Shown here: positions 1-55,829 of the stretch, piece by piece
Layout: the number at the start of each line of letters is the position of its first letter
Numbering within the stretch: the first letter of the stretch is position 1
NCBI GenBank assembly: GCA_013695765.1
Contig: JACCZW010000020.1
Coordinates: 1 to 55,829 of the forward strand
Length of the DNA: 55,829 nt
Reading direction: 5' to 3'
Origin: Gammaproteobacteria bacterium
GTDB lineage: Bacteria > Pseudomonadota > Gammaproteobacteria > JACCYU01
Position numbers and translations under genes: made by a program
The notes under the pieces: generated by a model
The model's database searches: none
Told to the model about the DNA's origin: nothing
Seen by the model: the letters and a program-made list of their open reading frames with translations, nothing else

Positions 1-75
1 GACCAGACGCCGGATGAAGTTTACCGGGGCTTGCCCCATTGGCGACAGGCCGCCTGAGCCTGATCACAATCACAG

Positions 76-552
76 TCAGAGCTTATCGAAACCCTCAGGC
101 TGTCCAAACAATGGGGTCCACTCCACATCCATAGCTGCGCTAGCCGGCAAGAAAAAAATATCTGACACAAGTTGTTTCCTGATGAGATCAATATTTTGCC
201 GAATTTTTTCTTTATTGTACCTAGCCTCAGAAAAACGTTCAAGCACGGCAGATAGCGGAATAAGGGGAGAGAAGACGACATTACGGTCGGGGCGGGATGG
301 ATTATCCGGATTGATGTCGCAGCTATTCGAAAGGATCATGCCACGGACTTTAAGAATCTCGTTATCATCCTTAATGGCGAATCCCGCCCAGCCATCTCCT
401 TGCAGGGCTTTTTCTGTCGGGGCGGGCAAAATGTAGTAATCGCGAAATTCAGAAAAGCGCTTAAGCTGTTCCGTTACTTTGTTGTAGTCTGCCTCGCTCA
501 AATACGCGGGTAGATGACTTCGGATCACCTCCGCAAGTTCGTCGGGCTCCAT
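76..552 (-). CDS. Hypothetical protein, second gene of a coupled pair with a TIGR04255-like gene
   Basis: A 158-residue soluble protein of unknown function; no signal peptide or membrane segment. It carries the segment ILSNSCDI (about residues 73-80) followed by VVFSPLIPL (about 92-100), a pattern I have only a vague memory of from other uncharacterised proteins, so no function is given. Its ATG overlaps the stop of the upstream gene by one base (TAATG), which indicates translational coupling to the TIGR04255-like gene. Base composition is AT-richer than the housekeeping genes that begin near 1800, so the pair is probably acquired. The gene ends only 75 bases from the window edge, so further genes of the same island may lie outside. 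Confidence 0.6.
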   Translation of the reverse strand: MEPDELAEVIRSHLPAYLSEADYNKVTEQLKRFSEFRDYYILPAPTEKALQGDGWAGFAIKDDNEILKVRGMILSNSCDINPDNPSRPDRNVVFSPLIPLSAVLERFSEARYNKEKIRQNIDLIRKQLVSDIFFLPASAAMDVEWTPLFGQPEGFDKL

Positions 553-1343
553 TAATCACTCACATACATTGCTCGGCGATTGCGATAAAGCAGCTTGCGA
601 GCGTCTGCATCGAGATCAATCTCGCTAGCTGAAAGCATGCTCGCTACCTCAGAGAGCGCTTCACGCATGCTCTGGTTACCTGTTCTCGCAGAAGTAGGTA
701 AGCCGCCTTGTGAAGAGCTGCGTACGTGTAGCCTTAACGGACTGTAGGATGTGTCAGATACGAGCGGAATGACATGCGTCATTCGCTCGCTATACAAATT
801 CGACCCGGCCACGCCAGTCAAAAGCATCAGCAGGACCGACCCTTTTAATTCTCGCGACGACACCGCCGTGGGAGCATACGGGTCAATAATAGCAGTAGCA
901 CTAAGTGACTTTAAGACACGGAGTACAAAAGGCTTAAAGAGATTCCAGCCGGGATATGGACGTTTGCAAAGTACGGCAAGAACTTTCGGGCCGAGCGCAA
1001 CTTGAAACTGTTCGCCGGTCATTAGCCTCTGCGGTTGATATTGAAGCTGAGGTACGCTCTGGATCACCTCAATGGGGAAACTGGCTTGCGGCAGTGTGGC
1101 TACATTGGGAAGATCTGTGCCCAGATCCTTAAATATCATGCCAAGGATTAGATCGCTCGCGCTCGGGCTAGACGGCTCGAACCGCAACTCGAAAGCAACA
1201 TCAATGATCGGCACCCGCCCGAGCCTCGTAGGTGTCCTGGAGTCGCTCGCAGTCGCGCGCGCGGCTACCTTGGCCAGCTTTTCGCGTCCCTTGCTACTCA
1301 AAGGTGCCTTACGTTTAGTCGATTGCGTCTTTCGAGCCGACAT
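552..1343 (-). CDS. TIGR04255-like protein of unknown function
   Basis: 263 residues. The first 30 residues are rich in Lys and Arg and look disordered. The body starts with IIDVAFELRFEP (about 46-57), then FPIEVIQSVPQLQYQ (about 89-103) and KRPYPGWNLFKPFV (about 127-140). The order of an EhR-F-P-type opening strand, a short V-x-x-GP strand and an aromatic P-Y-x-G-W segment matches my memory of the sporadically distributed TIGR04255 family, whose function is unknown. The assignment is from pattern only. It is the first gene of a two-gene unit (TAATG overlap with the next gene) in an AT-richer stretch, as expected for an accessory island. A defence or toxin-antitoxin role is possible but not shown by the sequence. 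Confidence 0.6.
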   Translation of the reverse strand: MSARKTQSTKRKAPLSSKGREKLAKVAARATASDSRTPTRLGRVPIIDVAFELRFEPSSPSASDLILGMIFKDLGTDLPNVATLPQASFPIEVIQSVPQLQYQPQRLMTGEQFQVALGPKVLAVLCKRPYPGWNLFKPFVLRVLKSLSATAIIDPYAPTAVSSRELKGSVLLMLLTGVAGSNLYSERMTHVIPLVSDTSYSPLRLHVRSSSQGGLPTSARTGNQSMREALSEVASMLSASEIDLDADARKLLYRNRRAMYVSD

Positions 1344-1803
1344 ACCATTAATCAGCTTCTAATGGCTCTGCAGCCAAAGGTATAACGTTCCATATAGTGG
1401 AATTCGATGGTCATTCTGCTTGTACGTTTCATGTGATGCAACATGACTTTGGCTATGCCTCAAGTGCCATTTGAATCGCATTAAGTTGGAAAGCTCCACA
1501 GAACCGTATTAGCCCTTGTTGTACCTTTAATTAATATGATACAAATCCACAACTTATATATTTGCAGAGTTCACTACCGCGTTCCCATCTTCGCTCCGGC
1601 CCAGCTGACTGGCTTTAAAGTATTCAAATAAACAATAGTCGACACATGTCCACACTAACCGACTAAACCCGCGAGCGTCATGGTTCGCGGTTTGTTATCC
1701 TCGCAATCAGGCAAGTGAGCCTGCCCGCGATACACACGTCGCGCCGTCATCAATGCATCAACGTAACAGGCGGCCTTAAACCTTCAACTTTCCGGAGCAC
1801 ATC
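1344..1803. other. Intergenic region without a recognisable gene
   Basis: 460 bases, AT-rich at its left end (1344-1560) and grading into the GC-rich backbone to the right. It separates the divergent accessory pair from dodecin. I see no ORF with coding character and no tRNA. It holds a hairpin at 1665-1693 and the dodecin ribosome-binding site (GGAG, about 1795). The composition change suggests that one boundary of the acquired DNA lies here. Confidence 0.5.
1665..1700 (+). terminator. Hairpin resembling an orphan intrinsic terminator
   Basis: AAACCCGCGA (1665-1674) can pair with TCGCGGTTT (1685-1693) with one bulged C, followed by TTTGTTATCC-like sequence with a weak T-run. No plus-strand gene lies upstream, so if it is a terminator the gene it served has been lost or replaced. 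It could equally act on the minus strand or be a chance palindrome. Confidence 0.35.
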
Positions 1804-2013
1804 ATGAGTGATCACGTATACAAGCTGGTCGAGCTTGCGGGTTCATCCACCACCAGCAGCGACGACGCGATTCAGAACGCCATCTCGCGTGCCGCCAAAA
1901 CGATCGACAATATGGACTGGTTCGAAGTGCTGGAGACCCGCGGACACTTAAAGGACGGGCGCGTGGAGCACTGGCAGGTCACCGTCAAGGTCGGCTTCCG
2001 GCTTAACGATTAA
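1804..2013 (+). CDS. Dodecin flavin-binding protein
   Basis: 69 residues, the usual dodecin length. Dodecins form hollow dodecamers in the cytoplasm that bind flavins and buffer free FMN or FAD. The sequence opens with [12 protein letters not shown], contains [16 protein letters not shown] (helix) and then [11 protein letters not shown] with the conserved Trp of the flavin-stacking site, and ends in a strand containing [12 protein letters not shown], all diagnostic for the family. GGAG sits 8 bases before the ATG. The next gene (DUF302) begins 21 bases downstream on the same strand with its own good ribosome-binding site, so the two are probably cotranscribed. Confidence 0.95.
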
Positions 2014-2034
2014 TTATTCGCAACAGGAGCGAAC

Positions 2035-2451
2035 ATGACCCAGCCGCTGGCTTTCGAAATCGAGCTCGATCAACCTTTTGAGGCGGCAGTGGAGACTGTC
2101 ACCGCCGCACTCAAGACCGAGGGCTTTGGCATTCTCACCACCATCGACGTCAAGGCGACCCTCAAGCAAAAGCTTAACGAAGATTTTCGCCCGTACGTGA
2201 TCCTCGGCGCCTGCAATCCGCCGCTCGCACATCGCGCGCTTTCCGCGGAAGCGCGTATAGGCGTGCTGCTGCCGTGCAATGTCACGGTCGAGGCTACGGA
2301 TAGCGGCGGTTCGCTGGTGCGCCTCGGCGATCCGCACGTTTTGTTGCAGGTTGGCGGGCTGGATCAGAATCCGGCCGTGCGCGAGATTGCGGACGATGCG
2401 CGGGCACGGCTGCAACGCGCCGCGCGATCGCTGGAACAGGATTCGGCCTAG
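2035..2451 (+). CDS. DUF302 domain-containing protein
   Basis: 138 residues, one DUF302 domain. The family is widespread, its function is not settled, and members bind heme or small ligands in some structures. Visible features are the opening amphipathic strand and helix (FEAAVETVTAALKTEGFGIL), TTIDVKATLKQKL, and the signature segment YVILGACNPPLAHRAL with the conserved Cys-Asn-Pro, followed by GVLLPCNVTV. AGGAG lies 8 bases before the ATG. No signal peptide. The 3' end overlaps the convergent ElyC/YdcF-like gene by 4 bases. Confidence 0.92.
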   Translation: MTQPLAFEIELDQPFEAAVETVTAALKTEGFGILTTIDVKATLKQKLNEDFRPYVILGACNPPLAHRALSAEARIGVLLPCNVTVEATDSGGSLVRLGDPHVLLQVGGLDQNPAVREIADDARARLQRAARSLEQDSA

Positions 2452-3185
2452 TTCGCGCGGCGAAATCGGTACCAGGCCAGCGCCACATACTCCGACACCG
2501 CGTTGCTGGCCATGTACAGCGCGCGGTAAGTCGGTAGCATCCGGTAAAAGCGTCGCGGCGTGTCGCAGGCGGTCGGTGCGGGTGTTACGGTAAATCCCGC
2601 GCGCCGGAACGACCACACCGCGCGCGGCATATGCCAGCCGTGAGTGACCAGCAGCGCGTGCCGGACATCGTACGAGGCCAGCATGCGCGCGGAATTTACC
2701 GCATTCTCTAACGTGTCGCGGCTGTCGCTTTCCATCCATGTCACGGGCACGCAAAAATCCTGCTCCAGCGCCTCCTTCATCATCGACGCCTCGCTGCGCG
2801 ACTCGTTGAACAGGCGCCCACCGGAGACAAGAATGGGAAGTCCGGACTCGCGATGCAGGCGCGCCGCGTATCGCAGCCGCTCCAAAGTGAAATACTCGAC
2901 CGTATCGCCGCCATATTCGTCGGCGTCCCGGTTTCTGCCGCCACCCAGCACGATAATTGCCTGCGCTTCCTGAGGCACGGCGGACAGTACCTCGTAACGC
3001 GCGTCCAGCGAGCTGACCAGACGGTGCGACACGGCGGGCGTGCTCAACAGATAAAGAATTGCAAGGCCGGCGACGGTGAGCAGAAAACCCGCGACCGGCA
3101 GTATGCCCAGCACAGCCAGACCGAGCGCGATCAACAACAAAGGGCCGGCGGGCGGGAGTAACAACGATGCGATCAGGTAAGTCAC
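2448..3185 (-). CDS. YdcF/ElyC-family DUF218 membrane protein
   Basis: 245 residues. Two hydrophobic segments at about residues 4-27 and 30-48 are followed by a DUF218 domain. The domain start AIIVLGGGRNRDADEYGG (about 75-92) carries the conserved glycine cluster; LPILVSGGRLFNESRSEASMM and SRDTLENA, with its conserved Asn, and LLVTHGWHMPRA complete the fold. E. coli ElyC and SanA are relatives tied to envelope integrity (ElyC to undecaprenyl-phosphate and peptidoglycan or ECA metabolism), so an inner-membrane role with the domain outside is likely, though the exact member is uncertain. The gene is convergent with DUF302 (4 base overlap). Confidence 0.88.
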   Translation of the reverse strand: MTYLIASLLLPPAGPLLLIALGLAVLGILPVAGFLLTVAGLAILYLLSTPAVSHRLVSSLDARYEVLSAVPQEAQAIIVLGGGRNRDADEYGGDTVEYFTLERLRYAARLHRESGLPILVSGGRLFNESRSEASMMKEALEQDFCVPVTWMESDSRDTLENAVNSARMLASYDVRHALLVTHGWHMPRAVWSFRRAGFTVTPAPTACDTPRRFYRMLPTYRALYMASNAVSEYVALAWYRFRRAN

Positions 3186-3402
3186 GGATGCCGCCGCTGG
3201 TTGATTCGAGACGCGACTTTACCCAGTCACGTCGTCGGTTGGAAGCTCGGTTTTGCCTGATCGTGCAGCGCGGGCGGATCGGATCGGCGCGGCATATGCA
3301 TCGAACAAACCGGCGCATGGTTTGTCCACGTCACGATACGCTGCGTACGACCGTGCTTCGTATACCGGCGTTTTCCGTCAACGAAACTTTCAGGAGGTTT
3401 TC

Positions 3403-4392
<990 letters not shown>

Positions 4393-4393
4393 A

Positions 4394-4439
4394 AACCTCG
4401 GATTCAGCCAGAGGTTCGAGCGGCACAAGGAGGTGCCGC
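4394..4439. terminator. Two adjacent hairpins between convergent genes, possible bidirectional terminator
   Basis: The first hairpin pairs AACCTC (4395-4400) with GAGGTT (4411-4416). The second is a perfect 7 bp stem, GCGGCAC (4420-4426) with GTGCCGC (4433-4439). They lie between the end of the aldo/keto reductase gene and the end of the lipA operon. Neither is followed by a clear T-run, so intrinsic termination is only a possibility. Confidence 0.35.
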
Positions 4440-4449
4440 CATTATGCCG

Positions 4450-5412
4450 TCAATCTGACGCTCCGAGCCAGGCGGCCTGAAGATCCGCGTGATACGAAGA
4501 CCGCGCCATGGGCCCGCTCGCGACGTGCGAAAAACCCATGCGGCGACCGATCTCGCCTAACCGATCGAATTCATGCGGCGTCACATAGCGCGCTACCGGC
4601 AGATGGTGGCGGCTGGGTTGCAGATACTGACCCAGGGTCAACATGTCGCAGCCGTGCGCTCGCAGTTCGCCCATGACGTGCTCGACTTCGGCAAGTTCTT
4701 CGCCCAGGCCCAGCATCAGTCCCGATTTGGTCGGCACCCGCGGGTGCGCGGCCTTGAATCGCTGTAGCAGCGACAATGACCACTGGTAATCGGAGCCGGG
4801 ACGCGCCTGACGGTAAAGCCGCGGCACGGTTTCGAGATTGTGGTTGAAAACATCCGGCGGCGCCTCGGCGATGATTTTCAGCGCGACCTCCATGCGACCG
4901 CGAAAATCCGGCACCAGCACCTCGATTCGGGTCGCCGGATTCAGCGCACGCACCGCACCGATGCAGGCCGCGAAATGCGCAGCGCCGCCGTCACGGAGAT
5001 CATCGCGATCCACGGACGTGACCACCACGTAACTCAGCCCCATGGCCTTGATGGTGCGTGCAAGATGCTCGGGCTCGTCAAGGTCCAGCGGGTTTGGGCG
5101 GCCGTGGGCCACGTCGCAAAACGGACAGCGCCGCGTGCAGATGTCGCCCATAATCATGAACGTGGCCGTACCGTGGCCGAAACATTCGCCAAGGTTTGGA
5201 CAGGCCGCTTCTTCACACACGGTGTGCAGCGCGTTCTCGCGCAGGATTTTTTTTAGCCGCGCGACTTCCGGCGTCGCGGGCGATTTGGCGCGTATCCACG
5301 GCGGCTTGCGCACAGGGCGTACGGTGGGCTCTATCTTGACCGGGATGCGGGCCACCTTGGCCGCACCCCGAAGTTTTTCACCCTGAACGATGCGCTGCGG
5401 GATCGAGGACAT
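4450..5412 (-). CDS. lipA: Lipoyl synthase LipA
   Basis: 320 residues. A radical-SAM enzyme that inserts two sulfurs into the octanoyl chain on lipoyl domains such as GcvH (encoded at 41791-42183). Both iron-sulfur clusters are visible: the auxiliary-cluster motif [12 protein letters not shown] and the radical-SAM motif CTRRCPFC, plus the C-terminal RSSYHAD that supplies the conserved Ser ligand. I start at the ATG at 5412 ([11 protein letters not shown]); the ORF stays open to 5463, but this would deepen the overlap with lipB from 35 to 86 bases. It follows lipB as the last gene of the long minus-strand envelope operon. Confidence 0.97.
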
Positions 5413-6094
5413 AATTAATTTCGGCTTGCTCAATCGAGCCGTCATTGTAACCCAGGCCCACAAGTAGATGATTGCACAAACCGTTCGCTACGATGCGGCG
5501 GTCGTTGAACTGAACATGGTCTCTGACCTGCGTGACTTGCAGCCCTGCGTAGCCACAGGGGTTGATGCGGGCAAAAGGCGCGAGATCCATATCGACGTTC
5601 AAAGCGAGGCCGTGATAACTGCACCCGCGCCGGATGCGCAGGCCCAGCGCGGCGATCTTTTTGCCTTCGACGTAGACGCCGGGAGCGTGTCGTCGTGCCT
5701 GCGCTACAACCCCAAAGTCGACAAGCAGCGCGATGACGGCATTCTCGATGGCGCTGACCAGGCCGCGCGCGCCGAGTTGCGCGCGCCTGAGATCGATCAG
5801 CAGATAAATCACGAGTTGCCCCGGCCCGTGATACGTCACCTGCCCACCGCGATCGCTCTGCACCACCGGAATGTCACCGGCATGGAGTATGTGTTCGCGT
5901 TTGCCGTTCAGACCAAGTGTGAATACCGGAGAATGTTCCACCACCCACACTTCGTCTGCAGTTTTGGTGCCACGTTGCGAAGTAAATCCCTGCATTGCCC
6001 GCCAGACCGGAACATAGGCGGCGTGACCGAGATGTTTGACGACTGGACTCGACCCGTCCCGCGCAGGCATGGGCACTGCCGACGGGCGGTTCAT
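5378..6094 (-). CDS. lipB: Octanoyltransferase LipB
   Basis: 238 residues. Transfers octanoyl groups from acyl carrier protein to lipoyl domains, the step before LipA. The family signature is present: [19 protein letters not shown], the catalytic Lys in [11 protein letters not shown] and the catalytic Cys in [13 protein letters not shown]. The N-terminal 15 or so residues are longer than average; an ATG 24 bases further in (6070) is an alternative. lipB lies between ybeD (30 base gap) and lipA (overlapping), the order also found in enterobacteria. Confidence 0.96.
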
Positions 6095-6124
6095 AGTTGA
6101 CGGCGGGGCAGACAGCGCAACATT

Positions 6125-6400
6125 CTAAAGCGCCATAATCACCGCGTTGCAGGCGCTAATCTCGCGGTAGATATCGTCCAGTTGGCGCCGGCTGGTGGCG
6201 GGCACGACGGCGGTGATGCTCTCGTATTTGCCGTGGCGGCTGAGGCGGCTGGTGACGGCGGCTTCAGGCAACTCTTCCACGTGATGGCCGATAATCTCTA
6301 ATACTTTTTCGCGCAGGTCACCTTTGGCGTGGCCCATCACCTTGATCGGGAACTCACATGGGAATTCGAACGCGCAAGCCTCTTGATCGTCGTAGTTCAT
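6125..6400 (-). CDS. ybeD: YbeD/DUF493 family protein
   Basis: 91 residues, the full length of the DUF493 (YbeD) family, a small ferredoxin-like ACT-resembling cytoplasmic protein with no firm role, named lipoate regulatory protein because of its position beside lipB. The family pattern FPCEFPIKVMG, then SRHGKYESITAVVPATSRRQLDDIYREI and a C-terminal VIMAL is clear. Its ATG overlaps the stop of the aminotransferase gene (ATGA), so the two are translationally coupled. Confidence 0.93.
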   Translation of the reverse strand: MNYDDQEACAFEFPCEFPIKVMGHAKGDLREKVLEIIGHHVEELPEAAVTSRLSRHGKYESITAVVPATSRRQLDDIYREISACNAVIMAL

Positions 6401-7260
6401 GCGGATTTCCTCGCGGCAAATTCACATTTGTAGTTCTGATAAAGGGCATGAACCCGCTTCCATTGCGGTCCCGGCAAGCCATCGCCGACCGGGCTTTCAT
6501 CCAGGATGGTTACCGGCAGTACTTCCCTGGACGAACTGGTAATCCAGATTTCCTGCGCGTCCCGTAAGCTGTGTTCGCGGATACGGGCCTGCTCGTGCGC
6601 GAGGCCGTCGGCCGCAGCAAGTTCCAGGATGAGGTCGCGCGTGACGCCCGGCAGCAGGGATGCGCTGTTGGGCGGGGTGACGATCACATCGTCCATGACG
6701 ACAAACACATTACTCGCAGCACCCTCGGCGACGTAGCCATCGCGCACGAGCAGCGATTCGGCCGCACCGGCGTCGATCGCCTGCTGGCGCAACAGCACGT
6801 TCGCCAGCAGGCTGATGCTCTTGATGTCGCAGCGCTGCCAGCGTGTGTCCGCCCGGGTCACCGCCTTGACGCCGCGCGCCAATTGCTCAGGCGCGGGTTG
6901 CGGCAGCGCGCTCGTCATGGCGAACACGGTTGGTTCGATGTCGCGCGGGAACGCGTGGTCACGCGGCGCGACACCGCGCGTAACCTGCCAGTACACCAGC
7001 AGATCGCCGGCGCCGGCGCGCTCGATCAGCTCGCTTAAAACCTGAATCCACCGCGCCGACACATAAGGATCCGGAATGGAGATTTCAAACAGACTGCGTG
7101 ACAGGCGCGCCAGATGTTCATCCAGCCGGAAAGCTTGACCGCGATAAACCGGCATTAGTTCGTAGACGCCGTCGCCAAACAGAAAACCCCGATCCAGCAC
7201 CGGCACCCGTGCTTCATCGGCGGGCACGAACTCGCCGTTTAGATAGACCTCCTGCGGCAC
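6397..7260 (-). CDS. Class IV aminotransferase, D-alanine aminotransferase-like
   Basis: 287 residues with the start used here. A fold-type IV PLP enzyme: VYLNGEFVPADEARVPVLDRGFLFGDGVYE at the N-terminus, the PLP Lys in RCDIKSISLLANVL, and EGAASNVFVV plus LLPGVTRDLILELA in the C-terminal domain. D-amino-acid aminotransferase is the closest match and fits its place after dacA in a wall operon; aminodeoxychorismate lyase or branched-chain aminotransferase are less likely. I use a GTG at 7260 that overlaps the dacA stop (TAGTG) and gives the usual family length; an ATG at 7302 would add 14 unlikely residues and overlap dacA by 43 bases. Confidence 0.9.
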   Translation of the reverse strand: MPQEVYLNGEFVPADEARVPVLDRGFLFGDGVYELMPVYRGQAFRLDEHLARLSRSLFEISIPDPYVSARWIQVLSELIERAGAGDLLVYWQVTRGVAPRDHAFPRDIEPTVFAMTSALPQPAPEQLARGVKAVTRADTRWQRCDIKSISLLANVLLRQQAIDAGAAESLLVRDGYVAEGAASNVFVVMDDVIVTPPNSASLLPGVTRDLILELAAADGLAHEQARIREHSLRDAQEIWITSSSREVLPVTILDESPVGDGLPGPQWKRVHALYQNYKCEFAARKSA

Positions 7261-8429
7261 TACTGTAACCACATCAGAACCGTATCCTTCGCCTGACGCC
7301 ACAACCCGCCCTTGGCCAGGGATTGCAGCGCGATCACCGGTTCTTCGCGCAACGGCTCGCCCTCGAACGTGACCTTGACCTGTCCGACCCGCTCGCCTTC
7401 ACCGATCGGCGCCAGAATCTGTTCGTTGAGATCCAGCGACGCGTTTAACGCGGCATAGCGATCGCGCGGAATGGTGACGACCAGATCCTCGGCCAGACCA
7501 ACCGGCACGTTTTCGACCACACCTTTCCATGCGCGCGGGGTCGCCAGCGGCTCGTCGGCGGAATACAGTTTGTGCGTCTCGAAGAACCGAAAGCCATAAC
7601 TGAGCAGCGCTTGTGTATTTTTGGCGCGCGCGTTCTCGCTATTGGCGCCCATCACCACGGAGATCAGACGCATGCCATCCTGCAGGGCGGAGGCCGCCAG
7701 ACAATAGCCGGCCGAATCCGTATGGCCGGTCTTGAGGCCGTCCACTGAATCGTCGTGGATCAACAATGTGTTTCGGTTGTACTGCCTGATGCCGTTATAA
7801 GTGAATTCGCGCTCGGCGTAGCCGGCGTAATGCTCTGGAAAATCGCGGATCAGCGCTTGCGACAAGGTGGCGATGTCGTGCGCCGTGGTGTATTGCTCCG
7901 GGTCCGGCCAGCCGGTGGAATCGACGTAATGCGTGCCGGTCATGCCCAGTCTTTCGGCTTCGGCATTCATCAAATCCGCGAACGCGCTTTCGGTCCCGGC
8001 GATGTGCTCGGCCACGGCCACGGTCGCGTCATTGCCGGACTGGATGATGATGCCTTTGAGCAATGCCTTGAGTTCAACCCGATCGCCGACCTCCACGAAC
8101 ATCTTGGAGCCGCCCATGCGCCACGCCTTCTCGCTGATCAGCACCTCGTCATCCAGGCTGATCTGGCCTTGCCGCAGCGCCTCGTAGACCAGATAAGTAG
8201 TCATGATCTTGGTGATGCTGGCAGGTTCCACGCGCTCATCGGCCTGGTGCTCAGCCAGCACCGCGCCGCTGTCGAAATCGATCATGATGTAGCTTTTCGA
8301 CTCGAAGCTGGGCGGTGACGGGATCGGCGCGGGCGCCATGGTCGGCGTTTGGGCGGCTACCGGCGACGCGGACGTGAACGACAACAACGTCAGTGCTACG
8401 AACAGGCATTTTTTTAGAGGCATTGGCAT
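7260..8429 (-). CDS. dacA: D-alanyl-D-alanine carboxypeptidase (PBP5/6 type)
   Basis: About 389 residues from the start MPMPLKKCLFVAL, which begins a Sec signal peptide ending near PVAAQ; the ORF is open 12 codons further (8465). Removes the terminal D-Ala from peptidoglycan stem peptides. The three penicillin-binding motifs are intact: S-x-x-K (SITK), S-x-N (SGN) and K-T-G (KTGHTDSAG). After the peptidase domain comes the PBP5 C-terminal beta domain and a final amphipathic segment (GLWRQAKDTVLMWLQ) that anchors the protein to the periplasmic face of the inner membrane. Class IV aminotransferase starts within its stop codon. Confidence 0.96.
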   Translation of the reverse strand: MPMPLKKCLFVALTLLSFTSASPVAAQTPTMAPAPIPSPPSFESKSYIMIDFDSGAVLAEHQADERVEPASITKIMTTYLVYEALRQGQISLDDEVLISEKAWRMGGSKMFVEVGDRVELKALLKGIIIQSGNDATVAVAEHIAGTESAFADLMNAEAERLGMTGTHYVDSTGWPDPEQYTTAHDIATLSQALIRDFPEHYAGYAEREFTYNGIRQYNRNTLLIHDDSVDGLKTGHTDSAGYCLAASALQDGMRLISVVMGANSENARAKNTQALLSYGFRFFETHKLYSADEPLATPRAWKGVVENVPVGLAEDLVVTIPRDRYAALNASLDLNEQILAPIGEGERVGQVKVTFEGEPLREEPVIALQSLAKGGLWRQAKDTVLMWLQ

Positions 8430-8617
8430 AGTGAAAAGCGATGAAGGACTTTCGGAACGAAACATGTGGATTCTAACCCCCTAGCCGCGATAACCCCGCG
8501 ACAACTAAAACCGGCATTGCTTCACGCGTGAATCAACCGCGCGTTGCCGCCACCTTTGAGCCGGCGTGACGTCGTCCGCCGGTCGTATGCTTCCCTATTG
8601 TTAATTTTATACGGAAC

Positions 8618-9451
8618 TTATTCGGCTACGACGCAGGCGTCGTACAAACCCAGCGCCTGCACGCGCCGCGCGGTCAGATCCGCATCACCTGCCGAAGACA
8701 ATGGCCCGATACGCACGCGGTACAGCGGATCGTCCGCGCCGACGCCGGGCGTTATCTGTATGGTCCCCGGTTCGCTGAGCAGCAAGTGTGCGCGCAACGC
8801 TTCGGCATTGCGTAACTCGGCGAACGCGCCGACCTGCACGAACAGGACTGGAAGGTCCGGCAACGGCATCGCGGCGGTCTGTACGGCTCGCGGCGGCGTT
8901 GCGACGACTGGCGCGGGTGCCGGCCGTGGTGCGTCGGGGTCCACCGCCCGCACCTCGACCAGCGCGGTGCCCCGCTGAACAATATCCAGTTTATAAGCCG
9001 CGGCGTACGAAAGGTCGATCACGCGACCGCCGTGGAACGGACCGCGGTCATTGACCTTCACCACCGTCTTGCGCCCGTTATCCAGATTGGTTACCTGCAC
9101 GTAAGTCGGCAGCGGCAGGGTGGGGTGCGCGGCGGTCATCGCGTACATGTCGTAGGTTTCGCCGCTGGAGGCCTGGCGACCGTGGAAATCGGACCCGTAC
9201 CACGACGCCATGCCGCGTTCGACGAAACCTTCGCTGCTGTCCAGCACGTCGTAACGCTGGCCGGCGACGACGTAGTAAGGCGGGTTGCCGTAGCGGCTTT
9301 TCGGCTCGACCTTCGGCACGGCATCGGGCGGATAATTCTGGCCCCACCCATCCGGTGGCTCCGGCAGGGGCGGATGACTGGTGCATGCGCACAGCACAAG
9401 CGTCGCCACCAGCCATGCGAGACCCTGCCGCGGCGCATGCATCGCGCTCAC
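8618..9451 (-). CDS. rlpA: Septal ring lytic transglycosylase RlpA family lipoprotein
   Basis: 277 residues. Residues 1-22 form a lipoprotein signal peptide with lipobox L-C-A-C. The double-psi beta-barrel domain is visible in GMASWYGSDFHGRQASSGETYD, AAHPTLPLPTYVQVTNL, VVKVNDRGPFHGGRVIDLSYAAA. A proline/alanine-rich linker leads to a C-terminal SPOR domain (LFVQVGAFAELRNAEALRAHL ... YRVRIGPL), which binds denuded glycan at the septum. Family members cleave naked glycan strands. The ATG overlaps the stop of the rodA-mltB gene by ATGA. The gap to dacA is 188 bases, without a clear terminator. Confidence 0.94.
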   Translation of the reverse strand: MSAMHAPRQGLAWLVATLVLCACTSHPPLPEPPDGWGQNYPPDAVPKVEPKSRYGNPPYYVVAGQRYDVLDSSEGFVERGMASWYGSDFHGRQASSGETYDMYAMTAAHPTLPLPTYVQVTNLDNGRKTVVKVNDRGPFHGGRVIDLSYAAAYKLDIVQRGTALVEVRAVDPDAPRPAPAPVVATPPRAVQTAAMPLPDLPVLFVQVGAFAELRNAEALRAHLLLSEPGTIQITPGVGADDPLYRVRIGPLSSAGDADLTARRVQALGLYDACVVAE

Positions 9452-11649
9452 CCGCGCGCGACCGCGCCAAAGTGGGCCTGCCTGATCTGCTGGCTTAACT
9501 GGTACACCGCCATGGCGTACAGCGAGCTGTGGTTATAGCGCGTGATGACGTAGAAATTATTGAGCCCCACCCAGTATTGCATGGCATCGCCCGCATCGTA
9601 TTCGAACAGCGCCACGCGCGCGGCGCCAGCGATGTCGGCCTGCGTTTTTACCCCTAAGCTCGCGAGACGGCTGGCTTCCACACTCGGCTCCAGGCCGCGT
9701 GACACCAGTGCGCGGTAATCGGCGCCGCTCACCTGCGCGGGATACGCGACCGGCGCGCCCTCCTGCCAGCCGTGCACGCGGAAATAGTTCGCGACGCTGC
9801 CGATGGCGTCGGCGGTGCTATTCCACAGTTCGCGTTTACCGTCGCCATCGAAATCCACCGCGTAGGCGCGATAGCTGCTGGGGATGAACTGCCCCATGCC
9901 CATGGCGCCCGCGTACGAGCCGACGACCTCCGGAATACGCAGCGACTCCTCGCGGCTCAGCAGCATGAAGTGCTCCAGCTCCGAGCGGAAAAAGTCGCCA
10001 CGGGGTGGATAATCGAAACCTAAGGTAACCAGGGTGTCAAACACCGGATAATCGCCGGTCTGGCGCCCGTAATAAGTCTCCACGCCGATGATCGCGACGA
10101 TGATCTCGACCGGCACGCCGTATTCGCGCGATGCTCTCTCCAGCAACGACCGGTTCTCATCCCAAAATTCAACGCCGCCGTTGATGCGCGCCTGGGTGAT
10201 GAAAATTTCGCGGTACTCGTGCCAGGGCTTCGCCTCGGCCGGCCGCGCGATAGCCTCCAGCGAGGTCTCCTGCTGGTCGACCCCGGCAAACAGCCGCTCG
10301 ACCTCGCCGGTGTCGAAACCGTGTGTCGAGACCATGCCATCGATGAAGTCGCGCACTTGCGCGCGGCCGAGATAGTCCTTGGAGTCAGCCTCCACAGCGG
10401 TCAATAGATAAACGGCGACGCCGGCCGCCACGGTGCAAAACAGTGCAATCAGGGTGCGAGCAGTTATGTTCATTGTCTTGGGCGCGAGTATCGATGCGTG
10501 TGAGCGCGCGCGCGCATGCCGTGTATCCGAGTGCATGGACATGAGCATACCGAATGCCGCCATCAACGTCACCACAGATGTTCCCCCATAGCTTATCAAG
10601 GGCAACGGCACACCCACCACCGGCAACAGCCCGGACACCATGCCGATATTCACGAATACGTACACGAAGAAAGACAGGCTCAGACTGCCGGCCAGCAGGC
10701 GCGTGTAGCTGTCCTGCGAGCGTACCGCGATGAGCAGACCACGCCACACGATCGACGCATAGACGAGGAGCAGCAGCATGACCCCCATAAAACCCCATTC
10801 CTCACCAAACACCGCAAAGATAAAGTCCGTGTGACGCTCCGGCAGGAAATCGAGCTGGGACTGGGTGCCATTTAACCAGCCCTTGCCGTACAGTCCGCCG
10901 GAGCCGATCGCGATCTTGGACTGAATGATGTGGTAGCCCGCACCGAGCGGATCGTTCTCGGGATCCAGCATTGTGAGTATGCGCTGGCGCTGGTAATCAC
11001 GCAGGAAATGCCAGAGCAACGGCGCGCTTGCAAGACCGGACAGACTCATGGCCGCCAGTAGCTGCCAGCTCACGCCCGCCAGAAAGATGGCGAACGCGCC
11101 GGCGCTGCCGACCAGCAGGGCCGTGCCCAGATCCGGCTGCTCTGCGATGAACATAACGGGTGCGGCGACCATCAGCAGCGCCAGGCCCGCCTGCCAGTAG
11201 CGCGGCGGCAAGGACCGGCCGGCGAAGTACCAGGCCACCATCATTGGCACCACCAGCTTCATGAGCTCCGAAGGCTGGAAACGCAGTACACCCAGATTAA
11301 GCCAGCGCTGCGCGCCCTTGCTGACCTCACCGAAAAACATCACGGCCAACAACAGGATCATGCCGGCGAAGTATAACCAGGGCGACCAGGCCTTCAGATT
11401 CCGCGCCGGTATCTGCGCGATTAGCAGCATGACCCCAAGACCGATCGTCAGACGCAATCCCTGGCGCGTGATCAGCTCCAAGTGCGCGCCACCCGCACTA
11501 TAAAGGATCACCAATCCCACCGCGGCAAGTGTGGAAAGTGCTGCCACCAACGGGATATCCAGTCGCAGCAGGCGGATTAACGCACCCGAACCGGCTGCCA
11601 CCGGCGTATACGAATAGCCGCCACGCGCGGACGAACTTAAGCGCGTCAC
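9448..11649 (-). CDS. rodA/mltB: RodA (SEDS glycosyltransferase) fused in frame to MltB-type lytic transglycosylase
   Basis: 733 residues with no internal stop. Residues 1 to about 370 are a complete RodA: multiple membrane segments, VSKGAQRWLNLGVLRFQPSE, HIIQSKIAIGSGG and the loop FLPERHTDFIFAVFGEEWG with the catalytic Asp. Residues from Met393 (base 10473) are a complete 341-residue MltB: a membrane or signal segment (TARTLIALFCTVAAGVAVYLL), catalytic Glu in AIIGVETYYGRQ, then GAMGMGQFIPSSYRAYAVDFDGDG. RodA polymerises glycan strands for elongation with PBP2; MltB cleaves them. The join is at a (GC)6 tract (10504-10515): a net change of +2 or -1 base there would end RodA at a TGA overlapping the MltB ATG (ATGA). 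So the fusion may be a mutation, a switch or a sequence error. mrdA overlaps at the 5' end, rlpA at the 3' end. Confidence 0.93.
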   Translation of the reverse strand: MTRLSSSARGGYSYTPVAAGSGALIRLLRLDIPLVAALSTLAAVGLVILYSAGGAHLELITRQGLRLTIGLGVMLLIAQIPARNLKAWSPWLYFAGMILLLAVMFFGEVSKGAQRWLNLGVLRFQPSELMKLVVPMMVAWYFAGRSLPPRYWQAGLALLMVAAPVMFIAEQPDLGTALLVGSAGAFAIFLAGVSWQLLAAMSLSGLASAPLLWHFLRDYQRQRILTMLDPENDPLGAGYHIIQSKIAIGSGGLYGKGWLNGTQSQLDFLPERHTDFIFAVFGEEWGFMGVMLLLLVYASIVWRGLLIAVRSQDSYTRLLAGSLSLSFFVYVFVNIGMVSGLLPVVGVPLPLISYGGTSVVTLMAAFGMLMSMHSDTRHARARSHASILAPKTMNITARTLIALFCTVAAGVAVYLLTAVEADSKDYLGRAQVRDFIDGMVSTHGFDTGEVERLFAGVDQQETSLEAIARPAEAKPWHEYREIFITQARINGGVEFWDENRSLLERASREYGVPVEIIVAIIGVETYYGRQTGDYPVFDTLVTLGFDYPPRGDFFRSELEHFMLLSREESLRIPEVVGSYAGAMGMGQFIPSSYRAYAVDFDGDGKRELWNSTADAIGSVANYFRVHGWQEGAPVAYPAQVSGADYRALVSRGLEPSVEASRLASLGVKTQADIAGAARVALFEYDAGDAMQYWVGLNNFYVITRYNHSSLYAMAVYQLSQQIRQAHFGAVARG
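10504..10515. repeat. (GC)6 dinucleotide tract at the rodA/mltB junction
   Basis: Twelve bases of alternating G and C lie 31 bases upstream of the MltB start codon. With six units, rodA reads through into mltB. With seven units rodA would stop at TGA (10472-10470), overlapping the mltB ATG (10473-10471). With five units the reading frame runs on to a stop at about 10385 and MltB would need its own start. Such tracts are prone to slippage. Confidence 0.85.
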
Positions 11650-13532
11650 CGTGGACCGGCCATCAGCGCTGGTGCTCTTTCCAGCAAATGGTAATCCAGC
11701 ACCTTGCGTGCGACCGGCGCCGCCACCCGGCCACTCCCGCCACCGTTTTCTACGATTACGGCAATCGCGATGCGCGGCGCTTCAGCCGGCGCGAAAGCGA
11801 TGAACAGGGCATGATCGCGCAGTTCCGCCGCTATCTTGGTTTCGTCGTATTCTTCATTCTGCGCAATGCCGAATACCTGCGCCGTACCGGTCTTGCCGGC
11901 GATCGAGTATTGCGCGTCCTGACCGATGCTATACGCGGTGCCGCGCGGGTTACGCGTGACCTCGACCATGGGACCGATCACCTGGTCCCAGAACGCCGCA
12001 TCGTGCAATTCGAGCGCGCCGGTGAATTCTGGCTCAATCGCCCGGAAGGCGCCCGTGTCGATATCCTGAAGCGCGTGCAGAAACCGCGGGCGGACGTATA
12101 TGCCGCGCATCGCCAGGGTCGCGGTGGCGGCGGCGAGCTGCAGCGGGGTTACCAGCATGTAGCCCTGCCCGATGCCGGCGCTTAGGGTCTCGCCCGGAAA
12201 CCAGACCTGACCGCGTGCGGCCAGCTTCCAGGCGCTGGAGGGCATGACGCCTGCCGCCTCGCCGGTGGAATCGAGTCCTGTGACCCGACCCAGCCCAAAT
12301 CGCGTCAGGAAATCGTGCATGCGGTCGATGCCGAGCCGGTGCGCCAGATCGTAGAAATACACGTCGGCCGAACGGATGATGGCCAGCTCCAGATTTACCA
12401 GCCCGTGACCCTCGGGCGTCCAGTCGCGGTAGTGGCGGCTGTCACCCGGCAATTGATAATACGGCCCGGCCCACAGGGTTCGATCAGCCTGCGTGACGCC
12501 GTAATCCAGCCCCGCCAGCCCCATGAACGGCTTGATGGTCGAGCCCGGCGGATACTGGCCGGTCAGCGCGCGATTGAACAGCGGCCTCCGCGGATCGTCG
12601 CGGAGCAGGTCGTAATCCGCGTAACTGATGCCGTTGACGAACAAATTGGGATCGTACGCGGGCTGGCTGACCATCGCCAGAACTTCGCCGGTGGCGGGCT
12701 CGATCGCGACCACCGCACCGTTCGCATCGCCCAGCGCCTCGGTCGCCACGCGCTGCAAACCCATATCCAGACTTACGACCAGATCCGCGCCGGGTACCGG
12801 CAACTGCTGATCCAGCACGCGCAGGGGGCGGCCCTGAGCGTTGATCTCGACGTGCTGGAAACCCGGCTCGCCGTGCAGCCGGGTTTCGTAAAATTTCTCC
12901 ACGCCCAGTTTGCCGATGTGGCTGGTGCCGCTGTAAAGGTTCGCATCGATCTGTCTCAGCTCGGCTTCGTTGATGCGGCCGACGTAACCCACGGCATGCG
13001 CCGCCAGGTCGCCCGCAGGGTACCGGCGACTCGAATGAGCGGCGATATCCACGCCGGTGAACAGGTGCCGGTTGATGGCGAATGACGCGACGTGCCGGGC
13101 GTTCATGTTGAGCAGCAGCGGCGCGGGCTGGAACGGTTCCTGACGCCGCACGGTGGTTTGAAAGCGGCTCAGATCACTGTCGCTGATCGGCACGATTCTG
13201 GCCAGCCGGGCCAGGGTTGCGGGCAGGTCGATTACCTGCGACGGGGTTATCTCCAGGGTATAGCTGGGCAGATTTTCGGCCAGCACCACGCCGTTGCGGT
13301 CATAGATGAGTCCACGCGGCGGCGGCACCGCGACCAGTTTTATGCGGTTATCCTGCGAGAGCGTCTGAAAGTGGTCGTAATTGGTGATCTGCAGAAACGC
13401 CATGCGGCCCGCAAGTGCTGCCAGCAGCGCGAAGGTCGCCAGCGCGGCGACCGAGGCGCGCATCGCGAAACGCTTGCGTTCGTCGCGCGGACTTCCGTAA
13501 TTCAAGTTTCTAAAGGTCGCTCGTGCCGCCAT
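11646..13532 (-). CDS. mrdA: Penicillin-binding protein 2 (elongasome transpeptidase)
   Basis: 628 residues from the ATG at 13532; a TTG four codons upstream is the other option. A class B PBP: cytoplasmic tail, one membrane segment (about residues 25-45, SVAALATFALLAALAGRMAFLQ region), pedestal domain and transpeptidase domain with S-T-I-K (GQYPPGSTIKPFMGLA), S-A-D (IIRSADVYFYDLAHRLG) and K-T-G-T (IAGKTGTAQVF). It cross-links peptidoglycan during lateral growth with RodA, whose gene starts within its stop (4 base overlap). It is the first gene of the minus-strand envelope operon. mreB, mreC and mreD are not adjacent upstream, unlike in many relatives. Confidence 0.97.
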   Translation of the reverse strand: MAARATFRNLNYGSPRDERKRFAMRASVAALATFALLAALAGRMAFLQITNYDHFQTLSQDNRIKLVAVPPPRGLIYDRNGVVLAENLPSYTLEITPSQVIDLPATLARLARIVPISDSDLSRFQTTVRRQEPFQPAPLLLNMNARHVASFAINRHLFTGVDIAAHSSRRYPAGDLAAHAVGYVGRINEAELRQIDANLYSGTSHIGKLGVEKFYETRLHGEPGFQHVEINAQGRPLRVLDQQLPVPGADLVVSLDMGLQRVATEALGDANGAVVAIEPATGEVLAMVSQPAYDPNLFVNGISYADYDLLRDDPRRPLFNRALTGQYPPGSTIKPFMGLAGLDYGVTQADRTLWAGPYYQLPGDSRHYRDWTPEGHGLVNLELAIIRSADVYFYDLAHRLGIDRMHDFLTRFGLGRVTGLDSTGEAAGVMPSSAWKLAARGQVWFPGETLSAGIGQGYMLVTPLQLAAATATLAMRGIYVRPRFLHALQDIDTGAFRAIEPEFTGALELHDAAFWDQVIGPMVEVTRNPRGTAYSIGQDAQYSIAGKTGTAQVFGIAQNEEYDETKIAAELRDHALFIAFAPAEAPRIAIAVIVENGGGSGRVAAPVARKVLDYHLLERAPALMAGPR

Positions 13533-13933
13533 AGGATCAGGCAATGCCGCTTCGCGCGGCCTTGTTGGTGTGTCCCTAAAGGGTCGATATGTCCCCTGGT
13601 CGATATGCCCTTTGGATTAGTATCCCCGTCAGGGTTCATATCCCGGCAGGTCGTCGAAGCGCTCGCGACCCTGCTGCTACCGTCCTTGAAGAACGCGGGA
13701 TTATACGCGGGTGCTGCCACAATATGCGCGGCGACTCTTCGTTTATCACGGATACGCGACCGCACGTCGCCGCCAGTGCACGGGTATGCGTTGTTGGCAC
13801 GCGATACCGCCCGCATGCGGGCCTGCCGAACCGAAACTTGTGAACCTCGCGTGGGCTGATGTTAGTATCTCCGCGCTCGCTGATCCGCGCCTTGGCCGAA
13901 TAACACTTTTTTCGAACCTGAAGGACCGATTCG
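13533..13933. other. Intergenic region between divergent mrdA and the pyrophosphatase remnant
   Basis: About 400 bases that must contain the promoters for the mrdA operon (minus) and for the plus-strand genes. I see no convincing gene. Its left part (13568-13643) holds a set of degenerate short repeats, described separately; the rest (13644-13933) shows only scattered short palindromes. AAGGA, about 9 bases before the ATG at 13934, is the ribosome-binding site of the remnant. Confidence 0.5.
13568..13643. repeat. Degenerate tandem repeats of about 15-19 bases
   Basis: On the minus strand the stretch reads as five imperfect units each starting with GGG and containing ATA-T/C then ACC, for example GGGCATATCGACC and GGGACATATCGACC, then weaker copies GGGATATGAACCC and GGGGATACTAATCC. 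Two units share CATATCGACC exactly. The units are close to the mrdA start and could be protein-binding sites or decayed repeats. Confidence 0.45.
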
Positions 13934-14338
13934 ATGGCCTCCTTTATCCCCTTTCTGCTCGGCATCCTCGGTCTGGCCGCCGCCTATCACGTCTTTCGCA
14001 TGATGTTGCAGTATCCGCCGGGCGCCGGGCGCGTGGTGGAGATCGCTGATGAAATTCACAAGGGTGCTATGACCTTCATGCGCCGCGAATATACGATTCT
14101 GGCCGTGTTCGTCGTCGTGGTCGCATTCTTTGTTTTGATCTCCGACCTGGGCGCCCGCACCATGCTGGCGGTTATCGTCGGCGCGGTGTGCTCCGCGGGC
14201 GCGGGCTGGTTCGGGATGTACGCAGCCACGCACGCCAACGTGTGCACCACCACCACCGCGCATACGAAAGGCGCGGCGGAGGCGCTCTTCGGCGGCGTCA
14301 TGGCGATCGTCAGTCTGGTGATCGCGCCGCTGTCGTAG
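13934..14338 (+). CDS. N-terminal remnant of a membrane-bound pyrophosphatase (HppA-like)
   Basis: 134 residues. The sequence follows the first 130 or so residues of the ion-pumping membrane pyrophosphatase HppA: an N-terminal membrane segment, VVEIADEIHKGAMTFMRREYTILAVF, a membrane segment, then AVIVGAVCSAGAGWFGMYAATHANV and TKGAAEALFGGVMAIVSL. HppA proteins are close to 670-700 residues; the pyrophosphate-binding loops and all later membrane helices are absent, and the sequence after the TAG is not HppA-like in any frame. It cannot pump ions. The start and ribosome-binding site look intact, so a short membrane protein may still be made. lptD starts about 30 bases downstream. Confidence 0.75.
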   Translation: MASFIPFLLGILGLAAAYHVFRMMLQYPPGAGRVVEIADEIHKGAMTFMRREYTILAVFVVVVAFFVLISDLGARTMLAVIVGAVCSAGAGWFGMYAATHANVCTTTTAHTKGAAEALFGGVMAIVSLVIAPLS

Positions 14339-14367
14339 CCGACGAACCGCCTCATCCGCCGAATCTC

Positions 14368-16644
14368 ATGTGCAGATGGATGGCGCATCGGCAGTCATAC
14401 GGAACCGCTGCGCGGGTGCGGCGCGCCGTCCCGCGCCAACGACCAGCCGCCATCCTTGTCTCATTGCTGCTGCTGTTTTCGCGGCCGGCGGCGGCCGCAC
14501 CCCAGTGGGGCCTGTGCGAAATACCGGCCGCTCCGCCACCAGAAATTCAGACCATGGCGCCCGACGCGCCCATTGATCTCACCGCCGACGAGGCGCACAT
14601 GGACCCTGCCGGTACCTCGGTGCTGCTGGGTGACGTGAGAATGTGGCGCCAGGGGCAGTTTCTGCGCGCCGACGAGCTTTACTACACACAAGCACGCAAG
14701 CACATCGAGGCGCTGGGAAACCTCCGTTTCGCGCAGGATGGCCTGATAGTCACCGGCCCGGCCGCCGAGCTGCGGCTCGACACCGATCATGCCCGTTTCA
14801 CCGCGCCCGAATACCAGTACACGCCGCGTCACGCCCGCGGCGCGGCGTCCAAAGTCGATCGCAGGTCAGCTACCGTGGCGGTGCTGGACGACGCGACGTA
14901 CACGACCTGTAATCCTGGCGATGACGACTGGCTGCTGAGCGCGAATCGCGTTACCCTCGATCGCGAGAGCGGCGACGGCATCGCGCGCGGTGCGGTGTTG
15001 AGCTTCAAGCGCATACCGTTTTTCTACACACCGTGGATCCGCTTTCCGATCGACGACCGGCGAAAGTCCGGCTTTCTGTTCCCCACTATCGGCACTTCCA
15101 GCCGCTCCGGCTTCATGCTGGAGACGCCTTATTACTGGAATATCGCGCCCGACCGGGACGCGATCCTGACCCCAAGGATCTTCACGAGCCGCGGCCTGCA
15201 GTTGCAGTCGGAATTCCGTTATTTGAACCCTTCCAATGCCGGGGAACTCGAACTGGAACTGCTCGACGACCGGGAGTTCAACGATCTGCGTTATCTGGCC
15301 GGCATCAGGCATCGCGGTTCGCCGCTGCCGCGCGTCACCACCACCATCGATGCCAGGCGCGTGTCGGATGACCAGTATTTCGAGGATCTGGGCAACTCTT
15401 TGAGCATCACCAGCACCTCTCACCTGCAGCAGCGCGCGGACGTGTCCTACGCAGGTGACTTCTGGAACGCGATCGGCCGCGTGCAAGGCTTTCAGGCGGT
15501 CGATGACACGCTCCTTGCTCAGGCCGAGCCCTACGAGCAACTGCCGCAGATCCTGCTGGAAGGCGGCCTGCCGGATCGCGCGTTTGGCTTGGGCTACGAT
15601 CTGCGCACGGAGTGGGTAAATTTCGCGCATGACGACCGCGTGGCGGGTCAGCGCATGGACGTGGATCTCGGTATCGAGCGGCCCATCATCGGGCCCGCGT
15701 ATTTTTTCAACCCGGCAGTCAGCCTGCGGCATACCGCGTATTCGCTGAACGAGACCACCGCGCGCTTCACCGACGACAGCATCACCCGCACGCTGCCAGT
15801 CGCCAGTCTGGACAGTGGTCTGATTTTCGATCGCCCCATCGGTGGCGGCGACTTTGTGCAAACGCTGGAGCCGCGGCTGTTTTATCTTTACACTCCGTTT
15901 CGCGCACAGGAAAACATTCCAACCTTCGACACCGGGTTGCTGGATTTCAGTTTCGCGCAGTTATTCCGGGAAAACCGTTTCAGCGGCGCCGACCGCATCG
16001 GCGACGCCAATCAGCTGACCTTGGGCCTGACCAGCCGCTTTCTCAACACCGGGAGCGGTCAGCAGGTGTTGAGCGCCAGCATCGGGCAGATTCTCTATTT
16101 CGACGAGCAGGCGGTCACCTTGCCAAGCCAGACGGCCGTCGATGACGATACCTCCGACCTCGCGGCCGAATTGGCGCTGAATCTGGGCGAGCGCTGGAGC
16201 GCCAGCGCCGCCACTTTGTGGGACCCGCAGGACGACGAGGTACAGCGCGGCACCGCCCGGCTGAATTATTCCGGAACCGACAATCGCATATTAAATCTAT
16301 CGTATCGCTACAGACGCGCCGACCCGCGGGTGCCCGGACTCAATGAAACGCTGCGCCAGACCGACATTGCGGTCGTGTGGCCGTTGAGCCCTCGCTGGCG
16401 CGCACTGGGCCGCTGGAATTACGATCTGGAGGAACAGCGCGATCTGGAACTGCTGGCCGGCTTCGAATACGACAGTTGCTGTTATAAGGTCCGCGTCGCT
16501 GCGCGGCGATTCATCATCGGCGACCAAGCCGAGTACAATAACGGCGTCGAGGTGCAATTGATTCTCAAGGGTCTGGCGCAACTCGGATCGCCGCTGGGCG
16601 AATTGCTGGAGCGCGGCATTCTGGGCTACGAGGACTACGACTGA
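14368..16644 (+). CDS. lptD: LPS-assembly protein LptD
   Basis: About 758 residues. LptD with LptE forms the outer-membrane translocon that inserts lipopolysaccharide at the cell surface. A signal peptide ends near PAAAAPQWGLC, followed by an OstA-type beta-jellyroll (DEAHMDPAGTSVLLGDVRMWR ... DELYYTQARKHIEALGNL) and the large beta-barrel. The four disulfide cysteines are recognisable: WGLCEI near the N-terminus, TTCNPG and the C-terminal pair in YDSCCYKV. The start is the ATG at 14368 (or 14380); the ORF remains open to 14188, but that upstream part overlaps the pyrophosphatase remnant out of frame and lacks a signal. Followed by surA 78 bases on. Confidence 0.96.
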   Translation: MCRWMAHRQSYGTAARVRRAVPRQRPAAILVSLLLLFSRPAAAAPQWGLCEIPAAPPPEIQTMAPDAPIDLTADEAHMDPAGTSVLLGDVRMWRQGQFLRADELYYTQARKHIEALGNLRFAQDGLIVTGPAAELRLDTDHARFTAPEYQYTPRHARGAASKVDRRSATVAVLDDATYTTCNPGDDDWLLSANRVTLDRESGDGIARGAVLSFKRIPFFYTPWIRFPIDDRRKSGFLFPTIGTSSRSGFMLETPYYWNIAPDRDAILTPRIFTSRGLQLQSEFRYLNPSNAGELELELLDDREFNDLRYLAGIRHRGSPLPRVTTTIDARRVSDDQYFEDLGNSLSITSTSHLQQRADVSYAGDFWNAIGRVQGFQAVDDTLLAQAEPYEQLPQILLEGGLPDRAFGLGYDLRTEWVNFAHDDRVAGQRMDVDLGIERPIIGPAYFFNPAVSLRHTAYSLNETTARFTDDSITRTLPVASLDSGLIFDRPIGGGDFVQTLEPRLFYLYTPFRAQENIPTFDTGLLDFSFAQLFRENRFSGADRIGDANQLTLGLTSRFLNTGSGQQVLSASIGQILYFDEQAVTLPSQTAVDDDTSDLAAELALNLGERWSASAATLWDPQDDEVQRGTARLNYSGTDNRILNLSYRYRRADPRVPGLNETLRQTDIAVVWPLSPRWRALGRWNYDLEEQRDLELLAGFEYDSCCYKVRVAARRFIIGDQAEYNNGVEVQLILKGLAQLGSPLGELLERGILGYEDYD

Positions 16645-16722
16645 TCGCGCCGCAATTAAGCCTATCCGCCCGCGCGCCCTTGTAGCTTGCGCGGGCGTCC
16701 ATTCGAACCACAGGAACGATTC

Positions 16723-18048
16723 ATGAAAAAGTATCTGGTCATGGCGCTGCTCGTCGCCGTCTTTCCCTTCACGGCGTCTTGCGCCGATGAGGGTAGCATA
16801 CTGCTCGACCGCATCGTAGCACTGGTGGAAAACGAAGCCATCATGCAGAGCGAACTGGAAGACCGTATCGACGTCATCGAGCAACAATACGCGGACAGCG
16901 TCGATCAGTTGCCGCCGCCGGATCAACTGAAACGGCAGGTGCTGGAGCGCATGGTGCTCGAAAGCCTGCAACTGCAAATGGCGGAGGCCCGCGGCATCCG
17001 CATCGATGACCTCACGCTCAACGAGTCCATGCGCGATCTCGCCGCGCGCAATAATATGGGGCTGCCCGCGTTTCGTGACCGGCTGGTCGCCGAAGGCATC
17101 GATTACGTCAGTTTCCGCGAACAGGTGCGCACCGAGCTGGTCATCTCCACCTTGCGCCAGCGAGTGGTGGACAGTCAGGTGCAGGTGAGCGAACAGGAGG
17201 TCGACGAATTGCTCACCACGCAGGCGAGTCTCGCCAACAGCGGCATCGAATACCACCTGCGACATATTCTCGTTGCGCTGCCGGAAGGCGCCAGTCCGGA
17301 ACAGATCGAAGCCGCCACAGAACGCGCCGACGCGATCCGTGCGCGGGCGCTGGCCGGCGAACATTTCGCGAAGCTCGCCGCCAGTGAATCGGACAGCCAG
17401 AATTCCCTGGAAGGCGGCGATCTCGGCTGGCGCACCGCCGGGCAATTGCCGACCCTGTTCGCGCGCAGCGTGGCCAGCATGGAAGCCGGTGACACCAGCG
17501 ACATCATCCGCAGCCCCAGCGGCTTTCATCTCGTTAATCTAATCGAGCAACGCGGCGGTCGACGGACGATGATCGACCAGACCCGTGCGCGTCACATCCT
17601 CATCGAGCCCAACGCGCTGGTGAGCGACGAAGAGGCGCTAGCCAGACTGGCGAGTATCGAGCGCCGCATCCAGGCGGGCGACGAGTTCGCAGCACTCGCC
17701 ACCGAGAACTCGGACGACGAGGCGAGCGCAGTGGACGGCGGGAGTCTAGGCTGGATCAGTCCTGGTCAGATGGTGCCCGACTTCGATCGGGTGATGGGCG
17801 GCCTGGAAACCGGCGAGGTGAGCGAACCGTTCCGCACACAGTTCGGCTGGCACATCATGGAGGTGACGGGGCGCCGTCAGCACGACGGCACGGTGGAACT
17901 GGAGCGCGCGCGGGCGCGCGAATCCATCGCGCAACGCAAGGCCGAAGAGGAGGCGGAGTTGTGGCTGCGGCGCCTGCGCGACGAAAGCTATGTCGAATAT
18001 CGCCTCGACCCCGGCGGCGCGCAACGGACCGCTGACGGCCAGAGTTGA
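16723..18048 (+). CDS. surA: Periplasmic chaperone and peptidyl-prolyl isomerase SurA
   Basis: 441 residues. SurA escorts outer-membrane proteins, including LptD, across the periplasm. The start [10 protein letters not shown] at 16723 has AGGA upstream and begins a signal peptide (cleavage near TASCADE). Then come the SurA N-terminal domain ([22 protein letters not shown]), two parvulin domains (starting [14 protein letters not shown] and [11 protein letters not shown]) and a C-terminal helix. The ORF is open 12 codons further upstream. The stop overlaps the start of pdxA. Confidence 0.96.
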
Positions 18049-19058
18049 ACACGATCCGGCGCATCGCGATCACACCCGGCGAGCCCGCCGGCATCGGGCC
18101 GGATATCGTCCTCGAAATCGCCGCTCGCGAACGCTCCGCGGAGTTGGTCGTCATCGCCGATCCGGCGATGCTGCACGATCGGGCGCGGCAGCTAGGCTTA
18201 TCGATCGATCTGGCGCCGTATGATCGCTATCAGGCGGGACAGGCCGCGCGGCCCGGGCAGTTGAAGATAGTGTCCGTGCCGATGCACTTGCCGGTGCGGC
18301 CTGGAAAACTCAACCCGGCCAATGCGGCGTACGTGCTGGAGACCCTGCGCCGCGCCGTAGACGGCTGCCTGCGGGGAGAATTCGACGCGCTCGTCACCGG
18401 TCCCGTGCAAAAAAGCGTCATCAACGACGCGGGCATTGCTTTTACCGGTCACACCGAATACTTGGCGGAGCGCACCGGCGGTTTTCCGGTGATGATGCTT
18501 GCCACCGAGGACCTGCGCGTCGCGCTCGCGACCACGCATCTGCCGCTCGCCGAGGTGAGCCAGGCGATCACGCGCTCGCGGCTGCGTCGGGTGATCCGCG
18601 TACTGGACCACGATCTGCGCAAGCGTTTCGGCATCGAACATCCCCGCATCAAGGTCTGCGGCCTGAATCCGCACGCCGGCGAACATGGACATTTAGGGCG
18701 CGAGGAGATCGAGGTGATTACGCCTGTGTTGCAGGAACTTCGAGCGCGGGGAATCGATCTGGTCGGACCGCTGCCTGCCGACACGCTGTTTACGCCGGCA
18801 AATCTACGTGATGCCGACGCGGCGCTCGCCATGTTTCACGACCAGGGGCTGCCGGTGCTCAAATACGCAGGGTTCGGGCGTGCGGTGAATGTCACGTTAG
18901 GGTTGCCGATTGTCCGCACCTCGGTCGATCACGGCACCGCGCTGGATCTGGCCGGCAGTGGCCGCGCGGATGCGGGCAGTCTGGAAGCGGCGCTAGGGCT
19001 CGCGATTCGGCTGTGTGAACATCGCGTCACGCCGGCGGCCCCCGCCACGGGTGGGTAG
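18045..19058 (+). CDS. pdxA: 4-hydroxythreonine-4-phosphate dehydrogenase PdxA
   Basis: 337 residues; oxidises 4-phosphohydroxy-L-threonine in pyridoxal phosphate synthesis. Typical opening [20 protein letters not shown], metal-binding His residues in [27 protein letters not shown] and [13 protein letters not shown], and the end [21 protein letters not shown]. The start is a TTG that overlaps the surA stop (TTGA), so its translation is coupled. In many relatives rsmA follows directly; here 4.4 kb of other genes intervene. Confidence 0.96.
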
Positions 19059-19153
19059 TGCGACCACGTAGCACCTGCGCCCCATCAATCAATGCGCATA
19101 CGCCAGTCCCTCAGCCATACATCAGGCCCAAGCGCCGGGCGTGCGGCAATGGC

Positions 19154-19426
19154 TCAGCGGCGCTTGCTGCCGCCGCGTCCGCCGCGAGGGCCGCGGTCTT
19201 CCTGCACCTTGAGGCTGTTGCCGCGCAGCGATGAGCCGTCCAGGGCGGCCATCGCGGCGCGCGCCTCGTGGCCCTCCATGCTTACCTGACCGAAGCCCCG
19301 GCACGTGCCCTTGAATACATCGCGGACCAGCTTCACGCTGAAGACCTTGCCATGCTGACCGAAAAGATCGGTCACCTCATCGTCCGTGGTGTCGGGCGGT
19401 AGATTACGAACATGTAATGTCTTCAT
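19154..19426 (-). CDS. RRM-domain RNA-binding protein
   Basis: 90 residues consisting of one RNA recognition motif and a short basic tail. RNP2 is TLHVRNLP at the N-terminus and RNP1 is CRGFGQVSM at about residues 42-50; both keep the aromatic or aliphatic RNA-stacking positions. The tail is rich in Arg and Gly (GPRGGRGG), as in bacterial Rbp proteins of cyanobacteria and some proteobacteria that bind mRNA. TAGGAG lies 7 bases before the ATG. It is downstream of rhlE on the same strand (gap 56 bases), which suggests shared RNA-remodelling duties. Confidence 0.93.
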   Translation of the reverse strand: MKTLHVRNLPPDTTDDEVTDLFGQHGKVFSVKLVRDVFKGTCRGFGQVSMEGHEARAAMAALDGSSLRGNSLKVQEDRGPRGGRGGSKRR

Positions 19427-19482
19427 GTGAACTCCTAAGGTATTAAAGTCGAAAAAATTTAGCGTGGCGGTAGCCAGCGGAC

Positions 19483-20778
19483 CTATACCGCCACGGGCTT
19501 TCCACGCCCGCTTGAAACCGCAATTCCCCGTCGTGAGTTATTGTTATTGTGCTGGCGAACGGGCGCTGTACGCGGAGCGCGGCTGGTGTCGGCATGGCCG
19601 CCGAAGCGCACGCGCGCCTCGTCTGGCGCAGTTGCTGCCGCGGCGCGAGGAAAGCTCGGCGTCGCGCGGATCGTCAGTTTGTGTTTTGCGAGACGTTCGA
19701 TTTCGGTGAGCAGTTTACGTTCCTCCGGGCAGACCAGCGATACGGCCGTGCCCAGACTGCCGGCGCGACCGGTGCGGCCAATGCGATGAACGTAATCCTG
19801 CGCCGCGTCAGGAAGCTCGAAGTTTACCACAAAGGGGAGTTGCGCTATGTCCAGCCCACGCGCCGCGATATCGGTCGCGATCAGCACCCGCGCCGCGCCG
19901 CGCTTGAACTCCGCCAACGCTTTCGTGCGTGCGGACTGGCTCTTGTTGCCGTGGATCGCGATGGCCGCGATGCCATCCTGCGACAACTGCCGGGTCAGCC
20001 GGTCGGCCCCGTGCTTGGTGCGCGTGAACACCAGCATCTGCTGTCCGCCGGACTCTCGTATGAGATGCGCCAGCAATGCACGCTTGTCGCCCTTGGGCAC
20101 CACGTAGGCGTACTGATCGATTTCCGCGACCGTGGCATTGCGCGCCGCCACTTCGACCACGATGGGGTTTTGCAGAATGCCGCGCGCCAGTTTACGGATC
20201 GGGTCCGAAAACGTCGCCGAGAACATTAGTATCTGACGGCCGGCCGGCAGCAAGGTCAACAGACGGCGGATATCGGGGATGAATCCCATATCCAGCATGC
20301 GATCGGCTTCATCCAGCACCAGAATCTCGATGCCGGACAGATCCACGGTCCGTTGCCCGACGTGATCGAGCAGACGCCCCGGCGTGGCCACCAGTATATC
20401 CACGCCACGCCGCAGCTTCTGTATCTGCGGGTTTATGTTCACACCGCCAAAGATCGCGGCCGAGCGCAACGGCAGATGCCGTCCGTAATTTGTCACGCTG
20501 TCCGCAACCTGGGCGGCGAGTTCACGCGTGGGCGCCAGCACCAGTGCGCGCGGCCTGCCCCTGGTACGAACCGGCGGCGTGGACGCGGACAGACGTTCCA
20601 GCACGGGTAAGGTGAAACCCGCGGTCTTGCCGGTGCCGGTCTGCGCGGCGGCGAGCAGATCCTGGCCCCTGAGAACCACGGGGATCGTTTGCAGTTGAAT
20701 CGGGGTCGGATGCTGATAGCCTAGTTCGGCGGTTGCACGCAGAATTCCACCCGACAAGCCAAGTGAGGAAAATGCCAT
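19483..20778 (-). CDS. rhlE: DEAD-box ATP-dependent RNA helicase RhlE
   Basis: 431 residues. All helicase motifs are visible: Q motif [11 protein letters not shown], motif [23 protein letters not shown], motif [15 protein letters not shown], motif III SATF, and motif [14 protein letters not shown]. The C-terminal tail is low-complexity with an Asn run and basic residues. RhlE-type helicases remodel ribosomal and messenger RNA, often in the cold. I start at the ATG at 20778 because AAGGAG is 8 bases upstream; the frame is open 21 codons further. The RRM gene follows on the same strand. Confidence 0.95.
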
Positions 20779-21065
20779 TCGATACTCCTTGAAGTTTAAG
20801 CTGCCGCGGCGCCATGGCGCGCAGACAAACGATTGCGTCAAAACGCCACCCAGACTCGAGGAACCGAGGGGTGGTGTTGGAAATGGTTTGCAGGCAGGGT
20901 ACTTAACTTCAGGACATGCCCCGGAAACGCTTCTAATACGGCTTCCGCGGGACGCGTACAGTGCGCGCTACGACAAACTTGGCCGCGAGTATACGCGACG
21001 GCGAAACCTTAACCTAATCCTTTATATATTCATTGGCTTTTTTACAGGCGCTGGAGAAGACATTT

Positions 21066-21692
21066 ATGAATTTCGGCTTTTTGCTTTTTCCGCGACTTGA
21101 AGAACTGGACCTAGTCGGCCCGTGGGAAATGATCACAACGTGGGGCCAGCAGCACGGAGGGCCGCGGGCCGTGTTCACCGTCAGCGAAACCGGCGGCCAG
21201 ATCACGTGCGCGAAGGGCTTGCGGATCGCATCCGACTATTCGTTCGACAATTGTCCGCGGCTCGACTATCTGCTGGTACCGGGCGGTCAGGGCACCCGCA
21301 CAGAAGTCAGCAATCCCAGGCTCGTTTACTTTGTGGCTGCCAGCGCGCGCTCGTGCAAGGCAATAGTGTCGGTATGCACCGGCGCCTTCATCCTGCAGGC
21401 AGCCGGTCTGCTGGCGCACAAACGCGCAACCACGCACTTTGCCTCGCTGGAACGCCTGAATGCGCTGCCGGATGTCACCGTGGTGGAAGAGAGAGTCGTG
21501 CGGGATGGCAACGTCTGGTGCGCGGCCGGCATCTCGGCGGGCATCGATGCGGCGCTGGCGCTGATCGCGGATCAGGCCGGGGAAGATGCCGCCGGTAAGG
21601 TTCAGCTCGCGGCCGAATACTATCCGTCGCAGAAGATCTACGGGAACCCCGGCGCGCAGGGTCCGAAATACCTGCGGAACAGGTGGCCCTAA
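21066..21692 (+). CDS. DJ-1/PfpI family protein, isonitrile hydratase-like
   Basis: 208 residues. The class I glutamine amidotransferase-like fold is recognised from FLLFPRLEELDLVGPWEM, with the conserved Glu, LDYLLVPGGQGTR and the nucleophile elbow IVSVCTGAFILQAAGLL with the active Cys, followed by THFASLERL and VVEERVVRDGNVWCAAGISAGIDAALALI. This subset contains isonitrile hydratase and AraC-like N-domains; no DNA-binding domain is attached here. GGAG lies 12 bases before the ATG at 21066. The reaction in this organism is not known. Confidence 0.9.
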   Translation: MNFGFLLFPRLEELDLVGPWEMITTWGQQHGGPRAVFTVSETGGQITCAKGLRIASDYSFDNCPRLDYLLVPGGQGTRTEVSNPRLVYFVAASARSCKAIVSVCTGAFILQAAGLLAHKRATTHFASLERLNALPDVTVVEERVVRDGNVWCAAGISAGIDAALALIADQAGEDAAGKVQLAAEYYPSQKIYGNPGAQGPKYLRNRWP

Positions 21693-21818
21693 CGCACACG
21701 GACAGCGGCGTCCAGACTGCACGCGACAACCTTCAATAGCGACGCACCCGGCGTGTTGCATCACCCATGCGCACCGCGCATGATCTAGGTTCACTCATGG
21801 ATTCGCGGAGGCGTCACC

Positions 21819-22490
21819 GTGGAACAGTATCAGGACATCGTCAGCATCATCGCCCTGACCCTGGGCGTGTCGTGGGCCAGCGGCATCAATCTTTACGCCG
21901 CCATGCTGACCTTGGGCGTGCTGGGCGCGGGCGGTCACGTCGATTTGCCGCACGGCCTGCAGGTTTTGTCCGATCCGCTGGTGATCGGCGCGGCCGGCCT
22001 GATGTATGCGATCGAGTTTTTCGCGGACAAGATGCCCGGTGTCGATACCGGCTGGGACACCTTGCATACGTTCATACGCATACCCGCCGGCGCGGTGCTG
22101 GCCGCGAGCGCGGTGGGTGACATCGGCCCCGCCGTGCAACTCGCGGCCGCCATCGTCGGCGGCAGTCTGGCCGCGGGCGCGCACTTTTCGAAGGCCGGGT
22201 CGCGCCTGCTGATCAACACGTCGCCGGAGCCGGTCAGCAACTGGGCCGCATCGGTCGCCGAAGATGCGGCTGTGGTCGGCAGTTTGTGGCTGGCGCTCAA
22301 TCATCCGGCCGGGTTTGTGTGCGTGCTGGCGCTGTTCGTCGCGGCGATGATGTGGCTGCTGCCAAAGCTGTGGCGCGCGATCGTGCGGACGTTCCACTAC
22401 CTGAACCAGCGCTTAAACCAGAAGCCGTATCTGGCGGGCCGGCACAACCCTGCGGACGTGAAAAGGTTGTCGGCACCACAGGGCGGCTAG
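21819..22490 (+). CDS. DUF4126 integral membrane protein
   Basis: 223 residues starting with GTG (no in-frame ATG upstream; GGAGG precedes by 7 bases). Several hydrophobic segments and the DUF4126 pattern are present: LGVSWASGINLYAAMLTLGVL, IEFFADKMPGVDTGWDTLHTF, IPAGAVLAASAVGD, SKAGSRLLINTSPEPVSNWAASVAED. The function of the family is unknown; it is an inner-membrane protein. It follows the DJ-1 gene by 126 bases, same strand. Confidence 0.9.
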   Translation: MEQYQDIVSIIALTLGVSWASGINLYAAMLTLGVLGAGGHVDLPHGLQVLSDPLVIGAAGLMYAIEFFADKMPGVDTGWDTLHTFIRIPAGAVLAASAVGDIGPAVQLAAAIVGGSLAAGAHFSKAGSRLLINTSPEPVSNWAASVAEDAAVVGSLWLALNHPAGFVCVLALFVAAMMWLLPKLWRAIVRTFHYLNQRLNQKPYLAGRHNPADVKRLSAPQGG

Positions 22491-22746
22491 ACACACGCCG
22501 GCAGGTGGCCGGGGTCGTCGTTCAGAGCAGCCATGCGCATCCGCTGCCCTTACGTGGAAACGGATTGACGCCGCGCCTCCGGCAGGAATACGCGGCGAGG
22601 GCCGCGATCATATTTTGTAGACGTGTCGCCACTGATAATCGGGGTGCATCCAGGCAAACGGGCGCATAAAGCCTGACCTGTGCATGCCAGTGTCTTTGCG
22701 CCAGGTGTCTTGACCCGCGCGCCTCGTCAGAATTAAGGTCAGAACC

Positions 22747-23340
22747 ATGTCCAGCCCTACGCGCCTGAGCGAAGCCATCGATTCCGCGATGGCCGACATC
22801 GCTTCGATCGAGGCGCACGCGAGCGCCGGCTCGCTGCGGTTAGGCGAGATCGAAGCGCGATTGATCGCGTTGGCGCGGAGCGCGACGTTTGCTTCCATGG
22901 AGCCGCCAGCGGCGGGAGCCACTGGCATCTATTACGTGCTGAGCGAACCGACGGACCCGCCTTACGGGCTGTACCTGAACGTCGCGCCGGCCGGCAACCG
23001 GGCGCCGCCCCATTGTCACGGCGTGTGGTGCGTGGCGGTCGGGTTCAGGGGCGAGGAAACGAACCGCTTCTATCGTTTCACGGCCGGCCAAAATGGCGGC
23101 GCCGGCAATCTTGACGAACTCGAGTCGCGCGTCCTGGCGCCAGGTGCCGGCATGTGCATGAGGGCCGACGATATCCATTCAGTGGATGTCTCAGGCGCCG
23201 GTCCGGTCGCGCACTTGCATTTGTACGCGCGGCGGCTGAGCCAGTTTCCTGAGCTTGTCGTTTACGATACTGCCACCGGCAGCCGACGCACGGCACCCGC
23301 GCCGGTACCTAAGCGGCTGGACAGCGGTGCCGTTAACTAA
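22747..23340 (+). CDS. Cysteine dioxygenase-like cupin protein
   Basis: 197 residues. The cupin core contains PPHCHGVWCVAVGFRGEETNRFYR with an H-x-H pair and a Glu, and DDIHSVDVSGAGPVAHLHLYARRL with two more histidines, the arrangement of thiol dioxygenases (cysteine or 3-mercaptopropionate dioxygenase), which use a mononuclear iron held by three His. An N-terminal helical region (1-60) precedes it. Substrate is not predictable. A weak ribosome-binding site (AAGG) precedes the ATG at 22747. It lies 256 bases after the DUF4126 gene; nothing recognisable lies in the gap. Confidence 0.75.
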   Translation: MSSPTRLSEAIDSAMADIASIEAHASAGSLRLGEIEARLIALARSATFASMEPPAAGATGIYYVLSEPTDPPYGLYLNVAPAGNRAPPHCHGVWCVAVGFRGEETNRFYRFTAGQNGGAGNLDELESRVLAPGAGMCMRADDIHSVDVSGAGPVAHLHLYARRLSQFPELVVYDTATGSRRTAPAPVPKRLDSGAVN

Positions 23341-23439
23341 TCGATCATTGACCTATTGACCGTTCGCGCACGGGGCGCGACACAACGTCGCTACTCCTCG
23401 CGGACTTCGCCTGTCACGCCGGCTTGAGGGACGCGCAAC

Positions 23440-24216
23440 ATGGACCATCGGCCCCGGAAACGTTTCGGACAGCATTTCCTGCACGATGACAAGGCCATTA
23501 ACGCTATTGTCGCGGCCATCGCGCCGCGGGCTGGCGATACGATGGTGGAAATCGGTCCGGGTCAGGGCGCCATCACCGGGCCACTGCTGCGGCGGCTCGG
23601 CCACCTGCACGCGATCGAGCTCGATCGCGATCTCATACCGACGCTCGCGCGGCGCTTTGCGCAAGACGGCGAGCTGACCATTCATGCGGCGGACGCGCTG
23701 CGTTTCGAGATCGCCAGTCTGAAGCCCGCCGACGGCCGACTGCGCATCGTGGGCAACCTGCCGTACAACATCTCGACGCCGTTAATCTTTCACCTGCTGG
23801 CGTCGTCGTTCGCGGTCGCCGACATGCATTTCCTGTTGCAGAAAGAGGTGGTGGATCGTATTGCCGCGGCACCCGGCGGCGGCGCCTACGGCCGCTTGTC
23901 GGTGATGGCGCAATATCGCTGTCACTGCGAAAAACTGTTTGGCGTGGCCAGCGCCGCTTTTTCGCCCCCACCAAAAGTCGAGTCGGCGCTGCTGCGGCTT
24001 ACGCCGTATACGCGGCCGCCGGTCGCGGTTACCGATGAGCTGCGCTTCGCGCGTCTCGTCGGCGAAGCATTTTCCCAGCGGCGCAAGACCATCAAAAACA
24101 ATCTAAAGAAAATGCTGACCGTTGAAGGTATCGAATCAGCGGGCGTGGACCCTAAGCTGCGGCCTGAAAAGCTGAATCTGGCGCAGTTCGCGGCACTCGC
24201 CAACGCTTCCGGCTGA
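23440..24216 (+). CDS. rsmA: 16S rRNA m6(2)A1518/A1519 dimethyltransferase RsmA
   Basis: 258 residues. Dimethylates two adjacent adenines near the 3' end of 16S rRNA late in 30S assembly. Signature RKRFGQHFLHDDKAIN, the SAM-binding MVEIGPGQGAITGPLL, and the catalytic N-L-P-Y motif in IVGNLPYNISTPLIFHLL are all present, as is the C-terminal RRKTIKNNLKK. Followed by apaG and apaH as in enterobacteria, but separated from surA-pdxA. Confidence 0.97.
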   Translation: MDHRPRKRFGQHFLHDDKAINAIVAAIAPRAGDTMVEIGPGQGAITGPLLRRLGHLHAIELDRDLIPTLARRFAQDGELTIHAADALRFEIASLKPADGRLRIVGNLPYNISTPLIFHLLASSFAVADMHFLLQKEVVDRIAAAPGGGAYGRLSVMAQYRCHCEKLFGVASAAFSPPPKVESALLRLTPYTRPPVAVTDELRFARLVGEAFSQRRKTIKNNLKKMLTVEGIESAGVDPKLRPEKLNLAQFAALANASG

Positions 24217-24283
24217 GACAGGAGCGGTAACGCCTGAACCGCTGACACGGGAAAACGCCAAAGCGTTCAGCTTTATAACTATA

Positions 24284-24676
24284 ATGCCCGCCATGAACGA
24301 GAACGACGCCTATAACATCCAGGTCAAGGTCGCCACCGCATATATTGAGGGCCAGTCCGACACGGAGCAGGACCGCTATGTGTTCGCCTACACCATCACC
24401 ATACACAATACTGGCAACGTGGCCGCCAAGCTGCTGACCCGTCACTGGATTATCACGGACGCCAATGGCAAAGTGCAGGAAGTGCATGGCGAAGGCGTGG
24501 TCGGCGAGCAGCCGCACCTGCGGCCCGGCGAGGGGTTTCAATATACCAGCGGCACCTTGCTGGAAACCTCGGTCGGCACCATGCGCGGCAGCTATCGGAT
24601 GCTGGCGGATGATGGCACCGAGTTTGAAGCCGAGATCGGCGCGTTTACCCTGTCGATCCCACGCGTGCTGCACTGA
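24284..24676 (+). CDS. apaG: Co2+/Mg2+ efflux-associated protein ApaG
   Basis: 130 residues, family length. A fibronectin-III-like small protein: NIQVKVATAYIEGQSD, YVFAYTITIHNTGNVAAKLLTRHW, HGEGVVGEQPHLRPGEGFQYTSG and MRGSYRMLADDG are all family hallmarks. Its mutation affects cobalt resistance in enterobacteria, mechanism unknown. ATG at 24284 or 24293; both are close. The gene lies between rsmA and apaH on the same strand. Confidence 0.96.
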   Translation: MPAMNENDAYNIQVKVATAYIEGQSDTEQDRYVFAYTITIHNTGNVAAKLLTRHWIITDANGKVQEVHGEGVVGEQPHLRPGEGFQYTSGTLLETSVGTMRGSYRMLADDGTEFEAEIGAFTLSIPRVLH

Positions 24677-24758
24677 CGGAGACCCTGGCGTCCTGTCATC
24701 ATCGCTCTGGCTTATCGCCACACAGCCGACCGAAACGCCCGTCGTAAGAAATCTTGTT

Positions 24759-25589
24759 ATGGCCATATACGCAATCGGCGACCTGCACGGCTGCCACGAT
24801 CAGTTGCACGAGCTGCTCGCCAGGCTGAATTTTCTACCCGGTCGCGATCGGTTGTGGCTGGTGGGCGATCTGGTCAACCGCGGCCCCCGATCGCTGGAGA
24901 CGCTGCGTTACGTGGAAAAGCTCGGCGACGCGGTGGTGTGCGTACTGGGCAACCACGATCTGCATCTGCTGGCCGCGCACGCGGGCGCGCGTCCGACCAA
25001 ACCCGGCAGTGGTTTGCGCGCGATCCTGGATGCGCCCGACCGGGAAGAACTCGTGGAATGGTTACGTCGCCGTCCGCTGCTGCATCACGATGCGGCGCTG
25101 GGCTACACCATGGTCCATGCCGGGCTAGCTCCGCAATGGGATCTGGCTACCGCAACGAACTGCGCGCGCGAGGTCGAACAACTGCTTGGCGCACCGGACT
25201 ATCGCCGCCTGCTGCACCGGATGTACGGCGATTCACCCGACTGCTGGTCGGATGATTTGACGTCCTGGGCGCGCGCCCGGGTCATCATCAACGTACTCAC
25301 GCGACTGCGTTACTGCGATGCTGGAGGACGTATCGACATGCAGGCCAACGGTCCGCCCGGCAGCCAGCCGGCCGGGCTGATGCCGTGGTTCGAAGCACCC
25401 GACCGACGCAATGCGAACCTCAATATCCTGTTCGGGCACTGGTCGGCACTGGGCTATTATCGCGCGCCGGGAATCATCGCTATGGATAGCAGTTGCGCGT
25501 GGGGCGGCGCGCTCACGGCGCTGCGTCTCGACGCAAAGCGTGCGGCCCCCGTTTCCGTTTCCTGCGAGGGCTTGCGCGGACGTGCCTGA
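24759..25589 (+). CDS. apaH: Symmetrical bis(5'-nucleosyl)-tetraphosphatase ApaH
   Basis: 276 residues. Hydrolyses Ap4A to two ADP and removes Np4A caps from RNA. The metallophosphatase motifs are in order: GDLHGCHDQ, GDLVNRGP, GNHDLHLLA, MVHAGLAPQW and FGHWSALG. The protein start MAIYAIGDLHG at 24759 is fixed by the family; the frame is open far upstream but that part overlaps apaG out of frame. Last gene of the rsmA-apaG-apaH unit. Confidence 0.96.
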   Translation: MAIYAIGDLHGCHDQLHELLARLNFLPGRDRLWLVGDLVNRGPRSLETLRYVEKLGDAVVCVLGNHDLHLLAAHAGARPTKPGSGLRAILDAPDREELVEWLRRRPLLHHDAALGYTMVHAGLAPQWDLATATNCAREVEQLLGAPDYRRLLHRMYGDSPDCWSDDLTSWARARVIINVLTRLRYCDAGGRIDMQANGPPGSQPAGLMPWFEAPDRRNANLNILFGHWSALGYYRAPGIIAMDSSCAWGGALTALRLDAKRAAPVSVSCEGLRGRA

Positions 25590-25637
25590 TGCGGGGCGAT
25601 CATATCGCCAGTCAAGCGCGTTGGGTGAGGCGCGCGA

Positions 25638-26198
25638 TCAGCCGCGACCGCCCGTGTCGATGCCGCCTGACCGCGGCTGTCGAACCTCCGGCACGAACGG
25701 GCACTTTGAATAAAAGATCTGCAAACCCACCTTCTCGTTGACGCGCAGATACCGCGCCATGTGTATCGCGGACTCCAGTCCGCGGTAGTAATCCGGCACG
25801 AGCCGGATCTCCTCGTAACCCGCCTGCCGGTAAAAACCGCGCGCAGCGCGATTGCTTCCGCGCAATTCGAGTTCGATGGTTGCGATGCCCGCCACCATCG
25901 CCGACCGCTCCAGCCAGCGCAACAGGCGCGTGGCGATGCCGCGGCGCCGGTGAGCGGTCGCGACCGCGAACAGATTGAGGTGCGCCACCTCGCGCGCGAA
26001 ATGCATGATGCCGAAGCCGGCGATGACCTTGTTCGCCCGCGCGACCAGCACCACGCAGTCCCGGCTGCGGATCTGCCAGGCGACCCGCGCCGGCGTCCAG
26101 GTCCATCCCAGACCGGTCTCGATCAGGTCGCGCGACATGCACGCGATCGCGTTGGCGTCGCCGGGGCGGGCGAGCTGAAAGCTGATGATCGGCGTCAT
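25638..26198 (-). CDS. GNAT family N-acetyltransferase
   Basis: 186 residues. The acetyl-CoA-binding motif is HLNLFAVATAHRRRGIATRLLRWLE, followed by TIELELRGSNRAARGFYRQAGYEE, as in RimI-like and other GNAT proteins. A C-terminal extension of about 40 residues (YLRVNEKVGLQIFYSKCPFV onward) is not part of the GNAT core. Substrate unknown. The gene is convergent with apaH (49 base gap). Confidence 0.9.
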   Translation of the reverse strand: MTPIISFQLARPGDANAIACMSRDLIETGLGWTWTPARVAWQIRSRDCVVLVARANKVIAGFGIMHFAREVAHLNLFAVATAHRRRGIATRLLRWLERSAMVAGIATIELELRGSNRAARGFYRQAGYEEIRLVPDYYRGLESAIHMARYLRVNEKVGLQIFYSKCPFVPEVRQPRSGGIDTGGRG

Positions 26199-26477
26199 AT
26201 CGGCAGCCTTGTGTGCGACGGGTCGGACACGGGTAATGCGATTGCGGGCGGCGGCATGATCTTTGATCGAGTCAGCGGTGCAAAAAACAGTTCGAACGGT
26301 TCGGCATCTTGTAGACAGTTTCTCGCTTAAGTCCGGATAATCTTGCGCGTCATCTCTCTACGCCCGATCCTCGGCATGCTGGCATTTTTTCCAGCGGTTT
26401 TCCGCGGTTGATCGGCGCATGTGGCATTAACCCTACGGCAAACATCGTAAGTACGCGCGGATCGTCGAGGCCAGCAT

Positions 26478-27957
26478 ATGCCACCGCAAGAATTTTCGGA
26501 AGCAGCAACCCGCGGTGAGCGTGCATCTCCGGCAGCGCGCGCGACACCTGATTTACAGAATAGCGCGCACGACCGCAACCATCATTCGCTGCGGCATTCG
26601 ATGCGCGACGGCATCGATTTCTCGGTCATGTCTGGCGCCGGCGAAGCCTATCTGTCGGCGTACGCGCTGTTTCTCAAGGCGACCGCCGAGCAGATCGCGT
26701 GGCTTGCGTCCATACCGCCGCTGATCGGCTCCGCGCTGCAACTGCTGTCCGCCTGGCTGGCTGGGCGGGCGCGGCACGCCGCGCAAGCAGTTGATTCTCG
26801 TCGGCGCCGTCGCGCAAGCTCTGATCTGGCTGCCGCTGGTGTTGCTGCCGCTGTTATGGCCCGCTTACGCGATACCGATACTGATCGGCTGCGTCGCGTT
26901 TTATCACGCCTGCGCCAACTTTATCCAGCCGCAGTGGAGCAGCCTGATGCGCGACCTGGTGCCCGAAGACCGCCGCGGCCGTTACTTCGGACACCGCACG
27001 CGGGTCGCCAGTCTGACCGCGTTTATCGCGCTGGTCGCGGCGGGCGGCGTGCTGGCGCTAGGCAATCGCATGGAAGCCACACTCGCGGGTTTTGCCGTGG
27101 TGTTCTGTATCGCCGCCATCGCCCGTTTCGCGTCGGTTTATCATCTGGGGCGCATGCACGATCCGCAGACTGCCGGGCGCGTGGAGCACGCGCGGATATT
27201 CAAAGGCATGTGGCGTTCGCTCAAGTTCCTGCGCGGCTCCCATTTTCTGCACTTTTCGCTGTTTTTCGCATGCATGCAGAGTGCCGTCGCGATCGCGTCG
27301 CCGTTCTTTACACTCTATATGCTGCGCGATCTTGGCTATGGCTACGGCCAGTTCATGGCCGCCAGCGCCACCGCGGTGGTCATGCAGATACTGACCCTGA
27401 ACACCTGGGGGCGTATCAGCGACCTGTTCGGTAATCGCCTGGTCCTGTCGGTTACCGGCTGGATGATTCCAGTCGTGCCGGCGCTGTGGATGGTTTCCAC
27501 GAACTTCTGGTATCTGCTCGGCGTACAGGCGCTGGGCGGACTCGCGTGGGCGGGATTTTCGCTCTCCGCGGGTAATTTTCTCTACGACTTGCGGCCGGGC
27601 CCGCGGCTGGCGCGCGACATGGCCGTGCACAACGTACTGGCGGCCGTCGGCACCTTCGGCGGCGCGTTGCTGGGCGGTTATCTCGCGACGCATCTGCCCA
27701 GCTACGGGATCGTGGTGGCCGGTGTGCCGCTGCACTGGGAGTTCGCGCTGTTCGCCGTCTCGGCCGTGGCGCGCCTGATGGTGATGGCGATTTTTATGCC
27801 GCGCCTCAAGGAGGTGCGACAGGTGCCCGAAGTGTCGATCAGTTCGCTGGTGTTCCAGGTGACCCGCGTACACGCGCTGTCGGGGCTGATGTTCGAGATC
27901 GTGGCGCCACGCGACAAACCGGCCGGCGTCCGGGCGCCGGCAACAACGCTGCGCTAA
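26478..27957 (+). pseudogene. MFS transporter interrupted by a frameshift at a CTGG repeat
   Basis: The first frame (from ATG 26478) encodes a transporter N-terminus, DGIDFSVMSGAGEAYLSAYALFL then IAWLASIPPLIGSALQLLSAWLAG. The rest of the transporter continues in the next frame from about 26765: GRGTPRKQLILVGAVAQALIW, membrane segments, the loop LVPEDRRGRYFGHRTR typical of major facilitator proteins, to the stop at 27957. The two frames join at CTGG x3 (26753-26764); removing one CTGG gives an uninterrupted SAWLGGRGTPRKQ. The gene product would be about 490 residues with roughly twelve membrane segments; the substrate is unknown. As sequenced, only fragments can be made unless slippage occurs. 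The internal TTG at 26791 is not a natural start. Confidence 0.85.
26753..26764 (+). repeat. CTGG x3 tetranucleotide tract in the MFS gene
   Basis: Three perfect copies of CTGG, followed by G, coincide with the point where the coding frame of the MFS transporter shifts. Two copies would restore a single reading frame across 26478-27957; three copies shift by +1. Confidence 0.85.
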
Positions 27958-27976
27958 ACTGTCGCGCTCCGGCTCG

Positions 27977-28789
27977 TCAGTCCTCGTCGGGCCGCAGAAA
28001 AACACGGACCAGCCGCGTTAGCTCGCGGAAATTATCCACCACCGCGTCGGGCTGATGCGGGTGACGCACGGTACCGGGAAAGATCTTGCCGATCCAGTGA
28101 TGCTCCCACTGCGCGCCGTTGTAGAACACGGCCGTAACGCCGGCCTCCTTGCCGGCAATAATGTCAGTGGTGCTGTCACCCACGTACCAGCAGTCCAGAC
28201 TGGGCTTCAGATCCAGATTGTCGAACGCCTTTAGGATCGGGTCCGGCGCGGGTTTGCGGCGCCGGATGTCGTTGCCGCACACCACGGTATCGAAAAGATC
28301 GGTCCAGCCGGTGACGTCGATCACCGCCAGTTCATGCTCCATGTATTCGCGGTTGCGATTGGTCAGCACGCCCAGTTTGAGGCCAAGACCTTTAAGCTCC
28401 AGCAACATGTCGCGCGAATGCTCTTCCATCGGCGTCACGTTGCCATAGTGATTCCTGTAAGCCTGATCGAACGCGTCGTGCGCGATGTGCTTGGCGTCCT
28501 CGTCCGGTCCAAACAGGACCTCGAAGATGTCGGTGCGTGAAATTTTGCGGTCGGCCTTGATTTTCGGATGTAGTTGCCGGCGATCCTTGATGTACTTCAG
28601 CAATTTGGCATCGTCTACGGTCTTGCTGCCCTCCGCCTTCAACAGCCTTTCGACAAGACCGAGTTCTTCCAGCTTCGGGAACATGTCGTCCAGCGCGTAA
28701 TACATCGCGTCCATGGTGTCGGCCAGGGTCGCGTGCCAGTCAAAAACGAGCGCTTTGGGGATCGCACGGGGGATGGAGAGAATGCTCAC
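27977..28789 (-). CDS. HAD-superfamily hydrolase with an atypical motif I
   Basis: 270 residues, a C1-capped HAD fold related to phosphoglycolate phosphatases. Motif I is VFDWHATLADT: the nucleophile Asp is present, but the Asp two residues later that acts as acid/base is His. Motif II is VLTNRNR, with Thr, motif III Lys is in RRRKPAPDPIL and motif IV is WYVGDSTTDIIAGKEAG. Phosphonatase-type enzymes also lack the second Asp (D-W-A), so the protein may cleave something other than a simple phosphomonoester, or be a weak phosphatase. The start overlaps the folA stop by 4 bases (ATGA), so it is coupled to folA. Confidence 0.88.
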   Translation of the reverse strand: MSILSIPRAIPKALVFDWHATLADTMDAMYYALDDMFPKLEELGLVERLLKAEGSKTVDDAKLLKYIKDRRQLHPKIKADRKISRTDIFEVLFGPDEDAKHIAHDAFDQAYRNHYGNVTPMEEHSRDMLLELKGLGLKLGVLTNRNREYMEHELAVIDVTGWTDLFDTVVCGNDIRRRKPAPDPILKAFDNLDLKPSLDCWYVGDSTTDIIAGKEAGVTAVFYNGAQWEHHWIGKIFPGTVRHPHQPDAVVDNFRELTRLVRVFLRPDED

Positions 28790-29280
28790 GAGGCATTCTC
28801 GCGTTCGAAAATTAATAACGTCAGCGGGTAACGATTCTCGTCGTCCTGCGCGCGCACTTCGCGAGCGACCTCACGCCAAGTGCTTTTTTCGAACTCCGGA
28901 AAGAAGGTATCGCCTTTAATGTCGGCCGCGATCAGCGTGATGTAAAGCCGGTCCGCCAATGGCAGCGCTTCGCGGAATATCTGCGCGCCGCCGATGACGA
29001 AGACCTCGTCGGATACTGCCGACAGCGTCAGCGCGTCGTTCAGGCTGGGCGCCACGTCCACACCGGGGCACTTAAAGCCCGTATTGTGGGTGACGACGAT
29101 ATGACGCCGGCCGGGGAGTATGCGTCCCAGCGACTCGAAGGTGCGCCTGCCCATAATCATGGGATGTCCCATGGTGAGTTCGCGGAACCGCTTGAGATCG
29201 GCGGGCAGATGCCAGGGCATACCGCCGTCGCGGCCGATTATACGATCCGGCGTCATGGCGACGATCAGCGATACGCGCAT
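28786..29280 (-). CDS. folA: Dihydrofolate reductase
   Basis: 164 residues. Reduces dihydrofolate produced by ThyA, encoded 3 bases upstream. Family motifs: SLIVAMTPDRIIGRDGGMPWHLPADLKRF with the substrate Trp and Asp of the active site, MIMGRRTFESLGR for NADPH binding, and EVFVIGGAQIFREALPLADRLY. The thyA-folA order with close spacing makes a thymidylate cycle unit. The HAD gene starts in its stop codon. Confidence 0.97.
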   Translation of the reverse strand: MRVSLIVAMTPDRIIGRDGGMPWHLPADLKRFRELTMGHPMIMGRRTFESLGRILPGRRHIVVTHNTGFKCPGVDVAPSLNDALTLSAVSDEVFVIGGAQIFREALPLADRLYITLIAADIKGDTFFPEFEKSTWREVAREVRAQDDENRYPLTLLIFERENAS

Positions 29281-29283
29281 GAG

Positions 29284-30078
<795 letters not shown>

Positions 30079-30080
30079 GC

Positions 30081-30878
30081 TTACGCGGTCTCCCGCCGGC
30101 CTTGCCCGCGATACGCGAACGTCATCAGCGCGAGCCCCAGAACAATCATCGGCAGGGTAAGCACCTGTCCCAGCGTAAGCCAGCCGAAGGCAAGATAACC
30201 GATGTGCGCGTCGGGCAGACGCACGAACTCGACCAGACAACGGAATGCGCCATATGCGACAAGAAACAGGCCGCACACCGCGCCGGTAGGTCGCGCTTTG
30301 TTCGAGAACAGCCACAGAATGACAAACAGCAGCACGCCTTCCAGCAGCGCTTCGTACAATTGCGAAGGATGCCGCGGCTCCGGTCCGGCGCCGGGAAAGA
30401 TCATGCCCCAGGGCAGGCTGGTTGGCGCGCCCCATAGCTCGCCGTTGATAAAATTCCCGATGCGGCCGGCGCCCAGTCCGACGGGCATCATGGGCGCGAT
30501 AAAATCGCAGAGACGTACGAAGCCTGTCTGGTAACGGCGGCTGTAGATCGCCGCGGCGATCACCACGCCGATCAGCCCGCCGTGAAAACTCATGCCGCCC
30601 TGCCAGATCTGGAACAGGATCAGCGGGTCGTTTAGAAACGCCGGCAGATTGTAAAAAAATATATAGCCCAGACGCCCGCCCAGAATCACGCCGAGCACGC
30701 CGTAAAACAGCATGTCGCCAACCTGTTCTGGCGTGACCGGCGAGTGCGGCTGCTTCGCGCGCAACACGCCCAGTGCCCAGAAACCCAAGAATCCGACCAG
30801 GTACGTAATCCCATACCAGTGAATCCTGAGGGGTCCTAGCTGCAGCGCGATGGGGTCGATGTCGGGGTAGGTCAGCAT
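30081..30878 (-). CDS. lgt: Prolipoprotein diacylglyceryl transferase Lgt
   Basis: 265 residues, seven membrane segments. Transfers diacylglycerol from phosphatidylglycerol to the lipobox Cys of lipoproteins such as RlpA (encoded at 8618). Family hallmarks are [14 protein letters not shown] near the N-terminus, the Lgt signature [23 protein letters not shown] and [13 protein letters not shown]. It precedes thyA with a 2 base gap. Confidence 0.97.
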
Positions 30879-30918
30879 TGCAGTAATTTTAACAGTTCAG
30901 GACAAACATACGCCCGGC

Positions 30919-32136
30919 TCACACGGTCAATCGCGCGAACACCGCCTTCAAATATGCCGTCTCGGTGATCGCCGGATGAATCGGATGATCCGGCCCCTGC
31001 CCGCCGAAACTCAAGATCTGCATGTCACGGCTCACGTGCCGTGCCGCGCCGTGCATCTGCGTCACCAGTTCTGCCTGCGTCAGATGATAGGAACACGAGC
31101 AGGACACGATAATCGCGTCTTTCGTGAGCAACCGCATCGCCAGCTCGTTCAGGCGCCGATAAGCCTGCGTACCCGCTTTGATGTCTTTTTTCCGCTTGAT
31201 GAAGGCCGGCGGGTCCAGAATCACGACGTCATAGCGCTCGTCCGCGGCGTGCGATTCTTGCAACAGCCTGAAGGCGTCACCCTGGCGAAATTCCACCGCG
31301 CCACTCACACCGTTGAGTTCGGCGTTGCGTCGCGCGTACTCTAGCGCGATGCTGGATTCGTCGATGCAGGTGACACGAGCGGCGCCATGCACGGCGGCCT
31401 GCACGCCCCACGCGCCGACATAGCTGAACACGTCGAGCACCCGCTTGCCCTTCACGAAAGCGGGCAGACGCGCGCGATTTTCGGCCTGATCGAAATACCA
31501 TCCGGTCTTCTGGCCTTGGCGCAGGGGCGCCTCGAACGCGACCCCGTGCTCGGACAATGTCACCCGCTCCGGCGGCTCGCCCAGCGGCGTTTCGACGTAT
31601 TGCGGCAGACTCTCCAGCGCGCGGATGGGGTTGTCGTTGCGCAGCAGGATCGCGCGCGGATGCAGAAGTTTATCGAGCGCGGCCAGGATCTCTATTTTCA
31701 CCCGTTCCATGCCCGCGGTCGCGATCTGCACTACCAGCACGTCGTCGAAACGGTCGACAATGAGCCCCGGCAGTCCGTCGCTTTCACCGTATACCAGCCG
31801 GTAAAAAGGCGTCCCGAACAGTTGTTCACGCAGCGACAGCGCGATATTGAGCCGATGCGCGATCAGCGAAGGCGACCACGGATGGCGCCGGTCGCGACTC
31901 ACCAGCCGCGCGCAGATCAGCGAATGCGGATTGACATAGCCGGTACCGAGCGGACGGCCGCGATAATCCTGAACCTCCAGCGCCTCGCCGGGTTCGAACC
32001 CAGTCAGCGGGGTGCGTTCGATATCCACCTCGTTGCTGAACACCCACGGATGACCGGCGCGCAGGCGGCGCTCCTCGTTGCGCTTGAGACGCAGCGGCGG
32101 CAGGGCGGTTTGACTGACTGGCGCGGGTGTGGACAT
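30919..32136 (-). CDS. rlmI: 23S rRNA m5C1962 methyltransferase RlmI-like
   Basis: 405 residues from the ATG at 32136; an ATG at 32163 is the alternative. An N-terminal PUA-like domain (RLKRNEERRLRAGHPWVFSNEVD) and the EEHEE-type middle domain are followed by a class I SAM methyltransferase (GKRVLDVFSYVGAWGVQAAV, VILDPPAFIKRKKDI) with the m5C catalytic Cys in VSCSCSYHLT. It methylates 23S rRNA. It sits upstream of lgt by 40 bases on the same strand. Confidence 0.93.
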   Translation of the reverse strand: MSTPAPVSQTALPPLRLKRNEERRLRAGHPWVFSNEVDIERTPLTGFEPGEALEVQDYRGRPLGTGYVNPHSLICARLVSRDRRHPWSPSLIAHRLNIALSLREQLFGTPFYRLVYGESDGLPGLIVDRFDDVLVVQIATAGMERVKIEILAALDKLLHPRAILLRNDNPIRALESLPQYVETPLGEPPERVTLSEHGVAFEAPLRQGQKTGWYFDQAENRARLPAFVKGKRVLDVFSYVGAWGVQAAVHGAARVTCIDESSIALEYARRNAELNGVSGAVEFRQGDAFRLLQESHAADERYDVVILDPPAFIKRKKDIKAGTQAYRRLNELAMRLLTKDAIIVSCSCSYHLTQAELVTQMHGAARHVSRDMQILSFGGQGPDHPIHPAITETAYLKAVFARLTV

Positions 32137-32234
32137 GATGGGCGCGCATGATAACACCGCCATGACCCCTCACATGAACCTGGGCCCGCGCGGCTCGCAA
32201 CCCAAATTGAGTTCTGATTAACTGACAGACAGCC

Positions 32235-34304
32235 ATGACCGACTTTCAAAATCAATTGATCGACGAGACCAGCCCCTATCTGCGTCAGCACGCGCACAAC
32301 CCGGTGGACTGGTTTCCATGGAATGCGCGGGCGCTCAAAAAAGCGCGCGACGAAGACAAGCCCATCCTGCTGTCGATCGGTTATTCGGCGTGTCACTGGT
32401 GTCACGTGATGGCGCACGAATCCTTCGAAGATCCGGCAGTCGCCGAAGTCATGAACGATCTGTTCGTCAACATCAAGGTGGACCGCGAGGAGCGGCCGGA
32501 CCTCGATAAAATCTACCAGACCTCTCAACTCCTGCTGAACCAGCGCGGCGGCGGCTGGCCGCTGACCATGTTTCTGACACCGACCGATCAGGTGCCCTTT
32601 TTTGGCGGCACCTATTTTCCAAAAGCGCCCATGCACGGCCTGCCCGCGTTTACCGACCTGCTGCAGCGGGTGGCGGGCTTTTACCGGCAGAGGCGCGACG
32701 ACATCGGCAAACAGAACGTGTCGATGCGCAAGGCGCTGGAGAGCATCTTCGGACAGCCGCCGGCAGGCGAACCGCTTGGCGAGGAGACGCTGAATATGGC
32801 GCGCCTGCAACTCGAACAAAGTTTCGATGCGCGCGACGGCGGCTTCGGCAACGCGCCCAAATTTCCGCATCCGACCAACATAGAGCGCCTGCTGCGGCAC
32901 TGGGCGGCGTCGCGTAACGAACCCGATCGGCAGGCGCTGCACATGGCCTTGTTCTCGCTCCAGAAGATGGCGCAGGGCGGCATTTACGATCATTTGGGCG
33001 GTGGCTTCTGCCGGTATTCGGTTGACGGTCAGTGGATGATTCCGCATTTCGAAAAAATGCTGTACGACAACGGTCCCTTGCTGGGGCTGTGCGCACAGGC
33101 GGCCGTCGCCACCCTCGATGCCGAACTGGAACGCGCGGCGCGCGAGACTGCGGGATGGGCGATACGCGAGATGCAGTCGCCGGAGGGTGGCTATTATTCC
33201 TCGCTGGATGCCGACGCCGAAGGCGAAGAGGGCAAATTCCACGTCTGGGGCAGGGCACAAATAGAAGCGCTGCTGGAGCCGCGCGATTACGCGATCTTCG
33301 CGCGCCGCTTCGGGCTGGATGGGCCAGCCAACTTCGAGGGCCGCTGGCATCTGCGCGTATGCGAGGACTTGAAGGATCTCGCGGCGGCGTTCGATACGGA
33401 CGAGAACTCGATCAACACCAGCCTCGAACGCTCACGACAAACGCTCTTCGATGTGCGCGAACAGCGCGTGCATCCAGGCCGCGACGACAAGGTACTGACA
33501 AGCTGGAACGCGCTGATGATCAAGGGGATGGCCACGGCGGGCCGGCATCTGGGGATGCCCGAGTGCATCGAATCGGCCCATAGATCGCTGGATTTTATCC
33601 GTCAGACCTTGTGGCGGGACGGCCGGCTGCTGGCGACCTTCAAGGACGGCAAGGCGCACCTCACGGCTTATGTCGATGACTACGTGTTTCTCATCGACGC
33701 GGTACTGGAGCTGTTGCAGGCACGCTGGCGCAGTGATGAATTAACCTTCGCCTGCGAACTCGCCGATGCCCTGCTCGGTCACTTCGAGGACCGGACTAGC
33801 GGCGGGTTTTATTTCACCGCCGACGACCACGAGTCGCTGATTCAGCGGCCCAAGGTGATGGCCGACGAGGCCACACCCGCGGGCAACGGCGTGGCGGCGC
33901 AGGCGCTGGCGCGGCTGGGATATTTAATCGGCGACACGCGCTATATCGAGGCTGCGACACGCACACTGGAGGCCGCCGCCGGCGCGGTGGCGCAGGCGCC
34001 AATCGCACACGCCAGTCTGCTGGCGGCACTGGAAGAAAGCCTGACACCGCCGCAAATCCTGATTCTGCGCGGCGCTGGCGACACGTTCGATGCCTGGCAC
34101 CGCGCCGCAGCGCGCGCCTACGCGCCTCGGCGTTTGTGTTTTGCGATTCGCACCGATGCGCGAGACCTGCCGCCGGCGCTTGGGGAAAAAACCCCGGAAG
34201 GGCCGGCAGTTGCGTACCTTTGTGAGGGCATGACCTGCGCGGCGCCGATCACGGACAGCAAAGATTTCGAACAGATGCTCGCCGCCACCGACGCTCGAAG
34301 CTGA
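32235..34304 (+). CDS. DUF255 thioredoxin-fold protein (YyaL/SPATA20 family)
   Basis: 689 residues. The N-terminal thioredoxin-like DUF255 domain opens with [18 protein letters not shown] and contains the family's cysteine pair in [17 protein letters not shown], then [14 protein letters not shown] and [24 protein letters not shown]. The rest is an (alpha/alpha)6 barrel like glycosidases and N-acylglucosamine epimerases ([47 protein letters not shown]). It has no signal peptide, so it is cytoplasmic. The catalytic role of the family is not established. It is divergent from rlmI. Confidence 0.93.
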
Positions 34305-34395
34305 CCGCGCCCTGTATTGGTCGCATCCGCGGGATTCGCGCACCCGCGCGGATCCGCTAACATGTGCGTCCTCTGAAATTTCAACCTGTTCTAGC

Positions 34396-35169
34396 ATGAA
34401 GAAAATCCGCGTCGCGTACCGGCTGATGCTGCTTGGTATACATATCGCCGTGGGGCTCATTATCGTCGCCACGTTGCTGCGGCGGGGAGAAAGCCGGCCG
34501 CCGGACGACAGAGGCAGGAAAGTTGTGCGCTGGTGGCTCAAACGTTCCAGCCACATCATGGGGCTGCGGGTCAAGGTATCGGGCGTCGTCCCGGAGCGGC
34601 CGGTGCTGGTGGTGTGCAATCACATCTCATGGCTGGACATCCCGGTGCTGGGCGGCGTGCTGCCGGTCAGTTTCGTCTCCAAAAGCGACATTCGCGACTG
34701 GCGCGTGTTGGGCGTCATAACGGGCCGCGGCGGCACGCTGTTTATCCGCCGCGGCGGCAAGAACGCGGCCAATGAGGCCGCCGAACAGATCGCCTTTCGA
34801 CTGCGGCGCGGTGACAGCATCGCGTTGTTCCCGGAGGGCACGACCACCGATGGCATAAGCGTCAGGCGGTTTCACCCGCGTCTGTTCGGCGCGGCCGCGC
34901 ATCCCGGCGTCGCCGTTCAACCCGTGGCGATCCGCTACCCGCATCCGCTGGGCGTGCACCCCGCCGCACCGTTCGTGAGAAACGAGCCACTGTTCAGTCA
35001 CGGCGTACGCGCGCTGGGCGAGAAACGCATCGATGTCGAGGTGACCTTGTGCCCGCCAATCGCCCGCCAGCCGGTGGACCGCCGAACGTTGTCCAGGCTG
35101 GCGCACGAAGCGATCCGGGAAGTGGTCGAACAGCAGCCGGAAGATTTGCGGACCCGCTCACGCGGATGA
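34396..35169 (+). CDS. Lysophospholipid acyltransferase (PlsC family)
   Basis: 257 residues. An N-terminal membrane segment (about 11-28, LMLLGIHIAVGLIIVATLL) precedes the acyltransferase domain with the catalytic H-x4-D in CNHISWLDIPVL, then GTLFIRRGGKN and the binding motif LFPEGTTTDG. It acylates a lysolipid, 1-acylglycerol-3-phosphate or a related lipid (possibly an ornithine lipid precursor). It follows the DUF255 gene by 91 bases and is convergent with znuB. Confidence 0.93.
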   Translation: MKKIRVAYRLMLLGIHIAVGLIIVATLLRRGESRPPDDRGRKVVRWWLKRSSHIMGLRVKVSGVVPERPVLVVCNHISWLDIPVLGGVLPVSFVSKSDIRDWRVLGVITGRGGTLFIRRGGKNAANEAAEQIAFRLRRGDSIALFPEGTTTDGISVRRFHPRLFGAAAHPGVAVQPVAIRYPHPLGVHPAAPFVRNEPLFSHGVRALGEKRIDVEVTLCPPIARQPVDRRTLSRLAHEAIREVVEQQPEDLRTRSRG

Positions 35170-35186
35170 CTCTTCCGGTTCCGCGG

Positions 35187-35987
35187 TCAGCGGCCGGCGA
35201 GCATACGGCGGTGCGGAACGAGTTGCACGGCAACAAACGCCAGCGCGGCGACCACGACGATGGATGGCCCGGCGGGCGTATCCCATTGCAGCGACGCCGC
35301 GAGGCCGCCGATCACGGCCCCGCCGCCGATCAGGCTCGCCAGCAGCGCCATCTGCTCCGGGCTGGATACCAGCCGGCGCGCGGTCGCGGCCGGGATGATC
35401 ATCAATGCGGTGATGAGCAAAATGCCGATGATCTTCATCGCCACCGCCACCACCACGGCGACCAGCAGCATGTGCCCCACACTCACCCAGGTCACAGGCA
35501 CGCCTTCCACCCGCGCCAGATCCTCGTCGATGGTCATGCACAAGAGGGGACGCCACAGCCCGATGACACCCAGCATCGCCAGCGCGCCGCCGCCGAAAAT
35601 CCACCACAGGTCGCGATCGGAAATCGCCAGAATATCCCCGAAAAGATAGCCGGTTAAATCGACCCGCAGGCCCTCGACGAACGCGACCGCAACCAGTCCC
35701 AGCGCGAGGGCGCTGTGCGCCAGGATGCCCAGTATGGTGTCGCTCGCGAGATGCCGCTGCTGTTGAAGTGCTGCCAGCAACAACGCGGCCGTGACACACA
35801 CGGCGAGCACCGCCAGATTGAGCCCGACATTGAACAGCAGGCCCAGCGCGACGCCAAGCAGCGAGCTGTGAGCTAGGGTATCGCCAAAATAAGACATGCG
35901 GCGCCACACGATGAACGACCCCAGGGGGCCTGCCACCAGCGCCACCGCGAGACCGGCGCCGCCCGCACGCAGCATGAAATCATCCAT
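35187..35987 (-). CDS. znuB: Zinc ABC transporter permease ZnuB
   Basis: 266 residues from the ATG at 35987 (MDDFMLRAGGAGLAV), which is the family start; the frame is open to 36038. An ABC-3 family inner-membrane permease with multiple hydrophobic segments: VAGPLGSFIVWRRMSYFGDTLAHSSLLGVALGLLF, the LVTALMIIPAATARRL-type coupling region. It forms the Zn2+ importer with ZnuC, whose stop it overlaps by 8 bases, and ZnuA (37350). Confidence 0.95.
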   Translation of the reverse strand: MDDFMLRAGGAGLAVALVAGPLGSFIVWRRMSYFGDTLAHSSLLGVALGLLFNVGLNLAVLAVCVTAALLLAALQQQRHLASDTILGILAHSALALGLVAVAFVEGLRVDLTGYLFGDILAISDRDLWWIFGGGALAMLGVIGLWRPLLCMTIDEDLARVEGVPVTWVSVGHMLLVAVVVAVAMKIIGILLITALMIIPAATARRLVSSPEQMALLASLIGGGAVIGGLAASLQWDTPAGPSIVVVAALAFVAVQLVPHRRMLAGR

Positions 35988-36831
35988 GAACATCGTCGCG
36001 CTCGCGCTGATCCGGCCCGCCATGATTTGGTTCGCCATTCAGGGGCACAACTTCGCCCTGCAGATCGTGCACGTGGTCATGATGGTGCTTGTAAAGGCCA
36101 ATACCGCCCAGCCGCTCCGCGCCGAACAGCTTCAGGTATTCGGGATGCTGGCTCACGGCCTCGGGCTGACCGGTACAGCATACGTGATGATTCAGACAGA
36201 TCACCGAGTCCGACGCCTCCATGACCAGGTGCAGGTCCTGGGAAATCATCAACACCGCGCACCCGTGACGATCGCGTATGGTCGCGATCAGCCGGTAAAG
36301 ATCGCCTTGCCCGGCCACGTCCACGCCTTGCGCGGGTTCGTCCAGCACCAGTATCTCCGGCCGGCGCAGTAGCGCGCGGGCCAGCAATATGCGCTGAAAC
36401 TCGCCGCCCGAAACCACCCCTACCTGCGAATTCTCCACGTGCGCGGCGCCAACCTCGGCCAGCGTTGCGCGGACCGCGGATCTGGACGTGCGGTTGTTGA
36501 GCGCGAGAAAACGTTTCACGGTCAGCGGGATGGCGGGGTCGATGCGCAGGCGCTGCGGCATGTAGCCGATTCTGAGTCGACGCGCGCGCGTAACGCGCCC
36601 CGAACTGCACGAAACCAGCCCCAGCAATACGCGCAGCAAGGTAGTCTTGCCGGCGCCGTTGGGACCGATCAGGGTCACGATCTGGCGCGCGTAAATGGCC
36701 ATATCCACGTTGTTGAGGATAGCGCGCCCGTCAAGCGTTACGTTTACGCTGCGCGCCTGCAGAAGGGGCTGGTCGGCCGCGTGCACCGTCGATATCCTGC
36801 TGGCGGGTGCGCTCACGAGACAGCCTGGCAT
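35980..36831 (-). CDS. znuC: Zinc ABC transporter ATP-binding protein ZnuC with a His-rich C-terminal tail
   Basis: 283 residues. Walker A GPNGAGKTT, signature VVSGGEFQRILLARAL, Walker B ILVLDEPAQGVD and the His switch region ISQDLHLV are intact. The order zur-znuC-znuB with znuA divergent identifies it as the zinc importer ATPase. After the ATPase domain comes a tail with KHHHDHVHD (about residues 250-258), likely to bind Zn2+ at the cytoplasmic side. The start overlaps the zur stop by 19 bases; an internal start is possible. Confidence 0.95.
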   Translation of the reverse strand: MPGCLVSAPASRISTVHAADQPLLQARSVNVTLDGRAILNNVDMAIYARQIVTLIGPNGAGKTTLLRVLLGLVSCSSGRVTRARRLRIGYMPQRLRIDPAIPLTVKRFLALNNRTSRSAVRATLAEVGAAHVENSQVGVVSGGEFQRILLARALLRRPEILVLDEPAQGVDVAGQGDLYRLIATIRDRHGCAVLMISQDLHLVMEASDSVICLNHHVCCTGQPEAVSQHPEYLKLFGAERLGGIGLYKHHHDHVHDLQGEVVPLNGEPNHGGPDQRERDDVHG

Positions 36832-37274
36832 GCGTTACAGACGCCCTCGATTTCCACAATCTGCCGCGGGATGCGATAGCCCAGCCCCGCGGCGCGCTGA
36901 GTGATGTCGTCCATGATTTCCTGCTCCTGCAGCTCCATCGCACCGCCGCAGCCGGTACATACGAAGATCAGTCCGCAGTGCCCGTTCCGCGGGCGGCAGC
37001 AGGCCACGAACGTACTCGATTTAGCGATGCGGTGAACCAAACCGTGGGCCCGCAGAAATTCAAGCGTGCGGTAGATGGTCGGCGGCGCGTCGCTGTAGCC
37101 ATCCGCGCGCAGCTCGCTTAGCAGGCTATACGCGCCCACCGGCTTGCCGCATGCCAGCACCAGTTCCAGTACGCGGCGGCGCAATGGTGTGAGACGCGCG
37201 CCACTGAGTTTGCAGACCTGCTCGGCGGCCACGAGCCCTTTGCCGCAGTCAGCGATGGTGCGGTTTCGTTGCAT
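36813..37274 (-). CDS. zur: Zinc uptake regulator Zur (Fur family)
   Basis: 153 residues. The winged helix is recognisable in RLTPLRRRVLELVLACGKPVGAYSLLSELRAD and PPTIYRTLEFLRAHGLVHRI. The C-terminal dimerisation part has the structural-zinc Cys pairs CTGCGG and CNACQ and additional CC near ACCRPRNGHCG. Zur represses zinc uptake genes when zinc is ample; the znuA-side dyad at 37301-37320 is its likely site, so it probably represses its own operon as well. Confidence 0.95.
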   Translation of the reverse strand: MQRNRTIADCGKGLVAAEQVCKLSGARLTPLRRRVLELVLACGKPVGAYSLLSELRADGYSDAPPTIYRTLEFLRAHGLVHRIAKSSTFVACCRPRNGHCGLIFVCTGCGGAMELQEQEIMDDITQRAAGLGYRIPRQIVEIEGVCNACQAVS

Positions 37275-37300
37275 AGGCTTCGCAATCCGGCATCACGTGG

Positions 37301-37320
37301 TATTGTTACTTTATAACGTT
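37301..37320. promoter_or_regulatory. Zur-box-like operator
   Basis: The 13-base core GTTACTTTATAAC (37305-37317) is a dyad GTTA-N5-TAAC and matches 11 of 13 positions of the enterobacterial Zur core GTTATAWTATAAC as I remember it. It lies in the 75 bases between the divergent starts of zur (37274) and znuA (37350), where one operator could serve both directions. The AT-richness of this spot inside GC-rich DNA supports a regulatory role. Confidence 0.75.
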
Positions 37321-37349
37321 CCGACCTCTCACTGTACCAATCAAACATC

Positions 37350-38264
37350 ATGTCCGCCGTAAAATTCATCGCTCTGTTGCTGCTCGCCTGCGTGTACACG
37401 TCGCACGTCAGCGCTACGCCGCGCGTGGTGGCGAGCATCGCGCCCGTGCACTCGCTGGTCGCCTCGGTCATGCGGGGCGTTGCCGAACCTGAGCTGCTGG
37501 TTTCGGCAGGCTCCTCGCCGCACGCTTTCGCGCTCGCACCATCCGACATGCGGGCGCTGTATGACGCCGATCTGATCGTGTGGGTGGGCAGACCGCTGGA
37601 GCGATTTCTCGTCAAGTCTTTGCACACAATCGGCAATCCGGGCGCGCAGGTGGCGGTGGCGGAACTGCCGGGTATGGATTTGTTGAAGCTGCGGCGGGAC
37701 GGGGTCGAAAGCGGTGGCGGTTTCGTAGAGAGCCGCGCGACTCGCGGCGCGGACCCGCATCTGTGGCTAGACCCGCGCAACGCGCGCCTGATCGTCACGT
37801 ACGTTGCGCGGCGCCTGGCGGCGCTAGATGCCCGCAACGCGCAGCAATATGCGGTCAATGCGAGGGCGACCATCGCGCGCCTCAATGACCTGGATGCGCG
37901 CATCGAGCGGCAGCTTGCGCCTGTCAGGCACCTGCCGTTTGTGGTGTTCCACGACGCCTACCAGTATTTCGAGCGCCGCTACGGCCTGAACACGGCTGCC
38001 GTGATCCAGAGCGATCCGGAAGCCAGCCCCGGCGCGCGCTGGATTCTCGATGTGCGGGAAGCGATAGAAACCGAGCAGGTGCGCTGCGTATTCGCAGAAC
38101 CGCAGTTAAACTCCGCGCTGGTGAATACGGTGCTGGAAGATAGCGGCGCGCGCCGCGGCTCCCTGGACCCCGAAGGCGCGGACATCGCGTCCGGCCCGGA
38201 AGGGTATTTTATTCTGATGCAGCGCCTGGCGGATTCGTTACACGGCTGCCTGGCGAAACCTTAA
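37350..38264 (+). CDS. znuA: Zinc ABC transporter periplasmic binding protein ZnuA
   Basis: 304 residues. A Sec signal peptide ([18 protein letters not shown]) precedes a cluster A-I binding protein: zinc-ligand histidines are in [44 protein letters not shown] and [17 protein letters not shown]. The His/Asp-rich loop found between strands in many ZnuA proteins is absent here ([18 protein letters not shown] instead). Delivers Zn2+ to ZnuBC. The 3' end overlaps the convergent gcvPB by 4 bases. Confidence 0.95.
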
Positions 38265-39715
38265 CCCGTCGCTTCCCGCCAGCCAAGATCCAGCTCGCGC
38301 GCGGCCCGTACCTCGTCTAAACGGCGATTGGGCAGGCTGTACGGCGCGCCCTGTACGCGACCGGCCTCGTTGTCCGCCTCTGCGCGGATCGCCACCAGTG
38401 CGTTCACGAAGCCATCCAGTTCGTCCTTGCTCTCGGTCTCGGTCGGCTCGATCAGCAGGCATTCGGGCACCAGCAGCGGAAAATAAGTCGTCGGTGCGTG
38501 GTAGCCGTAATCCAGCAGGCGCTTGGCGTAATTGGCGGCCGTCACGCCCTGCGTCTTCGCCTGGCGCTTCAAAGTGACGATGAATTCGTGCGTGGCCCGA
38601 CGGTCAGGATAGCCCAGATCGAAACCCTCGGCGGCCAGCCGCGCCATCAGATAATTGGCGTTCAAGGTCGCAAATTGGGCGACCCTGGCCAGACCCTCGC
38701 GGCCCAGCATGCGAATGTACACATACGCACGCAGCAACACCCCCGCGTTGCCGGCGAAAGCCGACAGCCGGCCGATGGTTCGCGGCAAATCCTGCTCCGT
38801 GCGCCACACGTACCGCGCGTCCGTCCGGCCTACCACCGGCACCGGCATGAACGGCAACAGCCGCGCGCCGACGCCGATCGCGCCCGCGCCGGGTCCGCCA
38901 CCGCCATGCGGTGTGGAGAAGGTCTTGTGCAGGTTCATGTGGATCACGTCGAAGCCCATGTCGCCGGGCCGTACCTGGCCCAGAATGGCGTTTAGGTTGG
39001 CGCCGTCGTAATACAGCAAGCCCCCGGCATCGTGCACCAGGGCGGCGATGTCGCCGATACGGCGCTCGAATACGCCCAGAGTCGACGGGTTGGTCAGCAT
39101 CAGACCGGCCGTTTGCGACCCGGCTGCGGCCTGCAAGGCATCCATGTCGATGTCGCCGGAACGGTCGGTACGAATCTCGCGCACAGTATATCCGCACATC
39201 ACCGCAGTGGCCGGGTTGGTGCCGTGCGCCGCATCCGGCACCAGGATTTCGGTGCGCGCCGTATCGCCGCGCGCCTGGTGGTAAGCGCGGATCATCGCCA
39301 CGCCGGCGAATTCGCCCTGCGCGCCGGCCATGGGTGTCAACGACACGTCCCGCATGCCGGTGACGCTTTTAAGGATCTCCTGCAAATCGAACATGCACGC
39401 CATAAAACCCTGGCTGAAACGCGGTGGCGCGTGGGGGTGGCGATTGACCAGACCCGGCAGCATCGCCAGCGCGTTACAGGCGCGCGGGTTGTATTTCATG
39501 GTGCAGGAACCGAGCGGATAAAAGTGCGTATCGATGGAAAAATTCAGCCGCGACAGGCGGGTGTAGTGACGCACTACCTGCAATTCGGAAACCTGCGGCA
39601 GCGCGGGCGGCCGCTGCCGCCGGAACCGGGCCGGCAGGGATTCAGTGCCGGCGAGCGCGGACGGCGCCTGCGCATAGCCGCGTCGCCCGTTACGCCCGCG
39701 TTCGAAGATCAGCAT
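38261..39715 (-). CDS. gcvPB: Glycine dehydrogenase (decarboxylating) subunit 2, P-protein beta
   Basis: 484 residues. With GcvPA it forms the split P-protein of the glycine cleavage system and carries the PLP site: the Lys in [22 protein letters not shown]. Typical opening [15 protein letters not shown]; later [20 protein letters not shown], [20 protein letters not shown] [18 protein letters not shown] and [11 protein letters not shown]. Placed last of the gcv genes with tpx between it and gcvPA. Confidence 0.97.
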
Positions 39716-39732
39716 GTGGAAAAGGAATCGCC

Positions 39733-40233
39733 TCAGGCCATGGCCGCCATGGCCTTGTCATAATTGGGCTCTTGCGAGATTTCCGGCACCAGTTCCGTAT
39801 GCACGACTTTGTCGTTTTCGTCCAGCACCACCACCGCGCGTGCGGCGATGCCTTCAAGCGGGCCGTCCTGTATCAGCACGCCATAGTCTTTGGCAAAATC
39901 GCGCGAACGCATCAGCGACAGCGGGATAATCCGCTCTACGTTCTCGGCGCCGCAGAACCGCGAGGCCGCGAATGGCAGGTCCGCTGACACCGCCAGCATC
40001 ACCGCGTTGCCCTGTTCCTTGGCGAAATCGTTAAACTTTTTCGTGGACTTTGCGCACACCGGCGTGTCCACACTGGGCACGATGTTGAGCAGTTTTTTCT
40101 TGCCTTTGAAGTCGGCCAGCGAAACGTCTTTCAAATCCTTGTTTACCAGCCGGAAATCGGGCGCCTTGGCGCCTAACTTCGGCAGTTCACCGTTAGTGTG
40201 AATCTCCTTGCCCTGAAAAGTAATGGTGCTCAT
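39733..40233 (-). CDS. tpx: Thiol peroxidase Tpx
   Basis: 166 residues, an atypical 2-Cys peroxiredoxin that reduces lipid and hydrogen peroxides with thioredoxin. Peroxidatic Cys in [18 protein letters not shown] (about residue 60), resolving Cys in [15 protein letters not shown] (about 94), and the end [29 protein letters not shown] are typical. AAAGGAGCG lies 9 bases before the ATG. It lies inside the gcv cluster between gcvPA and gcvPB, probably cotranscribed, which is unusual. Confidence 0.97.
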
Positions 40234-40331
40234 TGGTTTCGCTCCTTTAAAAAATTGGTTGAAAACGATTGCGAGAAAGATGCGCTACTGCATACGAATG
40301 ATGGCCGCACACACCGGTGCGTTTCCGGCGG

Positions 40332-41711
<1,380 letters not shown>

Positions 41712-41790
41712 TTTGTCAGCTTCAGGCTGAACGGATGCGCCGGTGGCGCAATAATAGTTGATGCGTCACAGGGCTATGCGTCGCCAGGGA

Positions 41791-42183
41791 TCAAGTATCG
41801 GCGTGGGCGTGCGCCTGATAGGCGTCGGCGTCCATCAACGTCTCGAGCGCGGTCGCGTCTTCAGGCGCCAACCGGAACAGCCAGCCCTCGCCGAACGCGT
41901 CCTTGTTGATCACTTCGGGCGTCTCGATCAGCGCCGCATTGGATTCCACGATTTCTCCCGATAGCGGCGCGTAAATATCTGAAGCGGCCTTGACCGACTC
42001 GACTACCGCGCACGCCTCACCAGCCTTAACACGCGTTTCCGGCGGCGGCGCCTCGACGAACACCAGATCGCCAAGCTGCTCCTGCGCGTGATCGGTGATG
42101 CCGACGGTCACCGTACCGTCGTCATTGAGCCGTACCCATTCGTGCGACGGGGTGTACTTCAGATCGGCGGGTAACGGGCTCAT
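41791..42183 (-). CDS. gcvH: Glycine cleavage system H protein
   Basis: 130 residues. The lipoyl-carrying shuttle of the system. The lipoylated Lys is in [15 protein letters not shown] (about residue 64). Opening [17 protein letters not shown] and the end are canonical. Its lipoyl group is made by LipB and LipA (4450-6094). Between gcvT (68 bases) and gcvPA. Confidence 0.98.
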
Positions 42184-42251
42184 GGCAATCTCCGGTCGGT
42201 TATCGGGTATTAAAACGGATGCTTAGAACTCGCCAGCGGGTACTGGCTACG

Positions 42252-43361
42252 TCAAGACACAGTCGGGATACACGCTTTTCCGTTGCGTACGAACGGCGGT
42301 CTCACAACGCGCGCGGGCAGGCGCTGGCCGCGGCTTTCCACCTCGCAGCGTTCGCCCGATGTTACCGGCACACGCGCCAGCGCGATCGGCGCGCCCAGGG
42401 TGGGCGAGAAACCACCGCTGGTGACTTCGCCTTCTTCGCCGTTTTCGAACAGCACTTTCTGGTGCGCGCGCGGCAGACCGCGCCCTTCCACGACCAGCCC
42501 GACCCGTTTGCGGGTCACACCCGCTTCGCGCTCTTCTGCTAATGCCTTGCGACCGACGAATTCGCGTTCCGGCTGCCAGCTTATGCTCCAGGCGAGCCCA
42601 CATTGCAGTGGCGTTATCTCTTCGCTCATCTCGGCGCCGTAAAGGTTCAGACCCGCTTCCAGCCGTAGCGTGTCGCGCGCGCCCAGTCCCGCGGGCGCTA
42701 CGCCGGCATCGACCAGACGCTGCCACAACGCCGGCGCGGCAGCGGCCGGCAGCAGGACTTCGAAGCCATCCTCGCCGGTGTATCCGGTGCGGGCAACCCA
42801 GGTGTCGCCGATTTCGGCGACGTGAAAGTAACCCAGCCGTTGCGCAATGGGGCCTGCGTCGCCATCCAGTTGCGCCACCAGCCGCTCGCGCGCCGCGGGC
42901 CCCTGCACCGCGAGCATCGCCAACTCGTCGAGGACTTTCGGTCTGACACCGTGATCGCGCGCCAGCTCGGTCGTCCATGCGAGCACCCGGTCACGGGTCG
43001 CGGCGTTGGCAACCAGGCGATAACGATCCTGACCCGTGTAATACACGATCACGTCGTCGATCACACCGCCCCGCGGATTCAGCATGCAGCTGTAAAGTGC
43101 GCGGCCCGGCATGCTCATGGCATCGATCTCGGCGGCCAGCAAACGACGCAGATAAGCGCGCGCGCCGGCACCCGTGATGTCCATGACCGTCATGTGCGAC
43201 ACATCGAAAACACCGGCGTCGCGGCGCACCCGATGGTGCTCCTCGATCTGCGAGCCATAATGCAAAGGCATGTCCCAGCCGCCGAAGTTCACCATACGCG
43301 CGCCGTGCGCCAGGTGCTTCTCGTGCAAAGCGGTCTGCTTTAGCGTTTTGTCGATCGTCAT
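42252..43361 (-). CDS. gcvT: Glycine cleavage system aminomethyltransferase (T protein)
   Basis: 369 residues from the ATG at 43361 (MTIDKTLKQTALHEKHL), a start that matches the family; the frame is open to 43427. Transfers the methylene from H-protein to tetrahydrofolate. Motifs: GARMVNFGGWDMPLHYGSQIEEHHRVRRDAGVFDVSHM, ARTGYTGEDGFEVLLP, LGARDTLRLEAGLNLYG with its folate-binding residues. First gene of the gcv cluster; no glycine riboswitch was recognised upstream. Confidence 0.97.
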   Translation of the reverse strand: MTIDKTLKQTALHEKHLAHGARMVNFGGWDMPLHYGSQIEEHHRVRRDAGVFDVSHMTVMDITGAGARAYLRRLLAAEIDAMSMPGRALYSCMLNPRGGVIDDVIVYYTGQDRYRLVANAATRDRVLAWTTELARDHGVRPKVLDELAMLAVQGPAARERLVAQLDGDAGPIAQRLGYFHVAEIGDTWVARTGYTGEDGFEVLLPAAAAPALWQRLVDAGVAPAGLGARDTLRLEAGLNLYGAEMSEEITPLQCGLAWSISWQPEREFVGRKALAEEREAGVTRKRVGLVVEGRGLPRAHQKVLFENGEEGEVTSGGFSPTLGAPIALARVPVTSGERCEVESRGQRLPARVVRPPFVRNGKACIPTVS

Positions 43362-43583
43362 GTCGCCCGAGAGTAAAGAGCCACGCGTTGCGCACGCGGC
43401 GGAATGTGCGTATACCATGTCAATCATGGACCGTCATGGCCATTAAGTATCGAAGGGTAGCCCGAGCCGCGCGCCCGCTGCAACCGGCTTATCCCACGCC
43501 TCGCCGACTTTTTTCGCACAGCGGCACAGTCCGCGTTGAGACGCTGCAACGTCGTGTGCCGCATCATTTTCCTGGAGTTGAAC

Positions 43584-44054
43584 ATGCTGGCTCGTTACCT
43601 GTTCTCGTTAATTGTCGGCCTGGGCGCCGTGGACTCTGGAGGCGCGGAAACTACATTGAGCGTGCATAGCGCGTGGATTCGCGAAGCGCCGCCGAACGCG
43701 ACGGCGCTGGCAGGCTATCTGACCATAGAAAATCACGGCGTGATCCCGCGCATACTGATCGGCGCCAAAAGCGCCGAATTCGGCAGCATCGAGATACATC
43801 GATCGATCGTGAAGAACGATGTCGCGAGTATGGTGCGGCAGAAATCCGTGTCCATCCCGCCCGCTGGTGGCCAGGTGGATCTCAAGCCCAATGGCTGGCA
43901 CCTGATGATGCTGGCGCCGACCGTACCGTTGCGCGCTGGCAAAATGGTCACCGTCACGCTCAAATTCAATGGCGACGAGAGCGTGACGACGACGATGCCG
44001 GTCAGAAATGCGGGCGGTACCGTGACGACGCACCACGATGGTCATCACCACTGA
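43584..44054 (+). CDS. Periplasmic copper chaperone PCu(A)C
   Basis: 156 residues from the ATG at 43584 (GGAG 8 bases before). A signal peptide (LARYLFSLIVGLGAVDSGGA) precedes the PCu(A)C domain: WIREAPPNATALAGYLTIENHG, then the copper site His in IEIHRSI, Met in MVRQKSV and HLMML (the H-M-x10-M-x21-H-x-M pattern is approximately kept). A C-terminal His-rich tail, HHDGHHH, adds a likely metal site. Family members deliver Cu(I) to the CuA centre of cytochrome oxidase. No cytochrome oxidase gene is in the window. Confidence 0.92.
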   Translation: MLARYLFSLIVGLGAVDSGGAETTLSVHSAWIREAPPNATALAGYLTIENHGVIPRILIGAKSAEFGSIEIHRSIVKNDVASMVRQKSVSIPPAGGQVDLKPNGWHLMMLAPTVPLRAGKMVTVTLKFNGDESVTTTMPVRNAGGTVTTHHDGHHH

Positions 44055-44198
44055 TACTATCGGAGAATACGCGTTTTCCGCACAACTCAAGGCGCGACGA
44101 CGCCCCGCCGACTTTATCCTCGACGCTTAAGCGTTGCGCATCTTGTTGCTGTTTTTATGTCCCGCCTGCATATTTGACCTGATCCCGCTACGCAGCCC

Positions 44199-44239
44199 AT
44201 GATGACGCCGTAATTCCACGCGCGCTGCGCCGTCATCAT
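44199..44239 (+). promoter_or_regulatory. Inverted repeat enclosing the tupB start codon
   Basis: ATGATGACG (44199-44207) is the exact reverse complement of CGTCATCAT (44231-44239), with a 23-base spacer. The right arm covers the first bases of the tupB start codon (44238). No good ribosome-binding site lies between. In RNA this stem would hide the start, and in DNA the dyad could be an operator. A chance repeat cannot be excluded. Confidence 0.4.
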
Positions 44240-44942
44240 GAGTGAATTTTACGCCGCACTGGTCACGGCGTCTCAATTGATCGTCAGCCTCGACCCCGAC
44301 CTGGCCGAGATCGTGCTGCTGTCCTTGCGGGTGAGCCTCCTCGCGGTCGGATTGGCGGCGCTGATCGGCATGCCGCTGGGCGCCGCGATTGCGCTTTATT
44401 GCTTTCCCGGCCGTAGTTTGCTCGCGACCTTGCTCAACGCGTGCATGGGTCTGCCGCCCGTCGTGGTTGGGCTGGTGGTGTATCTCCTGTTGTCTCGCTC
44501 CGGCCCGCTGGGGCCGCTGGGACTGCTGTTCACACCCACCGCGATGGTCATCGCGCAGTGCGTGCTGGTCACGCCCATCATCGCGGCCCTGACCCGGCAG
44601 ACCATCAGCGATCTAAACGAAGAATACGACGAGCAGTTCCGGGCCATGGGCGCGGGCGGCATGCGCAAAATGCGGGCGCTGCTGTGGGACGGACGCTTTA
44701 GTCTGGTGACCGCGGTGCTTGCCGGCTTCGGCCGCGCCAGCAGCGAGGTCGGGGCGGTACTCATCGTCGGCGGAAATATCGATCACGTCACGCGCGTGAT
44801 GACGACCACCATCGCCCTGGAGACGAGCAAGGGCAATCTGGCGCTCGCACTTGCGCTGGGGTTGATCCTGATCGCGATCTCGGTAAGCGTCAACGCTGCC
44901 GCCATGAGTGTCAGAGATGTCGCCTATCGCCGCTATCGCTAA
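44238..44942 (+). CDS. tupB: Tungstate-type ABC transporter permease TupB
   Basis: 234 residues, about five or six membrane segments. The binding-protein-dependent permease loop is QCVLVTPIIAALTRQTISDLNEEYDEQFRAMGAGGMRKMRALLWDGRFSLVTAVLAGFGRASSEVGAVLIVGGN, whose EVGAVLIVGGNI and ASSEVG segments are characteristic of TupB. Imports tungstate or molybdate with TupC (overlap 35 bases). No gene for the periplasmic binding protein TupA is adjacent. Confidence 0.9.
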   Translation: MSEFYAALVTASQLIVSLDPDLAEIVLLSLRVSLLAVGLAALIGMPLGAAIALYCFPGRSLLATLLNACMGLPPVVVGLVVYLLLSRSGPLGPLGLLFTPTAMVIAQCVLVTPIIAALTRQTISDLNEEYDEQFRAMGAGGMRKMRALLWDGRFSLVTAVLAGFGRASSEVGAVLIVGGNIDHVTRVMTTTIALETSKGNLALALALGLILIAISVSVNAAAMSVRDVAYRRYR

Positions 44943-45714
44943 AGCCGATGCCGTTGCCGTTGCCGAACGCAGCGCGGCGGGTGCACGCCGCGAGGTGGCA
45001 TCCGGCGTATTGCCGCTGGTGGTAAGCAAACTTGTATATTGCGCGGGCGGGCACCGCCTGCTGGACGAAATCTCGTTCACGTTGCGGGCCGGCGCCAACA
45101 CGATGCTGCTGGGCCCCAACGGCGCGGGTAAAAGCCTGCTGCTGCGTCTGTGTCACGGGTTGCTCGAACCCGAGCGCGGTTCGGTAAGCTGGGGCGGCGA
45201 AGGCGCGAAGCACGCGCATCGCTGGGTCTCCATGGTGTTTCAGAAACCGGTGCTGCTGCGCCGCTCGGCCGCCGCCAACATCGACTATGCACTGGCCGTC
45301 AAGGGTGTACCGCGCGTCGCGCGCAAAGTACGGGTCAACACGGCGCTGGCCGACGCCGGCCTTGAGCATCTCGCCAGACGTCCGGCGCGCGTGCTGTCAG
45401 GCGGCGAACAGCAGCGCCTGGCAATCGCGCGGGCGTGGGCATCGCAGCCGCGGGTATTGTTGCTGGATGAACCGACTTCCAACCTCGACCCGGCCGCAAC
45501 GCGCGCGATCGAAACGCTGATCCAGAGCATCCGCCGGGCCGGTGCGCGCATCATCATGAGCACGCACGATCTGGCGCAGGCAAGGCGTCTGGGCGACGAC
45601 GTCCTGTTCATACACAAGGGGCGGGTGCTGGAACATACGCCGGCCGGTGATTTTTTCGAATGTCCACGAAGCGCGCCGGCCCGGGCGTTTCTGCGAGGCG
45701 ATTTGCTTAGCTAA
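44908..45714 (+). CDS. tupC: Tungstate-type ABC transporter ATP-binding protein TupC
   Basis: 268 residues. An N-terminal extension of about 40 residues precedes Walker A LLGPNGAGKSLLLRL, Q loop VFQKPVLLRRSAAANIDYAL (characteristic of the TupC/WtpC type), signature LSGGEQQRLAIARAW, Walker B VLLLDEPTSNLDPAA and the switch STHDLAQARRLGDDVLFIHKGR. The domain ends without a TOBE domain. It is cotranscribed with tupB and convergent with the oxyanion-domain regulator. Confidence 0.92.
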   Translation: MSEMSPIAAIAKADAVAVAERSAAGARREVASGVLPLVVSKLVYCAGGHRLLDEISFTLRAGANTMLLGPNGAGKSLLLRLCHGLLEPERGSVSWGGEGAKHAHRWVSMVFQKPVLLRRSAAANIDYALAVKGVPRVARKVRVNTALADAGLEHLARRPARVLSGGEQQRLAIARAWASQPRVLLLDEPTSNLDPAATRAIETLIQSIRRAGARIIMSTHDLAQARRLGDDVLFIHKGRVLEHTPAGDFFECPRSAPARAFLRGDLLS

Positions 45715-45744
45715 ACAACGCCGTGGGCGCCGCCGACTGGCTCG

Positions 45745-46656
45745 TTAATTCGCGTTGTAAATCACCTGCCCCAGCGCGGACACGTCGTAGCCACCCAGCT
45801 CTTTAGCGCGCTCGATGAACCGCGGCGAACGCGCAAACCGCAACAGCCGCTGGAAAGGCGGCTCGAAGTAATCGCGACGCGCAATGGCGAGATCGTAACG
45901 CTCGCGGTGGAGGGGCAAAAACTCAAGCCGGAACTGGCGGGCGACAGCCGCGATCGCGATGCCGCCATCGGCCTTGCCCTCCAGCACCGCCACGGCCACA
46001 TCGGTTTCGCTGCGCGCGGTCGTCTCGATCAGATTCAGATCGTCACGCGACATGCCGGCCCGCTCCAGCAGGTACTTGAGCAGCAGGTAACTGCCCGCGG
46101 TGTGCTGCCGGTCCACCACGCGCAGCTTGCGGTCGCGCAGATCGGTAAGTGCACTCACTCCATGCGGGTTACCCTGAGCCAGCACCAGTCCCTGCTCGCG
46201 CTGCGCCCATTCCACCAATACGACCTGCAAGCCCGCGAGCAACTGCCGCGCGAGATCGATGTTGTAGTGACCCGACTCGCCGTCGAGTACGTGCAGACCA
46301 CATACCATCGCCTGGCGTGCGGCGAGGCGGCGCACACCGTCGAGACTGCCGTCGAACTGCGTGGCGCAATCGCACTCGGCTTCGCGCAACGCCCATTCCA
46401 GCAGCGGGTCGTGACTGCCGGCGATCACCTGCGGCGTGGTCCACGCAGCCTCGATATCAGTCTGATATTCCGTGTGACGGATGACCCACAGATCGATCAG
46501 AGTTCTCGGGAAAAGCCATTTGCCGGTCAGGCGCGTACAGGGAATGCTGCGGGTGCGGACCAGATCGTAAATTTTACGTTCTTTGAGCCGCAGATAATCC
46601 GCGACCTCGCGGGTGTTCATCAGCTCGCGCATGCCGAAGTTGGTCGTCGCGATCAA
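45745..46656 (-). CDS. HTH transcriptional regulator with a molybdate/tungstate-type binding domain
   Basis: 303 residues. The N-terminus is a MerR/excisionase-type helix-turn-helix (MNTREVADYLRLKERKIYDLVRTRSIPCTRLTGKWLFPRTLIDLWV). The remaining 230 residues resemble a periplasmic-binding-protein-like domain (PBP_like/COG1910 type): IAGSHDPLLEWALRE near the start, RRLAARQAMVCGLHVLDG, VDRQHTAGSYLLLKYLLERAG and SETDVAVAVLEGKADGGIAIAAVARQFRL, no signal peptide. Such proteins are thought to sense molybdate or tungstate in the cytoplasm. The adjacent convergent tupBC suggests it controls that importer. The start overlaps the stop of ubiI-like by 4 bases, so it is expressed with the ubi genes. Confidence 0.85.
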   Translation of the reverse strand: MIATTNFGMRELMNTREVADYLRLKERKIYDLVRTRSIPCTRLTGKWLFPRTLIDLWVIRHTEYQTDIEAAWTTPQVIAGSHDPLLEWALREAECDCATQFDGSLDGVRRLAARQAMVCGLHVLDGESGHYNIDLARQLLAGLQVVLVEWAQREQGLVLAQGNPHGVSALTDLRDRKLRVVDRQHTAGSYLLLKYLLERAGMSRDDLNLIETTARSETDVAVAVLEGKADGGIAIAAVARQFRLEFLPLHRERYDLAIARRDYFEPPFQRLLRFARSPRFIERAKELGGYDVSALGQVIYNAN

Positions 46657-47885
46657 AAATTTCCGCGGGCCATACGCGGGTGTTCGCCGGATAGTCCCAT
46701 TGCACGACGCATGATGCGGCGCTTAACCGCGGGCGCGGCGTCGGTCACATTCAAACCCGCGCCGCGCAGCCAGCGCCATGCCTGCGCCTCTTGCGCGAAC
46801 AGGAATTTGAAGCCTTCCATCGCGCGCATGGTCATCTCGTTATCGCCCCGGCGCGCGCGCTCGTAACGACGCAACACGCGCAGGCTGCCGATGTCGCGCC
46901 GACTCTCCGCAAGCGTTTCCGCCAAGGTGGCCGCGTCCATAAACCCTAGGTTGGCGCCCAACCCCGCGAGCGGATGGATACCGTGCGCCGCATCGCCGAT
47001 CAATGCCACACGCGGCAACACGTAGCGATCCGCCTGCCCGCCGCGCAACGGGAACACGGCGCGTGCGCCACAAGACTCGATGCGGCCCAGCCTGTAATCG
47101 AATTCGGCGGCAAGCACATCCTTGAACGCGTCATCGGGCATTGCCGCCAGGGCTTGCGTGCGCTTGTCCGGCGTTGACCAGACGATCGAGCAACGTCCAT
47201 CGGCGAGTGGCAGAAACGCCAGCACGCTTTTCGCGACGAAGCGCTGCCAGGCGGTATGTTGATGCGGCAATTCGGTGCCCACCGTCGCGACCAGCGCGCT
47301 GTGGTCATAGTCACGCGCGTTGAAAATGACGCCGGCCAGGGTTCTAACCTGCGAGTGGGCGCCGTCCGCACCGATCAGCAAGCGCGCCGAAATGTGTGCG
47401 CCACTGACGAGTTCGACCGCGACGTGATCTTCCATGACGTCGAACCGCGCCAGGGCATCCGGGCAGTGCCAGGTAACATTCTCGAACGCGCGCAGGCATT
47501 CCACCAGTGCCTGCTGTATGACCCGGTTCTCGACGATATAGCCCAGTTGTGACGTGTTTACGTCACAGCAATCGAAATGGATAGCACCGCTGCTTGCCGC
47601 GTCCCAGACGTGCATCTGGCGGTAAGGGCACGCCCGTTCGGCCGCGATCGAGCCCCATGCACCCAGCGCGTTCAGAATCGTCGCGGAGGCGGGACTGATC
47701 GCCGACACCCGCCCACGGTAATCAGCAGTACCGTAGTCCGCATCGCGATCAAAACTTTCTGCCTCGTGGGCTTCGACGATCGTGACCCGCAGACCTTGCT
47801 GCGCCAACGCGCACGCGGCGGTGGCGCCAATCATGCCGCCGCCGATGACGACCACATCCTGTGGTGGGCTTGTCTGCGCGCTCAC
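46653..47885 (-). CDS. UbiI/VisC-like FAD-dependent ubiquinone hydroxylase
   Basis: 410 residues. The FAD motif DVVVIGGGMIGATAACALAQQG opens the protein, with the ubiquinone-hydroxylase signatures YGTADYRGRVSAISPAS, the DG motif LLIGADGAHSQVR, and GDAAHGIHPLAGLGANLGFMDAATLAETL. It is one of the aromatic-ring hydroxylases of ubiquinone synthesis, closest to UbiI/VisC (C5) or UbiF. It directly follows ubiH with an ATGA overlap, as visC follows ubiH in E. coli. Confidence 0.9.
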   Translation of the reverse strand: MSAQTSPPQDVVVIGGGMIGATAACALAQQGLRVTIVEAHEAESFDRDADYGTADYRGRVSAISPASATILNALGAWGSIAAERACPYRQMHVWDAASSGAIHFDCCDVNTSQLGYIVENRVIQQALVECLRAFENVTWHCPDALARFDVMEDHVAVELVSGAHISARLLIGADGAHSQVRTLAGVIFNARDYDHSALVATVGTELPHQHTAWQRFVAKSVLAFLPLADGRCSIVWSTPDKRTQALAAMPDDAFKDVLAAEFDYRLGRIESCGARAVFPLRGGQADRYVLPRVALIGDAAHGIHPLAGLGANLGFMDAATLAETLAESRRDIGSLRVLRRYERARRGDNEMTMRAMEGFKFLFAQEAQAWRWLRGAGLNVTDAAPAVKRRIMRRAMGLSGEHPRMARGNF

Positions 47886-49153
47886 CTCGAACCCGCCAAG
47901 CTTAAATCTACCTGGGTTAGATCCACCAGGTTCAGGCCGGTGGTCAGGCGCGGAACCGCGCCGCTCACACCCATGGCGCGGCGCGCGAGAGCGTGGCGCA
48001 GCGGCGGGACCGCGTCCAGTGCCAGCCGCGCCGCGCCGCGCGCGCAGGCTATCGGCGCAAAGGGATTGACAAAGGCGCGCGCCAGCGTGTCGGTGAAGCG
48101 AGCGACGTACCGCAGATCCGCCTTGCGCCGGTCCGCATAGCGGCCGAGCAGAAGTTGCTCGCCGGGATCATGCGGTGCGTGCGCGCAAAGCAGGTCCGCG
48201 AGTTCGGCCACGTCGCGCAGGGCAAGATTGAAGCCCTGGCCCGCGACCGGATGCAGGGCATGTGCGGCGTTGCCGATCAGCACGGCGCGCGGCGCGACCA
48301 GTTCGCGCGCGACGTTAATTGTCAACGGATACGCCAGCCTGGCGCCGACCTTCATAAAGCGCCCCAGGCGATAGCCGAAGCACCTCTGCAATTTTTCGAG
48401 AAATTGGGTATCGCTCAGACGCATGATCGCCGCGATCTCTGTCGCGGCGTGCGTCCACACCAGCGCGCAGCGCCCCTCGCTCTTGGGCAATAACGCCAGC
48501 GGCCCGGCAGTTGTAAAACGCTCGTACGCGGCGAACCGATGATCCTCCGACGGCGTAACATTCGCGACGATCGCGGTCTGTCCATAATCGGCGGTCGAGG
48601 CGGCAATGCCCAACTGCCGTCGAATATTAGAACTCGCGCCATCCGCCGCGATCAGCAGGCGCCCGCGCAGCGTCCGTACCGGAGCCTCGCCTTTCTCCGC
48701 GCCACCGTCCGCGCGCACATCGACCGACGTGCCATCGACGATGAAGTCCCGCACACGCGCCGGCGCAACAATATCGATGTTGGCTTGAGCAATCAACCGC
48801 GCGTAAATAACCTGACCGAGATCGCGGCTGGGCACGACGTAACCGAGCGCCGCCACACCTTCCTCGCGATGATGCAGCCGCGTCGCGCCAAAACGCCCGC
48901 GTTCCGACACGTGTATGGATTTTATGGGCGTAGCCACGGGCGCGATCGTCTGCCACAACCCTAGACCTTCGAGTATCCGCCGCGAGCCGAATGCAAGCGC
49001 CAGGCTTCGATCATCGTAGCCCGGAGCATTCCTGTCGCCCGCCGCCCGCGCCTCGATCAGCGCGACCCGGTACGGCGATGCCGACAAGGCGCAAGCCAGG
49101 GTAGCGCCGGCCAGCCCGCCGCCGACAATCAAAATATCGCAATCAGTCGTCAT
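47882..49153 (-). CDS. ubiH: 2-octaprenyl-6-methoxyphenyl hydroxylase UbiH
   Basis: 423 residues from the ATG at 49153 (a further ATG at 49165). FAD-binding DILIVGGGLAGATLACALS, the motif YDDRSLALAFGSRRILEGLGLW, RLLIAADGASSNIRRQLGI and VLIGNAAHALHPVAGQGFNLALRDVAEL identify UbiH, which hydroxylates the ring in ubiquinone synthesis. GNAAH (Asn in place of the usual Asp) is a known UbiH variant. Coupled to ubiI-like by 4-base overlap; sodC lies 83 bases upstream. Confidence 0.94.
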   Translation of the reverse strand: MTTDCDILIVGGGLAGATLACALSASPYRVALIEARAAGDRNAPGYDDRSLALAFGSRRILEGLGLWQTIAPVATPIKSIHVSERGRFGATRLHHREEGVAALGYVVPSRDLGQVIYARLIAQANIDIVAPARVRDFIVDGTSVDVRADGGAEKGEAPVRTLRGRLLIAADGASSNIRRQLGIAASTADYGQTAIVANVTPSEDHRFAAYERFTTAGPLALLPKSEGRCALVWTHAATEIAAIMRLSDTQFLEKLQRCFGYRLGRFMKVGARLAYPLTINVARELVAPRAVLIGNAAHALHPVAGQGFNLALRDVAELADLLCAHAPHDPGEQLLLGRYADRRKADLRYVARFTDTLARAFVNPFAPIACARGAARLALDAVPPLRHALARRAMGVSGAVPRLTTGLNLVDLTQVDLSLAGSR

Positions 49154-49223
49154 AGTCCGCGCCACACGAAAGGCGCCGGCACAGCGCCAGGAAAATGGAG
49201 CCCGCCCGTGAAAACGACACCTT

Positions 49224-49250
49224 GCGTCATCGATGGCTACTCGATGACGC
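49224..49250 (-). terminator. Strong hairpin at the end of sodC
   Basis: GCGTCATCGA (49224-49233) pairs perfectly with TCGATGACGC (49241-49250), a 10 bp stem with a 7-base loop that spans the sodC stop codon (49239-49237). On the minus strand only GTTTTC follows after 8 bases, so it is a weak intrinsic terminator at best. It may attenuate transcription from sodC into ubiH or protect the mRNA end. Confidence 0.45.
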
Positions 49251-49755
49251 CGCAGGCCATGCGCGGCCCGCCACCGCCAAGCTCCACGGGCTTGTCCGAA
49301 TAATTATCGCCATGTACATGCACCATCAGCGCGCGCTCATTAAGGTCATTCAGCTTCAGCCTCGGCGCGAGCACGGGATGCGTCGCGTTACCCTCGCTAT
49401 CGACGTACAGCGGCGGCAGATCGCCCAGGTGACCGCTGCCATAAGGCCCCCTGTGCTTGCCGGTTTGTGCCGGATCGTAATGACTGCCCGCGGCATACGC
49501 CGCGGTAATTTCGCCTTCATCCTTGGCCGGTTCGCAAGTCGGATTCTCATGCACATGAAAACCGTGCATGCCGGGCGGCAAATCGCTCAAGTGTGGCTTC
49601 AGCAACACGCCCCAGGGCGTCGTGGTCGCCTTCACATCGCCGATCGCGGCGCCCACGCCGTCGTCATCGACCGTGCGCATTTCGATGGTCATTTCATCTG
49701 CGCGCGCGGCCGTCATTAAACATGCGCCTAACGCAAAGATCATCAATCGGTTCAT
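49237..49755 (-). CDS. sodC: Cu/Zn superoxide dismutase
   Basis: 172 residues. A signal peptide (NRLMIFALGACLMTAARA) directs it to the periplasm, where it removes superoxide. Metal ligands are visible in GMHGFHVHENPTCEP, GSHYDP, and HLGDLPPL, and the last His in MVHVHGDNYSD; the disulfide Cys pair is in PTCEP and ACGVIE near the C-terminus. AAGGAG lies 11 bases before the ATG. It lies between pepP and ubiH, genes that are usually adjacent in gammaproteobacteria. Confidence 0.96.
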   Translation of the reverse strand: MNRLMIFALGACLMTAARADEMTIEMRTVDDDGVGAAIGDVKATTTPWGVLLKPHLSDLPPGMHGFHVHENPTCEPAKDEGEITAAYAAGSHYDPAQTGKHRGPYGSGHLGDLPPLYVDSEGNATHPVLAPRLKLNDLNERALMVHVHGDNYSDKPVELGGGGPRMACGVIE

Positions 49756-49854
49756 TTGTTCGGACTCCTTAAGTCTTGTACTTTCGGATGTTTGCCGCGC
49801 GGGACTCGCCGCTGAGCGTGTCCCGCCACAATAAAAAAATCTATCACGGCGGCG

Positions 49855-51183
49855 TCAGTTAGCGAACGACGCCATGTACGCTTCGATCTCGTTCGCTTCC
49901 CGTATCAACACTTCGGTCAACACATTATTGCCGTCACGCGTGACCTGCACGTTGTCCTCGATGCGGATGCCGATGTTGCGGTAGCGTTTCGGCACGCCGG
50001 GGCTCTTCGCCGCGATGTAAAGACCCGGCTCGATGGTCAGGGTCATGCCGGATTCCAGCAGTCGCCACCCGTCATCGCTGCGATAATCGCCTACGTCGTG
50101 CACGTCCATGCCCAGCAGGTGCGCCGTGCGGTGCATGTAAAATCGCCGATATTCGCCCTTTTTGATGAGACCGGCGGGCTTGCCCTTCAATAGCTCAAGA
50201 TTTATCAGCCCCCTGGTTAAAACCTTGACCGCGGCATCGTGCGGATCGTTCCAGTGATTGCCAGGCTGCACTTTCTGTATGGCCGCGCGCTGCGCCTGCA
50301 GAACCAGGTCGTACAACTCGCGTTGCGCGGGGCTGAAACGCCCGTTGATCGGGAACGTGCGCGTGATGTCGCTGGCGTAGCCTTCGCATTCGGCGCCCGC
50401 GTCGATCAATACCAGATCGCCATCGCGCAGGGTCGCGGCATTTTCGGTGTAGTGCAGGATGCAGCCGTTGGCGCCGCCGCCGACGATGGCCGAATAAGCA
50501 GGCACCATTCCGGCGCGGCGGAATTCGTACAGCAACTCGGCTTCCAGTTCGAACTCGGCCATGCCGGGCCGGCACACGCGCATGGCGCGCTCGTGCGCGC
50601 GCACAGAGGCTTCGGCAGCACTTTGCATCGCGCGGGTTTCAGGCTTCGACTTGTAAAGCCGCATCTCATGCAGCAGATATTCGAGCGATACGAATTCGCG
50701 CGGGGGACGGTTGCCGGCGCTGGCGCGCCCGCGCAACTGATTGACCCAGCCCATGAGCCTTTGATCGAATGCCGGGTCGCGGCCCAGGGTGCAGTAGACG
50801 CGTGTGTGTCCTTCCAGCAGGCCGGGCAGCTGGTCGTCGAGTTCATCGATGGGATATGCCTCGTCGGCACCGTAGTCTTTAACCACGCCCTTGGGGCCGG
50901 CGCGGCGGCCATGCCACGTTTCTTTCGCCTTATCGCGTTCGCGACAGAACAGAATGAAGCGACCGCCGCTTTGACCCGGAATCAGCACCGCCAGCGACTC
51001 GGGTTCGACGAACCCGGTGAGATACAGAAAATCGCTATCCTGACGGTAAGGATGATCCACATCGCGATTGCGCGTACGCACCTGACCCGACGGAATAATC
51101 GCGATGCTCCGATTGCCCATCATGCGCATCAGAGCACGGCGACGCCTGGCGAACTCTGTCGCGGTCACTATCTGACGCTGCAT
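49855..51183 (-). CDS. pepP: Xaa-Pro aminopeptidase PepP
   Basis: 442 residues from the ATG at 51183 (E. coli PepP has 441); the frame is open 33 codons more. Removes N-terminal residues preceding proline. The N-domain has FARRRRALMRMM, VDHPYRQDSDFLYLTGF; the pita-bread domain has metal ligands in DGDLVLIDAGAECEGYASDITRTFPINGRF, HRTAHLLGMDVHDVG, MTLTIEPGLYIA and IGIRIEDNVQVT. First of the pepP-sodC-ubiH-ubiI-regulator unit, divergent from the zapB-like and zapA genes, as in E. coli. Confidence 0.96.
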   Translation of the reverse strand: MQRQIVTATEFARRRRALMRMMGNRSIAIIPSGQVRTRNRDVDHPYRQDSDFLYLTGFVEPESLAVLIPGQSGGRFILFCRERDKAKETWHGRRAGPKGVVKDYGADEAYPIDELDDQLPGLLEGHTRVYCTLGRDPAFDQRLMGWVNQLRGRASAGNRPPREFVSLEYLLHEMRLYKSKPETRAMQSAAEASVRAHERAMRVCRPGMAEFELEAELLYEFRRAGMVPAYSAIVGGGANGCILHYTENAATLRDGDLVLIDAGAECEGYASDITRTFPINGRFSPAQRELYDLVLQAQRAAIQKVQPGNHWNDPHDAAVKVLTRGLINLELLKGKPAGLIKKGEYRRFYMHRTAHLLGMDVHDVGDYRSDDGWRLLESGMTLTIEPGLYIAAKSPGVPKRYRNIGIRIEDNVQVTRDGNNVLTEVLIREANEIEAYMASFAN

Positions 51184-51360
51184 GTCTGCTTGTGCCGGAG
51201 TGTTTTTCGTGCAGACGCCATCGCGAAACGCCGTCGCCCTCAAAGTTAGTAACAGGCGCATACTAGCACTGCGAAGCGACAAACTGCACCGCGGCCACTG
51301 TCATCGGCGCGCCCGGCAAAATGGTTGACCACCCTGCGGCGGAGTCCTACTATTGAACGC

Positions 51361-51594
51361 ATGGCTGACGACGACGTTACGCACGACGCCGAGTCGCAAT
51401 TGCGACGGCTGGAGAATCGCGTGGATCGCTTGATCGCGTATAGTCAGCGGCTCAAGGAGGAGAATGTTGCGTTGCGCGTGCAACAGCAGACGCTCGCGGC
51501 ACAGCGCGCCAGCCTGATCGACAAACACGAGATGGCGCGATCAAGGGTGGAAGCGATGATCAACCGGCTGAAGTCCATGGAGCGGGGCGCGTGA
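51361..51594 (+). CDS. ZapB-like/TIGR02449 coiled-coil protein
   Basis: 77 residues from the ATG at 51361; the frame is open 12 codons upstream. Nearly all is a coiled coil: ESQLRRLENRVDRLIAYSQRLKEENVALRVQQQTL ... MARSRVEAMINRLKSME. The family TIGR02449 is encoded just before zapA in gammaproteobacteria; a division role by analogy with ZapB is inferred. Its stop (TGA at 51592-51594) overlaps the zapA start (51591). Confidence 0.85.
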   Translation: MADDDVTHDAESQLRRLENRVDRLIAYSQRLKEENVALRVQQQTLAAQRASLIDKHEMARSRVEAMINRLKSMERGA

Positions 51595-51914
51595 TGGGGA
51601 CCAGCATTCCGGTCACTGTTTACATTCTCGACAAGGAATATCGGGTAGCCTGCCCCGAAGACGAACACAGCGCGCTGCTCGCTTCGGCCAGTCTGCTCAA
51701 CGCACGCATGAAACAGATCAGGGAAAGCGGCAAGGTGGTCGGCGCGGATCGTGTGGCGGTGATTGCGGCATTGAATCTGACGCAGGAGTTTCTCAACGAG
51801 AAGACGTCGCGGGAAACTTTCAGCCGCGACGTTACGGCGCGGATCAGGTCGATCGAAAATCGAATCGACACCGTGTTGGCAACGGATGATGAAGCAACGT
51901 CCGAGGCGTTGTAG
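51591..51914 (+). CDS. zapA: Cell division protein ZapA
   Basis: 107 residues. ZapA cross-links FtsZ protofilaments at midcell. Typical sequence VTVYILDKEYRVACPEDEHSALLASASLLNARMKQIRESGKVVGADRVAVIAALNLTQEFL, then a coiled-coil tail (about 75-100). The start overlaps the preceding gene, giving coupled translation. Followed by the 6S RNA. Confidence 0.95.
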   Translation: MMGTSIPVTVYILDKEYRVACPEDEHSALLASASLLNARMKQIRESGKVVGADRVAVIAALNLTQEFLNEKTSRETFSRDVTARIRSIENRIDTVLATDDEATSEAL

Positions 51915-51971
51915 ATTACTGCGGGTCGGTTGACTAAACTAGAGTTAACGGATCAGCACTAACAGGTTTGG

Positions 51972-52156
51972 GCACCTCTGCGGTGTTCGTGAGCGGCCGG
52001 GTGTATATCCTTGAGCCTAATTATATACCCCGGGAGCTGAGAAGCAGGTGCTGTTGTGCAGACCCGCGCAAGCGGGGAGCCTGATGCGCCTGTGCAGCGC
52101 CCACCTGAACCATCGGTTCAAGGTCGAAGGCCTGCCACGGCATTCGCGGAGCGTGT
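51972..52156 (+). ncRNA. ssrS: 6S RNA (SsrS)
   Basis: About 185 bases downstream of zapA, where ssrS lies in gammaproteobacteria. The ends pair: CTCTGCGGTG (51976-51985) with CATTCGCGGAG (52141-52151). Compared with my memory of E. coli 6S RNA, the 5' strand CTCTG-GGTGTTCGTGAGCGG and the CCTTGAGCC-ATACC segment match, and the 3' strand CACCTGAACCATCGGTTCAAGG (52110-52131 region), followed by GGCCTGC-CGGCAT, matches closely. The RNA mimics an open promoter and holds sigma70 polymerase in stationary phase; the central bubble is between the two halves. Exact ends are uncertain by a few bases. Confidence 0.9.
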
Positions 52157-52320
52157 CCGCTTCAATTCCCGCACGCAGGTTTATCCCACGTAACAGCTAT
52201 CAGCCGGCGGGCGTTTCCGCGAACTCATGCGATTGCGCCGGTGAGCAGTCGCGCGAGCTTATGTTTGCGTACCCATGTAATGCGCCTGAGCCGCAAGCCC
52301 ATCCAATCTAAATTCCCGCG

Positions 52321-52776
52321 ATGACGCAATACTGGGTTATGAAAACGGAACCGGATGAATTCGGCATCGACGATTTGCGGCGGGTCGAGGTCGAGTCCTG
52401 GGACGGCGTGCGCAATTATCAGGCGCGCAACATGATGCGCGACGAGATGCACAAAGGCGACCTCGCGTTTCTCTATCACTCGGCCTGCAGGGAAATCGGC
52501 ATTGCCGGCATCATGACGATTGCGCGCGAGGCATACGCGGACCCTACTGCACTCGATCCGGCCAGCGATCATTTCGACCCTAAGAGCGATCCTGACAATC
52601 CGCGCTGGCTGATGGTGGACGTGCGCTACAAACGGCGGCTGAAACGCGTGATTGGTCTTGCCGAACTCAAGCGTCATCCGCAATTGAAAGACATGCCGCT
52701 GCTGCGCAAAGGCAATCGCCTCTCGGTTTCACCCGTGACCCGCGAACAGTGGGATTTTATTCTTAGCCTGGAGTGA
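52321..52776 (+). CDS. EVE domain-containing protein
   Basis: 151 residues, one EVE domain (PUA-like fold, THYN1 family). Typical features YWVMKTEPDEFGIDDL, WDGVRNYQARNMMRD, KGDLAFLYHSACREIGIAGI and the C-terminal VIGLAELKRHPQLKDMPLLRKGNRLSVSPVTREQWDFIL. EVE domains bind modified bases in DNA or RNA. In E. coli, ygfA follows ssrS; here this gene does. Confidence 0.95.
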   Translation: MTQYWVMKTEPDEFGIDDLRRVEVESWDGVRNYQARNMMRDEMHKGDLAFLYHSACREIGIAGIMTIAREAYADPTALDPASDHFDPKSDPDNPRWLMVDVRYKRRLKRVIGLAELKRHPQLKDMPLLRKGNRLSVSPVTREQWDFILSLE

Positions 52777-52904
52777 TCGTCAGCGTCTTGCGTGCGCATG
52801 ACGCCAAGCGGAGTTGAAAAAAACGTTACGGCGCGACTGGTAATTCTAATAAACTCGATTATACTCAAGCGCGAGCCTGTTACTATTTGACTTGGGAGGG
52901 GATT

Positions 52905-53192
52905 ATGGCCACGGCAAAAAGCGGTACCAAGAAGAAAGTCGTCAAGAAGGCGGCGGCTGCAAAAAAGGCGGTAACCAACAAGAAGGGAGTTGCGAAGTCG
53001 GCGCCAAAAACAAAGAGCGTCAAGAAAAAGACACCGGCCAAAAAAACGGCCGCACCAAAGCGTGCAGCGGTAAAGAAGAAAACGCCTGCCGCGTCTAAGA
53101 AGAAAGTTACGAAAAAGGCGGCTCCGAAGAGTGCATCGGCAAAAGCGAAAGCCACTGCTAAAAAAGCCGGCGTTAAAAAGAAGAGAACCTAA
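52905..53192 (+). CDS. Histone H1-like Lys/Ala-rich protein
   Basis: 95 residues from the ATG at 52905 (GGGAGGGG just upstream); the frame is open six codons more. Almost only Lys, Ala, Thr, Pro, Val and Ser, in a K-K-A repeat style (KKVVKKAAAAKKAV, KKTPAKKTAAPKRAAVKKKTPAASKKK), as in the C-terminal tails of histone H1 and bacterial H1-like proteins such as AlgP and HctA-like ones. It is unstructured and very basic, likely to bind DNA and compact the nucleoid. A strong terminator follows. Confidence 0.88.
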   Translation: MATAKSGTKKKVVKKAAAAKKAVTNKKGVAKSAPKTKSVKKKTPAKKTAAPKRAAVKKKTPAASKKKVTKKAAPKSASAKAKATAKKAGVKKKRT

Positions 53193-53233
53193 AAGAAGAA
53201 AAGCTGACCTCTCGCGTCAGCCGTATGTTGTTG

Positions 53234-53261
53234 AAAGGCTCTTGAATATAGAGCCTTTTTT
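53234..53261 (+). terminator. Intrinsic terminator after the H1-like gene
   Basis: AAAGGCTCT (53234-53242), a 7-base loop, then AGAGCC (53250-53255) running into six T (53256-53261). Stem, loop and T-run are all as in a rho-independent terminator. The same stem read on the minus strand has an A-run to T-run symmetry (AAAAAAGGCTCT), so it could also serve transcripts coming from ilvA. Confidence 0.9.
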
Positions 53262-53342
53262 ATGGCGGGCTTTTCTGCCCGTTTTTCAGACCTGCTATTA
53301 ATCGTTGTTCGCCGTTTACTAACCAGTGCAAGAGCCGTCGGG

Positions 53343-54857
53343 TCAACCGAGAAAAAGCTTGTACACTGGATTGGCGGTTTCATCCCAGTATCGATAGCCA
53401 AGCGCTCGCAATGATCCCCGCAAGCGTTTCCTGTCACCATCGGGAACCTGCATGCCGACCAGCACGCGGCCATAGGCGGCGCCGTGATTGCGATAGTGAA
53501 AAAGACTGATATTCCAGCCGTAATTCATCGCGTCAAGAAATTGAAGCAATGCGCCGGGGCGTTCGGGAAACTCAAAACGGTACAATAGTTCGTTTTCAAC
53601 ATCGGGAGAACGTCCGCCTACCATATGCCGCACGTGCAGCTTCGCCATCTCGTTATCGGTCATGTCCAGCACCGGATAATCCTTATTCCGCAGCGCCGCG
53701 ATGATCTTCTCTTTTTCGGTGTCGCCATCGGCGATGCGCACGCCGACAAAAATATGTGCGTCGCTGCCTGGCGCGTAACGATAGTTGAATTCGGTAACGC
53801 CGCGCCTGCCAAGCGCCCGGCAGAACGCACGGAAACTACCGGGTCGCTCCGGGATGGTCACCGCAAATACCGCTTCGCGTCGTTCGCCCAGCTCAGCCCG
53901 CTCGGCGACATGCCGCAGGCGGTCGAAGTTAAAATTCGCGCCGCTGTTGATCGCGACCAGATGCTGTCCGGATAGTTTTTCACGCGCCAGATATTTTTTG
54001 ACACCCGCCACCGCCAGGGCGCCGGCAGGCTCCGCCATGGTGCGCGTATCGTCGAAAATGTCCTTGATCGCCGCACAGATCTCGTCGGTGGTAACCAGCA
54101 GTATTTCATCGACGGATTCTTTAGCCAGGCGAAAAGTCTCCTTGCCGACGCGGCGCACCGCGACACCGTCCGCGAAGATGCCGACCCGCTCCAGAGTCAC
54201 CGGCCGGCCCGCCGCTAGCGCCTCGTACATGGTCGGCGCATCCTGCGGCTCCACACCGATAATCTTTGTGTCCGGTCTGAGATATTTGAGATACGTCGCC
54301 ACACCGGCGAGCAGACCGCCGCCCCCTACCGGCACGAACACGGCCGCGATTTCGTCCGGATGTTGCCGCGCGATCTCCACGCCGATAGTGCCCTGACCGG
54401 CAATTACATCGGGGTCGTCGTACGGATGGATGAAGGTCATGCCGCGCTCGCCAACGAGTTCCTGCGCGTGTGCGAATGCATCGTCGTAAGCATCGCCATG
54501 CAATACCGTGCGCGCGCCTAGTGCGCGCACCGCGTCTATCTTGATGCGCGGTGTCGTGACGGGCATGACGATGACCGCCTTGATACCCAAGCGCTGCGCG
54601 GCCAGCGCCACGCCCTGCGCGTGGTTGCCCGCCGAGGCCGCGATAACGCCTTTCGCCTTCTCGGCAGCCGACAAATGGAATATCTTGTTATACGCGCCAC
54701 GCAGTTTGAACGAGAAGATCGGCTGCTGATCCTCGCGCTTCAGATAAACCAGATTATCGACACGCTTCGACAGCGACGGCGCCAGATCGAGTGAAGACTC
54801 GGTCGCCACATCGTAAACGCGCGCGCCGAGAATTTTCTCGATGTATCCGTTATCCAC
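53343..54857 (-). CDS. ilvA: Threonine ammonia-lyase, biosynthetic
   Basis: 504 residues. Deaminates threonine to 2-oxobutanoate, the first step of isoleucine synthesis. The PLP Lys is in QPIFSFKLRGAYNKI; SAGNHAQGVALAAQ, VFVPVGGGGLLAGVA and VAINSGANFNFDRL are other catalytic-domain signatures. The last 180 residues are two ACT-like domains (AVFAVTIPERPGSFRAFCRAL and LLYRFEFPERPGALLQFLDAM) for feedback by isoleucine and valine. Divergent from rpiA, as in E. coli and relatives where ilvA and rpiA are neighbours. Confidence 0.97.
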   Translation of the reverse strand: MDNGYIEKILGARVYDVATESSLDLAPSLSKRVDNLVYLKREDQQPIFSFKLRGAYNKIFHLSAAEKAKGVIAASAGNHAQGVALAAQRLGIKAVIVMPVTTPRIKIDAVRALGARTVLHGDAYDDAFAHAQELVGERGMTFIHPYDDPDVIAGQGTIGVEIARQHPDEIAAVFVPVGGGGLLAGVATYLKYLRPDTKIIGVEPQDAPTMYEALAAGRPVTLERVGIFADGVAVRRVGKETFRLAKESVDEILLVTTDEICAAIKDIFDDTRTMAEPAGALAVAGVKKYLAREKLSGQHLVAINSGANFNFDRLRHVAERAELGERREAVFAVTIPERPGSFRAFCRALGRRGVTEFNYRYAPGSDAHIFVGVRIADGDTEKEKIIAALRNKDYPVLDMTDNEMAKLHVRHMVGGRSPDVENELLYRFEFPERPGALLQFLDAMNYGWNISLFHYRNHGAAYGRVLVGMQVPDGDRKRLRGSLRALGYRYWDETANPVYKLFLG

Positions 54858-54978
54858 GATGCGCTAGAAAAAGTTGTGACAGGAAAGGGTCCATCAAAGA
54901 CGTATCGCTGACAGCGATCGGGCAATGGTAGCAGGCTCGCCGACCAATAAACACAGATCACACACGAGCAGAAACGCC

Positions 54979-55635
54979 ATGAACAAAGACGATATTAAAC
55001 GCCGCGTGGCCGAGGCGGCGCTCGAATACATCCAGACGGGTGATGTGATTGGCGTGGGCACCGGCACGACCGCCAATTTCTTTATCGACGCGCTCGCGCA
55101 CATCAAAAACAGGATCGACGGCGCTGTCGCCAGCTCGCAAGCGACAGCGCAACGGCTCGAACACGCGGGTATTGCCGTGATGGATTTGAACGATGTCGGC
55201 GAATTGCCGTTATACGTAGACGGCGCGGATGAAGCGACCCGTCATCGCCATCTGATCAAGGGCGGCGGCGGCGCGTTGACGCGGGAGAAGATCATCGCGA
55301 GCGCCAGCCGCAAATTCGTCTGCATCATCGACGACTCGAAGCTGATCGGCGTACTGGGCGCGTTTCCGGTACCTGTCGAAGTCATACCCATGGCGCGGAG
55401 CCTGGTCGCGCGCAAACTTGTCGGCATGGGTGGCTCGCCCGCACTGCGGCCGGATTTCACGAGCGACAACGGCAATCCAATCCTGGATGTCCGTAACCTC
55501 AACATCATGGAACCTTCGAAACTCGAGGCTAGTATCAACAACATTCCCGGCGTGGTAACGGTGGGTATCTTCGCATTGCGTCCCGCCGATGTATTGCTCA
55601 TCGCAGGTCAAGGCGGAGTTGAATCTCTGAAGTAA
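54979..55635 (+). CDS. rpiA: Ribose-5-phosphate isomerase A
   Basis: 218 residues from the ATG at 54979 (the frame is open 18 codons further). Interconverts ribose 5-phosphate and ribulose 5-phosphate. Motifs: [63 protein letters not shown] and [25 protein letters not shown] with active-site Asp, Lys and Glu. The end matches E. coli RpiA (219 residues). Divergent from ilvA. Confidence 0.97.
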
Positions 55636-55670
55636 GCCGGGTCTCGCTAATCAAAGCAATTAACCGTCGC

Positions 55671-55691
55671 GGCAGGAGGCAGGAGGCAGGA
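55671..55691 (+). repeat. GGCAGGA x3 tandem repeat
   Basis: Three perfect copies of the 7-base unit GGCAGGA lie between rpiA and the IS-like end, about 16 bases before the presumed IS tip. Short repeats beside an insertion site suggest slippage or repair. Confidence 0.75.
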
Positions 55692-55707
55692 TGAGTGCAG
55701 GCAGAGG

Positions 55708-55829
55708 TGGCCCCACAAAATCGGACAGCGGGATAAGTGGAGCTCTGCAACAATGGGCGAGAGATTGCCCGAGGAGCAAAGAGCATGAGACGACCCCGCC
55801 GTAACCACACAGCGGTATTCAAAGCGAAG
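55708..55829 (+). mobile_element. Left end of an IS3-family-like element (truncated by the window)
   Basis: From about 55708 (TGGCCCCACAAAATCGGACAG, resembling a terminal inverted repeat) a short AT-rich leader leads to an ORF whose first 15 codons read like IS3-type OrfA. The element continues beyond the window, so its right end and target duplication cannot be seen. The exact left tip is a guess. Confidence 0.5.
55785..55829 (+). CDS. Transposase OrfA N-terminus (partial, IS3 family-like)
   Basis: Only 15 codons are in the window: MRRPRRNHTAVFKAK, preceded by GAGGAG 8 bases upstream. IS3-type OrfA proteins commonly begin with M-R-x-x-R-R-N-H-x-x-x-F-K-A-K and a helix-turn-helix follows. 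Family assignment rests on this short match, so confidence is limited. Confidence 0.55.
   Translation, partial: MRRPRRNHTAVFKAK

Follow-up and report, generated by a model that had tools for sequence, protein, structure and literature searches.

A decayed TIGR04255-containing cassette at a gammaproteobacterial contig end is the relic of a three-gene, putatively toxin–antitoxin-like module of phages and bacteria

The pair of overlapping open reading frames at the left end of the 55,829-nucleotide stretch of DNA analyzed here (the window, which is the entire contig C20 of its source genome) is almost certainly the outcome of ordinary genome decay, a fossil of a three-gene cassette whose members we name A, B and C. 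We regard the cassette as probably a tripartite toxin–antitoxin-like and anti-phage module with an exchangeable effector, of which the window holds the decayed remnant. Its elements are of kinds already known, namely a MazF-type fold, a toxin–antitoxin-like layout and phage cargo; of a constant A with exchangeable partners we found no description in the literature searched.

On the minus strand of the window, an ORF of 263 aa (552–1343) is followed by one of 158 aa (76–552), and the two overlap by TAATG, as a sequence-only reading had described. The larger scores 61.4 bits against the NCBIfam family TIGR04255 (sporadTIGR04255; cut-off 30), its residues 45–151 matching profile positions 6–116 of 252, and, since the profile is matched over that N-terminal part only, short of full length, the TIGR04255 likeness noted earlier is that of a truncated member. 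The site was compared with its counterpart in G001, a sister species and the one other genome of the genus that was compared, which is about 86% identical at the nucleotide level and has the same genes to its right. There the counterpart of the larger ORF is two genes, A (280 aa; 102.4 bits against TIGR04255, profile positions 6–252) and B (122 aa). As the window is shorter than G001 by a net 427 bp at this point, its larger ORF is the N-terminal half of A joined to B. The order A-B-C on a single strand is found in both genomes, with all three genes in G001, C being broken, and with parts of all three in the window.

The remnants can be delimited as follows, all three lying on the minus strand. 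Positions 903–1343 hold the N-terminal part of A, about 147–151 of the 280 sister codons (88% identity to G001; phrog_5464, E 1.6e-17). A deletion at about 892 has removed the remainder of A, about half of the gene, together with the beginning of B; its junction falls within 891–902, the exact base not being resolved. The B remnant (553–890; 81% identity to B of G001 over 111 codons) has lost its native start, and its stop TAA overlaps the ATG of C. The C remnant (126–552; phrog_4575, E 1e-23), with its start intact, retains 142 native codons of about 200 and has lost the C-terminal helix; it aligns with the sister copy and, at 34% identity (alignment A7), with the C protein of locus L014. The remaining stretch, 1–125 on the plus strand, is the end of a multicopy insertion sequence, with a transposase C-terminus at 2–57, that replaces the 3′ end of C: window 1–125/126 is identical to C48:2–127 and C94:2935–3059 of the same genome and diverges from them at 125/126, and in one of these two other copies a transposase C-terminus runs into the repeated sequence. 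Since this segment is multicopy and joined to the transposase C-terminus, positions 76–125, encoding on the minus strand the last ~16 codons and the stop of the 158-aa ORF, are insertion-sequence DNA.

In G001 the damage lies elsewhere, the reading frame of C there being interrupted by a TAG codon and shortened by 3 nt, which removes the Cys of SNSCDI, a residue invariant in the relatives. The dN/dS ratios between the two species are 0.17 (A, N-terminal part), 0.35 (B) and 0.22 (C), against 0.08–0.12 for three neighboring genes, from which we conclude that purifying selection acted on the module during most of the time since the species separated and that it was lost later, through different lesions in each. 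As read from these two genomes, the module was present at one chromosomal site before the species split. The DNA to the left of it in G001 has its counterpart near the end of C103, another contig of the window's genome. At that contig end (L297, 824–1062) lie 238 bases that match nothing in the sequences compared and contain a short ORF start, perhaps another mobile element.

The order A-B-C recurs in a Phocaeicola plasmid and in two Pseudomonas phages, VW-6S and Dobby. A search of 50,697 phage records with the window C and A gave four matches each, all in Pseudomonas phages and two of them the same Dobby genome. Among viral contigs, C was found at 40 loci, with A and B directly upstream in 39/40 (at L041 with broken frames) and the remaining locus cut at the contig edge; as 13 of these loci had gone into the profiles, this count leans on ORF positions. 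Bacterial genomes, when scanned, gave 64 loci, which by record title belong to Pseudomonadota, Desulfobacterota, Bacteroidota, Verrucomicrobiota, Campylobacterota, Bacilli and others. Profiles to which none of these 64 had contributed find A, B and C in 54 of them, some in fragmentary form. The other ten comprise six with C alone, two with B and C, one with A and C and one with A and B. Four of the C-only loci, all from Bacilli, still have three coupled genes, the first encoding 245–258 aa and the second 93–95 aa. The median gaps of −1 between A and B (n = 56) and of 4 between B and C (n = 53) are those of a tightly coupled small operon. The expectation that the genes would be neighbors elsewhere is thereby borne out in diverse bacteria and in temperate phages. 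As a conserved unit, the pair proposed from the sequence stands in that neighbors are kept together and falls in that they are three genes, not two, and in that TIGR04255 also has other partners: the ancestral unit is of three genes, and both window ORFs are products of its decay. The records themselves are incompletely annotated here. In that of VW-6S (L008, 8672–8989), B is annotated only from 8849, and as an integrase; in that of Dobby (L009, 1090–1854), A is annotated only from 1483; in OQ658368 no gene is annotated beneath the A match.

Across 73 of 73 aligned relatives, the sister copy excluded, C has eight invariant residues (Q46, D48, L71, S72, N73, C75, D76 and P133), most of which form the motifs Q-x-D and S-N-x-C-D. 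AlphaFold2 modeling of the intact C of L014, and not of the window fragment, gave a model (pLDDT 86.4, pTM 0.79) with a predicted MazF/PemK/CcdB fold over residues 42–189. VIA comparison aligned it with MazF-mt1 at Z 11.3 (rmsd 3.0 over 113 residues) and with CcdB at 9.7, a Z of 8 being reached by 133 of 995 chains. The best Foldseek match has an E of 2.5e-4 and a target TM of 0.74; the best 50 of 459 Foldseek matches are all MazF, mRNA-interferase or toxin entries, the YdcE and MoxT rows being counted as such, and four have E ≤ 0.001. Against a viral library, PemK-like phage proteins lead at E 0.0025, none falling below 0.001. Sequence profiles do not confirm a link between C and MazF (hhalign P 0.09), Pfam, PF02452 included, yielded nothing at an E of 1 or below either with the window C or with three intact C proteins, and a sequence search of the PDB with C returned nothing convincing (best E 0.43, to an unrelated molecule). 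The catalytic residues of MazF are an Arg and a Thr. When C is read against these positions by the weak hhalign alignment, V/A/I/T/P mostly fill the Arg column, with no R among the six commonest residues (70/73), the Thr column holds Thr in 1/73, and a K/R lies two residues from the Arg column in 45/73. C is a predicted, divergent MazF-fold family, an addition to that fold whose invariant residues are unexplained.

B is small (97–119 aa in the selected set), with a borderline N-terminal hydrophobic segment as judged from its sequences: hydrophobicity in a 17-residue window peaks near residue 12 and reaches 1.6 in 33/60 and 1.2 in 56/60. At its extreme C-terminus it has a conserved tail, often N-[FL]-W-[DE]-L-[YI], and a loose pattern, written after the sequences had been viewed, fits 52/60. 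Small tailed partners of this kind resemble MazE. The Bacilli loci L145–L148 hold a diverged three-gene version, in which the second gene ends in NFFDYYE or NFYDYYA and, by eye, the hydrophobic segment is absent.

With regard to A, six of seven tested relatives pass the TIGR04255 cut-off, the seventh, the first gene of the Bacilli locus L145, giving no match. The AlphaFold model of A is confident (pLDDT 93.2), and neither Foldseek nor VIA found a clear solved relative of its fold. AdoMetDC and TBP take the top Foldseek ranks at a TM of about 0.3, and the best VIA score is Z 8.6, for Mediator Med20-type rows, with kinases next; from the model, the arrangement may be called TBP/AdoMetDC-like and no more, other, unlisted folds being possible. 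A sequence search of the PDB with A likewise returned nothing convincing (best E 0.82, an unrelated molecule). A clear metabolic homologue of either window ORF, which would have spoken against the sequence-only reading, did not appear in Pfam or NCBIfam, where TIGR04255 was the one family matched.

TIGR04255 is commoner than C, occurring in 34/369 sampled genomes of the window's class and in 30/398 of its phylum, with C in 7/369 of the class, a distribution as sporadic as had been supposed. The family has a name without a stated function and yet occurs in these 34 genomes. We noticed neither function nor partners in its entry; the present analysis connects A with a module of three genes in which the partners are exchangeable, a connection that gives TIGR04255 a testable role. 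Seventy TIGR04255 regions were taken from the class and phylum lists, the window, G001 and three fragments being excluded. Under our distance rules, one lacks a clear A ORF, six a coupled second gene and twelve a third gene; these misses include artifacts such as L229, which is the same place as L169, where HTH and long-C genes are present. The 63 regions with a second gene (L236 counted) divide into nine with C or close variants, fifteen with a longer C relative and an HTH-type middle gene, twenty with a WDGYG-type middle gene as grouped by clustering, six and four in two further paired clusters, three with a HEPN-like third gene, one with a PIN gene and five others. A C-family gene is visible in 22 of the 24 C-type regions, that of L279 being off the contig and that of L249 split. 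The PIN gene is the third gene of L230 (Pfam, 1.4e-8). The HEPN-like assignment comes from a PDB profile match (E 0.0014) of a three-sequence profile; Pfam does not call HEPN there, and a check by way of PF05168 relatives gave too few sequences. For the HTH-type middle gene, Pfam gives a match short of its cut-off (9e-4). Profile comparison links C to long C (E 4.2e-5, probability 69.5). Long C matches a DUF35 protein weakly in a PDB profile search (0.0029) and does not match MazF there. A recognized domain is lacking in many third genes. A third gene of 131–200 aa (cluster 4) recurs in eight regions, L255 (1630–2076), L273, L288 and L289 among them, following a WDGYG-type middle gene in 7/8; one that was tested has no Pfam match. 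The third gene of L225, L227, L260 and L264 (216–233 aa), which has conserved His and Cys motifs (HLAWH, LTC), looked by eye like a papain-type peptidase, an assignment dropped after a PDB profile search was unsupportive.

A quick tree of 81 A proteins (76 labeled), in which deep nodes are weak, has the type of third gene changing at least 15 times for seven types, the minimum possible being 6, and C versus not-C changing 8 times. The A of the HEPN module L248 groups with the A-B-C members L088, L249 and L099 (SH-aLRT 96). In the PIN module L230, A forms a group with its counterparts in L243 and L268 (98), two modules with unclassified partners, and this group is placed among A-B-C members with weaker support (65–83). 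The remaining two HEPN-like modules are found in other parts of the tree.

A-B-C looks like a little-described self-poisoning or phage-defense family, because C has a predicted toxin fold and is replaced in relatives by other toxin-type domains. Since the third slot has folds known from toxins, C is most likely the effector, and would be toxin-like and probably act on RNA or translation. The middle gene would fill a neutralizer or regulator slot, in which the tail of B would bind C much as MazF is bound by the tails of antitoxins; sister modules have an HTH-type protein in this slot, as antitoxin slots do. A, being the constant part, is the likeliest sensor or switch: it may free the effector on sensing a trigger, which would probably be damage or a product of the phage, and this release would lead to abortive infection or protect the lysogen. 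The layout resembles the MazF/PemK/CcdB toxins (MazEF-type systems) in the predicted fold of C, the toxin-last order and the small partner with a conserved C-terminal tail, and departs from them in that C has no profile link to MazF and no evident MazF catalytic residues, in its extra ~41 N-terminal residues and in the third component A. In PD-lambda-2 and CmdTAC (PD-T4-9), a toxin, an antitoxin and a third component are reported to be needed for defense or control (PMC9519451). To these A-B-C is alike in its three-part toxin–antitoxin-type layout, and unlike in that no common family was found and that A was not recognized as a chaperone or HigC-type partner.

The link to defense or to toxin–antitoxin-like systems in the sequence-only reading thus gains from the predicted toxin-type fold of C and from the PIN or HEPN-like genes that can stand in the third position instead; its defense part stays conjectural, and PADLOC is silent. 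PADLOC-DB 2.0.0 gave no model match for the two window ORFs, and among nine intact proteins none for three A and three C and a weak one (0.013) for one B. We found no mention of TIGR04255 or of five related accessions in the open-licence PMC literature. More tentatively, and as a proposal that we would not yet favor, TIGR04255 could be the constant sensor or switch of a large, undescribed family of tripartite bacterial immune modules in which both the middle gene (a tailed small protein, HTH-type, WDGYG-type and others) and the effector (MazF-fold, PIN, HEPN-like and others) are exchanged as cartridges, with C a new MazF-fold catalytic class having QGD and SN-[ST]-CD as its active site.

A role in conflict with phages fits the location of the module beside integrases and repressors. 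In VW-6S it lies between a CI repressor and an integrase; in the P2-like Dobby its neighbors are the portal gene and an integrase. Of 130 proteins flanking 24 viral loci, integrases and Q-like antiterminators are commonest, with six each, followed by HNH endonucleases, CI-like repressors and several unknown families with three to five each. In the bacterial loci L085–L144, integrases account for 7 of the 107 nearest flanking proteins, from which proteins over 900 aa had been removed, as counted among the best 25 of 181 PADLOC families and the best 25 of 148 Pfam families; the families so listed include single or paired R-M, TOTE and RhuM amid housekeeping genes. The chromosomal neighbors are mixed, and we claim no enrichment.

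The same neighborhoods of repressors, Q-like antiterminators and integrases would suit another reading, by which C is a non-toxic MazF-fold binding protein and A-B-C a prophage fitness or lysogeny-control cassette, and so would the invariance in C of a residue set other than the MazF catalytic positions, which are not evident there. We consider it unlikely, as PIN and HEPN-like swaps beside close A proteins fit an effector slot better and many copies are chromosomal, among ordinary genes. Less probable again is that A-B-C is a system already described, a three-gene one directed against P1 and known from the P2-like prophages of E. coli, which we take to be the one listed as Rst_3HP in DefenseFinder. 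Dobby, as a P2-like phage with A-B-C beside its portal gene, invites the comparison. In the original account, the three-gene E. coli P2-hotspot system has no predicted domains and protects against P1 (Rousset 2022, PMC9122126), and P2-like phages are said there to keep defense cargo on the portal side. The likeness is one of description, a P2-like phage in both cases having three genes that lack predicted domains; a search of E. coli genomes with one C gene at the DNA level gave no match, and the Dobby site is not established as the same hotspot, because its other neighbor is an integrase and not a replication gene. Finally, that the two window ORFs form a working, newly formed two-gene unit, an A-B fusion with a short C, is hardly tenable and was rejected: both frames are open and the coupling is retained, but the unit would lack half of A, the beginning of B and the C-terminal residues of C that are near-invariant in relatives (L169, S182, R187, R194), the sister copy is broken at other places, and three genes stand in the sister genome and in the 39 viral loci.

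The intact copies in VW-6S and Dobby are open to direct testing. Elsewhere in the window's genome lie genes for an ordinary PemK toxin and for a HEPN protein (C68:4152–4478 and C162:17195–17551).

As to base composition, the AT-richer character ascribed to the left edge is confirmed, 126–1343 having a GC of 0.512, below every one of the 87 equally long, half-overlapping segments taken to its right (mean 0.625, sd 0.025, minimum 0.534). Third-position GC is 0.50–0.55 in the three remnants, against 0.72–0.76 in three neighboring genes. Between the relic and the next, divergent gene lies an AT-rich intergenic stretch (1344–1803, GC 0.457). It contains, on the plus strand at 1669–1690, the terminator-like hairpin of the earlier reading, which is indeed present (z −2.48; equally stable in 4/200 shuffles) and has no demonstrated tie to the module; as a terminator it amounts to no more than chance, because the scan found one terminator-like site and shuffles average 2.5. 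A second AT-richer stretch, with a GC of 0.53–0.58 per kb, lies near the right end of the contig at 51001–54000.
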